From: Rothia uropygialis
GTDB taxonomy: Bacteria > Actinomycetota > Actinomycetes > Actinomycetales > Micrococcaceae
NCBI RefSeq assembly: GCF_004137765.1
Contig: NZ_NOIS01000004.1
Coordinates: 124,001-188,000, forward strand
Direction: 5' to 3'
Length of the DNA stretch: 64,000 bases
Part shown: in pieces, positions 1 to 64,000 of the stretch
How the letters are laid out: every line of letters starts with the position of its first letter
How positions within the stretch are numbered: the stretch's first letter is position 1
Translations under genes and position numbers: made by a program
The notes under the pieces: generated by a model
Databases searched by the model: none
The model's input: the letters and a program-made list of their open reading frames with translations, nothing else
What the model was told of the DNA's origin: nothing

Positions 1-1721
1 CGGACTTCGGCGTCGATCTTGGCCGCCAACTCGTCGGAGTACTCCGGTCCGCTGGCGCCGGCGTCGCGACCCACGAACGGTTCCGAATTCCCCGAGCCGA
101 GCTTGACTGAACCGATGACCGAGCTCATCCCGTATTCGGTGACCATCTTGCGGGCCGTGCCGGTAGCCTTCTCGATGTCATTCGCGGCTCCCGTGGACGG
201 ATCGTGGAAGATGATTTCCTCGGCAGCTCGTCCGCCCAAGGCGTAGGCGAGCTGATCGAGAAGCTCGTTCCTGGTCGTCGAGTACTTGTCGTCGACGGGC
301 ATGACCATGGTGTAGCCCAGTGCCCGACCGCGCGGAAGGATGGTGATCTTGGTGACCGGGTCGGTATTGCGCAGTGCCGCGGCAACCAGGGCGTGTCCGC
401 CCTCGTGGTAGGCCGTGATCTTGCGTTCGAGTTCTTTCATGAGGCGCGAACGACGTTGCGGGCCGGCGATGACGCGGTCGATCGCCTCGTCCAGGGCACG
501 GTCGTCGATAATCTGCGCGTTGGACCGTGCGGTCAGAAGGGCGGCCTCGTTCATGACGTTGGCCAGATCCGCACCCGTGAAGCCGGGAGTCCTCTTGGCC
601 ACGGAGCCGAGCTCGACGTTGTCTGCCAGGCGCTTGCCCTCGGCGTGAACTTCGAGAATGCGCTTTCGGCCCTTGAGGTCGGGGGCGTCGACGCCGATCT
701 GCCGGTCGAAACGACCGGGACGCAGGAGCGCCGGGTCCAAAACGTCCGGACGGTTGGTCGCGGCGATCAGAATGATGTTGGTGTTCTCGTCAAAACCGTC
801 CATTTCGACGAGAAGCTGATTCAGGGTCTGCTCGCGCTCGTCGTTGCCGCCACCCATTCCGGCGCCACGCTGGCGGCCGACAGCGTCGATCTCGTCGACG
901 AAGATGATGGCCGCGTCATTCTGTTTGGCCTGCTCGAACAGGTCGCGAACGCGCGAGGCGCCCACGCCGACGAACATTTCGACGAAGTCGGAACCGGAGA
1001 TCGAGTAGAACGGAACACCGGCCTCGCCCGCTACCGCCTTGGCGAGCAGGGTCTTGCCCGTTCCGGGTGGGCCGTACAGCAGCACGCCCTTGGGAATCTT
1101 TGCGCCGACGGAGGTGAACCGGGAAGGTTCGGTCAGGAATTCCTTGACCTCGTGGAGCTCCTCGACCGCTTCGTCGGCTCCGGCGACGTCGGCGAACTTG
1201 ACGGTCGAATTCTCCTTGTTGAACTTCTTGGCTTTGGACTTGCCGAAGTTCATGATCTGGCCGCCGCCACCGCCCATGCGGGAGAGAAGGAACCAGAAGA
1301 TCACCATAATGAGGAGGAAGGGCACGATGAAGCCCAACATCGAGGTGAACCAGTTGTTCTGAACGGGTTGATCCGTGTAGCCCTTGAGACCGGCGTCGTC
1401 CATGGCCTTCACGACGTCGCCCGAACGCGGCTGGACGTAGTAGAAGACAACCTTTTTCCCGAGGTCCCGATCGCCCTCGTGATAGTTGTTCTTGAGGGAC
1501 AGCTCGACCTTTTGGTCGCCGTCGTAGATCTTGGCCTCGTCGACCTTGTCGTCCTTGAGCAATTCCATGCCCACGTTGGTGTCCACCCGATTCGTATTCG
1601 ACGAGGTGGAGACGAAGATCACGGGCAGCAGAACCAAAAGCGCCAGGAAGATCCAGAAATAAGGCCCCTTCAGGATCCTGTCCTTGAGCGGCTTCTTCTG
1701 GTTGCTATTTTGCTGAGCCAA
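1..1721 (-). CDS. ftsH: ATP-dependent zinc metalloprotease FtsH (C-terminus cut by window edge)
   Basis: Membrane-anchored AAA+ protease that degrades misfolded and regulatory membrane or cytosolic proteins. About 573 residues are present; the gene runs off position 1. The start is TTG at 1721, chosen because a GGAGG lies 9 bases upstream (1731-1735) and the protein begins AQQNSNQKK. Visible parts in order are an N-terminal transmembrane segment (about residues 22-40), an extracytoplasmic domain, a second membrane segment near residue 140, Walker A GPPGTGKT, Walker [10 protein letters not shown], the SRH region [19 protein letters not shown], and the zinc motif HEGGH. It is the last gene of the minus-strand block after hpt, a common actinobacterial neighbourhood. 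Identification is secure; only the C-terminal tail is missing. Confidence 0.97.
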
Positions 1722-1858
1722 GCTATTTTTCCTCCGCGTGAGGCGTTCACGGTCGAGATTTAATTCTCGGAATAGGCTACCGCCGAGCGGTGAGGAGCGT
1801 GCGCTCTTCACCTCACAGCGGACATCTGCCGAGGTTCATGGAAGGTCCCGCGAGACCC

Positions 1859-2410
1859 TTAGGAATATACGTGGGGCGCGAGAGTTCCGATGCAATCAAG
1901 GTTGCGATACTGCTCGGCGAAATCCAGGCCGTAGCCGACCACGAATTCGGGATCGATGTCCCAGCCGATGTACTTGACCGGAATCTCAGTCTTGACCGAC
2001 GCCGGCTTGCGCAGGAGTGCACAGATTTCCACCGAGTTGGCCCCCCGCGACTCCAAGTTGGACTTGAGCCAGGACAAGGTGAGCCCGGAATCGATGATGT
2101 CCTCGACGATCAGCACGTCGCGGCCATGCAGATCCGTGTCCAGATCCTTCAGGATACGAACCACGCCGGAGGACTTAGTTCCGGAACCATACGATGATAC
2201 GGCCATCCAATCCATGGTGTAATGCGCGTGCAGAGCACGAGACAGGTCGGCCATCACCATGACCGCACCCTTCAGCACACCGACCAGAAGAACGTCTCTG
2301 TCCTCGTAGTCCTTGTCTACCTGGGCCGCGAGCTCGGCGATCTTCTCCTGAATCTCTTCTTTGGTGAAGAGCACGTGTTTGAGATCGTCCTTGACGTCCT
2401 GTGAATCCAC
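1859..2410 (-). CDS. hpt: Hypoxanthine-guanine phosphoribosyltransferase
   Basis: Purine salvage enzyme joining hypoxanthine or guanine to PRPP to give IMP or GMP, in the cytoplasm. The 183 residues match the usual family length. The PRPP-binding loop reads VLIVEDIIDSGLT at about residues 98-110, and the base-binding end has YIGWDIDPEFVVGYGLD. The start is GTG at 2410 with AGGAGA about 8 bases upstream. It lies between tilS (upstream) and ftsH (downstream) on the same strand, with a 151-base gap to tilS and 137 bases to ftsH, so each gap could hold its own promoter. Nothing unusual was seen. Confidence 0.96.
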   Translation of the reverse strand: MDSQDVKDDLKHVLFTKEEIQEKIAELAAQVDKDYEDRDVLLVGVLKGAVMVMADLSRALHAHYTMDWMAVSSYGSGTKSSGVVRILKDLDTDLHGRDVLIVEDIIDSGLTLSWLKSNLESRGANSVEICALLRKPASVKTEIPVKYIGWDIDPEFVVGYGLDFAEQYRNLDCIGTLAPHVYS

Positions 2411-2561
2411 TGCTGTCTCCTGCTTGAGTCACTGAAATCTTGGGGGTCGTGCAATTCGGCACCGGAGGCCGCGGATCGCGACGACACATGGCAACTCTAC
2501 CCGTCTGTTCTCCACGCGCATTACTGTTTCCGAATCGCCCCGGAATCAACGCGTTGACGTC

Positions 2562-3734
2562 CTATGAAGACCGGATGAGGACCAGAGCACCGTCCCGCCC
2601 TTGCCGATGCTGCTGTGGTCTCGATGGTTCCAACGGGCGGCGTCTCCAGACGGCCACGTGACCGGCCATTTGAATCGGGCCGGCATTTCCGTGCCCGGCC
2701 AGTAATTCGTCCAGGGCCCGGAGCCGCTCGAAGCTGGGAGACTCTCCCCCGCTTGCCACGATGGCACGGGCCAGCACGCGACGGCGCATCGCGGGATGCG
2801 CTGCGCGAAGTTCCGGCATAGACAACGCCACTACCGGCCGCTGACCCTCTTTCATCGGTACGGGCTGATAGTCGGCAGGGTCCGCCGCCGCGGATCGCGC
2901 GACCTCGTCTGCCCGTTGCTCCAAGAATTCTGCATCCGGCCCCAAGACGGCCGCCGTCCGCGCGAGCGCTTGAGCTATTCCCGGCCCGATCCTCTCCTCG
3001 AGAAAGGGAAGGACCTCGTGCCGGACGAGGTTTCGACGAAACGCCAGATGCTCGTTCGTCGGATCGTGCCAGGGCTCGATTCCCTCGGCCTCGCAGATCG
3101 CAAGCGTGTCTCGCCGGCGTAGGTCCAAGAACGGGCGAATCAGAAGAGCCGCGTCCTCGGTCGCCGGTTCGTCGATGCGTCGAGCCTGGGGCATACCGGA
3201 CAGGGAACGGGTCCCCGAGCCTCGAGCGAGTCCCAGCATCACGGTTTCGGCTTGATCGTCCAGGGTATGGCCCAATAAAACGGCACGCGCCCCCTCCTCA
3301 CGGGCCGTCCGGTCGAGCACCTCGTAACGGGCCGTACGGGCGGCCATCTCGGGCCCCATTCCTTGACTTCTGACCTCCGCACGAACCGTGAGTACCGGGT
3401 CGAGACCGAGCCTCCGACACTCTGCCGCGGCTCGGTCTGCTTGTTCCGCACTGCCGTCCTGGAGAGCGTGGTCCACGACGACGGCGCCCACCCGCAGATC
3501 CCCGCGCCGGGCGAAATGCGCGGCGACGGAGGCCAAAGCCAGCGAATCGGCCCCGCCACTGCACGCGACCAGAGCCAAAGGCACATCCTCGGCTTCGTCG
3601 GGCACGGCGCCTCGAGTTCGCCCCGTGGGGGCCGCGCAGAAGTCCGGAAGGTGATGCTCGAGGACCTCGACAAATTTCTTGCGTGCCGACCCTACGGAGG
3701 GATGGAGTCGGCCTTCTCGCCCGGTCTGTGCCAC
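2562..3734 (-). CDS. tilS: tRNA(Ile)-lysidine synthase TilS
   Basis: Modifies C34 of the minor tRNA(Ile) CAU to lysidine using ATP and lysine, so that AUA is read as isoleucine. The 390 residues carry the N-type ATP pyrophosphatase P-loop ACSGGADSLALA near residue 60, followed by the HTLDDQAET motif near residue 155, both typical of TilS. The start is GTG at 3734, whose G is also the last base of the TAG stop of the upstream metalloprotease gene (a TAGTG overlap), which points to translational coupling. The pairing with hpt and ftsH downstream is common in Actinobacteria. Confidence 0.93.
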   Translation of the reverse strand: MAQTGREGRLHPSVGSARKKFVEVLEHHLPDFCAAPTGRTRGAVPDEAEDVPLALVACSGGADSLALASVAAHFARRGDLRVGAVVVDHALQDGSAEQADRAAAECRRLGLDPVLTVRAEVRSQGMGPEMAARTARYEVLDRTAREEGARAVLLGHTLDDQAETVMLGLARGSGTRSLSGMPQARRIDEPATEDAALLIRPFLDLRRRDTLAICEAEGIEPWHDPTNEHLAFRRNLVRHEVLPFLEERIGPGIAQALARTAAVLGPDAEFLEQRADEVARSAAADPADYQPVPMKEGQRPVVALSMPELRAAHPAMRRRVLARAIVASGGESPSFERLRALDELLAGHGNAGPIQMAGHVAVWRRRPLEPSRPQQHRQGRDGALVLIRSS

Positions 3735-4921
3735 TAGCTCGCGCCTCCGGAGAAGCCGCGGGCGCTGGCGTCCCGGGGCGTTCCGTCGAGGACCCGCTCG
3801 ATCCAGAGCCTCGGATTGTGGATCTCGAGTTCGCTCGGGAGATTTTTAGGGCCTTCCCAAATACGGTTGAACTGTTCCATCCCGCGTTCGTCGACGACGG
3901 TCTGGACAAAAACCTGACCGTCACGGTACTGACGCATCTTGATGTCGAGCCCCATGGCCTTGCGAATCAGGGTATCGAGAGCGCCGCGATTCTTGCCCCG
4001 GCTGTCGAATCGACGCCGGATGGTCTTGACCGTTGGCACAATGCTCGAGTCGACGGCGTCCATCACGACGTTGGCGTGGCCTTCCATCAAACTCATGATC
4101 CCGGTCAGCTCCGAGAAAACGGCCGCCGATTCCTTGTCCAGCAAGGCCGTCATCCGGTTTTGGGGCACGGGACGCAATTCTTCCGAGGAGTTCGGTGCGG
4201 CGCCGTCGACCCGGGCCTTGGGAGAGGTTTCGTCTTTTTGTGTCGCATTGCGGACAACCTCGCTCGCCCCTTCGAGCAGCCGGTCCACGAGCTCCCGCCC
4301 GCCACCGGCAACGGACTGGGGCAATCGGGACATCAACCCGAGCATGTACTCGCGCAGCCACGGTGCCGCCGCGAACTGGACGCGGTGTGTTTGTTCATGG
4401 AGGCACACCCACAAGCGGAAATCTTCCGGTTCGAGGTTGAGTTCCTTTTCGATCATGACCATGTTGGGGGCCACGAGGAGCAAACGGCCGCCCGAAGCAC
4501 CAAAGCCACCGAGCGCCGCGAAGGGGTCGTACTGGCCCAAGACCTTGCTCGACATGAACGCAAGAATTCCCCCGAGCTCGACGGCGGTGCCGAGTTCTGC
4601 GATCTTGCGATCGACCTGCCCCATCTCGTCGAATCTTTCCTTCATCCCGGCCTGGACCAGCCGATTGAGGATGTAGGAGAAGGTTTGGGAATTTGCTCGC
4701 GACCATCCGGCCCGATCCACCACCAGCACTTCGGAGTCGTGAAGATTCTCCGCCGCATCGAGCCTGGTGATCCGATGCACGTGGTCCACGGATGCGGTCG
4801 CGTTGTATCGCACGGACTCGACGACTCGACGCGTCGCCCCGGCGGACAGCTTGGGCCCGGCAGGAGTCAACCGCGCGGCGGTAGCGGCTGCGGCGTTCCA
4901 ACTGATGATGTTCTCGCTCAT
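3734..4921 (-). CDS. Zinc-dependent metalloprotease family protein (DUF2342)
   Basis: Member of the actinobacterial DUF2342 family, sometimes annotated as 'coenzyme F420 biosynthesis associated' or zinc-dependent metalloprotease; its substrate is not known. The sequence shows HEQTH at about residues 175-179, which fits an HExxH zinc site, inside a mostly alpha-helical protein of 395 residues. I chose the ATG at 4921 (MSENIISW); an in-frame ATG at 4933 and a TTG at 4954 are possible longer starts. It lies between dac and tilS on the same strand and overlaps the tilS start by one base, so it is probably co-expressed with cell-wall and tRNA maintenance genes. The family call is firm and the function is open. 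Confidence 0.85.
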   Translation of the reverse strand: MSENIISWNAAAATAARLTPAGPKLSAGATRRVVESVRYNATASVDHVHRITRLDAAENLHDSEVLVVDRAGWSRANSQTFSYILNRLVQAGMKERFDEMGQVDRKIAELGTAVELGGILAFMSSKVLGQYDPFAALGGFGASGGRLLLVAPNMVMIEKELNLEPEDFRLWVCLHEQTHRVQFAAAPWLREYMLGLMSRLPQSVAGGGRELVDRLLEGASEVVRNATQKDETSPKARVDGAAPNSSEELRPVPQNRMTALLDKESAAVFSELTGIMSLMEGHANVVMDAVDSSIVPTVKTIRRRFDSRGKNRGALDTLIRKAMGLDIKMRQYRDGQVFVQTVVDERGMEQFNRIWEGPKNLPSELEIHNPRLWIERVLDGTPRDASARGFSGGAS

Positions 4922-5040
4922 GATCCCCACCATGCCACACGACTTTGAGCCCAACCTGAGCGGATCGGCCGATCCTGCCCAACCTCCTCGGGGACGGGGT
5001 GCGCGGTCGGACCGCCCGTCTTCGCATCCGGGTACGGAGC

Positions 5041-6486
5041 TCAGAGTTTGGTCAATGCAGCGACCGAAGCATCGAGGGCTGTCGTTGCGGCCTCGGAATT
5101 CGTCACGTCGTTGACGACGAATGAATAGGCCAAGAGACGGCCCTGCGACGTCGTGGTGTACCCCGTCAAGGAATTGACCTTGAGAAGTGTTCCCGTTTTC
5201 GCGCGAGCGCTGCCCTGAGCAGCCGATGCGTCATTGGCCTCGAAGCGACCCGCCAGGGTTCCGGTGCCGCCGGCGACGGGCAACGTTTCCGCCAGGTTTG
5301 AGGTTGCCGTCTCGGACTGGGTCGCGTGCGCGATGATCTGGGCCAGGGTTATGGGAGTCACGCGGTTGTCCGCGGACAGTCCGCAGGAGTCCTTCTGCGT
5401 CAGTCCATCCGTGGAGATCCCCGCGTCGGTCAGCGTCTGTTTGACGGTTTTGATGGCGCCCTCGATGGAGCCTTCATTGCCCGCGGCGATCGCCGCGTTA
5501 CGGCCCAGCACCTCGGCAAGAACATTGTCCGAATTCTCCATCATGTATTTGGCCTGTTCGAGGACCGTTGCGGATTCGACCGATCCCAGCCGTTGGGAGT
5601 CACCGTGTTCGGCGGACCCTGACGAGTCCGAGCCCGGTGTAAAGCTGAGTCCTTGGCTCGCCCCGGCCTCGTTGAGGGCCTTGACGTAGCCGTTCAGGGC
5701 ATCCGCCCCCGCATTCTGGGGGCGATGCGAAACATCCTCGCCGTCCGTGGGCCGTTGCGTGTGGTGGTCCCACAACGCGATCGGAGAAACGGAGGTTACG
5801 TAACCGGCGTCGACATCCGCAGAGTCCCATGCCGGGTTTGTCCCCTGCCCCGAATACATCGATGCATCCAGATTCACGGGGAGTTTTCCGCTGATGCCCT
5901 TGTCCTTGAGCTCCTGAATGGTCTGCGCCGCGAGCGTCTGAACGCCCGCGTGCCCCAACACGGAGTTCTCGTCGGAGTCCCCGCTCGAGAGCATCGTGTC
6001 GCCGCCGGCCACCAGGGTGACCGATTTCGAATCGTCGGCCAGGTAGGAATTCGTTTCATAGCGCGAATTCGGATCGGCGTGGCTGAGCAGCGCGAATTGC
6101 GTCAGCAGCTTGAGGTTCGACGCCGGAGTCACCGGACGCGTCGCATCATCCGAATACAGGACGTTCCCACTGGTCACGTCCACCACCTGGGAAGCCATCG
6201 TGCCGCCGCCGTCGAGCTTGCCGGACGCGGACCCCAACGGCCCCGCAAGGTCGGCGGGAGCCGGCTGGGCGGCATCGCCCGGAAGGTCCTTGACGGGATT
6301 ATTGACCGACGAGGCCGAGGCCAGCGCATTGGGTTGGTCGGCTCCGGTCAAAGAATCCCATTGGCCCGCGGCCGTGGGCACGAGCCATGCTCCTATCCCG
6401 ATGCAGCCGACGGCGACGATGCCCGATGCGATCCACCATCCGCGTGAGGTGTGCTGGTCGGATCGCTTCGGCTGACGCTTGCTCAT
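5041..6486 (-). CDS. dacB: D-alanyl-D-alanine carboxypeptidase/endopeptidase (PBP4, peptidase S13)
   Basis: Penicillin-binding protein of the S13 family that trims or cleaves peptidoglycan cross-links outside the membrane. The 481 residues begin with a basic stretch and one transmembrane segment (about residues 18-40), which acts as signal anchor. The active-site SxxK is SNLK at residues 123-126, the family motif GLSADN follows near residue 365, and KTG is at about residue 430 (AKTGTLLKVNS). The start ATG at 6486 has GAGGAG 5 bases upstream. It diverges from ppa across a 212-base gap and heads the block running to tilS. The S13 call is firm; the balance of carboxypeptidase to endopeptidase activity cannot be read from sequence. 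Confidence 0.92.
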   Translation of the reverse strand: MSKRQPKRSDQHTSRGWWIASGIVAVGCIGIGAWLVPTAAGQWDSLTGADQPNALASASSVNNPVKDLPGDAAQPAPADLAGPLGSASGKLDGGGTMASQVVDVTSGNVLYSDDATRPVTPASNLKLLTQFALLSHADPNSRYETNSYLADDSKSVTLVAGGDTMLSSGDSDENSVLGHAGVQTLAAQTIQELKDKGISGKLPVNLDASMYSGQGTNPAWDSADVDAGYVTSVSPIALWDHHTQRPTDGEDVSHRPQNAGADALNGYVKALNEAGASQGLSFTPGSDSSGSAEHGDSQRLGSVESATVLEQAKYMMENSDNVLAEVLGRNAAIAAGNEGSIEGAIKTVKQTLTDAGISTDGLTQKDSCGLSADNRVTPITLAQIIAHATQSETATSNLAETLPVAGGTGTLAGRFEANDASAAQGSARAKTGTLLKVNSLTGYTTTSQGRLLAYSFVVNDVTNSEAATTALDASVAALTKL

Positions 6487-6698
6487 CTGGACTCCTCGAT
6501 TCGATGGTGGTTCGGTCTTCGGTCAGAAGCCGGACGACCGCCGTCGCCCAGGTGCTCCTTCACGAGTTTAGGCGCAATTCCGCCGATCTGGTTTTCCCAA
6601 ATGGCGACGCGGGACGATAGATTGAGGGATAGAAAAGCCGAGAACTCGGCACCGTTGTCACGAATTCCACAACTATCCATCCTCTAGGAGAACCATTC

Positions 6699-7172
6699 AT
6701 GGAACTTGATGTCACGATCGAGATCCCCCAGGGATCCCGCGTTAAGTACGAGATCGACCACGAGACCGGCCGCCTCCGCCTGGATCGAGTCCTCTTCACT
6801 TCGATGCAGTACCCCACCCACTACGGGTACTTCGAGAACACCCTCGGCGAAGACGGCGATCCGCTCGACGCCATGGTCGTGATGGATTACGACATCATTC
6901 CGGGCGTGATCGTCGAGGCTCGACCGATCGGTGTCTTCAATATGACGGACGAAGCCGGCGGAGACGCCAAGATCCTTTGCGTTCCGACCGACAAGCGCTT
7001 CGACAATATCCAGACCCTGGACGACGTCGAGGACTACAAGAAGGACGAGATCAAGCACTTCTTCGAGCGCTACAAGGATCTCGAATCCGGTAAGTGGGTC
7101 AAGGGCGAAGGCTGGGGCTCCAAGGAAGAAGCCGAGCGCCTTATCACCGAGGCCATCGAGCGGTCCAAGTAG
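6699..7172 (+). CDS. ppa: Inorganic pyrophosphatase
   Basis: Soluble family I pyrophosphatase that hydrolyses PPi to phosphate and so pulls biosynthetic reactions forward. The 157 residues are the usual length for the prokaryotic enzyme. The signature EDGDPLDAMVV at about residues 51-61 supplies the catalytic aspartates, and KxKKDE-type residues follow near residue 115. The ATG at 6699 has AGGAG about 9 bases upstream. It is a single-gene unit closed by a very strong hairpin terminator 55 bases after the stop codon. No anomalies. Confidence 0.97.
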   Translation: MELDVTIEIPQGSRVKYEIDHETGRLRLDRVLFTSMQYPTHYGYFENTLGEDGDPLDAMVVMDYDIIPGVIVEARPIGVFNMTDEAGGDAKILCVPTDKRFDNIQTLDDVEDYKKDEIKHFFERYKDLESGKWVKGEGWGSKEEAERLITEAIERSK

Positions 7173-7226
7173 CCCGAGTTCCGTTCCGACGCTAAGGCAC
7201 GGAACGACTCATCGCTTTGTTTTCCG

Positions 7227-7271
7227 ACGGGCGGCGTCGCGAACCACTGGTTCGCGACGCCGCCCGTTTTT
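7227..7271 (+). terminator. Strong rho-independent terminator of ppa
   Basis: Perfect 19-base-pair stem: the left arm 7227-7245 (ACGGGCGGCGTCGCGAACC) pairs with 7249-7267, with a 3-base loop ACT, followed by a T run (7267-7271). It lies between ppa and the oppositely oriented FadR-type gene, whose stop is 6 bases beyond. The T tract suits plus-strand termination; the minus side lacks a T run. Confidence 0.93.
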
Positions 7272-7276
7272 CGTCT

Positions 7277-8056
7277 CTACCGGTCCAGGTGCAGGAATCC
7301 GCGCAACAACGACTCCGTGCCCTGCACGTGATTCCGAGCGACGGACTCGGCAAGTTCTGGCTCCCCCTCGAGTATCGCTTCGACCAGTTCGCGGTGCTGA
7401 TCGTTCGAATGCCTGAGATTTGAAGCCAGCAGAGGAATTCTGTTCAGCAGATCATTGACCAGGGCACGCGACTCAATGACGCACTCGGTCAGTCGACGAG
7501 ATCCCGTGGCTTCGGCTATGGCGATGTGAAGCCTCGAATCGAGCCGTCGGTAGTGTTCCGGCGGAGCTTCCATGACCGCCTGGGACGCCGCACGAAGATC
7601 TCGACGCTGCCGGGCCGTCAGGTCGGACTCCGCCGCCAGCCGGGCGACCCCTGTTTCGACAACCGATCGATACAACAGAATGTCGTTGGCTTGGCTGGGG
7701 TCGACCTCTACGGGAAGATCCGTCTCCGGTACCGCAGTTGTCACGAATGTTCCTCCGTAACGGCCCCTTCGGACTTCCAGGTAACCGTGCCCCTGGAGGT
7801 CGCGGAGGACGCTTCGAAGAGTCGACCGGGAAACGTGCATCTGTTCGGCCAGCTCCCGCTCGGAAGGCAGTTTTTCACCCGGTGGGATCGCCCCGACCTT
7901 GACCAGACGCACCAAGGCCTCGAAGGTCGCTTCCAGGGTATTCGCGGCCCGAACGGGACGAATCAACGAATGAGGGTCCCCGACCTTGCGCCGGCATCCA
8001 GTCGCTTCACCCGTCACCTGTCGACCGTCCTTCTCTCGCATCCCCACTCGTTTCAT
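7277..8056 (-). CDS. GntR/FadR-family transcriptional regulator of the gamma-glutamylation cluster
   Basis: DNA-binding regulator. A winged helix-turn-helix (about residues 40-105) carries GEKLPSERELAEQMHVSRST, and a helical FCD effector domain follows (about residues 125-250) with LDSRLHIAIAEATG. At 259 residues it may be over-long at the N-terminus: the first 25 residues are poorly conserved-looking, and a GTG near 8017 with GAAGGA upstream is an alternative start. It diverges from the permease gene at 8223, and the 166 bases between hold inverted repeats and a TTGACA promoter. This makes it the likely local repressor, responding to ethanolamine, a polyamine or a glutamylated intermediate. 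The family is clear; the ligand is inferred from context. Confidence 0.88.
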   Translation of the reverse strand: MKRVGMREKDGRQVTGEATGCRRKVGDPHSLIRPVRAANTLEATFEALVRLVKVGAIPPGEKLPSERELAEQMHVSRSTLRSVLRDLQGHGYLEVRRGRYGGTFVTTAVPETDLPVEVDPSQANDILLYRSVVETGVARLAAESDLTARQRRDLRAASQAVMEAPPEHYRRLDSRLHIAIAEATGSRRLTECVIESRALVNDLLNRIPLLASNLRHSNDQHRELVEAILEGEPELAESVARNHVQGTESLLRGFLHLDR

Positions 8057-8141
8057 TCTAGTGACCTGGGCAAATATGGAGCGCCCAAAGGTGTGATTAT
8101 GAATCCTTTACTTGGGACGATCGTGACTTTGATACAACCTC

Positions 8142-8171
8142 TTGACAGGTTTATGTGACTTACCTCATGAT
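8142..8171 (+). promoter_or_regulatory. Candidate promoter of the permease-ligase operon with overlapping inverted repeat
   Basis: A consensus -35 TTGACA at 8142-8147 is followed by an 18-base spacer and CATGAT (4 of 6) at 8166-8171. An inverted repeat AACCT-N6-AGGTT (8136-8151) covers the -35 box, a good position for repression by the divergent FadR-type protein. The promoter is read from sequence only. Confidence 0.55.
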
Positions 8172-8184
8172 AGTGAGCCACGTT

Positions 8185-8206
8185 AAAGGTTGTGAATAAT
8201 ACCTTT
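8185..8206. promoter_or_regulatory. Inverted repeat AAAGGT-N10-ACCTTT, possible operator
   Basis: Perfect 6-base arms (8185-8190 and 8201-8206) lie between the predicted transcription start and the ribosome binding site of the permease gene. It shares the core AGGT/ACCT with the repeat at 8136-8151, so the two could be sites for one dimeric regulator. Confidence 0.4.
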
Positions 8207-8222
8207 GAGTGGAAGGGGCTCC

Positions 8223-9644
8223 ATGACCGATCACGCACGGCACCAGTCCGATTACCTCAGGAAGAGACAGCTCAACAGGGGTGCGGCCGGATGGATTCTG
8301 CTGGCCGGACTGGGCGTCGCCTACGTCGTTTCCGGAGACTTCTCCGGGTGGAATCTAGGTCTCGCACAAGGTGGGTGGGGAGGCCTGCTCATCGCGTTCG
8401 TCCTCATGGGACTCATGTACACCTGCATGGTCCTGGGTCTTGCCGAGCTCTCCTCGACGCTACCGACGGCCGGGGCCGGATACGGATTCGCGCGACGGGC
8501 TCTGGGCCCGCTCGGAGGGTTCGCAACCGGGATGGCCATCCTGATCGAATACGCGGTCGCACCGGCAGCGATTGCGACCTTCATCGGCGGATACATTGAG
8601 TCGCTGGACCTCTTCGGAATCACGAATTCCTGGCCCCTGTACCTCGTGTTCTATCTCGTCTTCATCGGAATTCACTGTGTAGGGGTCGGCGAGGCCCTCA
8701 AGGTCATGTTCGTCATCACCGCGATTGCCGTAGCGGCTCTGGTCGCCTTCGTCTGCGGCATGCTCCCCCACTTCGACCCCTCGAATCTGGTGGACTTCGA
8801 CCCTGTCTCCGCGGCAGGGGCCACTTCGTTCCTTCCCTTCGGGTTCGCCGGAGCCCTCGCGGCCCTCGTGTACGGGATCTGGTTCTTCCTCGCCGTCGAA
8901 GGGGTGCCGCTCGCAGCGGAGGAAACGGCCAATCCTCAACGCGATATGCCGAGAGGAATCGTCACGGCCATCCTGATTCTGCTCTGCTCAGGGCTGGCCG
9001 TCCTGGTCTTGGCGCCGGGAGGTGCAGGTGCGGTTGCCATGAGCACGTCGGAGAGTCCGTTGCCGGATGCCCTTCGTGCCGTGTACGGGCGGGACAGCTG
9101 GCTGGCCCAGGCCGTCAATTACGCCGGATTGGCAGGTCTGGTCGCGAGTTTCTTCTCCATCATCTTCGCGTACTCGCGGCAACTCTTCGCTTTGTCCCGA
9201 GCCGGGTACCTGCCCCGCTGGTTGTCCCTCACGACCAGACGAAACACCCCGGCTCTGGCCCTCGTGGTCCCCGGGACCATCGGATTCATCCTTGCCGCCA
9301 CCGTCCGGGACGGCGGCCTGCTGATCAACATTGCCGTCTTCGGCGCAACTGTTTCCTATGTGCTACTTAATCTCTCCCACGTCATCCTGCGCGTGCGGGA
9401 ACCAGGTTTGAAGCGCGGTTATTACACCCCGGGTGGGATCGTGACGACCTCGATCTCCTTGGTTCTGGCTGTTGTCGCCGTGATCGCCACTTTCGTGGTC
9501 GACGTCGCCGCCGCGTCCTACACCCTCGGAGTCTTTGTACTTTCACTGGCCTACTTCTGGTTCTACAGCCGCCACAGAGTTGTCACCAGTGCACCGGAAG
9601 AAGAATTCGCTTCGATAGCCGAAGCCGAATCACGCCTCAAATGA
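8223..9644 (+). CDS. APC-superfamily permease, ethanolamine permease-like
   Basis: Twelve-helix amino acid/amine permease of 473 residues, predicted to import the substrate of the downstream gamma-glutamylation enzymes. The N-terminal half contains LAELSSTLPTAGAGYGFARR and ALGPLGGFATG, and the next helix begins ILIEYAVAPAAIATFIGGY. I recognise this series from ethanolamine permeases (Eat). Start ATG at 8223 was chosen because GGAAGGGG lies just upstream; an in-frame start 18 bases earlier has none. First gene of a five-gene plus-strand operon, 47 bases before the ligase gene. Putrescine or another amine is the main alternative substrate. Confidence 0.85.
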   Translation: MTDHARHQSDYLRKRQLNRGAAGWILLAGLGVAYVVSGDFSGWNLGLAQGGWGGLLIAFVLMGLMYTCMVLGLAELSSTLPTAGAGYGFARRALGPLGGFATGMAILIEYAVAPAAIATFIGGYIESLDLFGITNSWPLYLVFYLVFIGIHCVGVGEALKVMFVITAIAVAALVAFVCGMLPHFDPSNLVDFDPVSAAGATSFLPFGFAGALAALVYGIWFFLAVEGVPLAAEETANPQRDMPRGIVTAILILLCSGLAVLVLAPGGAGAVAMSTSESPLPDALRAVYGRDSWLAQAVNYAGLAGLVASFFSIIFAYSRQLFALSRAGYLPRWLSLTTRRNTPALALVVPGTIGFILAATVRDGGLLINIAVFGATVSYVLLNLSHVILRVREPGLKRGYYTPGGIVTTSISLVLAVVAVIATFVVDVAAASYTLGVFVLSLAYFWFYSRHRVVTSAPEEEFASIAEAESRLK

Positions 9645-9691
9645 ACGCCTAGGAGACCGACCCAGTTTCGGCTCCGGAGAAAGGATCACTC

Positions 9692-11065
9692 ATGCCGGAT
9701 TCAGGGAAATTGCCCGGAATGCTCGACCTCGATGAGCTCGAGGCGCTGGTAGACAAGGGGGAAATCGACACCGTCATCGTCGGCATCACCGACGCTATGG
9801 GCAGACTCCAAGGGAAGAGATGCGGCGCCCGATTCTTCCTTGACGACGTCGCCCGTCACGGGGTCGAAGGATGCAACTACCTTCTGGCGGTGGACGTGGA
9901 CAACAACACCGTGGACGGATACTCGTGCTCGTCATGGGAAAACGGCTATGGCGATCTGGTCATGAAGCCGGACTTCGCGACGCTGCGGAGACTCCCATGG
10001 CTGCCGGGTTCGGCCCTGGTTCTGTGCGATATCCACTCGACGGACGGACGGCCGATTCCCGTCTCGCCGAGGCAATTGCTGAAGCAGCAGATCGACCGGC
10101 TGGAATCCTTGGGGTATCGGGCAAATGCGGCGACTGAACTCGAGTTCATCATGTTCGAGACAGATTACGAGGACGCCCATATGCGCCACTACGCGGATCT
10201 CGAACCGTCCACGCAACACAATGTGGATTATTCCTTGTTGGCCACGTCGCGTCTCGAACCGGTGATCCGGGATATCCGGGTCGGAATGGAACATGCCGGG
10301 ATGGCCGTCGAAGCCTCCAAGGGAGAATGCAACTTCGGCCAACAGGAAATCACTTTCCGGTACCGGGACGCCCTCACGGCCTGCGACAATCACAGCATTT
10401 ACAAGGCCGGGGCCAAGGAGATCGCTGCACAGCACGGTAGATCGATCACGTTCATGGCCAAGTACAACGAGCGCGAAGGCAATTCCTGTCACGTGCACTT
10501 CAGTCTCACGGACTTGGATGGGAACCCGGTCTCGACCGGAGACAGCGAATACGGGTTCAGCCCAGTGTTCCAACAGATGATTGCCGGGCAGATCGCATGC
10601 TTATCCGATTTCTCCCTCTTCTTCGCCCCCAACATCAATTCCTACAAGCGCTTCCGAGAAGGCAGTTTTGCGCCGACCGCTATCGCGTGGGGCAAGGACA
10701 ACCGCAGTTGTGCCCTCCGAGTCGTGGGCGAGAACGGTTCACTGCGGGTCGAGAACCGGGTCGGCGGAGGCGACGTCAACCCATACCTGATCGTTGCCGC
10801 GATCATCGCAGCGACCTGCCACGGGATCGAAAAGGCTCTCCCGATTCCGCCGATCACCACCGGTAGCGCCTACGTGACCGAAGCCGACAGAGTTCCCGGT
10901 TCCCTGGCTCAGGCGCGGGACTCGTTCGCCAAAAGCACGGTTGCCCGCGAGCTGTTCGGCGACCAGGTCGTCGACCACTACGCTCACGCTGCCGACATAG
11001 AACTGCAAGCGTTCGGACGAGCCGTGACCGATTGGGAAAGGGAGAGAGGCTTTGAGCGACTCTGA
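9692..11065 (+). CDS. Glutamine synthetase-like gamma-glutamylamine ligase (GlnA4/PuuA type)
   Basis: ATP-dependent ligase expected to join the gamma-carboxyl of glutamate to an amine. It has 457 residues with a glutamine synthetase fold: beta-grasp N-terminus, then the catalytic barrel with ATELEFIMF, NSCHVHFSL near residue 265, and NINSYKRF near residue 315. In Streptomyces coelicolor the related GlnA4 makes gamma-glutamylethanolamide and GlnA3 acts on polyamines, so it need not make glutamine. An RBS (GGAGAAAGGATC) precedes the ATG. Its last 14 bases overlap the amidotransferase gene. The permease, C26 hydrolase, aldehyde dehydrogenase and SDR around it favour a catabolic ligase. Ethanolamine is the preferred substrate by context, not proven. 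Confidence 0.87.
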   Translation: MPDSGKLPGMLDLDELEALVDKGEIDTVIVGITDAMGRLQGKRCGARFFLDDVARHGVEGCNYLLAVDVDNNTVDGYSCSSWENGYGDLVMKPDFATLRRLPWLPGSALVLCDIHSTDGRPIPVSPRQLLKQQIDRLESLGYRANAATELEFIMFETDYEDAHMRHYADLEPSTQHNVDYSLLATSRLEPVIRDIRVGMEHAGMAVEASKGECNFGQQEITFRYRDALTACDNHSIYKAGAKEIAAQHGRSITFMAKYNEREGNSCHVHFSLTDLDGNPVSTGDSEYGFSPVFQQMIAGQIACLSDFSLFFAPNINSYKRFREGSFAPTAIAWGKDNRSCALRVVGENGSLRVENRVGGGDVNPYLIVAAIIAATCHGIEKALPIPPITTGSAYVTEADRVPGSLAQARDSFAKSTVARELFGDQVVDHYAHAADIELQAFGRAVTDWERERGFERL

Positions 11066-11822
11066 CAACACGCCCGTCATCGGGGTCACCACGTACTACC
11101 AGGACGCACAGTGGGGAGACTGGAGCGGTGAGGCCGCTATTCTCCCGGGCAATTATCTGAACGCTCTGGTCGATGCCGGAAGCAGCCCCGTTCTTCTTCC
11201 GCCGAGAGGGACAAACCCCGAATTTCTCAGACTTCTGGACGGCCTGATGATCATCGGAGGACCCGACGTCGATCCGAACAGTTACGGTCAGGACCCTCAC
11301 CCGGCCACCGTCTCGGATGCTGACCGGGACGCTCACGAATTCGCGTTGCTCGAAGCCGCCGAAGCGGCCGGTATTCCCCTCCTGTGCGTTTGCCGCGGAG
11401 CCCAGATCCTGAACATTGCGCACGGAGGAACCCTGCATCAGCACTTGCCGGAAGTGCTTCCGGACGGGGAACGGTACCGCGCGGCACCGGCAGTCTTCAC
11501 GGACACAGAAATCACTGTGGACCCGGGCACCCTCGCATACGGGATCCTGGGAGGTTCGTGCGTCGTCTCCTCGTATCACCACCAGGGCATCGATGCCGTC
11601 GGTAGGGACCTGAAAGTCACGGCGCGCTCGGCCGACGGACTGCCCCAGATCCTGGAGAGCGCCGGGGATGCTTGGCTCGTGGCCACCCAGTACCACCCGG
11701 AAGAAAAGCGTTTGGACGATGCCCGCCTCTTCTCCGCCTTCGTCAACGCCTGCCGCGAGCACGGTTCCGCACGAAAGGCCTCAGATTCACCCAAACCATG
11801 GCACAAGGAGGACACGAGATGA
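11052..11822 (+). CDS. Gamma-glutamyl-amide hydrolase, class I glutamine amidotransferase (PuuD-like, peptidase C26)
   Basis: Hydrolase that would release glutamate from the oxidised gamma-glutamyl intermediate, the last step of a Puu-like pathway. The 256 residues carry the nucleophile Cys in LLCVCRGAQILN (about residue 115) and the catalytic His/Glu in QYHPE (about residue 215). The N-terminal GLMIIGGPDVDPNSYG is typical of the C26 family. Start is TTG at 11052, inside the end of the ligase gene, with GGAGAGAGG upstream. The stop overlaps the next ATG (ATGA, 11819-11822). Tight coupling to both neighbours supports a shared pathway. Confidence 0.9.
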   Translation: MSDSDNTPVIGVTTYYQDAQWGDWSGEAAILPGNYLNALVDAGSSPVLLPPRGTNPEFLRLLDGLMIIGGPDVDPNSYGQDPHPATVSDADRDAHEFALLEAAEAAGIPLLCVCRGAQILNIAHGGTLHQHLPEVLPDGERYRAAPAVFTDTEITVDPGTLAYGILGGSCVVSSYHHQGIDAVGRDLKVTARSADGLPQILESAGDAWLVATQYHPEEKRLDDARLFSAFVNACREHGSARKASDSPKPWHKEDTR

Positions 11823-13177
11823 CGGTTCACGAAATCATCAATCCCACGAATGAGATGAGGATCGAAGATGTTGAGCTCTTCGACCGGACGCGGACGGATG
11901 AGGCCATCGACCGGGCTGCCCTGGCTTTCGAGACCTGGAAGCATGTCGCCCCCGCGGAGAGGGCCGATATCCTGCGCCGGTTCGCGCAGTCTTTGGATGC
12001 CGCGCAAGAGGACCTGGCGCAAATGGAGGTCGCGAATGCAGGCCACGTCATCGGCAACGCCCGGTGGGAAGCCGGAAACGTGCGCGATGTCATCCAGTAC
12101 TACTCGGCCGCACCTGAGCGTCTCCTCGGAGATCAGATCCCCGTCGGCGGTGGAATCAACGTCACGTTCCACGAGCCGCTCGGCGTCGTGGGAGTAATTG
12201 TTCCGTGGAACTTTCCGATGCCCATCGCGGGATGGGCCATCGGTCCGGCCCTGGCCGCGGGCAACACCGTGGTTCTCAAACCGGCCGAGCTCACCCCACT
12301 GACCGCCCTGCGCATAGGAAGAATAGCTCAGGAATCCGGCATCCCGGATGGGGTGCTCCAGGTCCTACCGGGCAAGGGCTCCGTGGTGGGAGAACGCTTC
12401 GTAACGCATCCGGCCGTCCGCAAAATCGTCTTCACAGGCTCCACCGCAGTCGGTCAACGAATCATGGCCGGCTGCGCCCCGCAGTCCAAGCGGGTCACTT
12501 TGGAGATGGGCGGCAAAAACTCGAATATCGTCTTCGCCGACGCGGACGTACGCGCAGCCGCACTCGCCGCACCCGGCGGTGCATTCGACAATGCGGGTCA
12601 GGACTGCTGCGCACGATCGAGGATCCTGGTGCAGGATTCCGTGTTCGACGAGTTCCTGGAACATCTGGAGCCTGCGGTCAAGAATTTCGTCGTCGGCGAT
12701 CCCCTGGACGAGAGCTCGGATATGGGCCCTCTGATCTCGGCGGGACATCGTGATTCGGTCCTGGAATACGTTGATCAAGGAAACGTCGCTTTCACGGGTT
12801 CGGCACCCGCGGGTCCCGGCTTCTGGGTTCCGCCGACTGTTCTGATCGCCGATTCCGAAACCGAGAAATGTTTCACGGAGGAAATCTTCGGGCCTGTCGT
12901 CTCGGTCTTCAGGTTCCAGGACGAAGCCGAGGCTCTCCGCATCGCCAACAACACCGAATACGGGCTCTCCGGTTCCATTTGGACCAGGGATCTCGGGCGG
13001 GCGCTGCGCGTGAGCCGAGGCGTCCAGTCAGGCAACCTCTCGGTCAATTCCCACAGTTCCGTGCGGTACTCCACCCCATTCGGTGGCTTCAAGCAGTCCG
13101 GGTTCGGCCGAGAACTCGGGCCCCACGCGGTCGAGGCCTTCACCGAAGTCAAGAACGTCTATTTTTCCGACAACTAA
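11819..13177 (+). CDS. Aldehyde dehydrogenase (PuuC-like)
   Basis: NAD(P)-dependent aldehyde dehydrogenase of 452 residues, expected to oxidise the gamma-glutamyl aldehyde to the acid. Visible motifs are [14 protein letters not shown] (cofactor site), FTGSTAVGQ, the general base Glu in TLEMGGKN, the nucleophile Cys in [10 protein letters not shown], and [12 protein letters not shown] chose the ATG at 11819 with AAGGAGG eight bases upstream and an ATGA overlap with the preceding stop; a longer reading into the previous gene has no support. It is slightly shorter than the usual 480-500 residues, mostly at the N-terminus. The enzyme class is secure; the substrate comes from context. Confidence 0.9.
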
Positions 13178-13206
13178 CCACCTCACCCCGATTACAGGAG
13201 GAAACC

Positions 13207-13986
13207 ATGACTGACGTCAAAGCACACCGACTCGACGGAAAGAGCGCGGTCATCACGGGAGGAGCTTCCGGCATCGGCCTCGCCACGGCCCGGCGCCTCG
13301 CGGCCGAAGGGGCGCGCGTGGTCATCGCCGACGTATCCGAGGAACAAGGACGGGCGGCGGCCAGCGAAGTCGGCGGCCTCTTCGTGAAGACCGACGTGAC
13401 AGACGCCGAGAGCGTCAGGGGCCTCTTCCAACGAACCAAGGATGAGTACGGTTCGGTGGATGTTGCGTTCAACAACGCCGGAATCTCACCGAATGATGAC
13501 GCGTCGATCACCGAAACCGGTATCGACGCGTGGAAACGGGTCCAGGACGTCAACCTGACGAGCGTCTTCCACTGCTGCAAGTACGCTCTGGAGCATATGA
13601 GGGCCCAACGCAGCGGGTCCATTATCAATACGGCCTCATTCGTTGCCGTGATGGGCGCAGCGACCTCGCAGATCTCATATTCCGCTTCCAAGGGCGGTGT
13701 TCTTGCCATGAGTCGCGAACTCGGCGTCGAATTTGCACGCGAGGGAATCAGAGTCAACGCCCTGTGCCCCGGACCGGTCAACACACCATTGCTCAAAGAA
13801 CTATTTGCCAAGGACCCCGAACAAGCACAGCGGCGCCTCATCCACGTTCCAATGGGCCGGTTCGGGGAACCGGAAGAGATGGCAGCCGCGGTGGCATTTC
13901 TGGCCTCGGATGATTCCTCATTCATCACCGCCAACACCTTCCTGGTCGACGGCGGCCTCTCCGGCGCGTACGTCACCCCGGAGTAA
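13207..13986 (+). CDS. SDR-family oxidoreductase
   Basis: Classical short-chain dehydrogenase/reductase of 259 residues. It shows the nucleotide-binding TGGASGIGLAT (about residues 16-26), NNAG, and the catalytic Tyr and Lys in SYSASKGG (about residues 158-165). The family reduces or oxidises alcohol/carbonyl groups with NAD(P). Start ATG at 13207 has AGGAGG six bases upstream. It is the last gene of the operon, 29 bases after the aldehyde dehydrogenase. In this setting it could oxidise the terminal hydroxyl of gamma-glutamylethanolamide to the aldehyde used by the previous gene product. That role is inferred; general FabG-like annotation is the fallback. Confidence 0.88.
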   Translation: MTDVKAHRLDGKSAVITGGASGIGLATARRLAAEGARVVIADVSEEQGRAAASEVGGLFVKTDVTDAESVRGLFQRTKDEYGSVDVAFNNAGISPNDDASITETGIDAWKRVQDVNLTSVFHCCKYALEHMRAQRSGSIINTASFVAVMGAATSQISYSASKGGVLAMSRELGVEFAREGIRVNALCPGPVNTPLLKELFAKDPEQAQRRLIHVPMGRFGEPEEMAAAVAFLASDDSSFITANTFLVDGGLSGAYVTPE

Positions 13987-14000
13987 ACCCTGCGCGGCCG

Positions 14001-14058
14001 GCGAGTTGGCAAGACGCATTCCTCCCCGACCCGTAATCGTGCGGATTTGCCAACTCGC
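14001..14058. repeat. Inverted repeat between convergent genes, possible bidirectional terminator
   Basis: GCGAGTTGGCAA (14001-14012) is perfectly complementary to 14047-14058, with a 34-base loop. It sits between the SDR stop and the stop of the convergent amidohydrolase. There is no T run, so intrinsic termination is only suggested. Confidence 0.4.
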
Positions 14059-14069
14059 GGCGTCAGGTT

Positions 14070-15299
14070 CTATGCGGTCAAATACTCCAACGCCGCGAGC
14101 ACTTGGGCTCGCGTTCCGGTCTCGATGGTCGGGTGAATCACCGGGTAAAAGAAAGGCGAATGGTTCGCCGGGATGTCTTCCTGCAACCTGCCGTTCTTCA
14201 CCGCGTCGGCGTATTTCTTCTCATCCGCACCTCCGAAGAACCAGTAACAATACGGCACCCCGAAAGCGTCAGGGAGTTCGCTGAAGTCCTCGGAAGCCGT
14301 CGCGGGGGATCCTTCCTGAAGAACGCCGTCGTCGAATCCGGAGCTGAACGCTTGGCTGACACGGTCGGTCACATCGGCGTCGTTCTCCGTAAGCGGGAAC
14401 TGGTCGTAGTACTCGAATTCCGGGTCCTCGGGCGAGCCAGCGGCCGCGCACTCACCACGAACAATTCGCTCGATCGATGCGATCACACGGTTGCGCACAT
14501 CATGGTCGTAGGTGCGAATGTTCAAGCGCAACTCGGCTCGATCCGGAATCACGTTCGCTTGTGTGCCAGAGTTGAAGGCACCCACGGTCACCACGGCGAA
14601 CTCGCCCGGTTCGACCTCACGGGAGACGATCGACTGCAAGCGCAGCACGATGCTCGCGGCGAGTACGACAGGATCTACCGACAGATGCGGCATCGAACCA
14701 TGCGAACCGCGTCCGTGCACGGTGATGTGAATGGAGTCCGCCATGGAAAGCATGGGACCCGCGTGGGTATAGACGTGGCCGGCAGGCTTGGGCATCACGT
14801 GCTGCCCCAGGACGACCTCGGGGTGCGGGACCTTGTCCACAAGCCCGTCGTCGATCATGGCGCTCGCGCCCTTGGCATTCTCCTCAGAAGGTTGGAATAA
14901 TGCGACGTAGGTGCCCGACCATGCCTCCTTGTTCCGAACCAGGATCCGCAGCGCGCCCAGAAGCGTGGCCATGTGCATATCGTGTCCGCAGGCGTGCATC
15001 ACCCCATCGTTCTGCGAGGCGTAATCCAGACCAGTCCTTTCGCTCACGGGAAGTGCATCGATATCGGCACGCGCCATGATGATCGGACCATCCCCGTTCT
15101 CGACCACCGCAACTACTCCGGTATCGCCGATGACTTTCGGCTCGAGCGCCAAATTGCGCAGCTCTTCTTGTAGCCGTTCCGAGGTCCGGTGTTCTTTCAG
15201 GCCCAATTCCGGATTGCGGTGGAGGTCCTTGTACAGATCCTCTTGCCAATTCAGCTGCTCGGACAGCCCGGTGAAAATATCGCTGACGTTCTTTCCCAT
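14070..15299 (-). CDS. M20 family amidohydrolase (hippurate hydrolase / N-acyl-amino acid deacylase type)
   Basis: Metal-dependent cytoplasmic amidohydrolase of 409 residues from the M20D group, which removes acyl groups from amino acids or cleaves small peptides. Family signatures are RADIDALPV near residue 75, HACGHDMHMA near 100, the catalytic Glu in PSEENAKGA near 135, HGRGSHGSMP near 185 in the dimerisation domain, and SEDFS near the C-terminus. I chose ATG at 15299 with GAGAGGG seven bases upstream. It is convergent with the SDR gene and followed upstream by the macro-domain gene on the same strand (60-base gap). The true substrate cannot be told from the sequence. Confidence 0.9.
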   Translation of the reverse strand: MGKNVSDIFTGLSEQLNWQEDLYKDLHRNPELGLKEHRTSERLQEELRNLALEPKVIGDTGVVAVVENGDGPIIMARADIDALPVSERTGLDYASQNDGVMHACGHDMHMATLLGALRILVRNKEAWSGTYVALFQPSEENAKGASAMIDDGLVDKVPHPEVVLGQHVMPKPAGHVYTHAGPMLSMADSIHITVHGRGSHGSMPHLSVDPVVLAASIVLRLQSIVSREVEPGEFAVVTVGAFNSGTQANVIPDRAELRLNIRTYDHDVRNRVIASIERIVRGECAAAGSPEDPEFEYYDQFPLTENDADVTDRVSQAFSSGFDDGVLQEGSPATASEDFSELPDAFGVPYCYWFFGGADEKKYADAVKNGRLQEDIPANHSPFFYPVIHPTIETGTRAQVLAALEYLTA

Positions 15300-15359
15300 G
15301 GGTATCCCTCTCAACTCGAGTACGCTCCGACCACTGTCAACCGGAGCGGGCGGTTGGGC

Positions 15360-15893
15360 TCACTCGGCCAAAGCCGCTCGGTACCCATCTTCCGCCTTGT
15401 GGCCGAACGGAACCAGGACGACGGTGCGAATCGTGTCTCCGACTTGGTCCTCCATCGCACGGATGGCCTCCACGGCGATGCGCGTCGCGTCGTCCATCGG
15501 CCAACCGTAGACGCCAGCGGAAATGGTGGGGAACGCGACGGACGCCGCACCGATTTCCGCGGCGATCTGCAACGCGCTGCGGTAGCACGACGCGAGAATC
15601 GGAGCCTTTTCCGCGTACTTCTCTGCGGTCTTGGCATAGGTGGGTCCCACGGTGTGAATGACCCACTGCGCAGGCAAATCACCGGCGGTCGTGGCTACTG
15701 CCCGACCCGCCGGAAGCCCGTCAGGGAAGTCCGTCTCCCGGATTTTTTTGCACTCCTCCAGGATCGCAGGCCCGCCCGCACGGTGAATCGCCCCGTCCAC
15801 GCCACCACCGCCCATCAGCGATGAATTGGCTGCGTTGACGATCGCGTCGACCTCGACTTCGGTGATGTCTCCCGGACGTATCTCTATATCCAT
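15360..15893 (-). CDS. Macro-domain protein (O-acetyl-ADP-ribose deacetylase-like, YmdB type)
   Basis: Single macro domain of 177 residues. It shows the ADP-ribose-binding segments DAIVNAANSSLMGGGGVDGAIHR split across residues 15-40 and the second loop FPTISAGVYGWP near residue 125. Proteins like this hydrolyse O-acetyl-ADP-ribose or remove ADP-ribose from aspartate and glutamate. The start ATG at 15893 has only a weak ribosome binding site. It lies between the FemAB-like gene and the M20 amidohydrolase, all on the minus strand. Nothing here links it to a particular ADP-ribosyltransferase. Confidence 0.92.
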   Translation of the reverse strand: MDIEIRPGDITEVEVDAIVNAANSSLMGGGGVDGAIHRAGGPAILEECKKIRETDFPDGLPAGRAVATTAGDLPAQWVIHTVGPTYAKTAEKYAEKAPILASCYRSALQIAAEIGAASVAFPTISAGVYGWPMDDATRIAVEAIRAMEDQVGDTIRTVVLVPFGHKAEDGYRAALAE

Positions 15894-15978
15894 GTGCCCA
15901 GCCTAAAGCCCGGACCCGGAACACGGACCGATAATTTTCGATGAGAACGCGGGATCCGCACGAGGAAATGGCAATCGT

Positions 15979-17025
15979 CTAATCGTGAGCGAGCATCATC
16001 TCTCGAGCATTTCGTGCCAGACCTCGGCCCGCACGGACGGTGCGGTACGCCGCATAGCGAGCCGTCGACACGGCCAGATCCCATGTGCCCGCGAGTTCGA
16101 CGTCGTCGCCACCGAATGACCTCTTGAATCGCGTGAATCCTGCCCAAGGGTGCGTCGGCGAATCCGTGGGCGCAATACCGAACAGATCGGCGACGGAGCT
16201 GCCGCGCTCGGCGGCGTCCAGGATGGCCTGGGCGATCATCGGCTGATTCGGGCGCATACTGCGATATTCGGGTCGCATTCCCGCGTGGGCGAAAATCCTC
16301 GTGCTCGGGGAATCGTAGACGAACGCAGATGCGACGACCCGCCCTCCGTGGAATGTCATGTAGACCCTTCCCGCATCTGCAGGCATCAGGGTGCGGGCCA
16401 CCGCCCGCAGATAGTCGGCGTCGTGCGCAACGAACCCCTTGCGCTCAGCGCTTGCGTGGTTCAGTGCGATGAGTTCTTCCACGGCCTCCGGGTCCTGGCT
16501 CGACTCAATGCTCAAGCCCTTGTCCCGATGCCGACGCCACAGGTTCCGATTGGTTCCCGTCATGCCAGCCAGGATCCTTTCCGGATCCTTCGTGAGATCG
16601 ATCCAGCGGGTACGACGCGGCTGAATGTCTCTGGGCGCCTCGTGGGCACCGAGTTCCAGAAGTTCGGAACGGACTCGGGGCGCGCTCATGGGCCGAGTAC
16701 CGTCAGCGACGACGGGTTCAACCCTCAACCAGCCAACGCCCTCGTGACGCGCGGCATCCCGAAGGGCCTTGACCGCGGTCTCGAGGGATTCGACGTCCTC
16801 GACGACCGGGCCGTACGGGACATACCAAATACGCCCCAGGACGTTGTTCTCCTCGACGACCAGCGCCGACCATCCCGGACCGCCCAACCGATGAGTTTTG
16901 TGGCCCAGCGCTGTTTGGGTCCGTGCCCACAATCGTCCCTGAAGCACTGTTTGTGGGCCAGCAATCTCTTTCGCGTGAGCGGTCGGTACTGACATGGGCG
17001 AATCTGTGTATTGAAGCGGTGACAT
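15979..17025 (-). CDS. FemA/FemB-like GNAT protein (peptidoglycan bridge or lipid II:aminoacyltransferase family)
   Basis: Protein of 348 residues with the FemAB fold, two related acyltransferase halves. The family adds amino acids from aminoacyl-tRNA to the peptidoglycan stem peptide. Recognisable parts are the N-terminal WARTQTALGH, the central RRTRWIDLTKDPE, the NRNLWRRHRDKG basic stretch, and the C-terminal DLFGIAP segment. ATG at 17025 was preferred because GGAGAGGG lies nine bases upstream; a reading 33 bases longer is possible. It is probably a monocistronic or two-gene unit with the macro-domain gene. Actinobacteria often carry several such paralogues, so which residue it adds is unknown. 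Confidence 0.8.
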   Translation of the reverse strand: MSPLQYTDSPMSVPTAHAKEIAGPQTVLQGRLWARTQTALGHKTHRLGGPGWSALVVEENNVLGRIWYVPYGPVVEDVESLETAVKALRDAARHEGVGWLRVEPVVADGTRPMSAPRVRSELLELGAHEAPRDIQPRRTRWIDLTKDPERILAGMTGTNRNLWRRHRDKGLSIESSQDPEAVEELIALNHASAERKGFVAHDADYLRAVARTLMPADAGRVYMTFHGGRVVASAFVYDSPSTRIFAHAGMRPEYRSMRPNQPMIAQAILDAAERGSSVADLFGIAPTDSPTHPWAGFTRFKRSFGGDDVELAGTWDLAVSTARYAAYRTVRAGRGLARNAREMMLAHD

Positions 17026-17159
17026 CGGCGTCGTCCCTCTCCGGTTCTGGGTGATCAACGTGGATCAGCACAGACGCCGGAAAACGCCGCCTTAGCTGAT
17101 TGTCTCTACCCGGTATTCGGAGCCGAAGAGGCGTTCGGATTCATCATCGTGCCGGTTTT

Positions 17160-17816
17160 TCAGCCGGAAACTATTCGCTGTGCGAAGTGGACAAGGTATT
17201 CGTTCAGTTGCCGTGCCGCTTGCTCACCGCCGGTAAGATCCTGTTCTGTGATGGCGGTGAGCATATCGCGGTGCAGCTTGGCTCCTGTGCGCACTTCGGA
17301 ATCGTCGACGACGTGGGCGGTCCAGAATCGACGCGAGAGGTTCTGCAGCGGGACCATCGCATCCTGCAGATAATCGTTGTGACTTGCCTTGAGAATCAGA
17401 CCGTGTGTCTGCCGGACGGTTTCCGAGTAGGTATCGAGAGTGAATTCCTCCGTTTTCAAGCGCTCGGCCAATTGCCCCATGTCATCACGTTCCTCGATCG
17501 AAGAACGTTCACAAGCCAACTGAACCGCCAGAGGATCCAGAACCCGCCGCATCTCGAGGATGCGCAGCTCCGCTTCGACGCTGACCTGGGGCACCAGAAT
17601 GCCTCGGCTCGGATGGATCTCAACCATGCGTTCACGCGCGAGTCGATGAACGGCTTCCCGCACCGGTGTGCGACCCAGCCCGGTCCATTCCATGAAATCG
17701 GCCTCGGAAACGAACGTGAGCGGTTCGATCTCCCCATGGATGATCATGTGCTCAATGCTCGTGTAAGCCATGTCGGTGAGGGTGGTGCGGGACCGCGTCC
17801 GAGTGGGACGGTTCAT
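17160..17816 (-). CDS. GntR/FadR-family transcriptional regulator
   Basis: Regulator of 218 residues with an N-terminal winged helix (about residues 15-75, containing MEWTGLGRTPVREAVHRLARE) and an FCD-type ligand domain. GRTPVREAV is the recognition-helix signature of FadR-subfamily proteins. I prefer ATG at 17816 with GAGAGG six bases upstream over the ATG at 17822. It diverges from the NCS1 permease gene with about 130 bases between, so it most likely controls the permease-flavin reductase pair. Ligand unknown. Confidence 0.88.
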   Translation of the reverse strand: MNRPTRTRSRTTLTDMAYTSIEHMIIHGEIEPLTFVSEADFMEWTGLGRTPVREAVHRLARERMVEIHPSRGILVPQVSVEAELRILEMRRVLDPLAVQLACERSSIEERDDMGQLAERLKTEEFTLDTYSETVRQTHGLILKASHNDYLQDAMVPLQNLSRRFWTAHVVDDSEVRTGAKLHRDMLTAITEQDLTGGEQAARQLNEYLVHFAQRIVSG

Positions 17817-17860
17817 GGTCATCCTCTCTGAGAGTCAGTATTGAAATTTTTGCATACCCC

Positions 17861-17875
17861 TGGCATATACAGCCA
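17861..17875. promoter_or_regulatory. Possible operator TGGC-N7-GCCA in divergent promoter region
   Basis: A short inverted repeat (TGGCATATACAGCCA) lies between the GntR gene and the NCS1 permease gene. A TTGAAA at 17841-17846 with AT-rich -10-like bases at 17864-17871 would put it over the -10 region of a plus-strand promoter. The arms are only four bases, so this is a weak call. Confidence 0.3.
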
Positions 17876-17945
17876 ATATATCGGTAGAGTATCGCAGATA
17901 AGAGTGTCAGCAGTCACACTGACAACAGGATTCAAGGAGATACTC

Positions 17946-19373
17946 ATGGCCACTCCAACAGCGGGGCCCAAAACCATGGAGCTGCGATCCATTGACTGGA
18001 TCCCTCCCAAGGAGCGGCACGGCTCCCCCGTGTCGCTTTTCTTCCTCTGGTTCGCTGCCAACAGCTCAATCACGGCTTTGGTCACCGGCGGCCTCTTCGT
18101 CCTGTTGGGAAATTCCGCCCTGTGGTCGATTCCCGCCATCATCATCGGCAACCTGATCGGCGGTTTCATTACCGCACTGCACTCCGCCCAGGGACCGCAA
18201 CTGGGCGTTCCGCAAATGATCCAGAGCCGCGCACAATTCGGTTATTACGGCGCGATCTTGCCGTTGGTCCTGGCTCTCATCATTTACATCGGTTTCTACG
18301 CAACGGGGTTGGTGCTCGGAGGGCAAGCTCTGGCGACGCTTCTTCACGTCAGCGTGAGATTCGGTGCGGTCATCTTCGCCGTGTTCTCCACGGTTCTCGC
18401 GATCGCCGGATACAAGTGGATCCACAAGTTCTCTCACGCCGCATCGGTTCTGAGCGGGATCGTGTTCGTCCTTCTGCTGATCATCATTCTGGGCGGTCCC
18501 ATGAGGAGCGACATCACCGCAAATACGAGCTTCGCGCTGGCACCGTTCATCCTGGGCATCTCGTTGTCCGCATCGTGGCAACTGACTTTCGGCCCGTACA
18601 TTGCCGATTACAGCCGGTATCTGCCGGAGTCGACGTCGCAGAAATCGACCATCGGGTGGACCTTTGCCGGGAGTTTCGTCGGAGCGACCCTGGCGATGAC
18701 GGTCGGCGCCTTTGCCGCCCAGATCGGGGGCGATGCCTTCAGCGAGCACCAGGTCGGTTTCCTCTCGGGGCTCGCCGGGTCATTCTTCTGGCTCGTCCTG
18801 CTAGCCGTCGTCGTTGGCAAGCTCACCGGAAATACGTTGAGTTCTTACGGTGGCTTCATGTCGCTGGCAACCATCGTGACCGCTGTCGCCCGCCACGAGG
18901 TCATCAAACCCCGCGCCCGCTCGATCTACGTGCTGATCATTTCGCTCTTCGCGGTCGTGATTGCGTTGCTGGCCTCGGACAACTTCGTCGCAGTATTCAC
19001 CGACTTCCTCATGTTCCTCCTGTACTTCATGACACCGTGGTCCGCCATCAACCTGGTCGACTACTACCTGGTCCGTCATAAGAAGTACGACGTCGACGCC
19101 CTGTTCCAGCGCAATGGGCCCTATGGAACCATCAACAAGGGGGCGTTCGTCGCGTACTTCGCGGCCGTTTTGGTTCAGATCCCCTTCATGAACAGTTCCC
19201 TCTACGTCGGCCCGGTCGCGAATCTTTTCGGCGGTGCTGAAATAGCGTGGCTGATCGGCCTCGTCGTCGCCGGCGGCCTGTACCTTCTGATCGCCCGGAT
19301 CAAAGGCGTAGGTCGTGAGCCCGCGTCCTCAGATGACGTCTCTTCTCCTCACTATGAAAGGTATGCACAGTGA
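17946..19373 (+). CDS. NCS1-family permease (purine/cytosine/allantoin-type)
   Basis: Membrane transporter of 475 residues with about twelve transmembrane helices, from the NCS1 group that imports nucleobases, hydantoins, allantoin or vitamins. Family features are the N-terminal ELRSIDWIPPKERHGSP, the TM3-region GPQLGVPQMIQSRAQFG, the inter-helix PYIADYSRYLP, and the late WSAINLVDYYLV. The ATG at 17946 has AAGGAGA upstream. Its stop overlaps the flavin reductase start (GTGA, 19370-19373), so import and a flavin-dependent reaction look coupled. The actual substrate is not determined. Confidence 0.9.
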   Translation: MATPTAGPKTMELRSIDWIPPKERHGSPVSLFFLWFAANSSITALVTGGLFVLLGNSALWSIPAIIIGNLIGGFITALHSAQGPQLGVPQMIQSRAQFGYYGAILPLVLALIIYIGFYATGLVLGGQALATLLHVSVRFGAVIFAVFSTVLAIAGYKWIHKFSHAASVLSGIVFVLLLIIILGGPMRSDITANTSFALAPFILGISLSASWQLTFGPYIADYSRYLPESTSQKSTIGWTFAGSFVGATLAMTVGAFAAQIGGDAFSEHQVGFLSGLAGSFFWLVLLAVVVGKLTGNTLSSYGGFMSLATIVTAVARHEVIKPRARSIYVLIISLFAVVIALLASDNFVAVFTDFLMFLLYFMTPWSAINLVDYYLVRHKKYDVDALFQRNGPYGTINKGAFVAYFAAVLVQIPFMNSSLYVGPVANLFGGAEIAWLIGLVVAGGLYLLIARIKGVGREPASSDDVSSPHYERYAQ

Positions 19374-20026
19374 AATACGATCCCAACGAGACGGAACGCC
19401 CGCTCGCCCACTCCCCCTTCAAAGCGCTCACGGTTCCCCGCCCGATCGGTTGGCTTTCGAGCATCAGCGAAGACGGCGTCGAGAACATTGCGCCCTACAG
19501 CCAGTGGCAGAACCTGACTTTCGATCCGCCGATGGTCATGTTCGCGGCCAACCAGTACCCGGATGGGCGGCGCAAGGACACCGTGATCAACGCGGAGAAG
19601 ACCGGCTGGTTCGTATGGAACATGGCCACATGGGATCTGAGGGACGCCGTCAACACGAGCGCGATGGCTCTGGAGGCGCACGAGAACGAATTCGACCGCC
19701 TCGACGTCACCAAGGTCACGGCCGATCTTTCTTCAACACCCATGGTTGCCGAGAGTCCATTCCACTACGAGTGCAAGTACCTGACGACCCACCGCCTGCC
19801 GGGTCGGTCCAATGTTGGGAGCATCGATGTGGTCTACGCGACGGTCGAACGGATCCACCTTGACGAGCAGTATCTGACCGACGACGGGCGCGTCGACATC
19901 ACGGCCGCTCGCCCGATCGCGCGCATGGGGTACTTCGACTACACCGTGGTCACCGAGACCTTCGAAATGCGAGTGCCCGGTGCCGACGCAAACGCCCAGG
20001 CAGGGCTCGGCGGCAACCCGCAGTGA
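19370..20026 (+). CDS. Flavin reductase family protein
   Basis: Protein of 218 residues with the FMN-binding split-barrel of flavin reductases (DIM6/NTAB group). It has the N-terminal RPIGWLSSISEDGVENIAPYS, DPPMVMFAA and the mid-section GWFVWNMAT. Such proteins supply reduced flavin to two-component monooxygenases or act as small flavoenzymes. Start is GTG at 19370, overlapping the permease stop. The convergent YtcJ-like amidohydrolase ends 16 bases beyond. No partner monooxygenase is visible nearby, so its role with the imported base is open. Confidence 0.85.
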   Translation: MKYDPNETERPLAHSPFKALTVPRPIGWLSSISEDGVENIAPYSQWQNLTFDPPMVMFAANQYPDGRRKDTVINAEKTGWFVWNMATWDLRDAVNTSAMALEAHENEFDRLDVTKVTADLSSTPMVAESPFHYECKYLTTHRLPGRSNVGSIDVVYATVERIHLDEQYLTDDGRVDITAARPIARMGYFDYTVVTETFEMRVPGADANAQAGLGGNPQ

Positions 20027-20041
20027 TTTGACGGCGGCCGG

Positions 20042-21514
20042 CTAGAAATCCCAATGGGTCGGCCGGCCGTCGACAAACGTCGCGGCAACGCGCATACCGG
20101 ACAGATTACGGGCGGCCTCTTCGGGTCCCGCCCCGCCGAACGGATCCGAATCGAGCAACAGTACATCGCCCCGGTCCCCTGAACGGACGCGATCGACACC
20201 ATCGGTCGAGGCCGCGAGGGCTTCACGCGGGGAAAGGGCTTCCTGCTGATTCCACGGGGGACGCCCGTCTCCGGACCGGTACACTGCTGCGGCCATGGCG
20301 AGCCAGGGATCCAAGGCGGCGACGGGCGCATCCGAGCCCAACGCAAGACGGACCCCTCGGTCGAGCATCGCACGAAACGCAAAACTGCGATCGGCCCGAT
20401 CGGCCCACAGCCGATCCATCGCATCGCGGTCGTCGAGGAGGTGAGCCGGCTGAACGCTGGCGGTGATGCCCAGGCTCGACATCCGGTCGAGATCCTCCCA
20501 CCGCACGACCTGTGCATGTTCGATCGACCCCCGGCTCCGCGTGGCCCGAAAAGCATCCAATGCGTGGGAGACCGCCGCATCACCGAGCGCGTGAAGAGCT
20601 ACGTCGAGTCCGCCGGATCGAGCGATACCGAGCAACCTCACCAATTCCTGCGGATCCACATTCTGCACCCCTCGTGGATGAGTCATCTCGTCCGCTCGGA
20701 GGTATGGTTCGCAACAATGGGCCGTGCGGGTACCGAGGGAACCGTCCGAGATGATTTTGAGAGGCCCCATGCGGACCATTCCGCGCTCGTCGAGGGCATC
20801 TCCACTGGCCAGCCCCCGCTCTAGGACGGTGTGAACGAGGTCCGGGTAAACACCAGTGCGCACGCGCAGTTTCGGATCCGCGGTCTGGGACCGACGAACC
20901 CACACATCATGGTTCGCGGCGAATTCGAGGTCCACGATACCGACGACGCCTTTGGCCGCCGCCGCCTGCATCGCGTCGCGCACCGCGGATTCGGGGTCCG
21001 GGGCCCAGGGCTCCAATCTGCCGAATAGGGGAAACCAATCGTCCTCGTCGAAGGGCGTGTCCCTGGGTGGTGCTCCCATAAGAGTCATAGCCGCCGAGTT
21101 GAGCCAGCCGTTGTGCATGTCTCCGCTCACCAGAGCCACGGGACGCGAACCGGTGACCGCGTCGAGCTCCGCCACGGTTGCCTGGCGCGACCATTCCGAA
21201 GCGCGGTACCCGAAACCGAAGAACATCCCATGCCCGCTGTCATCGGCCAAGGCGTCGCCCACCAAACGCGTGACAGCCTCCGGCGACTTCGTTCCCGCGA
21301 GGTCGAGCCGGGACCGAGCCTGTGCCCACTGGTCAAAATGAACGTGCGCATCCCACAGACCCGGGACGAGCCAGCGGCCTTCGGCGTCGAGGACCTCGTC
21401 GCCGATGTTGGGCGAGATCTGGGAATCCAGATCGATTCGCCCGTCGGTGATGCGGGCATCGAGGACCTCGCGTGTGAAGGCCTCCCGCACATTGCGGAGG
21501 AGAAACGAACTCAT
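20042..21514 (-). CDS. Amidohydrolase family protein (YtcJ-like, amidohydrolase 3)
   Basis: Metal-dependent hydrolase of 490 residues. It shows the first-strand metal ligands WDAHVHFDQ near residue 60, MHNGWLNSAA near 132, KIISDGSLGTRTA near 255, HALGDAAV near 310, SIEHAQ near 330, and LGSDAPV near 395, the pattern of the YtcJ/amidohydrolase-3 group. The start ATG at 21514 has AAGGGAG four bases upstream. It runs toward the flavin reductase gene, with 15 bases between the stops, and is followed upstream by about 210 non-coding bases. The substrate is unknown; its place beside a nucleobase-type permease makes a cyclic amide possible but unproven. Confidence 0.85.
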   Translation of the reverse strand: MSSFLLRNVREAFTREVLDARITDGRIDLDSQISPNIGDEVLDAEGRWLVPGLWDAHVHFDQWAQARSRLDLAGTKSPEAVTRLVGDALADDSGHGMFFGFGYRASEWSRQATVAELDAVTGSRPVALVSGDMHNGWLNSAAMTLMGAPPRDTPFDEDDWFPLFGRLEPWAPDPESAVRDAMQAAAAKGVVGIVDLEFAANHDVWVRRSQTADPKLRVRTGVYPDLVHTVLERGLASGDALDERGMVRMGPLKIISDGSLGTRTAHCCEPYLRADEMTHPRGVQNVDPQELVRLLGIARSGGLDVALHALGDAAVSHALDAFRATRSRGSIEHAQVVRWEDLDRMSSLGITASVQPAHLLDDRDAMDRLWADRADRSFAFRAMLDRGVRLALGSDAPVAALDPWLAMAAAVYRSGDGRPPWNQQEALSPREALAASTDGVDRVRSGDRGDVLLLDSDPFGGAGPEEAARNLSGMRVAATFVDGRPTHWDF

Positions 21515-21725
21515 GTCTCCCTTCTACCTCAGGCGAACGCTCGCTGTTGTGCACGTTTCCTATAACGCCGGAATGTGACGTCCCCGCTGGGGACACGCCC
21601 CCTCGAGAGCAAAGGCAAGGGGATGCCTTCAGAGGTCTTGCCGCCTCCTAGCGTGCACTGTACGGTACGCGCCCCCCGGCCCAGGCCGCACATTGGCTCA
21701 GACCGGATCGGCTGAGGCCGGACAA

Positions 21726-23216
21726 CTACCCCTTGTCTTCGTCCGCCATGCGGGCGATCAGGTCCTTGGGCACTCCGAGGAAATACGTCAGGAGAAAGCC
21801 TGCTACGTAGGAAATCAGCAGCCCGACGGCATAGATCGCGAGCGCGGCACCGATACCGTGATTGCCCGCCGCCAGAGGGAAGAGCGCCCACCCGCTCGGC
21901 CCGATGGCGGTGGATCCGGTTGCATAGCCGAGCTGGTTGAACAGCCCCACGAATCCGCCTCCGAAAGCTCCACCAAGGCATGCGGTGATGAAGGGGCGAC
22001 CCATCGGCAGGGTAACGCCGTAAATCAGCGGCTCGCCCACCCCGAGGATGCCCGCAGGGAGGGCGGACTTGATGGTATTTCTCAAGGCACGATTGCGGAT
22101 ACGCAGGTAAATCGCTGCGGTCGCCCCGACTTGTCCGCCACCTGCCATCGCGAGGATCGGCAGGAGGATCGTGTACCCGGCCTGGGAGATGAGAGTTGTG
22201 TGAATCGGTATCAGAGCCTGGTGCAGACCCAGCATCACAAGGGGCAGGAAAAGTCCGGCCAAAACGAACCCGGCGACTCCTCCACCGACCCCCAAAAGCC
22301 ACGTCGCACCGGTTCCGATGCCGGTCGAGATCCAGCCTGCCAGGGTCATGAGCGGGAAGAGCGTCAACGCTCCCGCGATCAGAACCGTGACCGTCGGGAC
22401 GATCAACATGGCCAGTGATTCCGGGGCCCACTTGCGTGTCCAACGCTCGATGTACGCGGCGAGGATTGCCGCAAACAGGGCGCCGATCACGCCACCCTGG
22501 CCCGGCTCGAGGGATGTGCCGAAAACGGAGATTTCGGAGACCCCCGCAAACGGAATGATCGCTGCGACCGCCCCGCCGAGCACCGGGGTGCCGCCGAACT
22601 CCTTGGCCGCGTTCATGCCCACGAACACGGCAATCAAGGTCATGAACCCGCTCGATATCGCTGTCAGGACGGGCACGGCCCCAGCGGCCCACGGCCACGC
22701 CCCATTCGCGACGAAGTTTTGCAGAACGCCGCTGATGCCGGCCACGATGCCGCACGCGATCAAGGCGGGAATCAATGGAAGGAAGATATTGGCGATTCGA
22801 CCCAGGAAGCCGCGGATCGGGGATTTTCCGCGTTCGGACTGCGAGCGTTTCATCTGCGCGCCGAGAGCCTGGAGATCGTTCGGGGACGCCGGCTCGGTGA
22901 CGTCCGGATTCTCCGCGCTTCCCGCCGCCACGGATCTGCCGCCGCGCGAGCCCTGAGTTACTTTCTCTTCCTGCAGGCGCTTGTCGATGTCCCGGGCGAC
23001 CGTGTCCACGACCCCAGGGCCGAGCACGACCTGCATGGTCGATCCGGGCACGACACCCAATACTCCCTCGACGCCGCGCAAAGCCTCGACGTCGACGGCG
23101 GACTCGTTGTTGACGGGGATTCTCAAACGAGTAATGCAGTTTTCTACCCCGCCGATATTGGAAGCACCGCCGAGACCGGCGATCACTTCCTGCGATATTT
23201 TCTCTTGGTCAGGCAT
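21726..23216 (-). CDS. murP: PTS EIIBC, N-acetylmuramic acid-type (MurP)
   Basis: Phosphotransferase permease of 496 residues, expected to import MurNAc and deliver MurNAc-6-phosphate. An EIIB domain (about residues 1-85) carries the phosphorylated Cys in ENCITRLRIPV at about residue 27. After a charged linker, an EIIC domain with about ten helices follows (about residues 125-490). No EIIA domain is present, so a phosphodonor from elsewhere (Crr type) is needed. ATG at 23216 has AAGGAG seven bases upstream. MurQ and a RpiR/MurR-type regulator lie directly upstream on the same strand, which separates this from the related sucrose and trehalose permeases. Confidence 0.87.
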   Translation of the reverse strand: MPDQEKISQEVIAGLGGASNIGGVENCITRLRIPVNNESAVDVEALRGVEGVLGVVPGSTMQVVLGPGVVDTVARDIDKRLQEEKVTQGSRGGRSVAAGSAENPDVTEPASPNDLQALGAQMKRSQSERGKSPIRGFLGRIANIFLPLIPALIACGIVAGISGVLQNFVANGAWPWAAGAVPVLTAISSGFMTLIAVFVGMNAAKEFGGTPVLGGAVAAIIPFAGVSEISVFGTSLEPGQGGVIGALFAAILAAYIERWTRKWAPESLAMLIVPTVTVLIAGALTLFPLMTLAGWISTGIGTGATWLLGVGGGVAGFVLAGLFLPLVMLGLHQALIPIHTTLISQAGYTILLPILAMAGGGQVGATAAIYLRIRNRALRNTIKSALPAGILGVGEPLIYGVTLPMGRPFITACLGGAFGGGFVGLFNQLGYATGSTAIGPSGWALFPLAAGNHGIGAALAIYAVGLLISYVAGFLLTYFLGVPKDLIARMADEDKG

Positions 23217-23289
23217 TGTCGACTCCTTTGTGCGTTGCCTTCATGACGTCGTGCGGGCAATTCCCCCGCTGCCCTACTGGTCTCCCGCG

Positions 23290-24201
23290 TCAGCTGTGAG
23301 ACCGGACCAGCCGCCCCAGAGCTGCTCGGAGGACCCCTGCGTCACGATCCAATTCCTCGCGTGCACGTGCGGCATCGACCCCGGCAAGGATCATGAGAAT
23401 CGCTACTTTTGCGCTTCCATCCGCCGCCTCGACAGCGGCTTCGACCTCGGAGTCCTCGGCGTCGGTCACCGTCTGAACGATCCGACGGACTCTCTCCTTC
23501 AACTTGGAATTGGTCGATTGGACGTCCACCATGAGATTCCCGTACGTCTTACCCAGTCGGACCATGCTCATCGTCGAGATCATGTTGAGCACGAGTTTCT
23601 GGGCGGTCCCGGCCTTCAATCTGGTCGAGCCCGCTACGAGTTCCGGCCCCACAATCACCTCGATCGCGTGCCCGGCAACCGACGCGAGCAGGGACCCCCG
23701 ATTGCATACGACGCCGCCCGTCGTCGCGCCCCGCTTTGCGGCCTCCTCGACGGCACCGACCGCATAGGGCGTCGCCCCGGATGCCGAGACCCCGACGACG
23801 GTGTCCGAGGGACCGATGTCCAAAGCGACGATGGCCTGCCCGCCCGCGGCCGAGTCATCCTCGGCGCCCTCCACCGCGGAAACAATGGCCCGCTCTCCAC
23901 CGGCGATGAGGCCGACGACTTCCCCGGTCGCGGTATTGAACGTCGGCGGACACTCGGACGCGTCGAGGACACCGAGCCGTCCCGCGGTTCCCGCGCCGGC
24001 GTACACCAAGCGGCCCCCCGATCGGAGACCAGGGACTGCCGCGTCCACGAGTCGGGCAATGTCCGCGCTGCGTTGCCCCACGGCGAGCGGAACCGTCGAA
24101 TCGGCCCGATTCATGAGCCTTGCCAAGGCTTCGGTCGGCATGCGGTCGATCTCCGAGAACTGTTCGTCGATCGCTTCGGTGGTGGGAATGTCAGGTGTCA
24201 T
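23290..24201 (-). CDS. murQ: N-acetylmuramic acid 6-phosphate etherase
   Basis: SIS-domain lyase of 303 residues that splits the lactyl ether of MurNAc-6-phosphate, giving GlcNAc-6-phosphate and D-lactate, in peptidoglycan recycling. Family sequences are clear: GGRLVYAGAGTAGRLGVLDASE near residue 60 (in two pieces), GVSASGATPYAVGA near 137, and MISTMSMVRLGKTYGNLMVD near 205. The ATG overlaps the murR stop by four bases (24198-24201), and murP follows after 73 bases. The product feeds NagA, encoded 12 kb away. Confidence 0.96.
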   Translation of the reverse strand: MTPDIPTTEAIDEQFSEIDRMPTEALARLMNRADSTVPLAVGQRSADIARLVDAAVPGLRSGGRLVYAGAGTAGRLGVLDASECPPTFNTATGEVVGLIAGGERAIVSAVEGAEDDSAAGGQAIVALDIGPSDTVVGVSASGATPYAVGAVEEAAKRGATTGGVVCNRGSLLASVAGHAIEVIVGPELVAGSTRLKAGTAQKLVLNMISTMSMVRLGKTYGNLMVDVQSTNSKLKERVRRIVQTVTDAEDSEVEAAVEAADGSAKVAILMILAGVDAARAREELDRDAGVLRAALGRLVRSHS

Positions 24202-25139
24202 GAGCTCCGGTTCTCCTGCGGTGTCGTGCCGTTCGGGCGGGGTGAACGTTTGAAGGCCAGGGCCTCGTGGGAACGCGCGATGGCCGTCCTCGCTTCTTCC
24301 TCACGGGCCTGGAAAACCATGGTGAACAGCGCATCGACCACGAAAAGCTGTCCCGAGCGAGAGGTCATTGCCCCGAGGCGAATCCCGGATTCGCGGGAAG
24401 CAACGCTGACCAGGACGTGGTCGGCACTCCCCAAAGGTGCACGCGGTTGCGTCGTGATCCCGACCGTTCGGGCACCGGCTTGAGCCGCCAGTCCAAGCGG
24501 ATCGACGACGTCGCGGGTACGGCCCGAAGCGGATACCCCGATGAAAACGTCCTCGGAAGTCAGCAGCACGGCAAAGGTCAGCGCATCGTGCGCCTCGGTC
24601 GCGGCATGAACCGACAGACCTATTCGGCCGAGCTTGGCGGCAAGATCTTGAGCGACCAGACCGGATGCGCCGATTCCGACGACGAGCACTCGCCGAGCGT
24701 TCGCCACAGCATCCGCCACGGTCCGTACCGAGTCGGCATCAAGTGCCCGCTCGGTCTGCGATATTGCTTCCCGCTCACCTGCAGCCAGCTTCGTCACGAT
24801 CTCACCCGGGGCATCCTCGGCTGAGATCCCCACCGGATACGACCGCTGGTCCGAGGCGGCGCCCTGAGCCCGACCGACAGAGGTGGCGAGGAGGGTACGC
24901 ATTTCCCTGTAGCCGGCGCATCCGATGGATCGAGCCAAGCGGATGACCGAAGCATCGCTGGTTCGGCTGTTCCGGGCGAGCTCCCCGAGCGTCATCGGGA
25001 CCGTGCGGGCGGGATCGTCCAGGATGAACTTCGCGACTTTGGCCGGGCCGGGGCTCAAGGTGTCCGCGAGCGCTCGTAGCGAGCCGAGGACATCAGGAGG
25101 CGACTCCCTGCCGGAGTTTTCCTTCACTTTTTCCTTCAC
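24198..25139 (-). CDS. murR: RpiR-family transcriptional regulator (MurR-like)
   Basis: Regulator of 313 residues with an N-terminal HTH (about residues 20-85, LGELARNSRTSDASVIRLAR) and a SIS sugar-phosphate-binding domain (about residues 125-260, with VLVVGIGASGLVAQDLAAKL). Coupled by a four-base overlap to murQ, so it most likely senses MurNAc-6-phosphate. The start is GTG at 25139; a second GTG twelve bases in also has a GAAGGA upstream. The start lies inside inverted TGAAG/CTTCA repeats, which fits autoregulation, and the nearest good promoter would give an almost leaderless mRNA. Confidence 0.88.
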   Translation of the reverse strand: MKEKVKENSGRESPPDVLGSLRALADTLSPGPAKVAKFILDDPARTVPMTLGELARNSRTSDASVIRLARSIGCAGYREMRTLLATSVGRAQGAASDQRSYPVGISAEDAPGEIVTKLAAGEREAISQTERALDADSVRTVADAVANARRVLVVGIGASGLVAQDLAAKLGRIGLSVHAATEAHDALTFAVLLTSEDVFIGVSASGRTRDVVDPLGLAAQAGARTVGITTQPRAPLGSADHVLVSVASRESGIRLGAMTSRSGQLFVVDALFTMVFQAREEEARTAIARSHEALAFKRSPRPNGTTPQENRSS

Positions 25140-25158
25140 ATCGTGAAGTTTTCCTTCA
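25134..25158. promoter_or_regulatory. Overlapping palindromes over murR start and promoter, likely MurR operator
   Basis: Two interlocked inverted repeats share one arm: CTTCAC-ATC-GTGAAG (25134-25148) and TGAAG-N5-CTTCA (25144-25158). Spaced TGAA/TTCA arms are usual for RpiR-family sites. On the minus strand a TTGACA (25170-25175) stands 17 bases from the AAAACT at 25147-25152, so the repeats cover the -10, the start point and the GTG start codon of murR. Confidence 0.6.
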
Positions 25159-25176
25159 ATTGTGACTCATGTCAAT

Positions 25177-25196
25177 AACTACGCCATGGCGTAGTT
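25177..25196. repeat. Perfect 20-bp palindrome between murR and nrdI
   Basis: AACTACGCCA is followed directly by its exact complement TGGCGTAGTT. It sits just upstream of the murR -35 candidate and about 96 bases before the nrdI start. It is too symmetrical and too long to be chance in this GC context. It may be an operator for a dimeric regulator of either divergent gene. Confidence 0.6.
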
Positions 25197-25248
25197 TTAA
25201 GTTCGCCTTAATGATATTCCTATATGTGCCCCCTTCACATCGTCAGCA

Positions 25249-25264
25249 GCACAACATATTGTGC
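25249..25264. promoter_or_regulatory. NrdR box upstream of nrdI
   Basis: GCACAACATATTGTGC agrees with the NrdR box consensus ACACWATATATWGTGT at 13 of 16 positions and is itself an inverted repeat. It lies 29 bases before the nrdI start. NrdR boxes normally occur in pairs; no second good copy was found here. Confidence 0.6.
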
Positions 25265-25292
25265 TCGGCGCGGATCCCACAGAAAGGAAGAC

Positions 25293-25780
25293 ATGGAAGA
25301 GCACTCGGCCGCCCGATCCCGGCCGCCTATCCGATTCCGCACCCTCGCCCCGCACGAGTCCCCGAGCCTCGTCTATTTTTCGAGCGCTTCGGAGAACACC
25401 CGGCGCCTCGTGGACCGTCTCCGATTCGACGCCCTCAGAATCCCCCTGCGCCCGCGCCTCGACGGGATGATCCGCGTCAGTCGGCCATACGTCCTGATCG
25501 TGCCGAGCTATGGCGGAGGAGAAGCAAAACAGGCCGTTCCCCGACAAGTCATCACCTTCCTGAACGACCCACAGAACAGGAGCTTGATTCGAGGGGTCAT
25601 CGCCTCAGGAAATACCAATTTCGGTGAGCACTTCTGCATCGCGGGCCCCGTGATTTCGAAGAAGTGCGGGGTCCCGGAGCTCTACAGATTCGAGCTCTTG
25701 GGCCACTCCCGCGACGTCGAGACCATCAATCACGGGCTCGACGAGTTTTGGCACGCTTTGGAACACGACAAGGAATCCGC

Positions 25781-25784
<4 letters not shown>
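25293..25784 (+). CDS. nrdI: Flavodoxin-like NrdI for class Ib ribonucleotide reductase
   Basis: Flavodoxin-fold protein of 163 residues that supplies oxidant to assemble the dimanganese-tyrosyl radical in NrdF. It shows the FMN loop [11 protein letters not shown] near residue 28, PSYGGG near 71, and [14 protein letters not shown] near 100, all typical of NrdI. ATG at 25293 has AAAGGAAG upstream. The last bases overlap the nrdE start (ATGA, 25781-25784). No nrdH glutaredoxin-like gene precedes it, unlike the common nrdHIEF order. Confidence 0.95.
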
Positions 25785-30326
<4,542 letters not shown>

Positions 30327-30414
30327 GGGGACCTCGATTCTCGCGTCGGCGAGAGTAGCGTGCGGTTGTGTCGATGGAGCGCAGTCGGTACGCTCAAGTC
30401 AACTGTTTATAACC

Positions 30415-30430
30415 AGTGGTTCTGATCACT
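30415..30430. promoter_or_regulatory. DasR/NagR-like operator between divergent PTS genes
   Basis: AGTGGTTCTGATCACT agrees with the streptomycete DasR site form AGTGGTCTAGACCACT at 12 of 16 positions. It lies 44 bases before EIIB and 89 bases before EIIC, the right place to control both. The HutC-type GntR gene 290 bases downstream is the likely reader. Confidence 0.6.
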
Positions 30431-30473
30431 GTGAGGCACAAGGAATTGCTTGTCAAGAGCAAGGAGGAATTCA

Positions 30474-30704
30474 ATGTTTGACCCGGAAAAGCTTCTGGAA
30501 GCGCTCGGGGGTGCGGATAATATCGAGGACATCGAGGGCTGCATCACTCGTTTGCGCACCGAGGTCGAGGACTCATCCGTCGTCGACCAGGCCGCGCTCA
30601 AAGCCATGGGAGCCCACGGTGTGGTCGTCTCGGGTGGCATGGTTCAGGTCGTCGTCGGTCCCGAGGCGGAGAACTTGGCCGAAGACATCCAGGATCTGCT
30701 GTAG
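30474..30704 (+). CDS. PTS EIIB subunit, glucose/GlcNAc family
   Basis: Stand-alone EIIB domain of 76 residues that takes phosphate on the Cys in EGCITRLRTEV (about residue 23) and passes it to sugar entering through EIIC. The rest of the small domain follows the family pattern, including GVVVSGGMVQVVVGPEAE. ATG at 30474 has AAGGAGG six bases upstream. It diverges from the EIIC gene, so the B and C parts of one permease are separate genes here. The GntR regulator starts 18 bases after its stop. Confidence 0.9.
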   Translation: MFDPEKLLEALGGADNIEDIEGCITRLRTEVEDSSVVDQAALKAMGAHGVVVSGGMVQVVVGPEAENLAEDIQDLL

Positions 30705-30721
30705 CGGAAGCGATCGCAGAG

Positions 30722-31468
30722 GTGGTTCACAAGCATGAACAGGTCAGGTCGGAACTGCGTGACCTGGCACGGAACGAGTTGTCCCCAGGAGATGCCCTAC
30801 CTGGCGAACGGCAGCTGGAAAAGCAGTTCGGCGTTTCCCGCATCACGATCCGACGTGCCGTCGCGGATCTCGTGGCCGAAGGCGTACTGGTGCGCATCCA
30901 CGGCAAAGGGACTTATGTTTCCCATGGGCGCGTTCGTTCCAATCTGCACCTGGCTTCCTTCACGGAGGACATGAAACGCGCAGGGCTGGAACCGTCGACG
31001 AGGATTCTTCTGGCCGAACGCAGGCAGGCCACGCCGAGGGCAGCGGAGTTCTTCGGGCTGGACGACGGTGAAGAGACCCTGTGCGTCAAAAGGCTCCGGC
31101 TTGCGAATCAAGCCCCGGTCAGCGTGGACGAATCGTGGATGCGACCGGAGCTGACCGACCTTCTGCTTGCCAAAGACCTGAGCCAATCCCTGTATTCGCA
31201 TTTGTCCGGGACGGAGTTCGCGGTCAGCACCGCCGAACAGACCGTGGAAGCCGCCGCGGTAGATCCTGATCTGGCTCAAATCCTGGACGTGGAGGCGGCG
31301 GCACCCGTCCTGCTTTTCCACCGATACACCTTTGCCCGCGGAGAACACGGGCCGCTTCCACTCGAATACTCGATTTCGACGTACCGTTCGGATCGGTATC
31401 AGATTTCGATGAGTCTGGAGCTGGACCAAACCGGGCTTTCCGGTCAGAATGAGGCCGCCTCCGCTTAA
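30722..31468 (+). CDS. GntR/HutC-family regulator (DasR/NagR-like)
   Basis: Regulator of 248 residues with an N-terminal winged helix (PGERQLEKQFGVSRITIRRAV, about residues 27-47 in two parts) and a C-terminal UTRA ligand domain (about residues 80-240). UTRA proteins of this type sense GlcN-6-P or GlcNAc-6-P. Start is GTG at 30722; the ribosome binding site is poor, so coupling to EIIB may matter. Co-transcription with EIIB and the DasR-like site upstream suggest it controls the GlcNAc PTS. Confidence 0.87.
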   Translation: MVHKHEQVRSELRDLARNELSPGDALPGERQLEKQFGVSRITIRRAVADLVAEGVLVRIHGKGTYVSHGRVRSNLHLASFTEDMKRAGLEPSTRILLAERRQATPRAAEFFGLDDGEETLCVKRLRLANQAPVSVDESWMRPELTDLLLAKDLSQSLYSHLSGTEFAVSTAEQTVEAAAVDPDLAQILDVEAAAPVLLFHRYTFARGEHGPLPLEYSISTYRSDRYQISMSLELDQTGLSGQNEAASA

Positions 31469-31539
31469 CTTGTCAGTCACTCCCCGTACCCTGTATTCAA
31501 CGCCCCGAGCGATGCCGGAGGCGGAACCAGGAGGTGGCT

Positions 31540-34500
31540 GTGTTCTTCGTCGATACCCCGGACCAATCTGCCGGGGGCTCTTATCGTTCCTTGGTCTACT
31601 CTGCTTCGGATTTGGTCCGCGCCGCGGAATGTCCGTGGGCCACAGTGCACATCTTGGAAGAAAAGCTGGGCCGCCTGCCCCGCTTCCGGGCCCCGGAGGA
31701 TGCGATGCTCGAGCGCACCTCCAGGTTGGGAGATCAGCACGAGGCCGCGGTGCTGCAAGACATGATCGCTCAGTACGGGCGTTTCGAGCGGAGGATCGGC
31801 CGCGGGGTCTATGAGGTCGAGCCGGCCGGGACCCTGGACCGTGAGATCCTTCTTCGAAAGCACCAAGAATCCATTGCGGCTCTGCGTCTGGGCGCTGACG
31901 TCGTTTTTCAGGCATCTTTCTTCGACGGCCGGTTCCATGGCCGTTCGGATTTCCTCGTCCGTGAGGCCGATGGTAGATACGCCGTCTTCGACACCAAACT
32001 GGCTCGTCACGCAAAGGTCACCGCATTACTGCAGCTCGCCGCATATGCGGACCAACTGGCGCAGGCGGGAATCCCTGTCTCGGATACAGTCACGTTGGTA
32101 CTCGGCAACAGGGAACGGGCGTCATTTGGTGTCGGGGAGTTCATGGCGGTTTACCAAGAGCGCAGGGATCGCTTCGAGTCGCTGACTCAGGAGCGCATGA
32201 ATCCATCAGCCGCTCCGCTCGACTGGTGGGACGAGGCCCTGCCCCGTTGCGGCAAGTGTCCGCACTGTCTTGTCGAGATCGAGGAGCACCAGGACGTCCT
32301 GAAGGTTGCGGGGATGTCCCTGACCCAGCGCAAAAAACTGCGCCAACGCTACGACGTACGCACCATGACGGACTTAGCGGGTCTGAACGGACGAGACCTT
32401 CCCGCTCCTGTTCGCTCCGCTCGGGACCAGGCGGCGATGCAATGCGGGCTGTCCGTCCCGGACAAGACCGTGACATATACGGATGCGGAAGGACTCCAGC
32501 AGAGCGTTTCCTATCTGGTCACTTATTCTGCGCCCCTGACTAGGATCCCGGCCGCCAACCCCGGGGACATATTCTTCGATTTCGAGGGCGACCCCATGTG
32601 GCAGGATCCTGATGATTCTTCATGGGGCATCGAGTACCTTTTCGGTCTCATCGAGACACCGCTCGACCCTGCTGAAGAACCCGTGTTCGTACCGTTCTGG
32701 GCGCACTCCCGGAAAGAAGAGAAGCAGGCTCTGCTCGATTTTCTGCAGTACGTCAGCGAACGTCGGCAGCGTTATCCCGGTATGAAGATCTATCACTATG
32801 CCAATTACGAGAAACGTGCACTGCGAGATCTCGCGGCCCGGCACGGCGTCGGGGAGGAAGAAGTCGACGACCTCCTTCGCGAAGAGGTCCTTGTGGATCT
32901 CTACGAATCCGTCCGCGCGAGTTTGCGCATTTCGCAGGGCTCATATTCGATCAAGAAGTTGGAACCGCTCTACATGGGCGATCAACTCCGCATGGGGGAC
33001 GTCACCAACGCCGCGGCGTCGGTCGTGGCCTACGCCGATTATTGCTTGGCTCGCGATACGGGCGAGGACGAGCATGCGAGATCCATTCTGAGTTCGATCA
33101 GCGACTACAACCGTTACGATTGCCTGTCGACTTTCGAACTCCGCAATTGGTTGCTCTCTCTCGTCTCCCGCTCCGCGACTGAGGAACTCAGCCGGCCGCC
33201 CCAACTGCCCGGGGCTCAGGTCGAACCGGAAACGATCGAGTCCGCGCGCGAGACACCCGTCGAATCATCGCTGAACCACTTCGTGGAGACGGCCACGCCC
33301 GAGTCCACTGGGCTCGCTCCGGAGGAACTGAGGGACACGGTCCGTGCGGTCGCCATGGTTTCCAGCGCTACCGGTTATCACCGGCGCGAACGCAAACAAT
33401 TTTGGTGGGCTCACTTCGACCGGCTCACGGCTCCCGTTTCGGATTGGGAGTCGCAGCGGGACGTCGTGGTCTTCGAGCGGATGGGTGTGGAAGAGGACTG
33501 GCACAAGGCTTCGACCCGGTCGAAGGTCGAAAAGCGAGTTCTCGCCGGGACGGCCCGCCTCGCGGAGGGTTCTGGCCTGAAGCCCGGAGACTCAGGGCTG
33601 TTCGCTATGTACGAAGCTCCGCTGCCACCCTATTTGGAGAACAAGGCGCTCGAAGCGCAGCAACGCATCGAGGCTCGGTCCGGAAGGCAACGAACGGTCG
33701 TTTCGCGCGCCAGCGATGCTCGGCTGACCGTGGAATCCTTGGAGCCCGGTTCCTCCCCTGGGCTGGTCCGCATCCGGATGATCGAGTCCCGTCCTCAAGG
33801 CACGGAGCCCTTCGACCACATTCCAATGGCGTCGACCCCCTCGGCGCCCATTCGCACTGCGGCCCAGGAAGATTCGCTCGCGGCTCTCGCGGAGGAGGTC
33901 GACGCGGCCCTCCCCCATTTACCTCGGGCAGCGGGATTGGACATCCTGGCGCGCAGGCGGCCACGGCTTGTCGGCGGGGCACCCCTTCCACGAGCAAACG
34001 ACCCGGGCTTGGGAGACGGGAAGATCCCCATGGCAGATGCGATCCACGCGGCGGTCTCACGGCTGGACGACTCCTACATCGCGGTCCAGGGGCCGCCCGG
34101 AACCGGGAAATCGTACGTGGGATCTCATGTGATCGGACGTCTGGTGACCGAGGGGTGGACTATTGGCGTGGTCGCCCAGTCACACGCCGTCATCGAGAAT
34201 CTGCTGCGTGGCTGCATCACCAACGGAAGCGTCCCCGCGGCGGCCATCGCCAAGGCCAAGAAGACACGCCCGCAAGGAGATGCGACTTCGCCTCTCGTTC
34301 CTTGGCGGGAAATCTCGCCCAAGGAGATTTCCTCATTCCTGGCGGAAGCGACGTATCCCGACTCGGGTCCAGGCGAGGGGCGGGTGTACGGCGGCACGGC
34401 CTGGGACTTCGCGAACCAAGACCGCTTTGCCCCGGGGAGCTTGGACCTCCTCGTCATCGACGAGGCTGGGCAGTATTCCCTGGCCAATATGCTGGCCGTA

Positions 34501-35331
34501 TCCCGGGCCGCGCGCAACATGCTTCTGTTGGGCGATCCCCAGCAATTGCCTCAAGTCACCCAGGGAAGTCATCCGTATCCGGTCGACGAATCAGCTTTGG
34601 GTTGGCTCTCCGCGGGCGAACGCACCCTGCCACCCGAATTCGGGTACTTCCTCGACTCGTCATGGCGAATGCATCCACAGCTGTGCGCCCCGGTCTCCAA
34701 GCTGTCGTACCAGGGCAGGCTTGAGTCCGCGCATGCTGCGACTCGACGGGTGCTGACAGATACCCGCCCCGGCGTGTATCGTCTCGACGTTCCACACGTG
34801 GGGAATGCGACGTCCTCCCCGGAGGAAGCTCACCAGGTCGTGGGACTCGCGAGACAATTCATCGGAAGGGGCTGGAGTGATGCGCCGGACCAAGCGCTCA
34901 GGCCGTTGGAACCTGAGGATGTCCTCGTCGTGGCTGCCTACAACGCCCAGGTGGAGGTCATTCGTGACGCCCTGGAAAAAGAGGGGCTTTCGCATCCGGA
35001 TGAAACGGGGGTCCGGGTGGGCACCGTTGATGGGTTTCAAGGCCAGGAAGCGCCGATAGTCATTATTTCAATGGCGGCTTCTTCTGCCGAAGAAGTGCCT
35101 CGGGGGATGGATTTCCTCTTGTCACCCAACCGACTCAACGTAGCCGTCTCCCGAGGACAATGGGCGGCGGTGATCGTCAGCTCCCCCAGCCTCACAGATT
35201 ATTGGCCGACCAGCCCCGAATCGCTGTCGATTCTCGGCGGTTTCACGGCCCTTCGTCGGGAGGCCGCACGATGGAACGAACTTCCGCTCTCAGGGAGCAC
35301 GCGGGACAAAGAAGGGATGATCCATGAATAA
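31540..35331 (+). CDS. RecB-like nuclease / RNase H-like exonuclease / superfamily 1 helicase fusion (TM0106 family)
   Basis: Large protein of 1263 residues. The N-terminal PD-(D/E)XK nuclease domain shows GRSDFLV (about residue 135), FDTKLAR (about 151) and QLAAYADQL (about 163). A Cys in RAAECPW (about residue 30) plus CGKCPHC (about 236) suggests an AddB/Cas4-type iron-sulphur cluster. A DnaQ/YprB-like exonuclease domain follows, IFFDFEGDP near 345 to YDCLSTFELR near 528. The C-terminal helicase has GPPGTGKS near 850, IDEAGQ near 972, LGDPQQLP near 992, VDGFQGQEA near 1167 and NRLNVAVSR near 1198. GTG at 31540 suits the AGGAGG upstream; a GTG six bases earlier overlaps that site. DNA repair or RNA/DNA processing is likely; the exact role is unknown. 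Confidence 0.88.
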   Translation: MFFVDTPDQSAGGSYRSLVYSASDLVRAAECPWATVHILEEKLGRLPRFRAPEDAMLERTSRLGDQHEAAVLQDMIAQYGRFERRIGRGVYEVEPAGTLDREILLRKHQESIAALRLGADVVFQASFFDGRFHGRSDFLVREADGRYAVFDTKLARHAKVTALLQLAAYADQLAQAGIPVSDTVTLVLGNRERASFGVGEFMAVYQERRDRFESLTQERMNPSAAPLDWWDEALPRCGKCPHCLVEIEEHQDVLKVAGMSLTQRKKLRQRYDVRTMTDLAGLNGRDLPAPVRSARDQAAMQCGLSVPDKTVTYTDAEGLQQSVSYLVTYSAPLTRIPAANPGDIFFDFEGDPMWQDPDDSSWGIEYLFGLIETPLDPAEEPVFVPFWAHSRKEEKQALLDFLQYVSERRQRYPGMKIYHYANYEKRALRDLAARHGVGEEEVDDLLREEVLVDLYESVRASLRISQGSYSIKKLEPLYMGDQLRMGDVTNAAASVVAYADYCLARDTGEDEHARSILSSISDYNRYDCLSTFELRNWLLSLVSRSATEELSRPPQLPGAQVEPETIESARETPVESSLNHFVETATPESTGLAPEELRDTVRAVAMVSSATGYHRRERKQFWWAHFDRLTAPVSDWESQRDVVVFERMGVEEDWHKASTRSKVEKRVLAGTARLAEGSGLKPGDSGLFAMYEAPLPPYLENKALEAQQRIEARSGRQRTVVSRASDARLTVESLEPGSSPGLVRIRMIESRPQGTEPFDHIPMASTPSAPIRTAAQEDSLAALAEEVDAALPHLPRAAGLDILARRRPRLVGGAPLPRANDPGLGDGKIPMADAIHAAVSRLDDSYIAVQGPPGTGKSYVGSHVIGRLVTEGWTIGVVAQSHAVIENLLRGCITNGSVPAAAIAKAKKTRPQGDATSPLVPWREISPKEISSFLAEATYPDSGPGEGRVYGGTAWDFANQDRFAPGSLDLLVIDEAGQYSLANMLAVSRAARNMLLLGDPQQLPQVTQGSHPYPVDESALGWLSAGERTLPPEFGYFLDSSWRMHPQLCAPVSKLSYQGRLESAHAATRRVLTDTRPGVYRLDVPHVGNATSSPEEAHQVVGLARQFIGRGWSDAPDQALRPLEPEDVLVVAAYNAQVEVIRDALEKEGLSHPDETGVRVGTVDGFQGQEAPIVIISMAASSAEEVPRGMDFLLSPNRLNVAVSRGQWAAVIVSSPSLTDYWPTSPESLSILGGFTALRREAARWNELPLSGSTRDKEGMIHE

Positions 35332-35368
35332 TAATCTAGAACCCCACGGACACAACCAGGAGGAAGGG

Positions 35369-36055
35369 ATGATAAACATCAACCCGAGTTTTAAAGCCCG
35401 GACTCCCTACATCTTCCATTTCGACGAGCAGACGGTCGTCTTGGGGGATCCCGAGTACCTGAAACAGGTTGAGACGTTCCTTCTCACTGCGGACCTGGCG
35501 ACGCGCACCACCTACTGGGACACGGACGAGGAAGACCCCCTCGACTTCGACCCGGATCCCGAGCCCGAAGACATGAACAGCGTCGGCATTGAAGGCGACG
35601 AGCGGGTCTTCTGGAACGCCATCGAATCGGCGATTTTCCAACAGACCGAATGGCCCGAGGGCGAGGACGCCGTGGTGTACGCACCTCACGTGCCCGAGTG
35701 GTTGTCCCATGCTCAGTCATGGTATTTCGATCCCGTGTGCCCCCCACTGGGCCCGGGCGGACCTGGCGGTTGGGTTCGACGTCGTTCCGTGGACGGCCGC
35801 GGTTATCCGGTGGGCCTGTTCCAACTCACCGAAGCGGATTCCTTCTGGGTCTTCGCGGCCGAAGACGATCTCTCCGACATCATGGAACTCTGCCGGTCCC
35901 TTGCCCGCTTCCGGATCGGTTTCGACCAGGTCACGCCGTACATTGGGCCGGATGACTCGGTCGGTTCCTTGGCCCTGCCCATAGAATGCCGGGATGCTCT
36001 CCAGGAAGAGCTCATGATCAGGGGCGTGGACGTCGAATCGATGTTCTGGGAATGA
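35369..36055 (+). CDS. Conserved-looking hypothetical protein following the nuclease-helicase
   Basis: Acidic protein of 228 residues I do not recognise. It is rich in Trp, Asp, Glu and Pro (DEEDPLDFDPDPEPED stretch near residue 62; WFDPVCPPLG-like aromatic segment in the middle) and ends VESMFWE. No membrane segment or signal is visible. I prefer ATG at 35369 with AGGAGG five bases upstream; an ATG at 35324 overlapping the nuclease-helicase stop is the alternative. It overlaps the nuclease-helicase gene or follows it closely, so a linked role is possible. Its 3' end overlaps the convergent nagA end by 38 bases (36018-36055). Confidence 0.75.
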   Translation: MININPSFKARTPYIFHFDEQTVVLGDPEYLKQVETFLLTADLATRTTYWDTDEEDPLDFDPDPEPEDMNSVGIEGDERVFWNAIESAIFQQTEWPEGEDAVVYAPHVPEWLSHAQSWYFDPVCPPLGPGGPGGWVRRRSVDGRGYPVGLFQLTEADSFWVFAAEDDLSDIMELCRSLARFRIGFDQVTPYIGPDDSVGSLALPIECRDALQEELMIRGVDVESMFWE

Positions 36056-37238
36056 GGTTCCGGACCGGCACCAGATCCGTGTCCAGGAGCCGAAGCTGCA
36101 GACCGTCACCCCATGGGGTCAGTCCCACGGCTCTGGCTGGCCGGGTCGAGGCCGCCGTCAACGCCTCATCTACGTCGATACCGGCCCTGACCACGGTGCG
36201 CACCGCCTGGTCCATGGTCAGCGTCGAACCCGCAATGGCGCCTTGGCTGCCATCCGAGGTGGTCAGCCGAGCGATGCCGTCGTCCACCCGCACGTCCAAG
36301 GAACCGAGCCGGTAGTCGCCATCGGATTGCCCGGTGGCGGACATCGCATCGGTAATGAGCACGACCCGTCCGGGCAAGGACCGAAACAACATCGCGATCA
36401 CCTCGGGGGCGACGTGCACCCCGTCAGCTATGACCTCGGCGACCACATGCGGTGACTCCATCGCGGCAACCACGGGACCGGGGTGCCTGTGGTGGATGCC
36501 GTTCATGGCGTTGAATGCATGCGTCAGAATCGACGCGCCGGCGTCGAAAGCCCGGCGCGCGGTCTCGTAGTCGGCGTCCGTGTGACCCACGGCCACGCGA
36601 ACGCCCTGGTCCACGAGGAACCTGGTCACCGCGAGGCCCTCGTCCATCTCAGGAGCAAGGGTGACCTGGCGCAAATACCCGTCGGCCGCGTCGAGGAGGC
36701 GTTGGGCCTGGTCCAGCGTTGCCGGTTGGAGGTAATCCCGCCGGTGTGCGCCCTTGTGCGACGGCGAGAGCCACGGCCCCTCGGCGTGGATCCCTTCCAA
36801 CCGCAAACCGGTGGGAATGCCTTCGCCTGTCGAGATCGCCCGGGCCACGCGCCGGAAAGATTCCTCCAGCTGGCCCACCGGGTTGGCGACGAACGAAGCC
36901 AACGCCCGCCCGGTCCCCTGATCCTTGTGCACCGACAACGAAGTCGGCAAACTCTCGGGGTCCTCGTACGCGAATCCCCCCGCGCCGTGACAATGGATGT
37001 CAGTAAACGGGGCTGTCAAGAACATGCCCGACGCATCGAATGGTCGCGACGCAGTCGCGCTTCGGGTGTTCTGATGGTACGAGTCCCCCAGGCCACCGCG
37101 AACCGGGACGCCGGCGTCGTCGCACTCGACCCATACCGGCCCGGCCCCCGTCGTCAACGCCTCGGCCGGGACACCGGCAAAAACTGGCACGTCCCTTAGG
37201 GTTTCGGTTGGACGCGCGTTGTGGATCACAATATTCAT
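36018..37238 (-). CDS. nagA: N-acetylglucosamine-6-phosphate deacetylase
   Basis: Converts GlcNAc-6-phosphate to glucosamine-6-phosphate and acetate, the step where GlcNAc, MurNAc and sialic acid routes join. The 406 residues show FTDIHCHGAGG near residue 70, GLRLEGIHAEGPWLS near 130, AVGHTDADY near 210, LTHAFNAM near 231, and the catalytic Asp in LITDAMSATG near 285. ATG at 37238 (MNIVIHNARP) was chosen because AAGGAC precedes it and the regulator stop is 4 bases upstream; the longer reading would run back into the regulator. It forms an operon with the upstream GntR gene. Confidence 0.95.
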   Translation of the reverse strand: MNIVIHNARPTETLRDVPVFAGVPAEALTTGAGPVWVECDDAGVPVRGGLGDSYHQNTRSATASRPFDASGMFLTAPFTDIHCHGAGGFAYEDPESLPTSLSVHKDQGTGRALASFVANPVGQLEESFRRVARAISTGEGIPTGLRLEGIHAEGPWLSPSHKGAHRRDYLQPATLDQAQRLLDAADGYLRQVTLAPEMDEGLAVTRFLVDQGVRVAVGHTDADYETARRAFDAGASILTHAFNAMNGIHHRHPGPVVAAMESPHVVAEVIADGVHVAPEVIAMLFRSLPGRVVLITDAMSATGQSDGDYRLGSLDVRVDDGIARLTTSDGSQGAIAGSTLTMDQAVRTVVRAGIDVDEALTAASTRPARAVGLTPWGDGLQLRLLDTDLVPVRNLIPRTSIRRPRP

Positions 37239-37242
37239 GACT

Positions 37243-37974
37243 TCAGTCCTTCGATTCGCGGACGACGCTGAGGTCGAATCCGTACCGGTCCGCGCGGTAG
37301 GTCGTCTCTGTGCATTCGACAAGCCGTCCCAGAGCATCACGAGCTTGTCGCTCGACGCGGAGCGCTGCTGCACCGACCGGTTGCGACAGCAGGGTGGCTT
37401 CCTCGAACCCGAGGTTGACGGCCCGGATCGACTGATCCGCGAATTCCACGCGGTGGCCCCGGCGCGATAGCTGCTCGTCGAGCGAACCACCAGGATCGGG
37501 CAGGATGCCGCCAAAAAACGTCAGGGGAATGCACGCCAGCTCGAGCGCCATAGGCAGGCCATCCGCGAGTCTCAACCGGTGGATGCGTGCCAGATCCTCC
37601 CCCACGGCCACATTCAGCCGCTCGGCCAGGTCCTCGTCCGCCGCGACGACGTCGTTGCCGAGGGTCTCGCTCGACGGCCGGTGCCCCCGCTCATCCATGT
37701 CCTCCGAGAACGAGGTCAGCCTCAGGCCCTTGCGAATCACGCTGGGGTCCGCGATATAGGTACCGGAACCGCGGACCGAGTACACCGCGCCCGAGGCAAT
37801 CAGATGCGCAATGGCCCGACGCACGGTTGCCCGGCTCACGCCGTACTCCTCCTGCAAAGACCGCTCGGTCGGCAGCACCTGGTGCGGTTCACCCGCAGCG
37901 ACGACGTCGGTCTCCAGAGCGGCCGCCAGCGACAGGTACTTCGGCACGATCGTTGCATTCCTTGCGGCCGCCAT
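37243..37974 (-). CDS. GntR/HutC-family regulator of nag genes (NagR-like)
   Basis: Regulator of 243 residues with a winged helix near residues 30-80 (LPTERSLQEEYGVSRATVRR) and a UTRA ligand domain to the C-terminus. It lies directly upstream of nagA (4-base gap) and diverges from nagB. The gap holds two copies of an ATTGGT-N4-ACCAA(T/A) palindrome, one before each gene. GlcN-6-P or GlcNAc-6-P is the expected ligand. ATG at 37974 has GGTGG upstream; longer in-frame readings cross the operators and nagB. It is a paralogue of the regulator at 30722, with a different predicted site. Confidence 0.9.
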   Translation of the reverse strand: MAAARNATIVPKYLSLAAALETDVVAAGEPHQVLPTERSLQEEYGVSRATVRRAIAHLIASGAVYSVRGSGTYIADPSVIRKGLRLTSFSEDMDERGHRPSSETLGNDVVAADEDLAERLNVAVGEDLARIHRLRLADGLPMALELACIPLTFFGGILPDPGGSLDEQLSRRGHRVEFADQSIRAVNLGFEEATLLSQPVGAAALRVERQARDALGRLVECTETTYRADRYGFDLSVVRESKD

Positions 37975-37997
37975 CGAACACCACCCATCGATTGAAT

Positions 37998-38013
37998 ATT
38001 GGTACGCACCAAA
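37998..38013. promoter_or_regulatory. NagR-type operator 1
   Basis: ATTGGT-ACGC-ACCAAA, a 16-base near-palindrome 24 bases before the GntR (nagR-like) start. It pairs with the copy at 38040. Confidence 0.65.
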
Positions 38014-38039
38014 CATACACGGATCATTCAATGAGGAAT

Positions 38040-38055
38040 ATTGGTCCGTACCAAT
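38040..38055. promoter_or_regulatory. NagR-type operator 2
   Basis: ATTGGT-CCGT-ACCAAT has perfect six-base arms. It lies 28 bases before nagB and overlaps where the -35 box would be for the -10-like TAGAGT at 38071-38076. The start-to-start distance to operator 1 is 42 bases, four helical turns, so two dimers could sit on one DNA face. Confidence 0.7.
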
Positions 38056-38082
38056 TTGGATGAAACACGGTAGAGTGAAGAC

Positions 38083-38862
38083 ATGGAAATCATCGTTGCT
38101 GCTGATCCCGAAGCCGTCGGCCACGTTGCGGCGCATCGCATCGCCCAACTCGTTCGGAGGAAGCCGAATGCGGTTCTCGGTGTCGCGACCGGTTCGAGCC
38201 CCGTCCCCACTTACCAGGCACTCGAAAAAAGGGTGCGCGACGGCCTGGACGTGTCCCGGGTCAGCGCTTTTGCCCTGGATGAATACGTCGGCCTGACCGA
38301 GGGCCACCCCCAGAGCTATGCTGAGGTCGTGCGAAGGGACGTGACGGAGAGGCTCGGGCTCGACCCCGAGCGGGTGCACGTGCCGAAGGGCCACGCAGAG
38401 GATGTGCCTGCGGCCTGCGAGGAGTACGAGGACGCGATTCGTTCCGCCGGGGGCGTCGATCTTCAGATTCTGGGCATCGGAAGCAACGGGCACATCGGCT
38501 TCAACGAGCCAAGTTCCTCGCTCTCGGGCAGGACCCGCGTCAAAACCCTCACGCCCACCACACGGCGGGACAATGCCCGCTTCTTTGACGACGACCTCTC
38601 CAAGGTGCCTACCCACTGCATCACCCAGGGCATTGGCACGATTCTGGACGCCGACGTCGCACTGCTCGTCGCTTCGGGCGAGGGCAAGGCCGACGCCGTG
38701 GCGGCCATGGCCGAGGGCCCCGTGGGCGCGTTCTGCCCAGCCACCGCGTTACAAATGCATCGCCGCGCGGTCGTCGTCGTGGACGAAGCCGCGGCGTCCA
38801 AGCTCAAGAACCGAGAGTACTACGACTTCGTCAGGGACAACCGGCCGATCTGGCAGCTCTGA
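38083..38862 (+). CDS. nagB: Glucosamine-6-phosphate deaminase
   Basis: Converts glucosamine-6-phosphate to fructose-6-phosphate and ammonia, passing amino-sugar carbon into glycolysis. The 259 residues carry LGVATGSSPVPTY near residue 32, FALDEYVGL near 64, and ILGIGSNGHIGFNEP near 128, with the active-site His and Glu in the last. ATG at 38083. It diverges from the nagR-nagA operon under a shared pair of operators and is convergent with nanE, with 193 non-coding bases between that hold no clear intrinsic terminator. Confidence 0.96.
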   Translation: MEIIVAADPEAVGHVAAHRIAQLVRRKPNAVLGVATGSSPVPTYQALEKRVRDGLDVSRVSAFALDEYVGLTEGHPQSYAEVVRRDVTERLGLDPERVHVPKGHAEDVPAACEEYEDAIRSAGGVDLQILGIGSNGHIGFNEPSSSLSGRTRVKTLTPTTRRDNARFFDDDLSKVPTHCITQGIGTILDADVALLVASGEGKADAVAAMAEGPVGAFCPATALQMHRRAVVVVDEAAASKLKNREYYDFVRDNRPIWQL

Positions 38863-39055
38863 CGAGCGGCGGTGACACGAGTCGGTGGGGTTTGCCGACC
38901 GCGTGAAACGCGCATTTCCCGCCCAGACGCACCTCGTGCCGGAGCTGCTATGCCGGAGGTGCCACACCGAGGCCCCCCCATGCCTCGAACGTATCGGGGC
39001 CAGCCCCTCAAGGTCACCCACCCCCAGCCTCCGGGCTAGACCCTCACCCCCTGGG

Positions 39056-39748
39056 TCAGTCCGTGGCGGGCAGGGCGTCGACAAACCACGAGGTGATGCT
39101 GGCCGGATGCGTGATCGCGGTTCCGACGACCACCGAGTCGGCCCCAGCGGCCAGAGCCGAGGATGCCTGAACCGGAGTATGGATGCGGCCTTCGGCGATC
39201 AGCATTCGGCCGGTTTCGGCCGCCGCAATCCGTTCGATGAGTTCCAAATCCGGCCCATCGGTCTTGAGTCGTTCACCCGTGTATCCCGCGAGGGTTGTAC
39301 CGAGAACATCGGCCCCGGCGTCGACCGCTGCCAGAGCGTCGTCGAGGGAGCCGCAGTCGGCCATGACGGTGGCCCCGGTCTGCTCGTGGATCGCCTCGAT
39401 CGTCTCGCGCAGACTACGGCCATCCGGCCGGTCCCGTCGCGTCCCGTCCAGCGCCACGATGTGCGCGCCGGCCTGGGCAACGGCAAGGGCGTGATGCAGA
39501 GTCGGTGTGATGAAAACTCCCTCGTGACCGTCCTTGAACAGCCCGATGACGGGCACCTCCACGGCCGATCTGGCGTACTGGATGTCCGCCAGGCCCTGGA
39601 CCCTGACGGCCGCGGCTCCGCCGATCACGGCCGATTGCGCAACCTGGGCCATGGTCCTCGGGTCCCGCATGGGTTCTCCGGGGTAGGCCTGCGCGGAGAC
39701 GATGAGACGTCCCCGAAGACCGGCCAGCTGTTCGTTGGTAAGGAGCAT
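39056..39748 (-). CDS. nanE: N-acetylmannosamine-6-phosphate 2-epimerase
   Basis: Converts ManNAc-6-phosphate to GlcNAc-6-phosphate. TIM-barrel protein of 230 residues with GGAAAVRVQG near residue 44, VPVIGLFK near 67, IVALDGTRRDRPDG near 98, VMADCGSLDDA near 130, and VVVGTAITHP near 210, the usual NanE pattern. ATG at 39748 has AAAGGAA upstream; a start 24 bases earlier is less likely. It is the last gene of the sialidase-nanA-nanK-nanE operon, 27 bases after nanK. Confidence 0.95.
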   Translation of the reverse strand: MLLTNEQLAGLRGRLIVSAQAYPGEPMRDPRTMAQVAQSAVIGGAAAVRVQGLADIQYARSAVEVPVIGLFKDGHEGVFITPTLHHALAVAQAGAHIVALDGTRRDRPDGRSLRETIEAIHEQTGATVMADCGSLDDALAAVDAGADVLGTTLAGYTGERLKTDGPDLELIERIAAAETGRMLIAEGRIHTPVQASSALAAGADSVVVGTAITHPASITSWFVDALPATD

Positions 39749-39775
39749 GGATTCCTTTCCGCCCGGAGGCAATTC

Positions 39776-40765
39776 TCAGGTTGAAGGCTCGGCAGGGTTC
39801 CGATCCGACCAGGCCAGCGACGCCGCGCCCAGCAATGCCGCCAAGTCTGCCGAGGAGGCAGCGACCGGCCGCGTGGTGATCCCTGGCAGGCGGACCTTCA
39901 GGAAGGATTCGATCATGGGTTCCCACCACAAAGGTCCCGACGCCCCCAGGCCGCCGGAAAGCACGAGCTCGTCCGGGTCGATCATGTTGACTATCCCGGC
40001 GAGGAAGGTGCCGGCGATTTCCGCCGAGACCCGGATGACTCGGCGCGCGGCGGTGTCCTCGTCTGCCAGCGCGAACACGTCACGGGCGGTGCCGACGTCG
40101 GCGCGTCCCCCGGCGCTCCGATAGGCAGAGGCGAATGCGATGCCGCCGCACGCGTTCTCGAGAATCATGTGCTCGGGCGTCTTCGAGCCGGCCGCGAAGA
40201 GCTCGGCGTCGGGGTGGTGCGGCAACGGGGTCATGCCCACGTGACCGGCGACGAAATGCTTGCCAACCTGCGGCTTCCCGTCGATGAGCATGGCCCCGCC
40301 CACGCCTGTTCCGAACGCCACCAGGAACATCGTCCCCTCGGTCGCCATGCCATGATTATTCCGGTACATGGCTTCGCCCAACGCATGCGCGTGGACGTCG
40401 TTGACGGGACGGACGGTCGTGATGGGTCGGCCCGGCACGTCCTCCAACCGGGCGGCGAGCTCGTCGGACAACGCGGTTCCGGTCCAGTTACGAATATTCG
40501 GCGTCGCCGAGACCACGCGGCCGGTATACGGGTCGATGACACCCGCCGAGCCAATGCCCAGAACAGGACGGACCTCGATACCGCGTTCGCGTGCCTCGTC
40601 GAGCAGGGTTCTGGACACCGACGCCGCGGTGGCCAGGACTGCAGCCGCTCCGCTCTGGGCCGGCGTAGGCTCGGCCGCCTGCCCCAGAATTTCTCCCGTG
40701 GCGGTGATGAGCGCTCCCGCCGTCTTCGTTCCACCCAGGTCGAGGGCGACCGCGGCGTGGGTCAT
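39776..40765 (-). CDS. nanK: ROK-family kinase, predicted N-acetylmannosamine kinase
   Basis: Sugar kinase of 329 residues in the ROK family, placed between nanA and nanE, so it should phosphorylate ManNAc. It has the phosphate-binding ALDLGGTKTAGAL (residues 7-19), the catalytic Asp in VNDVHAHALGE near residue 123, FGTGVGGAML near 152, and VAGHVGMTPL near 170. The Cys cluster CxCGxxGCxE that binds zinc in many ROK proteins is not present; the region reads TPEHMILENACGG. ATG overlaps the nanA stop (ATGA). Role comes from gene context; fold is clear. Confidence 0.88.
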   Translation of the reverse strand: MTHAAVALDLGGTKTAGALITATGEILGQAAEPTPAQSGAAAVLATAASVSRTLLDEARERGIEVRPVLGIGSAGVIDPYTGRVVSATPNIRNWTGTALSDELAARLEDVPGRPITTVRPVNDVHAHALGEAMYRNNHGMATEGTMFLVAFGTGVGGAMLIDGKPQVGKHFVAGHVGMTPLPHHPDAELFAAGSKTPEHMILENACGGIAFASAYRSAGGRADVGTARDVFALADEDTAARRVIRVSAEIAGTFLAGIVNMIDPDELVLSGGLGASGPLWWEPMIESFLKVRLPGITTRPVAASSADLAALLGAASLAWSDRNPAEPST

Positions 40766-41685
40766 AGGAGTCCGGTCCTTTCCAAAATCGTACGAATCGA
40801 AGCGGCTTCCTGCTCGTTGAGCGCCGCCATCGGCTTGGACATTCTATTCGACGAAATCACGCCCAGTTCGACCAGCGCGGTCTTGAATGCGCCCAGGCCC
40901 GCGGCACCGCCGGAGACACGATTCGAATCCGCACACCCGACGATCCTGAACAGGTCCGCCAGTCGATCCTGCTCGCGGCGTGCGGCCTCCCAGTCTCCCG
41001 AGACGGCCGCCTCGTACAGTCGAACGTAACCGGCGGGATCCACGTTGCCCAGACCGGGCACTATGCCGTCAGCACCGGAGAGCATCGCACCGTCGCACAC
41101 GATCTCGTGCCCGGTGAATAGCGAGAATCCTTCGATGTCGCGCGTCGCGAGCGCGAGCTGCCGGAAGGCAACGTCGTCGTTGGACGAATCCTTGACGCCG
41201 ACGATCGTTCCTTCCTGTGCCAGCTGTGCGAGCAGGTCCGCGGTCAGCGGGATATGGGTTCTCACCGGAACGTTGTAGGCGAAGACCGGAACGTCCACCG
41301 CGTCCCGCACCATACGGAAGTGATCGAGGATCTCGTTCTGGTTGGTGATCACGTAGTACGGGCTGGAGGCGACGACGGCGTCCGCGCCGAAGTTGCTCAT
41401 CCGCCGCGCTTCCTCGGCTACGCGAACGCCCGTCTGATCGTTGGCGCCCACGATCACGGGCACCGCACCGTTGGCGAATTCTGCGGTCAGTGCAACGACC
41501 GTGCGCCGCTCGTCGTCGCTCAGGTAGGGGGTCTCGGCGGAGGAACCGAGCATGAACAGCCCGTGCACTCCTCCGTCGATCAGGTGGCGAACGACCTTTT
41601 CGAGGCCGTTGCGGTCGATCTCCCCGTCGTTGGTTCGAGGGGTGACGACGGGCGGGATAACGCCGTGGAAACGGGGGTTGCTCAT
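40762..41685 (-). CDS. nanA: N-acetylneuraminate lyase / dihydrodipicolinate synthase family
   Basis: Class I aldolase of 307 residues that should split Neu5Ac into ManNAc and pyruvate. It has the pyruvate-binding GLFMLGSSAETPYLS near residue 42, the Tyr in VFAYNVPVRTHI near 134, and the Schiff-base Lys in IVGVKDSSND near 160. Among DapA-family proteins, lyase identity is favoured by the operon with nanK, nanE and a sialidase rather than by a single residue. The start is 25 bases after the sialidase stop. The A-T-G-A overlap with nanK shows tight coupling. Confidence 0.88.
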   Translation of the reverse strand: MSNPRFHGVIPPVVTPRTNDGEIDRNGLEKVVRHLIDGGVHGLFMLGSSAETPYLSDDERRTVVALTAEFANGAVPVIVGANDQTGVRVAEEARRMSNFGADAVVASSPYYVITNQNEILDHFRMVRDAVDVPVFAYNVPVRTHIPLTADLLAQLAQEGTIVGVKDSSNDDVAFRQLALATRDIEGFSLFTGHEIVCDGAMLSGADGIVPGLGNVDPAGYVRLYEAAVSGDWEAARREQDRLADLFRIVGCADSNRVSGGAAGLGAFKTALVELGVISSNRMSKPMAALNEQEAASIRTILERTGLL

Positions 41686-41710
41686 GTGTTCTCCTTAGGG
41701 GTAGGTCTCG

Positions 41711-44053
41711 TTAAAGCGAGATCAGGGATTGGCGCGACTCTTCGAGCCAAGACAACGGAATGCGGGTGAAGTAGATGCCGTGCCATTCCCTCTCCCACAA
41801 CAGCCCGATCGATCCGTCGCTCAGTTGCGCCATGGATTGATAGACGTAGTGGCGGGGGTTGAACACTTTGTTGTGGGGCCAGGTTCGGCCGTCGTCGTAG
41901 GAAAGCCGCAGTACCCCGCAGCCTCGGAACGGCAACAACTGAGAGGCGTTCGCGAAGACGACGCCGCGGCCTTTCTCGGTCTTGAGCGCAACCGCATTGG
42001 GCTGGCTGAAGATCTCGGTCAGCTGAGGATCGAAGTCGACGGGTCCCCACGTCCGGCCGCCGTCTTTGCTCCGGGACCGAGCCACACGACCACTGCTGTT
42101 CTGATTGCGCATGAGCAGCACGAGGTCACCGCTCTCGGCCTCGAAGACAGTGGATTCGTGGAGGGAAGCAGCATCACAGCTCAGCGTCCTGGAATGGACG
42201 GTCTGTCCGTCGATCTCCCGGTCGTCATTCGGCGATTCGCCGAGGGACCAGGTGGCTCCGCCATCATCGGAGTACACGACCGCCGCGGAGAAGGTGATGT
42301 TCTCCTCGCGGTTGTAGTAAACGGGCATGACCAATCGGCCCGCGTGCGGCCCCTTCTCGATCTGGATCCCGGAGCCGGGGGACGTACCCAAGAAGCGCAT
42401 CCATGGTTGCTTGACCTGCGGCGTGATGTCCACCGGCTCGCTCCAGGTCTCACCGTCGTCGTCGCTCGCAATCATCCAGAGGTAGCAGCTGGGAAGTGGG
42501 CGAAGCGGTGGGTTGCTCGTGTATGCCCAGACGTTGCCTTGATCCTCGCCGTCACGAAGAACCGTCCCGTCCTTTTGGACCCGGTATTCGGTGGGTGTTC
42601 CATCTTCTCGAAGAACTTTTCCGTCCTCCTGGAGATGGTATTCATCACCCTCAGCGTCTGTCAGGATCAGATGACCCGCGTCGTTGAAACCGGTGCCGAG
42701 CGCGGCATTCGGTTGGCCAACGCCACCGGGGAAATGGTCGATCAGGACGACTATCCTGCCGGTTGACCTGTCCTCAACCAACAAGGAATCGATGACCGAT
42801 GCGCCTTCCGGGCCTTCACCTGGCGAAGAGATGACGGTTTGCAGGTCCTCCCACGTCTCGCCGTCGTCGAGGCTTCTGCGGATCACGAAATTGATGTGGT
42901 TCGGGCTGTCATTGGCTATGGCCGTCCGCTGATCCGCTCCGGCTATGAGCACGCCACTCTGCGTCCGCAGAAGAGATGGAATCCGGTAACTCACGGAACC
43001 GAGCATTCCCGTGTCGAAAAGTGCGTTCGTATCGAGAGGGTCGACCATCGAGAGTCTCTTGACTTGTGCATCGGAGAGGATTTGGTCGAAGACCATCGCG
43101 GTCGAGGCCTCACCGAAGAGTCGGGAGCCTCCGATGTCCATTCCCACGGCGACGATGTCGACGTCCGGGACATCGTGGAAGAAAGCAACGCCCGGCGCCC
43201 GACCGACCTGAAAACCGTCCACGTAGATGATGGTCGCGCCGTATCCGGAGGTCACAACGACGTCGTGCCACCCTCCGTCATCCCAATTGCCTGGGGCGAC
43301 CACATCCACGAGCGCTCGACCACCGGCAACCACGCTGTAGCGCAAGTCCCCGGAATCGATCCGCAGGGTCACGGCATGCTTTTCCGGGTCTTGTGTCTCG
43401 GTGCCACCCTGGAGGATGACTCCGCCTTGGTGACGACCCCTCACCCGGAATCTGGCCCGCAGGGATCCGGCGGAAAGGCTGGCGCAGCGGCGGGCATCGC
43501 GATCCGCGAGCCTCTCTGCGGCGAACTCGACCAGAGGCCGCGTTTCTTCGGTACGCGCCAAGACCCCGCGCGGCGTCAGGATGTCGGAACGGATGATCAG
43601 GTGGGAGACTTCCGGCACTCCCTCCCGGCCCACCTCGAGGCATCCAAGCTCACCAAGCCCCGCAAAGAAGCTTGTATCGGTTGCGGTGAAGAGCTCGTAC
43701 CCGTCCAGGAAGATGGAGGTCCCGCTGGGCCCGACCACGACGGCGACGTCGTGCTCCCGTCCGTCATTGAGCCGGTCAGCATCTTCGGCATCGAGGAAGG
43801 ACGAGACCTTGCCGTCAACGGTCACACGGCGAATCAGGCGATTCCGCTCGATCACCAATTCCCACTCCGCGCTCTCATCGGCAGCGCGCGCCGACAGCAA
43901 CGTGCCGTCGACGAGTGTCGCGAACTTCAGCAGAATCGTTCCCTTGCTGAGCCCCTGCAGCGGATCCAGCCGCTGAGCCATCGCACGATTGATGTCGGCG
44001 CAGGAACCGGCTTCGTCCACCAGAACCCCGCTGCCGTACAGCGATGCTTCCAT
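41711..44053 (-). CDS. Exo-alpha-sialidase (GH33) without signal peptide, predicted cytoplasmic
   Basis: Sialidase of 780 residues. Two LamG/concanavalin-like modules come first (about residues 30-190 and 205-350; FLDGYEL and YVDGFQVGR strands). The GH33 propeller follows: SYRIPSLL, Asp boxes SLDDGETW, SDDDGETW, SDDGGATW, SKDGGRTW and SYDDGRTW, a late YVYQSM Tyr and EWHGIYFTRIP. A DG-rich insertion near residues 490-535 resembles the insert of NanI/NanB-type sialidases. ATG at 44053 has GGAGG seven bases upstream. No signal peptide or anchor is present, and the upstream in-frame extension has none either. First gene of the nan operon, under a palindrome shared with nanT. Sialylated oligosaccharides taken up whole would be its substrate. 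Confidence 0.9.
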   Translation of the reverse strand: MEASLYGSGVLVDEAGSCADINRAMAQRLDPLQGLSKGTILLKFATLVDGTLLSARAADESAEWELVIERNRLIRRVTVDGKVSSFLDAEDADRLNDGREHDVAVVVGPSGTSIFLDGYELFTATDTSFFAGLGELGCLEVGREGVPEVSHLIIRSDILTPRGVLARTEETRPLVEFAAERLADRDARRCASLSAGSLRARFRVRGRHQGGVILQGGTETQDPEKHAVTLRIDSGDLRYSVVAGGRALVDVVAPGNWDDGGWHDVVVTSGYGATIIYVDGFQVGRAPGVAFFHDVPDVDIVAVGMDIGGSRLFGEASTAMVFDQILSDAQVKRLSMVDPLDTNALFDTGMLGSVSYRIPSLLRTQSGVLIAGADQRTAIANDSPNHINFVIRRSLDDGETWEDLQTVISSPGEGPEGASVIDSLLVEDRSTGRIVVLIDHFPGGVGQPNAALGTGFNDAGHLILTDAEGDEYHLQEDGKVLREDGTPTEYRVQKDGTVLRDGEDQGNVWAYTSNPPLRPLPSCYLWMIASDDDGETWSEPVDITPQVKQPWMRFLGTSPGSGIQIEKGPHAGRLVMPVYYNREENITFSAAVVYSDDGGATWSLGESPNDDREIDGQTVHSRTLSCDAASLHESTVFEAESGDLVLLMRNQNSSGRVARSRSKDGGRTWGPVDFDPQLTEIFSQPNAVALKTEKGRGVVFANASQLLPFRGCGVLRLSYDDGRTWPHNKVFNPRHYVYQSMAQLSDGSIGLLWEREWHGIYFTRIPLSWLEESRQSLISL

Positions 44054-44100
44054 GACAATTCCTCCGTTTAAAGAAGCTTTCAATAGGGTGCCCTCCAACA

Positions 44101-44116
44101 CATAGGACATCCTATG
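44101..44116. promoter_or_regulatory. Sialic-acid regulon operator A
   Basis: CATAGGA-CA-TCCTATG, perfect seven-base arms, 47 bases before the cytoplasmic sialidase. The same core TAGGAC(A/G)TCCTA recurs before nanT and the ABC binding protein. Confidence 0.75.
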
Positions 44117-44121
44117 ACTGC

Positions 44122-44149
44122 ACTCTAACACCTCGTTTAACACCGGCAA
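44122..44149 (-). promoter_or_regulatory. Candidate promoter of sialidase-nanA-nanK-nanE
   Basis: On the minus strand TTGCCG (44144-44149) and TAGAGT (44122-44127) are separated by 16 bases. The operator at 44101-44116 would then lie over the transcription start, as for a repressor. Confidence 0.45.
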
Positions 44150-44179
44150 GAGGATGCCCTTCCGAGCCCAAGTTGGATA

Positions 44180-44208
44180 TTGACCCGGCTCACTCAACCT
44201 GCTATTTT
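44180..44208 (+). promoter_or_regulatory. Candidate promoter of nanT
   Basis: TTGACC (44180-44185), a 17-base spacer and TATTTT (44203-44208). The operator copy at 44214-44227 follows within six bases of the -10. Confidence 0.6.
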
Positions 44209-44213
44209 CACCC

Positions 44214-44227
44214 GTAGGACGTCCTAC
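44214..44227. promoter_or_regulatory. Sialic-acid regulon operator B
   Basis: GTAGGAC-GTCCTAC is a perfect 14-base palindrome covering the likely start of the nanT transcript. It differs from operator A only in the two central bases and the outer flank. Confidence 0.75.
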
Positions 44228-44287
44228 CTATGACTGACATCTCATTCGCGGCCGGCTGACGGCCTTCAAAGCAAGGATCTCTTGGTC

Positions 44288-45778
44288 ATGAGTTCTCCTC
44301 ATACTTCGCCTCATACTTCCCCTCGGACCGGGAAACGTTGGTGGCAGCACCTCAGCGCACAGGACAGGAAATCGTTCTTCGCAGCGTGGCTTGGCGTTCT
44401 CCTGGACGGTTACGACTTCGTTCTCATCTCTTTCGCCCTTCCCGCGATGATCGAGACCTTCGACCTCACTCTCGTCCAGGGTGCTTCGTTAGTCTCCGCG
44501 GCCTTCATTACCCGCTGGCTCGGTGGGCTCGTTCTGGGTGCCGTCGGTGACAAGTTCGGCAGGCGCCCGGCTATGGTCGTCTCAATCCTCATGTTCGCTA
44601 TTGCTTCCATAGGCATGGCTTTCGCCCCGAACTACTGGTTCCTCTTCGTCTTCCGTCTCATCATCGGGTTTGCCATGGCGGGCGAGTACTCCGCCTCGGC
44701 CGCATACGTCATCGAGTCATGGCCCAAGCACATGCGCAACAAGGCCTCCGGTTTCCTGCTGTCCGGATACGCCTTCGGCGTCGTCCTCGCGGCCCAGGTC
44801 GACAAGTACCTCGTGCCCTGGGCCGAGCAGTTCGGTCACGGCTGGGGATGGCGGGCCCTGTACCTGACGGGCATTGTTCCCATCGTCGTCGCTATCTACA
44901 TGCGCCGTTCTCTCCCCGAAGCCAAGGATTGGGAGGAATCCAAGAAGACAGGAACGACCAAGGAAGCCGACATGCTCACGACGCTGTTCGGCGGCCCGAA
45001 GAAGTTCCTCAACCTCCTCGGCACCGTGGCGGCTGCGGTCTCCCTCCTGCTCATTTTCGCCGGCTTCGGGCTTCCCAGGTATGCCGTGATCCTTCTGGCC
45101 GCTGTGTCGGCCGCGGTCTTCATCGCCTTCATCATCCAGTTCGACAAGAAGCGCTGGGCCACCGGGATAGGCATTGTCCTGACGGTCTTCGCGAGCTTCA
45201 TGTACACCTGGCCGATTCAGGGTCTATTGCCGACATACCTCAAGGGAGTTGGCATGGACCCGAACGTGGTGGCCAATATCGTCACCATCGCGGGCTTGGG
45301 CAATGCCCTTGGCTATATCGTGGCCGGTTTCGCGGGGGACACCGTCGGCATGCGCCGCTGGTACGCCATCAGCCTGACCATCTCCCAGGTCCTCGTGTTC
45401 CCCCTGTTCCTGCAGAACGGCAAGTACGTGGTCCTGGTCGGGATTCTGCTTTTCTTCAACCAGATGTTCGGTCAGGGCATCTCCGGGCTCCTGCCCAAGT
45501 GGGTTTCCAGCTACTTCCCGGTCGAGAAGCGAGCGGCCGGCTTGGGCTTCACCTACAACGTGGGCGCCCTGGGTGGCGCGGTCGGCCCGATTCTCGGTGC
45601 GAGCCTGGCGGATAAGTTCTCCCTGGGCACCGCCCTGGCGGTGCTCTCCGTGGGATTCGCCCTCTTCGTCATCCTGTCCATCTGGCTGAACCTGCCCCGT
45701 AGGGCCCAGTCGGCCGTATCGGCTGAGAGCGTTCGCCCGGAAGACGGAAACGACGAAATCATCGCTACCACGGCCTGA
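44288..45778 (+). CDS. nanT: MFS sialic acid transporter NanT-like
   Basis: Major facilitator of 496 residues with twelve or more membrane segments, sugar-porter/NanT branch. It has LLDGYDFVLISFALPA near residue 38, GDKFGRRPAMV near 87, the FRLIIGFAMAGEYSASAAYVIESWP region near 125 and SGLLPKWVSSYFP near 400. A free sialic acid proton symporter is expected from its place next to nanA-nanK-nanE and the shared operator. I use ATG at 44288; a TTG six bases upstream is equally spaced from the AAGGA. The secreted sialidase gene follows after 90 bases, so one transcript is likely. Confidence 0.88.
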   Translation: MSSPHTSPHTSPRTGKRWWQHLSAQDRKSFFAAWLGVLLDGYDFVLISFALPAMIETFDLTLVQGASLVSAAFITRWLGGLVLGAVGDKFGRRPAMVVSILMFAIASIGMAFAPNYWFLFVFRLIIGFAMAGEYSASAAYVIESWPKHMRNKASGFLLSGYAFGVVLAAQVDKYLVPWAEQFGHGWGWRALYLTGIVPIVVAIYMRRSLPEAKDWEESKKTGTTKEADMLTTLFGGPKKFLNLLGTVAAAVSLLLIFAGFGLPRYAVILLAAVSAAVFIAFIIQFDKKRWATGIGIVLTVFASFMYTWPIQGLLPTYLKGVGMDPNVVANIVTIAGLGNALGYIVAGFAGDTVGMRRWYAISLTISQVLVFPLFLQNGKYVVLVGILLFFNQMFGQGISGLLPKWVSSYFPVEKRAAGLGFTYNVGALGGAVGPILGASLADKFSLGTALAVLSVGFALFVILSIWLNLPRRAQSAVSAESVRPEDGNDEIIATTA

Positions 45779-45868
45779 CTCGTCGACTCACGTCTGATCC
45801 CCATTTCTTCACCACTTCATCTCCTCATGCCTCGGTGTTGCACAAAAACTCCCGAGGGAAGGAACATC

Positions 45869-48388
45869 ATGAACCCACCTGTGAATCGCCGACAATTCTT
45901 TGCCGGAGGGGCAGCGGTAGCTTGCCTCGCTCTGATGCCAACACCCAGCCTGGCCGAATCTGCCGAAGAAACGGCTCCCGGATTCCCCATGGAATTCGAT
46001 GGGAAGTCTTTCCACGATCTCGCGGCGGCCAAGGACAATTTCACTGTCAGACCGATGACGCTGAGCATTCAGTTCAAGACTTCGCCCGGCTCCGGTGGCA
46101 CGCTCCTGAGTGCAGGAGACAGCGGCTCCCCGGACATCTGGAAGTTGGGAATCGACAGCGGCCACGTCGTCATCTCCGAATCTTCGTCAGGCAAGAAAAC
46201 CGAGGGACGCTTTCCCGTGCCTTCGGATCGGCGAGGAGAGTTGGACGACGGCAATCTTCATTGGGTCACCCTACGGTGTGAGGAATCAGGAACCTCGCTC
46301 TACGTGGATGGCCAATGGGCCCATGCGTTCACACGGGATTACTCGCTGTTCGCATGGGGTAATCCAAACGTACTCACCGCTGGTGCCGTCAGGAATCGAA
46401 GTAGCGCGAGCGAGTTTTTCACTGGTTCGATACGGGCGATCTCATGCACCCCGACTGCTCTGACCGATGAAATTATCGCCGCCCGCTGCACGCTACCGGA
46501 CACGAAGAGCAAGTGGACCCCCTTCCTGGCCTATTCGGCCTCCGCGCCACTGGTCAACCGCTTCACTGAGGTTCCGGGGCTCCAGTCGTGGGACAAAGGA
46601 ACGGTGTTCGCGGAATTCAGCACCACGAGCTCAGGCACCATGGCAATCATGAGCTTGGGAGACACCCGGGCCGAATCTACGGACTTTTGTCTGGCCCTCA
46701 AGGATGGGCAACTTGTCGTGGAGCACCGGTCCAAAGGCACGAACAACATGAAGTTCACCGTTGCCTCCCAGCTCAACGACGGGAAGAGGCACTCCGTGTG
46801 TGCTGCTGTTTCCGAACGCGGCACCCGTATTTACATCGATGGCTCAGAAGTTGAGCGCCACTCGCACCACAGTTTCGCTTCATCTCTCGACGACTTGAAT
46901 GGACTATGGATTGGCGGGAATACGGATATTCACGGCGAGGAATGGAAATTCACCGGCCGCATTGGAAGAGTCAAGATCTTCCCTTGGGCGCTCACGTCGC
47001 AGCAGATCGCAGGCTTGGCGGAACAACCGGTGATCAGCGCCCAAGCCCTCTTCGACAAGGGGTATGCCGGCTCATCGAATTACAGGATTCCCGCTCTCAC
47101 CATGACGAGCGCCGGTACTTTGATCGCCGTAGCCGACCAACGCACTTCGAACCCGATGGACAGCCCCAACCACATTCAGACGACCTGCCGTCGCAGTACC
47201 GACGGCGGTCGAACGTGGTCCGCGCTTCAGACAATTCTGCCCCAGCCAGGCGCCGGCCGGGCTGGGGCATCAGCGATCGACTCCACAATTGTGCAAGATT
47301 CCAGGTCTGGAAAACTGGTGGCTGTCATCGATCGATTCCCCGGAGGTTTTGGACAAGGAAACTGCGCACCGGGAACCGGGTACGACGAAAATGGGCTCAA
47401 GATCCTTTTTGACCAGGCCGGAGAAGAATTCCGTTTGCATGACGACGGTTCCGTGACCAGGAAAGACGGGTCGGCAACCAGCTACAGAGTCGCAGGGGAT
47501 GGCTCCGTGACACGAGACGGAGCTGATAAGGGCAATATTCACCTGCCGAAAGAAGCCACCGCCCTCGGAGGGTTGTTCGAGCACGAAACGTCGTATCTCG
47601 TGATGGTGACCAGCAGCGACGACGGCCAGTCCTGGGGCAATCCGAAGGACATCACTCATCAGGTCAAAGAGCCGTGGATGAGATTTTTGGGGACGGGCCC
47701 TGGAAGCGCGATTCAACTCACGGCGGAGAAGAACCGAGGCCGCATCGTTGTTCCGGTCTACTACAACAACGCGAAGTCTATGGCTGGTATCTATTCCAGC
47801 GCAGTCATCTACACGGACGATGCCGGTGCCACCTGGCACCGGGGAAAGTCCCCCAACGACGGTCGCGTGGTCAACGGAACAACGATTTCCTCGGAAACGC
47901 TGAACACGATGTCACTCGCGACTCACGAACCTTCGGTCGCGGAAAGGGCTGACGGAACGCTGGTGATGTACATGCGCAACAGGGCCCCGGGTGGGAAAGT
48001 GCTCTCTTCGCGCAGCTCCGACGGTGGCGAGACTTGGGATGTGCCGACACCGGTAGACAACGTGCCCGATATTTTCTCTCAACCCAATCTGATCAACGGC
48101 AAGGATCCGAGCTCCGGCGAGAGCCGCATGTTCTTTTCGAACGCCAGCAAGACCTTCCCCGGTGAGGACGGGAGAAACACGCGGGGACGCGGTGTCATCC
48201 GAATGTCGGTCGACGATTCCGCGACCTGGGGCCGGAACAGGGTCTTCCGGGCCAATAACTATGTATATTCCAGCATGATTCAGTTCCCGGATGGCGATCT
48301 TGGCTTGCTCTGGGAATTGGAGTGGGACGGTATCTACTTCTCTCGGATCCCTTATCGATGGATCGCGGACTATCCCGTCGTGAGATAA
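45869..48388 (+). CDS. Secreted exo-alpha-sialidase (GH33) with Tat signal
   Basis: Sialidase of 839 residues with a twin-arginine signal (VNRRQFFAGGAAVACLA, cleavage probably after SLAE near residue 33). Two LamG-like modules (about residues 45-190 and 215-375) precede the GH33 propeller: NYRIPALT, Asp boxes STDGGRTW, SSDDGQSW, TDDAGATW, SSDGGETW and a late NYVYSSM Tyr with EWDGIYFSRIP. The same DG-rich insertion as in the cytoplasmic sialidase is present near residue 530, so the two are paralogues. No sorting signal was seen, so release or loose wall binding is likely. It frees sialic acid outside for NanT. ATG at 45869 has AAGGAA upstream. Confidence 0.92.
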   Translation: MNPPVNRRQFFAGGAAVACLALMPTPSLAESAEETAPGFPMEFDGKSFHDLAAAKDNFTVRPMTLSIQFKTSPGSGGTLLSAGDSGSPDIWKLGIDSGHVVISESSSGKKTEGRFPVPSDRRGELDDGNLHWVTLRCEESGTSLYVDGQWAHAFTRDYSLFAWGNPNVLTAGAVRNRSSASEFFTGSIRAISCTPTALTDEIIAARCTLPDTKSKWTPFLAYSASAPLVNRFTEVPGLQSWDKGTVFAEFSTTSSGTMAIMSLGDTRAESTDFCLALKDGQLVVEHRSKGTNNMKFTVASQLNDGKRHSVCAAVSERGTRIYIDGSEVERHSHHSFASSLDDLNGLWIGGNTDIHGEEWKFTGRIGRVKIFPWALTSQQIAGLAEQPVISAQALFDKGYAGSSNYRIPALTMTSAGTLIAVADQRTSNPMDSPNHIQTTCRRSTDGGRTWSALQTILPQPGAGRAGASAIDSTIVQDSRSGKLVAVIDRFPGGFGQGNCAPGTGYDENGLKILFDQAGEEFRLHDDGSVTRKDGSATSYRVAGDGSVTRDGADKGNIHLPKEATALGGLFEHETSYLVMVTSSDDGQSWGNPKDITHQVKEPWMRFLGTGPGSAIQLTAEKNRGRIVVPVYYNNAKSMAGIYSSAVIYTDDAGATWHRGKSPNDGRVVNGTTISSETLNTMSLATHEPSVAERADGTLVMYMRNRAPGGKVLSSRSSDGGETWDVPTPVDNVPDIFSQPNLINGKDPSSGESRMFFSNASKTFPGEDGRNTRGRGVIRMSVDDSATWGRNRVFRANNYVYSSMIQFPDGDLGLLWELEWDGIYFSRIPYRWIADYPVVR

Positions 48389-48414
48389 GCCCAGCCGCAG
48401 GCTGGCACGGCAAT

Positions 48415-48447
48415 GCGCCCGCTCGAAGGAATTCTTCGAGCGGGCGC
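48415..48447 (+). terminator. Terminator-like hairpin after secreted sialidase
   Basis: A perfect 14-base stem (48415-48428 with 48434-48447, GCGCCCGCTCGAAG arm) and a five-base loop GAATT, followed by TTGTCTCATT. The weak T tract leaves efficiency uncertain. A smaller hairpin, CCAGCC-GCA-GGCTGG, lies just upstream. Confidence 0.75.
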
Positions 48448-48499
48448 TTGTCTCATTGTCCTCAGAAGACCACCAGGTTCGCCGTAGCGGGTTCGGCCC

Positions 48500-49309
48500 T
48501 CAGCTCAGAAACGTCGGAGCTGCCTTCAACAAATTCACTGTGTATTCGGAGGACGGATTGCCCAAGACATCCTCCGCAGACCCTTGCTCGACGGCCTTCC
48601 CCTTGGTCATGACCAAGAGATCGTCGGATATATGGCGGACGGTCTGAATATCGTGGGAGATGAAGACCATTCCCAGATTGAGCTCTTTCTTCAGGTCGAT
48701 GAGGAGGTTGAGCACCTGAGCGCGGACGGAGACGTCCAGGGCGCTCGTGGGCTCGTCGGCCACGATGACCTCCGGGTCGAGGGCGAGCGCTCGGGCGATG
48801 GCCACGCGCTGCCGCTGACCGCCCGAGAGCTGGGCGGGTACGGCTTCGGCCGCCGAGGTCGGAAGCCCGACCAGATCGAGCAGCTCGTACACACGGTCCG
48901 ATCGGCTGGATGTGGGCCCCATCCCATGCACGTCCATGGGATCTTTGACGATATCGTGCGTGGTCATTCGGGGATTCAACGCGGTCGAGGCGTTCTGGAA
49001 GATCATGGTGACGGCTTTGCCGAATTTCTTGCGATCCGCGGCCCCCGTGCCCACGGGCTTTCCGCGGTACAGCAACTCACCGCCCGTGGGCTCTTGCAGA
49101 CCCACGATGACGTTCGCGAGGGTCGTCTTACCCGATCCGGATTCCCCGACTATGCCTACGGTACGACCGCTCAGGACGTCCAGGGAGATTCCGTCGACGG
49201 CTTTGACGACGTTGCGCTTGAACAGGGACCCGGTGCGCGTCGTGAAGTGGACCTTCAGGTCCTTAAGGGACAGAACGGCTTCGTCCGTCCGGGATGCCGT
49301 GGCACTCAT
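48500..49309 (-). CDS. ABC transporter ATPase, Dpp/Opp type (SiaI-like)
   Basis: ATP-binding subunit of 269 residues. Walker A is GESGSGKT near residue 53, the signature LSGGQRQRVAIARAL near 165, Walker B VIVADEPTSALD near 185, and the His switch ISHD near 219. The C-terminal region matches oligopeptide-transporter ATPases (OppF/DppF group). The start overlaps the stop of the fused permease-ATPase gene (ATGA, 49306-49309). In Corynebacterium the SiaEFGI transporter for sialic acid has the same set of subunits. Last gene of the ABC operon, convergent with the secreted sialidase. Confidence 0.9.
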   Translation of the reverse strand: MSATASRTDEAVLSLKDLKVHFTTRTGSLFKRNVVKAVDGISLDVLSGRTVGIVGESGSGKTTLANVIVGLQEPTGGELLYRGKPVGTGAADRKKFGKAVTMIFQNASTALNPRMTTHDIVKDPMDVHGMGPTSSRSDRVYELLDLVGLPTSAAEAVPAQLSGGQRQRVAIARALALDPEVIVADEPTSALDVSVRAQVLNLLIDLKKELNLGMVFISHDIQTVRHISDDLLVMTKGKAVEQGSAEDVLGNPSSEYTVNLLKAAPTFLS

Positions 49310-51375
49310 GAGTCAGCTCCTTGAATGATTTTGACGGTAGCGGATCCGTTCCTGGGAGCGTTGGTCGCCCAGTAATGATCCGATCCGTCGATCTGCTCCA
49401 TATGCAGGGGCGCCAGCGGATTGGCGTCGGGTCTTTGCGATCTGGGAGCGAATCGGTCGCCGGGCGCGAATTCGCGCGGGCTGGGAACGGTGCCGGGGAT
49501 TTGGTAAAGGCGTTCGGCCGACGACTCGATGGACAGAACCGAACCGAGCAGACCCTGCGTGTACTCGTGGCGAGGATCGGACAGGACCTCCGTCGTGCTG
49601 CCGGTTTCGACGACCTGGCCCGCATACATGACCGTCACACGGTGGGCCAGGGACCCAACCAGAGCGAGATCATGGCTGACGAAAATCATCGCGAAGCCGA
49701 GCTGCTTCTGCAGGTCGAGCAACAGGTCGATCACCTGGCGCTGCACCGTTACGTCAAGGGCTGTCGTCGGCTCGTCCGCGACGACGAGCTTGGGCGAACG
49801 GGACAATGCCATTGCGATGAGCACGCGTTGCCGCTGTCCACCGGATAACTCGTGGGGGTAGCTCTTGAGCGTCCGATCCGGGTCCAGCTGCACGAGCCGC
49901 AAGAGTTCATTCGGCTTCATGCGTCCGCCGCGCTTGGTCAGTTGCTCCATCTGATCCTTGATGAGCATCGAAGGGTTCAGGGAGGACAAAGCGTCCTGGT
50001 AGATCATGGCGATCTGTTCTCCACGGAGTCCGGCAAAGGTGCGGTCCAGGGCTTGCTGACCCGGTTTGGAAGGCACCAGCTCCTTCCCGCTGAAGAGGAT
50101 AGATCCGGTGACGACCGCGTTGTTCGCCTGAAGACCCATGATGGCCAAAGAGGTAATCGATTTACCCGACCCGGATTCCCCGACCAGTCCCATCGTTTCG
50201 CCCGGTGCGACAGAGAAACTGAGATCACGAACGACCTTGGTGTCCCCGTATCTGTCAGGGAAGGAAATCGAGAGGTCCTTGACCTCCAACAACGGCTTCG
50301 CATGGGGATCGGGAGTGAACCGATCGCCCCGCCGTGATTCTGCGGCCGCCAGAGCCGCAAGCTGCTCGTCCAGCAAAGACTTGCCGCGGGGGCTGACCGT
50401 CTGGATGTTCGACGTCGGGACGGCCCGTGAGGACTCCGGCGCAAAAATGGCTTCGGTCCTGGGTTGGGCCGTTTCGCTGCGGGGCGAGGTCGCTTCCGAG
50501 GAGGCCGCTTGGGCTCGCAACCGCGGATTGGCCATCGCATCGGTCATTCCCTCGGACAGAACGTTCAGGGCGAGGACCGTCAGCAAGATCGTGATACCGG
50601 CGAAGGTCGTGGCCCACCACGCACCCGCAAGGACCACATTTCGCCCGTAGGAAATGACATTTCCCCAGCTAGGATCCGGGTCTTGGATGCCCGCTCCCAA
50701 GAATGAAAGCGATGCCTCGAAGATGATGGCATCCGCGACCATGACCGTTGCAAAGACCAGGACGGGAGCCGCGCTGTTGCGAAGCACGTGTTTGGTCAGA
50801 ATGAATGCGCGCTTCGCCCCGATGATGCGCTCCGCGCGGACGTAGTCCTCATTCCACTGGGTCAGGATATTGGCGCGTACCACCCTGGCCAGCTGAGGTG
50901 TATAGATGATCGCGATCGACAGGATGATCACGGGAACCGAATTGCCCATCGTGGACAGGAGAACGGCGGCGAGCGCGATACCGGGGAACGCCATGATGAC
51001 GTCCATGATTCGCATGATCCCCTCGTTGACCCAGCGACGTCCCGTCGCGGCGATGGCCCCGAGGATACCGCCAAGGACCAGAGCCAAAGCGACCGAGCCC
51101 AAACCGATGACGAGTGAGCTGCGGGCACCGTAGAGCAGACGAGAGAAAATATCCCGATTGAGCCGGTCCGTGCCGAACAGGTGGTCCCAGCTGGGGCCCT
51201 GAGGAACTCCCGCTCCGGTCTGCAACGGGTCGTGTGGTGCGAGGAGTGGGGCGAAAATCGCGGCGAGCGCTATCAGGATCAGAAATACTGTGGCGACCTT
51301 CGATCCCCATGGCATCCTGCGGAATCGAATCCCGGGCTGGGAGAGTCGGTCGGCGAGCTTGAATCTCATGGTCAC
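49306..51375 (-). CDS. ABC transporter fused permease-ATPase, Dpp/Opp type (SiaG-like)
   Basis: Single protein of 689 residues joining a DppC-type permease (about residues 1-285; six helices, LFGTDRLNRDIFSRLLYG, EASLSFLGAGI) to a DppD-type ATPase (about residues 355-660). A hydrophilic linker of about 70 residues lies between. ATPase motifs are GESGSGKS, LSGGQRQRVLIAMAL, VVADEPTTALD and VSHD. A similar fusion occurs in the Corynebacterium sialic acid transporter SiaG. GTG at 51375 overlaps the upstream permease stop (GTGA). The fusion is real: one open frame with no frameshift. Confidence 0.9.
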   Translation of the reverse strand: MTMRFKLADRLSQPGIRFRRMPWGSKVATVFLILIALAAIFAPLLAPHDPLQTGAGVPQGPSWDHLFGTDRLNRDIFSRLLYGARSSLVIGLGSVALALVLGGILGAIAATGRRWVNEGIMRIMDVIMAFPGIALAAVLLSTMGNSVPVIILSIAIIYTPQLARVVRANILTQWNEDYVRAERIIGAKRAFILTKHVLRNSAAPVLVFATVMVADAIIFEASLSFLGAGIQDPDPSWGNVISYGRNVVLAGAWWATTFAGITILLTVLALNVLSEGMTDAMANPRLRAQAASSEATSPRSETAQPRTEAIFAPESSRAVPTSNIQTVSPRGKSLLDEQLAALAAAESRRGDRFTPDPHAKPLLEVKDLSISFPDRYGDTKVVRDLSFSVAPGETMGLVGESGSGKSITSLAIMGLQANNAVVTGSILFSGKELVPSKPGQQALDRTFAGLRGEQIAMIYQDALSSLNPSMLIKDQMEQLTKRGGRMKPNELLRLVQLDPDRTLKSYPHELSGGQRQRVLIAMALSRSPKLVVADEPTTALDVTVQRQVIDLLLDLQKQLGFAMIFVSHDLALVGSLAHRVTVMYAGQVVETGSTTEVLSDPRHEYTQGLLGSVLSIESSAERLYQIPGTVPSPREFAPGDRFAPRSQRPDANPLAPLHMEQIDGSDHYWATNAPRNGSATVKIIQGADS

Positions 51376-52325
51376 ACCGTCCTAATGCGAGGGTTGATGA
51401 GCAGATAGAGCAGGTCGACGACGATGTTGACCACCACGAAGGTGACGGCAATGGTCACGACGACGCCTTGGACCAAGTTGACGTCCTGATTGGTGATTCC
51501 GTTGAGAATCAGCTGGCCCATGCCCGGCATCGAGAAGATCATCTCGATCACCACGGCACCGCCCAAGAGATAACCGATGCGCAGGCCGAGCACCGTCACC
51601 GGAGTCACGAGGGCATTGCGCAGAACATTCGTTCGGAGGACTTCGCCGCGCGGAACGCCGTTGCCGATGGCCGTTCGCACGTAATCCTTGTCCAGTTCCT
51701 CAACCATCGAGGTGCGAACCACCCGTATGAGGGAAGCACACACCGGAATTGCCAGGGCCACGGAAGGCATCAGCATCGAGGTGAAGTACTTGCTCGGGCT
51801 GTCGAAGAAGGATGTGTATCCGCCGGAGGGAAGAATGCGCCACCCGACGGCGAACCACTGGATGAGCAGGATTCCGAGCCAGAAAGAAGGCGTGGCGACC
51901 GCAGCAATCGAGAATACGCGGATCAGTTGGTCCGGCCATCGGTCCCGGCACAGAGCAGCGATGGTGCCCAGGACCAGGGAGACCACCGCGGCGATGACGA
52001 CGCCCCAGAGTGTCAGTTGAAGCGTGACCGGGAAGGCCCCCGCGATCATGGTCGAGATCGGTGATTCGGGCGGAGTCGTGACGCCGAAGTTCAGGGTGCA
52101 CAACCGACCGAGGAAAGTCAGGTACTGGACGATCATCGGCCGGTTGAGTCCGTGTTCTTCCCGGTACGCATCCTTGGCATCCGCGCTGGCGTTTTCTCCG
52201 AGCGCGGCCGTTGCCTGGTCACCGGGCGAGAAGTGCAGCACTATGAACACGAGCAACGTAATGCCCAGGATCATGAAAGGTAGGGCGATGATTCGTCGCC
52301 CGAAAAGTCTGAGTATGTTCCCCAC
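51372..52325 (-). CDS. ABC transporter permease, DppB/OppB type (SiaF-like)
   Basis: Inner-membrane permease of 317 residues with six predicted helices. It has the N-terminal FGRRIIALPFMILGITLLVF, a middle VRTSMVEELDKDYVRTA coupling segment near residue 210, and GAVVIEMIFSMPGMGQL near 252. Together with the fused permease-ATPase it forms the heterodimeric channel. GTG at 52325 has AAGGAGG seven bases upstream. The binding-protein gene ends 42 bases upstream. Confidence 0.92.
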   Translation of the reverse strand: MGNILRLFGRRIIALPFMILGITLLVFIVLHFSPGDQATAALGENASADAKDAYREEHGLNRPMIVQYLTFLGRLCTLNFGVTTPPESPISTMIAGAFPVTLQLTLWGVVIAAVVSLVLGTIAALCRDRWPDQLIRVFSIAAVATPSFWLGILLIQWFAVGWRILPSGGYTSFFDSPSKYFTSMLMPSVALAIPVCASLIRVVRTSMVEELDKDYVRTAIGNGVPRGEVLRTNVLRNALVTPVTVLGLRIGYLLGGAVVIEMIFSMPGMGQLILNGITNQDVNLVQGVVVTIAVTFVVVNIVVDLLYLLINPRIRTV

Positions 52326-52367
52326 GAGAAATCCTCCTTGGATCGTATGCGGGAGAAGTTGGCTGGG

Positions 52368-53966
52368 TCAGTTCCGCTCTACGCCGAGGAAAGAGAGACC
52401 CGTGGTCGGCAGAGGTTTGAAGCCCTTGAGGTCGGTTCCGTGCCACGCGGTCGGCAAGTTGCGGTGGAAAATGGGATAGAGCGGGACTTGCTCGGCCATA
52501 ATGTCGATGGCTTGGCCCCACAGGCGCAGGGCTTCATCCCGGTCGCTGGTCTGCACCGCGCGGTCCATGAGGTCCAGGGTTCGGGCGTGTTCCGGTGTGC
52601 CGGCCCAGTGGAATCGTTTGTCCGCCCAAGTCTTGCCCCGGAACCACCAGGAGAGCAGCAGGTCCATGTCGTTGCCGTAGACGGAAGGGTCACCAGGGGC
52701 GACGCACAGTTGGTAGTTGCCCGTGTCCACGTACTGCGCGTACAGGGCACCCGACTGCATGGCCTGCATGTTCACCGAGACGCCGGGGATCTTGTTCCAG
52801 GATTCGAGGATCACGGGCATGACGTCCTTGACCCACGAAGTGTCGGTGGTATGAACCGTGAAATCGAGCTTGTCCACGCCGGCCTGATGCAGGAGCTGAG
52901 AAGCCTTCTCGAGGTCGTAGTCGTAAACCGTAGAGGCTTTGATGTAGTCCGGATGCTCTTTGTGAACGAACGAGGTCGCGGCGCTCGCGTGCCCCAGCAG
53001 CCCTCGCTCGATGACCTGCTGGGTGTCCAGGCCGTAATGAAGGGCTTGGCGTACACGGACGTCGTCGAACGGCGGCTTCTGGAGATTGAACATCATGAAC
53101 AAGAGACCGAAAGAGGGCACCTGTTCCAGGTTGGATCTCTTCTGGAGCCATTCGGAGTCGAGGTACGGAACGTCCTCGATGGCCTGTACCCGGTCCGAGT
53201 CCTGCGCGGTCACACGAGCCGCGGAGTCGGAAAGCAGGTACCAAATCATTTCGTCCACCGTGGCCTTGTACTGACCGTTGTAGTCCGCGAATCCGCTGAA
53301 CTCTACGCGGTTGTCTTTGAGGGCCCGGACGAACTTGTACGGCCCCGAGCCCACCGGATGGGCGTCGAATCCCTTCGGGTCATTTTCGATCACGGACTTC
53401 GGCACGATCTTGATGCACGAGATGCGCTCAGCAAACAGAGGGAAGGGGTTCTTCAGGTGGAACCGAACTGATTTGTCCCCGCGAGGTTCGACGCCGTCGA
53501 TGAAATCGACGAGTTGGAGCAACGTCGATGCATTCTCCGGGTCGAGGACCCTCGTGAAGGAGTACACGACGTCGTCGACGGTGACGGGGGAACCGTCATG
53601 GAAACGGGCACCCTGCCGCAACGGCACCTCGTAGGTGCGCTCGTCGATTTTCCTGGGCATCTCAGAAGCCAGGGCAAGGTACGGCTTCCGGGTCGCGGGG
53701 TGGAGGTCGACGAGGCCCTCGAAGATATGCAGGTTCGCTGCCATGGCCGCCGCGCTCGTGGTGATCATCGGGTCGAAGCCGGTGGAGAGGGAGTACGAAA
53801 TGCCCGCCTCGATGCGTTTTTTGGCTGGTACGGTATCCGCCGAACAGGCGGAGAGGCTCGCCGAAAAAGCGAGGGCCGCGCTCAACCCACCGGCAGCCGT
53901 GAGAAATCCGCGCCGTGAGATGCGGCGCGCGGTCTGGGACTTCTTCGTCGAAGACGCTGGGATCAT
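52368..53966 (-). CDS. ABC transporter substrate-binding lipoprotein, family 5 (SiaE-like)
   Basis: Extracytoplasmic binding protein of 532 residues from the peptide/nickel (SBP_bac_5) family. The N-terminus has a twin-arginine motif and lipobox: ISRRGFLTAA then SASLSAC, with Cys near residue 41 as the lipidated residue. The mature part shows KPYLALASEMPRKIDERTYEVPLRQG-type family sequence (split) and DGSPVTVDDVVYSFTRV. First gene of the ABC operon, with a TTGACA promoter and the sialic-acid operator directly before it. Family 5 proteins bind peptides, heme, nickel or sugars; sialic acid or a sialyl-oligosaccharide is inferred from the operator and neighbours. Confidence 0.9.
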   Translation of the reverse strand: MIPASSTKKSQTARRISRRGFLTAAGGLSAALAFSASLSACSADTVPAKKRIEAGISYSLSTGFDPMITTSAAAMAANLHIFEGLVDLHPATRKPYLALASEMPRKIDERTYEVPLRQGARFHDGSPVTVDDVVYSFTRVLDPENASTLLQLVDFIDGVEPRGDKSVRFHLKNPFPLFAERISCIKIVPKSVIENDPKGFDAHPVGSGPYKFVRALKDNRVEFSGFADYNGQYKATVDEMIWYLLSDSAARVTAQDSDRVQAIEDVPYLDSEWLQKRSNLEQVPSFGLLFMMFNLQKPPFDDVRVRQALHYGLDTQQVIERGLLGHASAATSFVHKEHPDYIKASTVYDYDLEKASQLLHQAGVDKLDFTVHTTDTSWVKDVMPVILESWNKIPGVSVNMQAMQSGALYAQYVDTGNYQLCVAPGDPSVYGNDMDLLLSWWFRGKTWADKRFHWAGTPEHARTLDLMDRAVQTSDRDEALRLWGQAIDIMAEQVPLYPIFHRNLPTAWHGTDLKGFKPLPTTGLSFLGVERN

Positions 53967-53991
53967 CTGGGCCTCCAGAGGAGATGGGATG

Positions 53992-54003
53992 TAGGATGTC
54001 CTA
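53992..54003. promoter_or_regulatory. Sialic-acid regulon operator C
   Basis: TAGGA-TG-TCCTA (minus strand TAGGACATCCTA), 25 bases before the binding-protein start, in the 5' leader. On the minus strand the core is identical to operator A. A half-site (plus strand ATAGGACC, 54026-54033) lies inside the promoter spacer, so two dimers may bind. Confidence 0.75.
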
Positions 54004-54014
54004 TGCTTGGTGTA

Positions 54015-54043
54015 AATTTATCCACATAGGACCCTGTTGTCAA
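54015..54043 (-). promoter_or_regulatory. Promoter of the ABC transporter operon
   Basis: On the minus strand TTGACA (54038-54043), a 17-base spacer and TAAATT (54015-54020) form a near-consensus sigma-70-type promoter. The operator C palindrome begins 11 bases after the -10. Confidence 0.7.
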
Positions 54044-54130
54044 CATCACGTTTATGGTGGTGGGCGGCCGTCGAGCGATCATGAGACCACGATAAAATCC
54101 ACAAAGTTCGACCATCGACGAGGAGAATGC

Positions 54131-54856
54131 ATGGAACCGAAGGATTACACCTCGAAACGCCGGGTCGGCGCCGCCGATCGCATGCACGCGCTTCAACAGG
54201 AGATCATGACAATCATCCTGGACCGCGGCCTCACGCCGGGCGACCCCATGCCCACGGAATACGAACTCGTCGAAGAGCTCGGCGTTGGACGCAATACGGT
54301 CCGCGAATCGCTTAAAGTACTGCAGTCGATGGGCGTGGTGGAGGTACGCCACGGATACGGAATGTTCGTGGCCCACAAGAACCTCGAGGCTTTGGCCATG
54401 GGCCTGGAATTCCATGCCCGCATGTCCCTCCTGGGTCATGGGAACGAGGCCATGGAAGTCGTCGAGGTCCGCCAGGCCCTCGAGTCGTCGCTGGTCAGCT
54501 CGGCCATGGACGCGATGACCGCGGAAGACCATGCGGCCCTGGAAAAATGCATCCAAGGCATGGAAGAGTCCGCCCAAGACGGTGCACTCAACGCGGAACA
54601 CGACCACGAATTCCACCGCCTGCTCTTCGCCCCTCTCAACAATGGGCTTCTGGCCAGCCTTCTGGAAGTCTTCTGGTCCGTGTACGGACAGATCAGGGAG
54701 CAGGTTGGCCAGTCCATTCCTGTCGCCAAAAAGAATGCCCAAGCCCATCGAGACATTCTCGAAGCCGTAAGGAATGGGGAAAAGGAACGAGCCGCGCTCC
54801 TGCTGAGCTCCCACTTCGACGCCTTGCGCGAATCACTGCGAAAAACCATCTCCTGA
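54131..54856 (+). CDS. GntR/FadR-family regulator, predicted regulator of sialic acid genes (NanR-like)
   Basis: Regulator of 241 residues with a winged helix near residues 20-75 (PTEYELVEELGVGRNTVRESL; cut here to its key part TEYELVEELG) and an FCD-type helical domain to the C-terminus (HDHEFHRLLFAPL near 155). ATG at 54131 has AGGAG five bases upstream. It diverges from the ABC operon with the operator C between. By position it is the best candidate to bind TAGGAC(A/G)TCCTA before the sialidase, nanT and ABC genes. A -10-like TAAAAT at 54093-54098 may serve its own transcript. Ligand, probably Neu5Ac or ManNAc-6-P, is inferred. Confidence 0.87.
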   Translation: MEPKDYTSKRRVGAADRMHALQQEIMTIILDRGLTPGDPMPTEYELVEELGVGRNTVRESLKVLQSMGVVEVRHGYGMFVAHKNLEALAMGLEFHARMSLLGHGNEAMEVVEVRQALESSLVSSAMDAMTAEDHAALEKCIQGMEESAQDGALNAEHDHEFHRLLFAPLNNGLLASLLEVFWSVYGQIREQVGQSIPVAKKNAQAHRDILEAVRNGEKERAALLLSSHFDALRESLRKTIS

Positions 54857-54881
54857 TCCCGTCCGGGCATAATAGCCGTAC

Positions 54882-55484
54882 ATGTACGCCCTCATCATCG
54901 AATCCCCTGACGCCGGCGCCCTCGCCGACCAATTGAACACGCTGCCCTCCGCCGACCGGTGCTCCCATGAATTCGCCGTCTCGTCCACAGGAAGGCTCAG
55001 CGCCGTATTCACCACTCCGGAAGCCGCGCTCGACGCCACCCTCATGACCCTGCGGCAGCCCGGAGTCAAGGTGGGGCTCGGCACCGCAGGCAACGCCCCG
55101 GAGGAAGTCGCCGGAAGCCCGATGGCCTACGCACGTGCGGGCTTGGATCGCTGCACCGCAGGACCGACCCAGGCCAATGCGGCATATCGAAACATCGCGG
55201 TCGAGGCCCCCGATCCGCGGCTTGCCGATGCGGCGACCGGCGTTGCGCGCCTGCTTTCGCGGCTCATCGGCACGAGAACCCAAGCCGAGTGGCACGTTGT
55301 GGACCTCCTGCTCCCGGGCGTCCGCGGACAGCACCGTGCCATTGCCGATGCGCTCGGCATTTCCCCTCAGGCGGTCAGCAAAGCCCTCATCCGCACGGGG
55401 TGGCACGAGCAGACCGAGGGTTATTTCGCCCTGGTCGAGATTCTGAGGCGTCTGGAGGGCAGCGCGGCCGACGCAGCACAATGA
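54882..55484 (+). CDS. Small HTH protein, possibly SatD-family
   Basis: Protein of 200 residues. The N-terminal two thirds have no motif I can name with certainty (starts MYALIIESPD; VKVGLGTAG in the middle). The C-terminal part carries a helix-turn-helix, HRAIADALGISPQAVSKALI near residue 150-170. Its outline recalls the SatD-family proteins of Actinobacteria, but that is a weak call. ATG at 54882 has little ribosome binding sequence. It follows the sialic-acid regulator by 25 bases and could share its transcript. Confidence 0.65.
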   Translation: MYALIIESPDAGALADQLNTLPSADRCSHEFAVSSTGRLSAVFTTPEAALDATLMTLRQPGVKVGLGTAGNAPEEVAGSPMAYARAGLDRCTAGPTQANAAYRNIAVEAPDPRLADAATGVARLLSRLIGTRTQAEWHVVDLLLPGVRGQHRAIADALGISPQAVSKALIRTGWHEQTEGYFALVEILRRLEGSAADAAQ

Positions 55485-55571
55485 TCCCGGCACATGGTCG
55501 CGTACCCACGAGTACACTTCCAAGGTATACTTCCCCTGTTATATAGCTCACCCTCGCACACAGGTGAACCC

Positions 55572-56549
55572 ATGTCCCCAAGAACCAGCGTCATTCTGCC
55601 TGTCTACAACACGGCATCGAGCGTCATTCGGTCGATCAGGAGCGTAACCGCTCAAACCGATCCGGACTTCGAACTCGTGGTGGTCAACGATGCGTCGCCG
55701 GACGACGCCGACCGCGTGATTCGCCAACACCTTACGGGCATCGCTGATCCCCGCATCCGATACATCGTCAACGAGCACAATCTAGGCTTGGCAGGATCCC
55801 GGAATCGTGGAATGCACGAAGCACAGGGAGAATGGGTTGCCTTCCTGGATTCCGACGACGTCTACCATCCGGAATTTCTCGAGAAGATGCATGCGCAGAC
55901 AACCGCCTCGACCGACGTCGTGGTCTGTTGTCACGACATCCTGTACCCCGACGGGACGCACCGATATCGCGTACGAGGGACCACCGGAGTCTTCACGGGC
56001 CGCGAGGCGATGATCAACCTCATGCGGGATCAGCTCACACCCTATGCGTGGGACAAGATCTTCCGTGTTTCTTCCCTGGGGGACCTGGAATTTCCGCTTC
56101 TCAATAGGGTCGAGGACTCTGGATTCTCGATCGCCGCATACCAACGCGCCAGGGAGGTCGTCTACATCCAGGATTCTCTCCACTTGTATTCGGTCAATCC
56201 GCAGTCCATCACATGGGGTTCGGTCCCGCCGATCTCGGAGAGTTACCGCTTCATGGAATTTCTCAAGGATCGGACCCAGGCGCACCGTGGCTCCTACCGG
56301 GAGAAGAACGCGCTGGCCGCGGCCTGGATTCTGACGTTTCTGAATTCCGCGCAGGCCGCGCTGAGGCTGAATCCGCCGGCCCTCGACTCCCATGTCGCCG
56401 CCTGCCAGAACGCGATGAACCGCACCCTGCTTTTGCGGTGCCTGATGACTCGCCCGGTCTATGCCCTCGCCGGCACCCTTCTCAAAGGCTCGCCGAGCCT
56501 GTACGGAGTCCTCTACAAAGAATTCGTCAAGAGGCAATACGGGCTCTGA
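55572..56549 (+). CDS. Family 2 glycosyltransferase
   Basis: GT-A fold glycosyltransferase of 325 residues. The nucleotide-sugar domain begins SVILPVYNTASSVIRS near residue 7 with LVVVNDASPDDADR near 39 and the DXD motif FLDSDD near 97. The C-terminal third is the variable acceptor domain; no membrane segment is seen. ATG at 55572 was chosen with GGTGA upstream; an earlier start 78 bases upstream is unlikely. It is likely to add a sugar to a wall or surface polymer. Followed by a good hairpin terminator. Confidence 0.88.
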   Translation: MSPRTSVILPVYNTASSVIRSIRSVTAQTDPDFELVVVNDASPDDADRVIRQHLTGIADPRIRYIVNEHNLGLAGSRNRGMHEAQGEWVAFLDSDDVYHPEFLEKMHAQTTASTDVVVCCHDILYPDGTHRYRVRGTTGVFTGREAMINLMRDQLTPYAWDKIFRVSSLGDLEFPLLNRVEDSGFSIAAYQRAREVVYIQDSLHLYSVNPQSITWGSVPPISESYRFMEFLKDRTQAHRGSYREKNALAAAWILTFLNSAQAALRLNPPALDSHVAACQNAMNRTLLLRCLMTRPVYALAGTLLKGSPSLYGVLYKEFVKRQYGL

Positions 56550-56585
56550 ACTCCTCACCGCGCCGGAGAGCGGGCCAGGAACCCA

Positions 56586-56620
56586 AAACGCCCCGGATCG
56601 AGCACAGAACCGGGGCGTTT
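56586..56620. terminator. Terminator between glycosyltransferase and osmoprotectant operon
   Basis: An 11-base perfect stem AAACGCCCCGG (56586-56596) with its complement at 56610-56620, 13-base loop, with T's on the plus side and, by the AAAA before the left arm, on the minus side. Probably serves both convergent transcripts. Confidence 0.85.
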
Positions 56621-56641
56621 CAAGTATTTCGGCAGATCGAG

Positions 56642-57628
56642 CTACTTCTTCCCGACCAGGCCTTTGTCGACCATCCAGTCCAGTGCGACGTCGCCGGGGT
56701 CCTGCCCCTCGACGTCGACCTTGTAGTTCAGATTCTGCATTGTCTTGTCATCCAACAGCTTAGAGACCTGTTCGAAGCGGTCCTGCAGTTCCGGGTACTT
56801 CTTGACCAGATCCGAGTTGAAGACGGGCGAGCCGTTGTACTTCGGGAAGAATTCACGGTCATCCTGGAGGACCGTGAGGTTGAGGGCCGGAATGCGACCG
56901 TCCGTCGTGAAGACTTCTCCGAAATTGCAATCGCCCTTGGCGGTGGCCGCGTACACCGTACCGGTGTCCATGACCGAAACGTTGCTCTCCGGAACGCCAT
57001 CCGGCGCACCCCGCTGAAGACCGTACTTTTCCAACATCGGGTTGAATCCGTCGCTGCGCGAGTTGAACTCGGACTCGACGCAGAACGTACGTTCGTTGAC
57101 GGGCACCTTGGCTATATCGTCAAGGCTCTTGACGCCGTATTTGTCCTCGAATTCCTGACGGACCGCGAACGCATACGTGTTGTTCAATGGAGCAGGCTTG
57201 CCCCAGGTGAGATTGTTCTTCTCGTCTGCTTTCTTGACGGCTTCCCACTGCTGCTGAGCGTCGGGGATTGCCTCGGTCTCCCCCATGTAGGTGAGCCACG
57301 CGGTACCCGTGTACTCCCACCCGAGTTGCGCCTGTCCGCTGACCATGAGATTGCGTGAAGGCTGAGAACCCGGCACGTTGGTCATGTCCGAGACGTCGAA
57401 CCCCGCCGCGTCCGCGGTCAGAACCGCGATCTTGCCGAGGACCAGCTGTTCGGTGAAGTTCTTGGACGTGACCGTGACCTTTTGGTCCCCCGCACCGTCG
57501 ATCGATTTGATGCTTCCGGGCTTCAGATCGGGAAGGGTCGACGTCGCCGGTTGCAGACCGCAACCGCTCAAAGCCAGCATCCCGATGACGCCCAACGCGG
57601 CGAGCCTGGTCTTCTTCTTTCCAAACAT
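56642..57628 (-). CDS. Osmoprotectant-type ABC transporter substrate-binding lipoprotein
   Basis: Binding protein of 328 residues, OpuAC/ProX (glycine betaine/choline) type. It has a lipobox LALSGCG with Cys near residue 23. Family sequence includes VTVTSKNFTEQLVLG near residue 51, AQLGWEYTGTAW near 98, and CNFGEVFTTDGRIPALNL near 230. ATG at 57628 has AAGGGA upstream; reading further upstream would run through the permease. Substrate is likely a quaternary amine such as betaine, choline or carnitine. Last gene of the four-gene operon, two bases after the upstream permease stop. Confidence 0.9.
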   Translation of the reverse strand: MFGKKKTRLAALGVIGMLALSGCGLQPATSTLPDLKPGSIKSIDGAGDQKVTVTSKNFTEQLVLGKIAVLTADAAGFDVSDMTNVPGSQPSRNLMVSGQAQLGWEYTGTAWLTYMGETEAIPDAQQQWEAVKKADEKNNLTWGKPAPLNNTYAFAVRQEFEDKYGVKSLDDIAKVPVNERTFCVESEFNSRSDGFNPMLEKYGLQRGAPDGVPESNVSVMDTGTVYAATAKGDCNFGEVFTTDGRIPALNLTVLQDDREFFPKYNGSPVFNSDLVKKYPELQDRFEQVSKLLDDKTMQNLNYKVDVEGQDPGDVALDWMVDKGLVGKK

Positions 57629-57630
57629 GT

Positions 57631-58392
57631 CTAGAGTCCCTTCGGTCGAGCGACCTGCTCGAAAACGCGAGCAATCCAGTCCACGCTCAGCGCGAGGAGG
57701 GCCACCAGCAACGATCCGGTAATGAGCACCCTGTTCAAGGACAGGTTGACGCCGGTTGTGATCAGGAGCCCCAAGCCACCGCCGTCGACGAATGTCGCGA
57801 GTGTTGCCGTGCCCACGAGGAGCACGAGTGCGGTGCGGATACCGGCAAGCATCACCGGGATCGCGAGAGGGAGTTCGACCTTCAGCAGGACCCCCATGTT
57901 GCTCATGCCCATGCCGCGCGCGGATTCCACGAGTCGCGGGTCCACGGCGTCGAGCCCCACCATAGTGTTCTTGAGAACGGGCAGGAACGCATACAGGATC
58001 AGCGCGAGGGCGGAGGCCTGAAAACCGAAGCCGAGCCAGAACGCGAACAACACGATCAGGCCGACGGGTGGGGCCGCCTGTCCCAGGTTTGCAAGGGCCA
58101 TGAAAGGCGTCCCGAGCCACCGCAAGGGCTTGCGGGTGAGGAGCACACCGATCGGGATGGCCAAGATCAGGACCACGACGGCGGCGACGACGGTCAACTG
58201 CAAGTGCTGCCATGTCAGGTTCAGCAGATTCTTGGGGTCCAGCGTCACTTGTTCGGGATCGGTCAGGTCGGCCTGGGTGAGCCACCAAATGATGGCCCCC
58301 AGTGCGAGGATGATGACGATCGGTTGAATGACGAGGCCGGCCCACTGGCGGCGGCTCGTATCGAGGCCGGCCGTCTCCACGGTCTGGCTCAT
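57631..58392 (-). CDS. Osmoprotectant ABC transporter permease (second)
   Basis: Permease of 253 residues with about six helices. The first part has an extra N-terminal helix. The coupling region EARG-type segment reads ESARGMGMSNMGVLLKVELPLAIPVMLAGIR (seen near residue 158, in parts), typical of OpuBB/OpuBD permeases. It overlaps the ATPase stop by four bases (58389-58392). It and the permease at 59842 form the channel pair. Confidence 0.9.
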   Translation of the reverse strand: MSQTVETAGLDTSRRQWAGLVIQPIVIILALGAIIWWLTQADLTDPEQVTLDPKNLLNLTWQHLQLTVVAAVVVLILAIPIGVLLTRKPLRWLGTPFMALANLGQAAPPVGLIVLFAFWLGFGFQASALALILYAFLPVLKNTMVGLDAVDPRLVESARGMGMSNMGVLLKVELPLAIPVMLAGIRTALVLLVGTATLATFVDGGGLGLLITTGVNLSLNRVLITGSLLVALLALSVDWIARVFEQVARPKGL

Positions 58393-59849
58393 GAACGCTC
58401 ACCGCTTTCATTCCACGGTTCTTGCCCGGGGACGTGTCTTCCGCTGGCCGAGGAGCCCGCTGCGGTCGAACCCGCACCGGAACCCGAACCCGCGTTCTGC
58501 CCCGCACCGTTCTGGGAAACTTCCGAAGACTCAATCGAGTCCCTGACCTCGGCCACCGGGATCTCCCCAGTGTTGTTGCCGACCGGCGTGTAGTCGCCGG
58601 GGTTGTAGCTTCTCAGCTCCGTAATGGCCTTCATGACCGTCTCAACGGTGATGATTCCCTTGTACCGACCGCGTCCTCCCTGGACGAGCGCTTCGCCAGT
58701 ACTCGCCACGAGCATCGTGTCAAGGGCATCGTTGAGGGTTGATCGCGTGCTGACAATGGGGAGGTCGGGATCCTGCTGGGCAGGAACCTTGCTGATCCGA
58801 GACAGCTGTTCTTTCGACAACCACTGCAACGGGCGTTCACGCTCGTCCAGGACCACGGCGGTGTTGAACCCTGCCTTGTCCACATGCCCCTCGAGCTCCC
58901 GTGCGTCCTGCCCCGGGTGTCCGATCACGCCGGGGATCAGGTCGACGTCGCCCACACGGGCGAGCCCCAACTGCTTGAGTCCGGCCCCGGAGCCGATGAA
59001 GTCCTCCACGAACTCGCTCGCGGGATGCGCGAGGATACGCTCCGGCGTGTCGTACTGAACAATTCGCGCGCCTTCGTCGAAGACTGCGATCCAGTCGCCT
59101 AACTTGACGGCTTCGTCGAAATCGTGGGTGACGCAAACAATTGTCTTGTGGAGTTCGTGCTGAATATTGATGAGCTCGTCCTGGAGCCGCTGACGGGTGA
59201 TCGGGTCAACGGCCCCGAAAGGCTCGTCCATCAGCAAAACAGGAGGATCGGCGGCCAGCGCACGGGCCACACCGATACGTTGCTGCTGTCCGCCGGAGAG
59301 TTCCCTCGGGTAACGATCGCGGTAAGTATCGGCGTCCAAGGACACCAGGTCCAGTAGCTCGTCGACGCGATCTGCGATGCGCTTCTTGTCCCAACCGAGC
59401 ATCTTGGGGACGAGACCGATGTTGCTGGCCACGGTCATATGCGGCAGGAGCCCGCCGGCCTGGATCACGTACCCGATCTTGCGGCGCAGCTTGTCGCCAT
59501 TGATTTTGGTGACGTCTTCCCCGCCGAGAATCAGCCGCCCCTCGGTGGGTTCGATCAGACGGTTGATCATTTTGAGGGTCGTGGTCTTGCCGCAGCCCGA
59601 GGGCCCTACGAACATGATGATCTGCCCAGCGGGGATCTCCAGCGTCAGCTGGTCGACGGCAGGTTTCTTGCCGCTGCCGTATCGTTTGGTGACGTTTTCG
59701 ATCAGGATCGAGGCGCCTTTGTGGCGGCCGTCCCCGGCGGAAGACGTGTCGGTCTGCGCGTCGCTCACGGGCGACGGCGCCTGTTCGGCCCCTGCGCTCT
59801 GGGCAGCGGCGTGGGCGGAAGTGGCGTTGCTATGGGTGTTCTCAGACAC
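58389..59849 (-). CDS. Osmoprotectant ABC transporter ATPase with CBS domains
   Basis: ATPase of 486 residues, OpuCA/ProV type. Walker A GPSGCGKT near residue 80, signature ELSGGQQQRIGVARAL near 181, Walker B VLLMDEPFGAVD near 201 and THDFDEA near 236. A CBS pair follows (about residues 315-420), which in relatives senses ionic strength or nucleotides. The C-terminal 60 residues are low-complexity Ser/Gly/Ala. The first 45 residues are also disordered-looking. GTG at 59849 overlaps the upstream permease stop by eight bases. Confidence 0.93.
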   Translation of the reverse strand: MSENTHSNATSAHAAAQSAGAEQAPSPVSDAQTDTSSAGDGRHKGASILIENVTKRYGSGKKPAVDQLTLEIPAGQIIMFVGPSGCGKTTTLKMINRLIEPTEGRLILGGEDVTKINGDKLRRKIGYVIQAGGLLPHMTVASNIGLVPKMLGWDKKRIADRVDELLDLVSLDADTYRDRYPRELSGGQQQRIGVARALAADPPVLLMDEPFGAVDPITRQRLQDELINIQHELHKTIVCVTHDFDEAVKLGDWIAVFDEGARIVQYDTPERILAHPASEFVEDFIGSGAGLKQLGLARVGDVDLIPGVIGHPGQDARELEGHVDKAGFNTAVVLDERERPLQWLSKEQLSRISKVPAQQDPDLPIVSTRSTLNDALDTMLVASTGEALVQGGRGRYKGIITVETVMKAITELRSYNPGDYTPVGNNTGEIPVAEVRDSIESSEVSQNGAGQNAGSGSGAGSTAAGSSASGRHVPGQEPWNESGERS

Positions 59850-60483
59850 GGATACCCCTTGAAGTGGTCAGGCGGCCGACGAGGATGAGCACCACGTCGA
59901 GAATGAGGGCGAGGATGATCACGGCGACGACGCCGGTCACGACGGATTCGAGGGAGTTCGCTCCCCCGAGGCGAGACAAGCCCGAGAAAATGTAACCGCC
60001 CAGGCCGGGCCCGAGCGCATAGGCCGCGACGGCGGCAATGCCCATGGTCATCTGCGCGGAGACCCGCATCCCCGCGAGAATCACGGGCCAGGCCAGTGGA
60101 AGCTCGACGCGGAAGAACGTTTTCACTCGACTCATACCGATGCCGCGTGCGGCCTCGATGGTCGATTGGTCGACGCCCGCGAGACCGACGACGGCATTGC
60201 GCAGGATCGGGAGGATCGCGAAGAACGTGACCACGACTACGGCCGGAACCACACCAAAACCCAACGGGACTATGAGGAGGCCGATCAGGGCAAAGGAGGG
60301 GATGGTAAGGCCGACCGCAGAGACGTTGTTTGCCACGGAGGTCAGCGCTCGGCTTCGATAGCACAGCGCGGCCAGAACGATCGCGATGATCGTTGCGAGC
60401 ACAAGGCACTGCACCACGAGGCTCATGTGTTGCCAACTCGAGAACAGAATCTGCCCCCACCGTTGACGAAGAAATTCGCTCAT
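59842..60483 (-). CDS. Osmoprotectant ABC transporter permease (first)
   Basis: Permease of 213 residues with five to six helices; begins MSEFLRQRWGQILFSSWQ and has the coupling segment AARGIGMSRVKTFFRVELPLAWPVI (in parts) near residue 115. ATG at 60483 was chosen with AGGAACACC just upstream; a start 54 bases earlier is possible. First gene of the operon. The 290 bases to divergent metY must hold its promoter. Confidence 0.9.
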   Translation of the reverse strand: MSEFLRQRWGQILFSSWQHMSLVVQCLVLATIIAIVLAALCYRSRALTSVANNVSAVGLTIPSFALIGLLIVPLGFGVVPAVVVVTFFAILPILRNAVVGLAGVDQSTIEAARGIGMSRVKTFFRVELPLAWPVILAGMRVSAQMTMGIAAVAAYALGPGLGGYIFSGLSRLGGANSLESVVTGVVAVIILALILDVVLILVGRLTTSRGIRV

Positions 60484-60597
60484 GGTGTTCCTAGTGTGAT
60501 GACTGACGCAGTCAGTGAGTACCGACGCTTTGTCCAAGAGTAATCAGGGTGCTGATGAAATCCAACTATTTGCGGATACTGCAATTGGCCTGGTCAA

Positions 60598-60619
60598 GCC
60601 AGAAAGACAGCATTCTGGC
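60598..60619. repeat. Hairpin in the opu-metY intergenic region
   Basis: GCCAGAA (60598-60604) and TTCTGGC (60613-60619) with an eight-base loop, in the 290-base divergent gap. No T tract and no riboswitch consensus could be matched, so its role is unknown. Confidence 0.3.
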
Positions 60620-60773
60620 CTTCAATCTCCCGGCATTCCGCACTCGTCATGGGGCATCGTCACATACTGAATAAGTCCTGAAACAATCGAAATAGTTGCA
60701 GGCAGAGGGCTTTCGCGCGGACGATGAAACCCAAGCGCTTCACTGCGAGCATCGACCGTCGAAGAGGATCAGC

Positions 60774-62108
60774 ATGGCCGAACACACCTTCGGATTCCGA
60801 ACCCGCGCACTCCATGCCGGGGGAACCCCCGACGCCGAACACGGCGCCCGAGCGGTTCCGATCTACCAATCCACGTCCTTCGTCTTCAAGGATTCGGACG
60901 ACGCCGCAAACCTGTTCGCTCTGCAGAAATACGGCAACATCTATTCTCGGCTCGGCAATCCCACGGTCGCCGCTTTTGAGGAACGGGTCGCATCTCTCGA
61001 AGGAGGCATCGGCGCCGTCGCGACGGCCTCGGGCATGGCGGCCGAGTTCATCACCTTCGCGGCTCTGACCCAGGCAGGTGACCACATCGTCTCCTCAGCG
61101 CAGCTCTATGGCGGCACGGTGACCCAGCTGGATGTGACCCTCCGGCGGTTCGGCGTAGAGACCACATTCATCGATTCGATGGACCCACAGGCATTCAAAG
61201 ATGCGCTCCAGGAAAACACCAAGGCCATCTACACAGAGGCCGTCTCCAACCCCGCGTGTCAGGTCGCAGATCTCGAAGGGCTTGCCCAGGTGGCCCATGA
61301 GGCCGGGATCCCGCTTGTGGTCGACGCTACTATTTCGACCCCTTACCTTGTCCGCCCGATCGAACACGGCGCCGACATCGTGATCCACTCGGCCACCAAA
61401 TTCATTGGGGGCCACGGCACGACCCTGGGCGGCGTTGTGGTCGAGTCCGGTCGATTCGACTGGGGCAACGGAAACTTCCCCTCGATGACCGAGCCCATCC
61501 CGTCCTACAACGACATTTCATGGTGGGGGAACTTCGGCGAATACGGCTTCCTGACCAAACTTCGTTCGGAACAGCTGCGCGACATCGGGCCTTCATTGGC
61601 CCCGCAGTCGGCGTTCCAACTCATCCAAGGCATCGAGACACTCCCCCAGCGCATGGACGCACACCTGGCCAATGCGCAACAGGTCGTCGAGTGGCTCGAC
61701 GCCGACCCGCGCATTGCCTACGTCAACTACGCGGGTCTGCCCGATCACCAGCATTACGAGCGCGGACGGAAGTACTTGCCCCTCGGCGTCGGCTCCGTAT
61801 TCAGCTTCGGGGTGGCGGAGGCCAACGGCCTATCAGGGCGCGAAGTCGGCGGTCGTTTCATCGAGAACCTCCAGCTCGCGAGCCACCTGGCCAACATCGG
61901 AGACGCCCGAACCCTCGTGCTTCATCCCGCGACCACGACACACCAGCAGCTCTCCGCCGAGCAGCTTCTTGCCGGAGGAGTGGCCGAGGACCTGATCCGG
62001 ATCTCGGTCGGTCTGGAAGATCCGGAAGACATTCTCTGGGATCTGGATCAAGCACTGACCTCGGCAACAGGTCTGACCCGAGAGTCCGCTGCACAGAAAG
62101 GCCTGTGA
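60774..62108 (+). CDS. metY: O-acetylhomoserine aminocarboxypropyltransferase (sulfhydrylase)
   Basis: PLP enzyme of 444 residues making homocysteine directly from O-acetylhomoserine and sulfide in methionine synthesis. It has the family start FGFRTRALHAGGTPD, YSRLGNPTVAAFEERVASLEGG near residue 63 (in parts), and the PLP Lys in IHSATKFIGGHGT near 210. ATG at 60774 has GAGGA seven bases upstream. The CoA-binding protein gene follows after three bases, a pairing common in Actinobacteria. Cystathionine gamma-synthase-type relatives are shorter, about 380 residues, which supports MetY. Confidence 0.95.
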   Translation: MAEHTFGFRTRALHAGGTPDAEHGARAVPIYQSTSFVFKDSDDAANLFALQKYGNIYSRLGNPTVAAFEERVASLEGGIGAVATASGMAAEFITFAALTQAGDHIVSSAQLYGGTVTQLDVTLRRFGVETTFIDSMDPQAFKDALQENTKAIYTEAVSNPACQVADLEGLAQVAHEAGIPLVVDATISTPYLVRPIEHGADIVIHSATKFIGGHGTTLGGVVVESGRFDWGNGNFPSMTEPIPSYNDISWWGNFGEYGFLTKLRSEQLRDIGPSLAPQSAFQLIQGIETLPQRMDAHLANAQQVVEWLDADPRIAYVNYAGLPDHQHYERGRKYLPLGVGSVFSFGVAEANGLSGREVGGRFIENLQLASHLANIGDARTLVLHPATTTHQQLSAEQLLAGGVAEDLIRISVGLEDPEDILWDLDQALTSATGLTRESAAQKGL

Positions 62109-62111
62109 ACA

Positions 62112-62630
62112 ATGACCAACCAGCCCGTCGCAACCGAACGCACCTGGGTCGGCCCTAGTGCACCCGAACGGCTCAACATTCTCCACAACACGCGGTCCGT
62201 CGCGATCGTGGGAATGTCGGACAAACTCGCACGAGCCTCGTATTTCGTCTCGACCTACCTGCTGTCCAGCTCCCCCTACCGCGTGTATTTCATCAACCCG
62301 ATCCTCGCAGAGAAAGGGAAGAAAGTTCTCGGTCAGGAGGTCTATGCTTCACTCGAAGATCTCCCCGAAGCGCCGGACGTGGTCGATGTCTTCCGACGAC
62401 ACGACGACCTCCCGGGAGTAGCCGAAGAAGCCGTCAGAGTGGGGGCCAAGACGCTGTGGCTGCAGCTCGGCTCGTGGAACGAAGAAGCCGCAGCCGTCGC
62501 CGAAAAGGGCGGGCTCAATGTCGTGATGGATCGGTGCATCAAGATTGAGCACGCACGATTCCACGGTGGTCTTCATTTGGCTGGATTCAATACCGGGGTC
62601 ATCTCCTCGAAGCGCCAGCGCACGGCGTGA
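62112..62630 (+). CDS. CoA-binding domain protein (YccU-like)
   Basis: Protein of 172 residues with a Rossmann-like CoA-binding fold: SVAIVGMSDKLARASYFV near residue 29, VYFINPILAEKGKKVLGQ near 57, LWLQLGSWNEEAAA near 116, and VVMDRCIKIEH near 137. The last segment contains the conserved Cys seen in this family. Starts three bases after metY, so it is co-translated. Its biochemical role is not settled; the link with sulfur metabolism comes from the neighbour. Confidence 0.9.
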   Translation: MTNQPVATERTWVGPSAPERLNILHNTRSVAIVGMSDKLARASYFVSTYLLSSSPYRVYFINPILAEKGKKVLGQEVYASLEDLPEAPDVVDVFRRHDDLPGVAEEAVRVGAKTLWLQLGSWNEEAAAVAEKGGLNVVMDRCIKIEHARFHGGLHLAGFNTGVISSKRQRTA

Positions 62631-62639
62631 CCGCGCACG

Positions 62640-62688
62640 AGGGCCGACATGGACCGAAGTTGTAGGCTTCGGCGATTGTCGGCCTTTT
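62640..62688 (+). terminator. Terminator of metY operon
   Basis: Two nested stems: GGCCGACA with TGTCGGCC (62642-62649 and 62677-62684), and CCGAAG with CTTCGG inside, followed by TTTT (62685-62688). Ends the metY-CoA-binding transcript ten bases after the stop. Confidence 0.85.
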
Positions 62689-62911
62689 GCACGATCCGTA
62701 GGGCTCGGCGTCGAGTCGGATCAGAAGGCCCGAGGGCTCGAGGTCTTCTGACTCGATTCGCCGAGCTGCTCGATGCACCCGTTCCTCAGCCTGAGAGGGT
62801 CAAGACAGCGATTGCCCCGGAACGCGCGAGCCCCCGGCATACGGACCGACTCCGTTGTGCCGGGACTCAAACACAATTCTTGGTCATAGGCCACAAGCCT
62901 GAATGATGCGC

Positions 62912-64000
62912 TCACTTTTCAAGGGCCTCGGATTCGGAGCCGACTTGGCGGTTCTCCAGTTGCACGTCACGCAACCAGACGAGCACGCACAAGGCGGTCA
63001 TCACGAGCCCCGCAATGCAGACCCCGACCCAGTGACCCGTATTCCAGGCCCAGACACCGACCGCAGAACCCACCGCGGCCCCGACGAAGTACATGGTCAT
63101 GTACACCGAGTTCAGGCGAGCACGCGCGGACGCATCAAGGGTATAGACGGTGTTCATGGAGATGATGTGCACCAGCTGCACACCGACATCCGTGAGGACC
63201 ATACCGACGCAGAACCACAACACGCTGTGTCCGCCCAGAATGAAAGCTCCCCAGCCGAGGGCGAGCGCAATCAGACCCAGGACGGTGGCTCGGCGGCCGA
63301 GGCCCCGGTCCACCATGCCTCCGGCCACGCTGGCCATGAGCGCACCCGCCAAGCCCGTGAGGCCCACCAGGCCAATGGCCGTGGGGCTCAGCCGGAAGGG
63401 GTCGTCAGCCAGGAGGAGCGTCGTCGTCGCGAAGACAGCGCTCATCGAAGCGAAGGAAATCCCCGAGATGAGGGACCGGGTTCGCAACCGGGGATGGTGC
63501 CGGATGAGCTTGGCCATCGATGTGAAGAGCCCGAGGTAGCTCGGCGGGTTCTCGGGATAGGACGGCGGAAGAACCTTCCACAGACCGATGCCCACGAGGA
63601 TCATGAGGACCGCGGCCACGTGATAGATCAGGGTCCACCCGCCGATGTCGGACAGGATCCCCGCCACCGCACGGGCTATCAGAACGCCGGCGAGCAGCCC
63701 GGACATGACGGTACCAACGGCTTTGCCGCCCTTGCCCGGTTCGGCCAGGATCGCAGCGTACGGAACCAGGATCTGCGCCGCCACAGAGAACAGACCGGCG
63801 ATCGCGATGCCGATCATGAAGACGCCGAAAGCGGGCGCGAACCCCGCGACCAGTTGCCCAATTGCCGTCAGGCCGATGAGGCCGACCGTCAGCTTCCGAC
63901 GTTCGAACAGGTCACCGAGAGGGGTCAGGAAGACTAGCCCGACGGCATAGGAAACTTGGGCGACCGTCACCGACGTCGCCGCGGTTGAGCTGCTGACGCC
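62912..64000 (-). CDS. MFS transporter (N-terminus cut by window edge)
   Basis: Major facilitator with at least 363 residues present; the reading frame is open to the last base, so the real start lies beyond the window. About eleven membrane segments are visible, with loop-2/3 motif GDLFERRKLTVG near residue 31 of the visible part and ATVLGLIALALGWG later. It resembles drug/arabinose-efflux type (12-helix) MFS proteins. The substrate cannot be told. Convergent with the metY operon, with a terminator and a 281-base gap in which no further gene is supported. Confidence 0.88.
   Translation of the reverse strand, partial: GVSSSTAATSVTVAQVSYAVGLVFLTPLGDLFERRKLTVGLIGLTAIGQLVAGFAPAFGVFMIGIAIAGLFSVAAQILVPYAAILAEPGKGGKAVGTVMSGLLAGVLIARAVAGILSDIGGWTLIYHVAAVLMILVGIGLWKVLPPSYPENPPSYLGLFTSMAKLIRHHPRLRTRSLISGISFASMSAVFATTTLLLADDPFRLSPTAIGLVGLTGLAGALMASVAGGMVDRGLGRRATVLGLIALALGWGAFILGGHSVLWFCVGMVLTDVGVQLVHIISMNTVYTLDASARARLNSVYMTMYFVGAAVGSAVGVWAWNTGHWVGVCIAGLVMTALCVLVWLRDVQLENRQVGSESEALEK

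Follow-up and report, generated by a model that had tools for sequence, protein, structure and literature searches.

Two operators of NagC have reportedly been described in the nagE-nagBACD region of Escherichia coli by Plumbridge and Kolb in 1993. NagC is a ROK protein, unrelated to NagR, and its operators stand about nine helical turns apart and loop the DNA.

For the NagR of Bacillus subtilis (YvoA), those sections of PMC4333415 that deal with DNA and effector contacts report that G-5 and G-4 are read by Arg38 and Arg48, that the wing is anchored at G-7 by Gly69, and that the ligand is held by a set of phosphate and sugar contacts, with Tyr167 stacking on the sugar; the dre sites appear there as imperfect palindromes with GG in one half only. 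At the level of the subfamily, the operator sections of a comparative study (Suvorova 2015, PMC4494728) define the GntR/HutC operator as a palindrome in which GT and AC are 4 nt apart (NyGTN4ACNy), give TA as its usual center, and associate Asp at position 39 of the helix-turn-helix (HTH) with a preference for a G/C center. The same sections count 60 HutC double-site divergons (consensus NyGTMTAKACNy, center TA), in 32 of which the distance between sites is near-constant and is read as a sign of co-operation (PMC4494728). Helical-phase dependence has been tested for SiaR and CRP at the adjacent sialic acid operons nan-siaPT of Haemophilus influenzae, where, according to the relevant part of PMC2946308, GlcN-6-P is the effector.

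Here, we analyze two putative operators between nagR and nagB in a 64,000-nucleotide stretch of the Rothia uropygialis genome (the window). Among the literature matches listed, none was a study of this Rothia regulator, and those on actinobacterial HutC regulons contained nothing on it.

Results

Two palindromes between nagR and nagB

The nagR-type gene of the window (37243-37974, minus strand) encodes a regulator, P0001, with an N-terminal GntR winged HTH (PF00392, 1.1e-14) and a C-terminal UTRA domain (PF07702, 7.6e-34), both above the Pfam cut-offs, a combination that assigns it to the GntR/HutC subfamily. Its best matches among solved structures are DasR and YvoA/NagR, and the closest named relative of the host, Rothia koreensis JCM 15915, has a regulator that is 89% identical. 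Divergent from nagR is its proposed target nagB, which encodes glucosamine-6-phosphate deaminase (38083-38862, plus strand; NCBIfam NF001684, 3.8e-111, and TIGR00502, 7.5e-78, both above cut-off). Directly downstream of nagR, on the same strand, lies nagA, encoding N-acetylglucosamine-6-phosphate deacetylase (36018-37238; TIGR00221, 4.1e-67, just above cut-off); the remaining four Rothia of the window's clade have the same gene order, and nagA and nagR are presumably co-transcribed. A plasmid search returned 11 records, and the best 5 of 11 were nagB-like matches.

The start codons of nagR and nagB are separated by a gap of 108 bp (37975-38082), whose G+C content is 43.5% as against 61.8% for the window, and which houses both putative operators: O1, on the nagR side (ATTGGTACGCACCAAA, 37998-38013), and O2, on the nagB side and with perfect 6-bp arms (ATTGGTCCGTACCAAT, 38040-38055). 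Their starts are 42 bp apart, which at 10.5 bp per turn makes 4.0 turns. Each is a 16-mer that fits ATTGGTNNNNACCAAW without a mismatch, and both contain the GT-N4-AC arrangement of GntR/HutC operators, with GG at -5/-4 in both halves and T or A at +/-7. A 19-nt direct repeat, GAATATTGGTnCGnACCAA, has copies that are 89% identical, the GAAT part of which is not kept in relatives. The initial annotation had described two palindromes between these genes, 42 bases apart, and the sequence and coordinates are as it gave them; the pair, which it called near-identical, is real and is retained in relatives. It had, however, left the four central bases free, whereas they are NCGN in both sites of every one of the five species that make up the window's clade.

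The free-N4 consensus is weaker than this conserved form: it recovers 11 other places in the genome at 1 mismatch and, within the window, 9 rows at up to 2 mismatches, as against 4.0 for shuffles, of which 5 in 100 attain 9. With at most 1 mismatch allowed, WTTGGTNCGNACCAAW occurs in the 2,963,259-base genome at O1 and O2 only, so that the genome search for extra copies, which had been suggested as a check, yielded no third place within 1 mismatch; at 2 mismatches there are 25 further places, compared with 12 for a reversed-pattern control. Within the window, TTGGTNCGNACCAA has two exact copies, against none in 100 dinucleotide shuffles, and seven places at up to 2 mismatches against 2.0 expected.

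Promoter geometry

A strict sigma-70 consensus scan of both strands from 37900 to 38200 found no promoter. A putative nagB -10 (TAGAGT, 38071-38076, plus strand) has the form TAnnnT, which was present in all nine species read and stands 6 nt from the nagB start in seven of them and 7 nt in two; O2 lies 27 nt from that start in seven of the nine and 26 nt in two. With the TAnnnT hexamer at 38071-38076, the predicted nagB -35 region would fall in the right half of O2, and, counted from the putative -10, O2 would be centered near -35 and O1 near -77. With this arrangement, nagB mRNA is possibly leaderless, its transcript starting at or near the start codon. On the opposite strand, a putative nagR -10 (TATGTT, 38012-38017) lies within a conserved block, GTGTAT(G/C)TTTGG, that runs into O1; it would place the start near 38005, with O1 covering the predicted -10 and centered on the start point, and O2 near -42. 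The original proposal that one of the sites overlaps the nagB -35 region receives indirect support from the conserved TAnnnT/O2 geometry.

Conservation of the pair in relatives

We compared the gap among nine species having nagR and nagB divergent, namely the five Rothia of the window's clade (the window, R. koreensis [G209], G118, G216 and G195), three members of a second genus, g22 (G168, G180 and G199), and G033. From the 13 loci of the relative search, sites were taken from L047 (R. koreensis) alone; those of L061 (G209) duplicate those of L047 and were counted once.

Both O1 and O2 are present in all five Rothia, at spacings of 42, 42, 42, 42 and 43 bp, a conservation of length that suggests that the pair may work as a unit. 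Mean pairwise identity among the five is 93% for O1, 90% for O2 and 47% for the whole spacer, in which the 8 columns beside O1 are 87.5% identical and the remaining 19 columns 28%; the rest of the gap, at 50% identity on the nagB side and 52% on the nagR side, is above the 28% of these columns.

The second genus, in which this NagR was found at E <= 1e-40 in 3 of 15 genomes, also has two sites at nagB/nagR, here 63 bp apart. The second of these is within the nagR coding start (10/12 matches) and scores 13.2, 13.2 and 14.6 in the three species, above 95% shuffle levels that range from 5.3 to 5.9, yet lower in two of the three than the highest of 300 shuffles (15.6, 11.9 and 16.1). The spacing differs from that of Rothia by 21 bp, two turns, and represents one independent length change. 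In G033, where NagR is beside nagB, the two best places are again 63 bp apart, and both are degenerate (8/12) and outside 1 mismatch of the pattern; the first, at 12.9, equals the highest shuffle, the second, at 5.6, does not reach the 95% shuffle level (7.7), and this pair counts little. In G147 (L006), nagR precedes nagA, nagB is not adjacent, and there is a single site.

The regulator clade also contains 17 other Rothia NagR rows (L008-L012 and L063-L074; 41-46% identical, one 38%), in which no site was found at 9/12 matches and in which nagA and nagB are absent from the 1.5-kb flanks. All but one of these 17 regulators carry SRDTVR or SRDTIR, and their effector pocket mostly has Asp. In five Rothia with nagB but without an adjacent NagR, no site at >=9/12 precedes nagB, although three have places at 8/12.

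Searches of whole genomes at up to 1 mismatch added one place in G209 and one in G118, both inside open coding frames, and none beyond the pair in G216; among the matches listed there is also one further 1-mismatch place in G033 and one in G195 (contig 4). Single 1-mismatch matches at L031, L033 and L040 are, read by eye, unlike sugar-gene promoters. At up to 2 mismatches, places exceed those of the reversed control in G000 (27 against 12), G118 (31 against 12) and G195 (22 against 5), show little excess in G168 (21 against 17) and G180 (20 against 13), and none in G147 (25 against 26), G033 (15 against 18) and G059 (12 against 19).

Assignment of the sites to a regulator

The window encodes a second GntR/HutC regulator, P0002 (30722-31468, plus strand), which is 34% identical to P0001 and which we judge not to be the binder of O1 and O2. 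A dre-like site, AGTGGTTCTGATCACT (30415-30430), precedes the PTS/HutC-regulator operon to which it belongs, is itself preceded by a conserved TTATAACC block, and is separate from the O1/O2 pair. Six of 35 Rothia genomes have a P0002 orthologue (E <= 1e-45), and AGTGGTTCTGATCACT is letter-identical in five of the six. At 1 mismatch, the 30415-type pattern has three more places in G000 and one each in G118, G209, G216, G168 and G208, and the one in G208 lies, by its coordinates, near the P0002 orthologue of that genome.

The distribution of the two regulators separates their sites. In G208, the sixth genome with a P0002 orthologue, NagR gave no match at E <= 1e-40 and the nag-type pattern no place within 1 mismatch; this is good but not strict evidence, since that threshold also misses the weak sites of G033. 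G168, G180 and G199 have NagR and nag sites, and in them P0002 finds nothing closer than 36-37% identity. By these patterns of presence and absence, the nag sites go with NagR. A tree of 57 rows separates P0001 from both DasR and P0002: it is one of 27 rows that form a Micrococcaceae clade (100/97). DasR groups with L014-L016 (100/98), leaving P0001 outside the DasR orthologues, and YvoA, on a long branch, sits on the DasR/P0002 side and does not group with P0001. The initial annotation had tied the pair to the adjacent UTRA regulator (37243-37974), an assignment that the agreement between presence of sites and presence of NagR makes probable; it had also set the pair apart from the site at 30415 and its regulator, and this distinction stands on the separate, identical site of P0002, its separate branch and the same presence/absence patterns.

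DNA contacts and effector pocket of P0001

P0001 keeps the equivalents of Arg38, Arg48 and Gly69, the DNA-contacting residues of B. subtilis NagR, at aligned positions. HTH position 39 would correspond to residue 49, just after Arg48, which among the 27 clade rows is Asp in 21, Ala in five and Ser in one, the five with Ala being the window's own clade; P0002 has Ile here and YvoA has Met. The published association of Asp with a G/C center fits the sister clade, and with the window it is only compatible. The NagR clade also provides a test case for the rule that relates this HTH residue to the operator center. Two related regulators carrying SRATVR (L013 and L085) are encoded divergently from a gene that was taken by eye for an MFS-type sugar transporter and have two sites each, one centered on CG and one on AG.

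In the effector pocket, Arg133, Arg135, Glu145, Arg211, Glu222 and Tyr228 are kept and Thr90 is replaced by Ser. The pocket is not retained in full: the equivalent of Tyr167 is Asp166 in P0001, and Asp occupies this position in 25 of the 27 clade rows. GlcN-6-P and GlcNAc-6-P, assumed as ligands when the locus was annotated, continue as the natural candidates for the effector, with less certainty than that assumption carried, given the change from Tyr167 to Asp.

The neighboring sialic acid genes

In all four relatives (G118, G209, G216 and G195), nanE-nanK-nanA is followed directly by an ABC-transporter ATPase gene, whereas in the window the ATPase gene (48500-49309) is set off from them by about 6.8 kb (41686-48499) that carries two sialidase genes and the gene of a sialate MFS transporter. 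This segment is likely an insertion, the alternative being a loss in the four relatives; G+C content (60.0% in the segment, compared with 65.9% toward nag and 61.1% toward the ABC gene) says little. A perfect palindrome, GTAGGACGTCCTAC (44214-44227), lies where a sialidase gene diverges from the gene of the sialate transporter; it is a possible operator for a sialic acid regulator and was not found in the stretches of the four relatives, these being without that segment.

Discussion

Taken together, we consider it very probable that O1 and O2 are operators of the adjacent P0001 and that this protein exerts an autoregulated, NagR-type repression of nagR-nagA and nagB. Without amino-sugar phosphate, a dimer on O2 would block the nagB -35 and lie at the upstream boundary of the promoter of nagR, and a second dimer on O1 would cover the nagR -10 and start point, such that nagR-nagA and nagB would be repressed jointly and NagR would limit its own amount; an amino-sugar 6-phosphate in the UTRA domain would then move the DNA-binding domains and free both sites. 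From the features of the protein and its sites, we infer binding, repression and effector alike. The uniqueness of the sites, their conservation, their tracking of NagR and the kept contact residues all support P0001 as the binder. Counting against this account are the degenerate sites of G033, the position of the second g22 site inside the nagR coding start and its modest match, the 17 Rothia orthologues without a site, the presence of NagR in only 3 of 15 g22 genomes, Asp in place of Tyr167, Ala at residue 49 in the regulator's own clade and the lack of a sigma-70 consensus promoter.

Among other accounts of the pair, the least credible by far is that the palindromes are a chance product or a non-regulatory repeat of an AT-rich gap. 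The sequences are short and the gap is much poorer in G+C than the window, but exact copies were absent from all 100 shuffles, the genome holds only two sites, and these are kept in five species, with a second genus having such sites at a different spacing; in view of this genome-wide scarcity and conservation, we reject a chance origin. Binding of O1 and O2 by P0002, or by both HutC regulators, is quite unlikely, even though P0002 is of the same subfamily, has the same Arg/Arg/Gly contact residues and shares TGGT half-sites between its own site and the nag-type sites: that site is identical in five species, in G208 P0002 is present and no nag-type site was found within 1 mismatch, g22 has nag sites without a P0002 orthologue, and residue 49 (Ile, as against Ala or Asp) differs, as do the site centers.

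A much stronger contender, to which we give somewhat less than an even chance, is that the two operators act independently, O2 for nagB and O1 for nagR, and that the 42 bp reflect promoter packing with no contact between dimers. Each site is naturally placed for its own predicted promoter; O2 keeps a fixed distance to the nagB start (26-27 nt, 9/9 species), while its distance to O1 varies between clades; the two sites of a related regulator, at L085, are 108 bp apart, 10.3 turns, not in phase; and, in the sections of Suvorova (2015, PMC4494728) on such arrangements, 28 of the 60 double-site divergons are of the independent type. Set against this, the spacer sequence is essentially randomized, yet its length has changed by only 1 bp, in a single species among the five; the difference to the other clade, 21 bp, amounts to two turns; and g22 combines a smaller gap (73 bp, by eye) with a larger spacing, which is thus not simply growing with the gap. 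Our confidence in P0001-mediated repression and in independent operators need not total one, because the former chiefly concerns the protein and its genes.

Within repression by P0001, a spacing of 42 bp would place both dimers on the same face of the DNA, and cooperation between them is plausible. The fixed length and the two-turn shift are consistent with same-face cooperation, though promoter geometry could explain part of the pattern. As a general rule, helical phasing is weakened by L085; at L013 the spacing is 74 bp, or 7.0 turns. The most elaborate version, a phase-locked two-dimer switch in which the operator pair would jump by whole turns (from 42 to 63 bp) with one face kept, the Asp would shift NagR toward the cationic GlcN-6-P, the substrate of NagB, and P0002 would sense GlcNAc-6-P, strikes us as improbable; if true, two HutC paralogues would split one sugar signal, with the GlcNAc-6-P of P0002 serving uptake. 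The series of 42, 43 and 63 bp with a randomized spacer offers a natural test of the need for helical phase in the HutC subfamily. The analysis also assigns a probable operator to the Rothia regulator and sets apart the likely regulatory circuits of the two HutC paralogues, which are encoded about 6 kb from each other.

Comparison with known systems

The nagR-nagB pair is a HutC double-site divergon, a type already described, in which the gene for the transcription factor is divergent from its target and two sites lie between them, as in Rothia; its center here is CG. Its spacing has the near-constancy of the co-operative type in the Rothia clade, and with 63 bp in g22 it is constant within clades only. 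B. subtilis NagR belongs, like P0001, to the GntR/HutC subfamily, has Arg38, Arg48, Gly69 and most pocket residues in common with it, and shares TGGT half-sites and nag targets with the Rothia pair. The Rothia sites differ from the B. subtilis dre sites in having GG in both halves, NCGN in place of an idealized CTAG center and T/A instead of G/C at +/-7, and in being paired; their regulator differs in having Asp for Tyr167. Streptomyces DasR, a best solved-structure match, is of the same subfamily as P0001. The sites upstream of the DasR-side regulators L014-L016 have a TA center (ATAG/CTAG), as opposed to CG in Rothia, and the genome search, in which no third place came within 1 mismatch, gives no sign of a global regulon for P0001, a further difference from DasR.

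The two remaining systems resemble the Rothia locus in function. E. coli NagC works alike, as an amino-sugar-phosphate sensor with two operators between divergent nag genes, and a spacing of 42 bp would seem insufficient for a loop of the NagC kind. SiaR and CRP are two different proteins, whereas in Rothia a single protein is proposed to occupy two near-identical sites.
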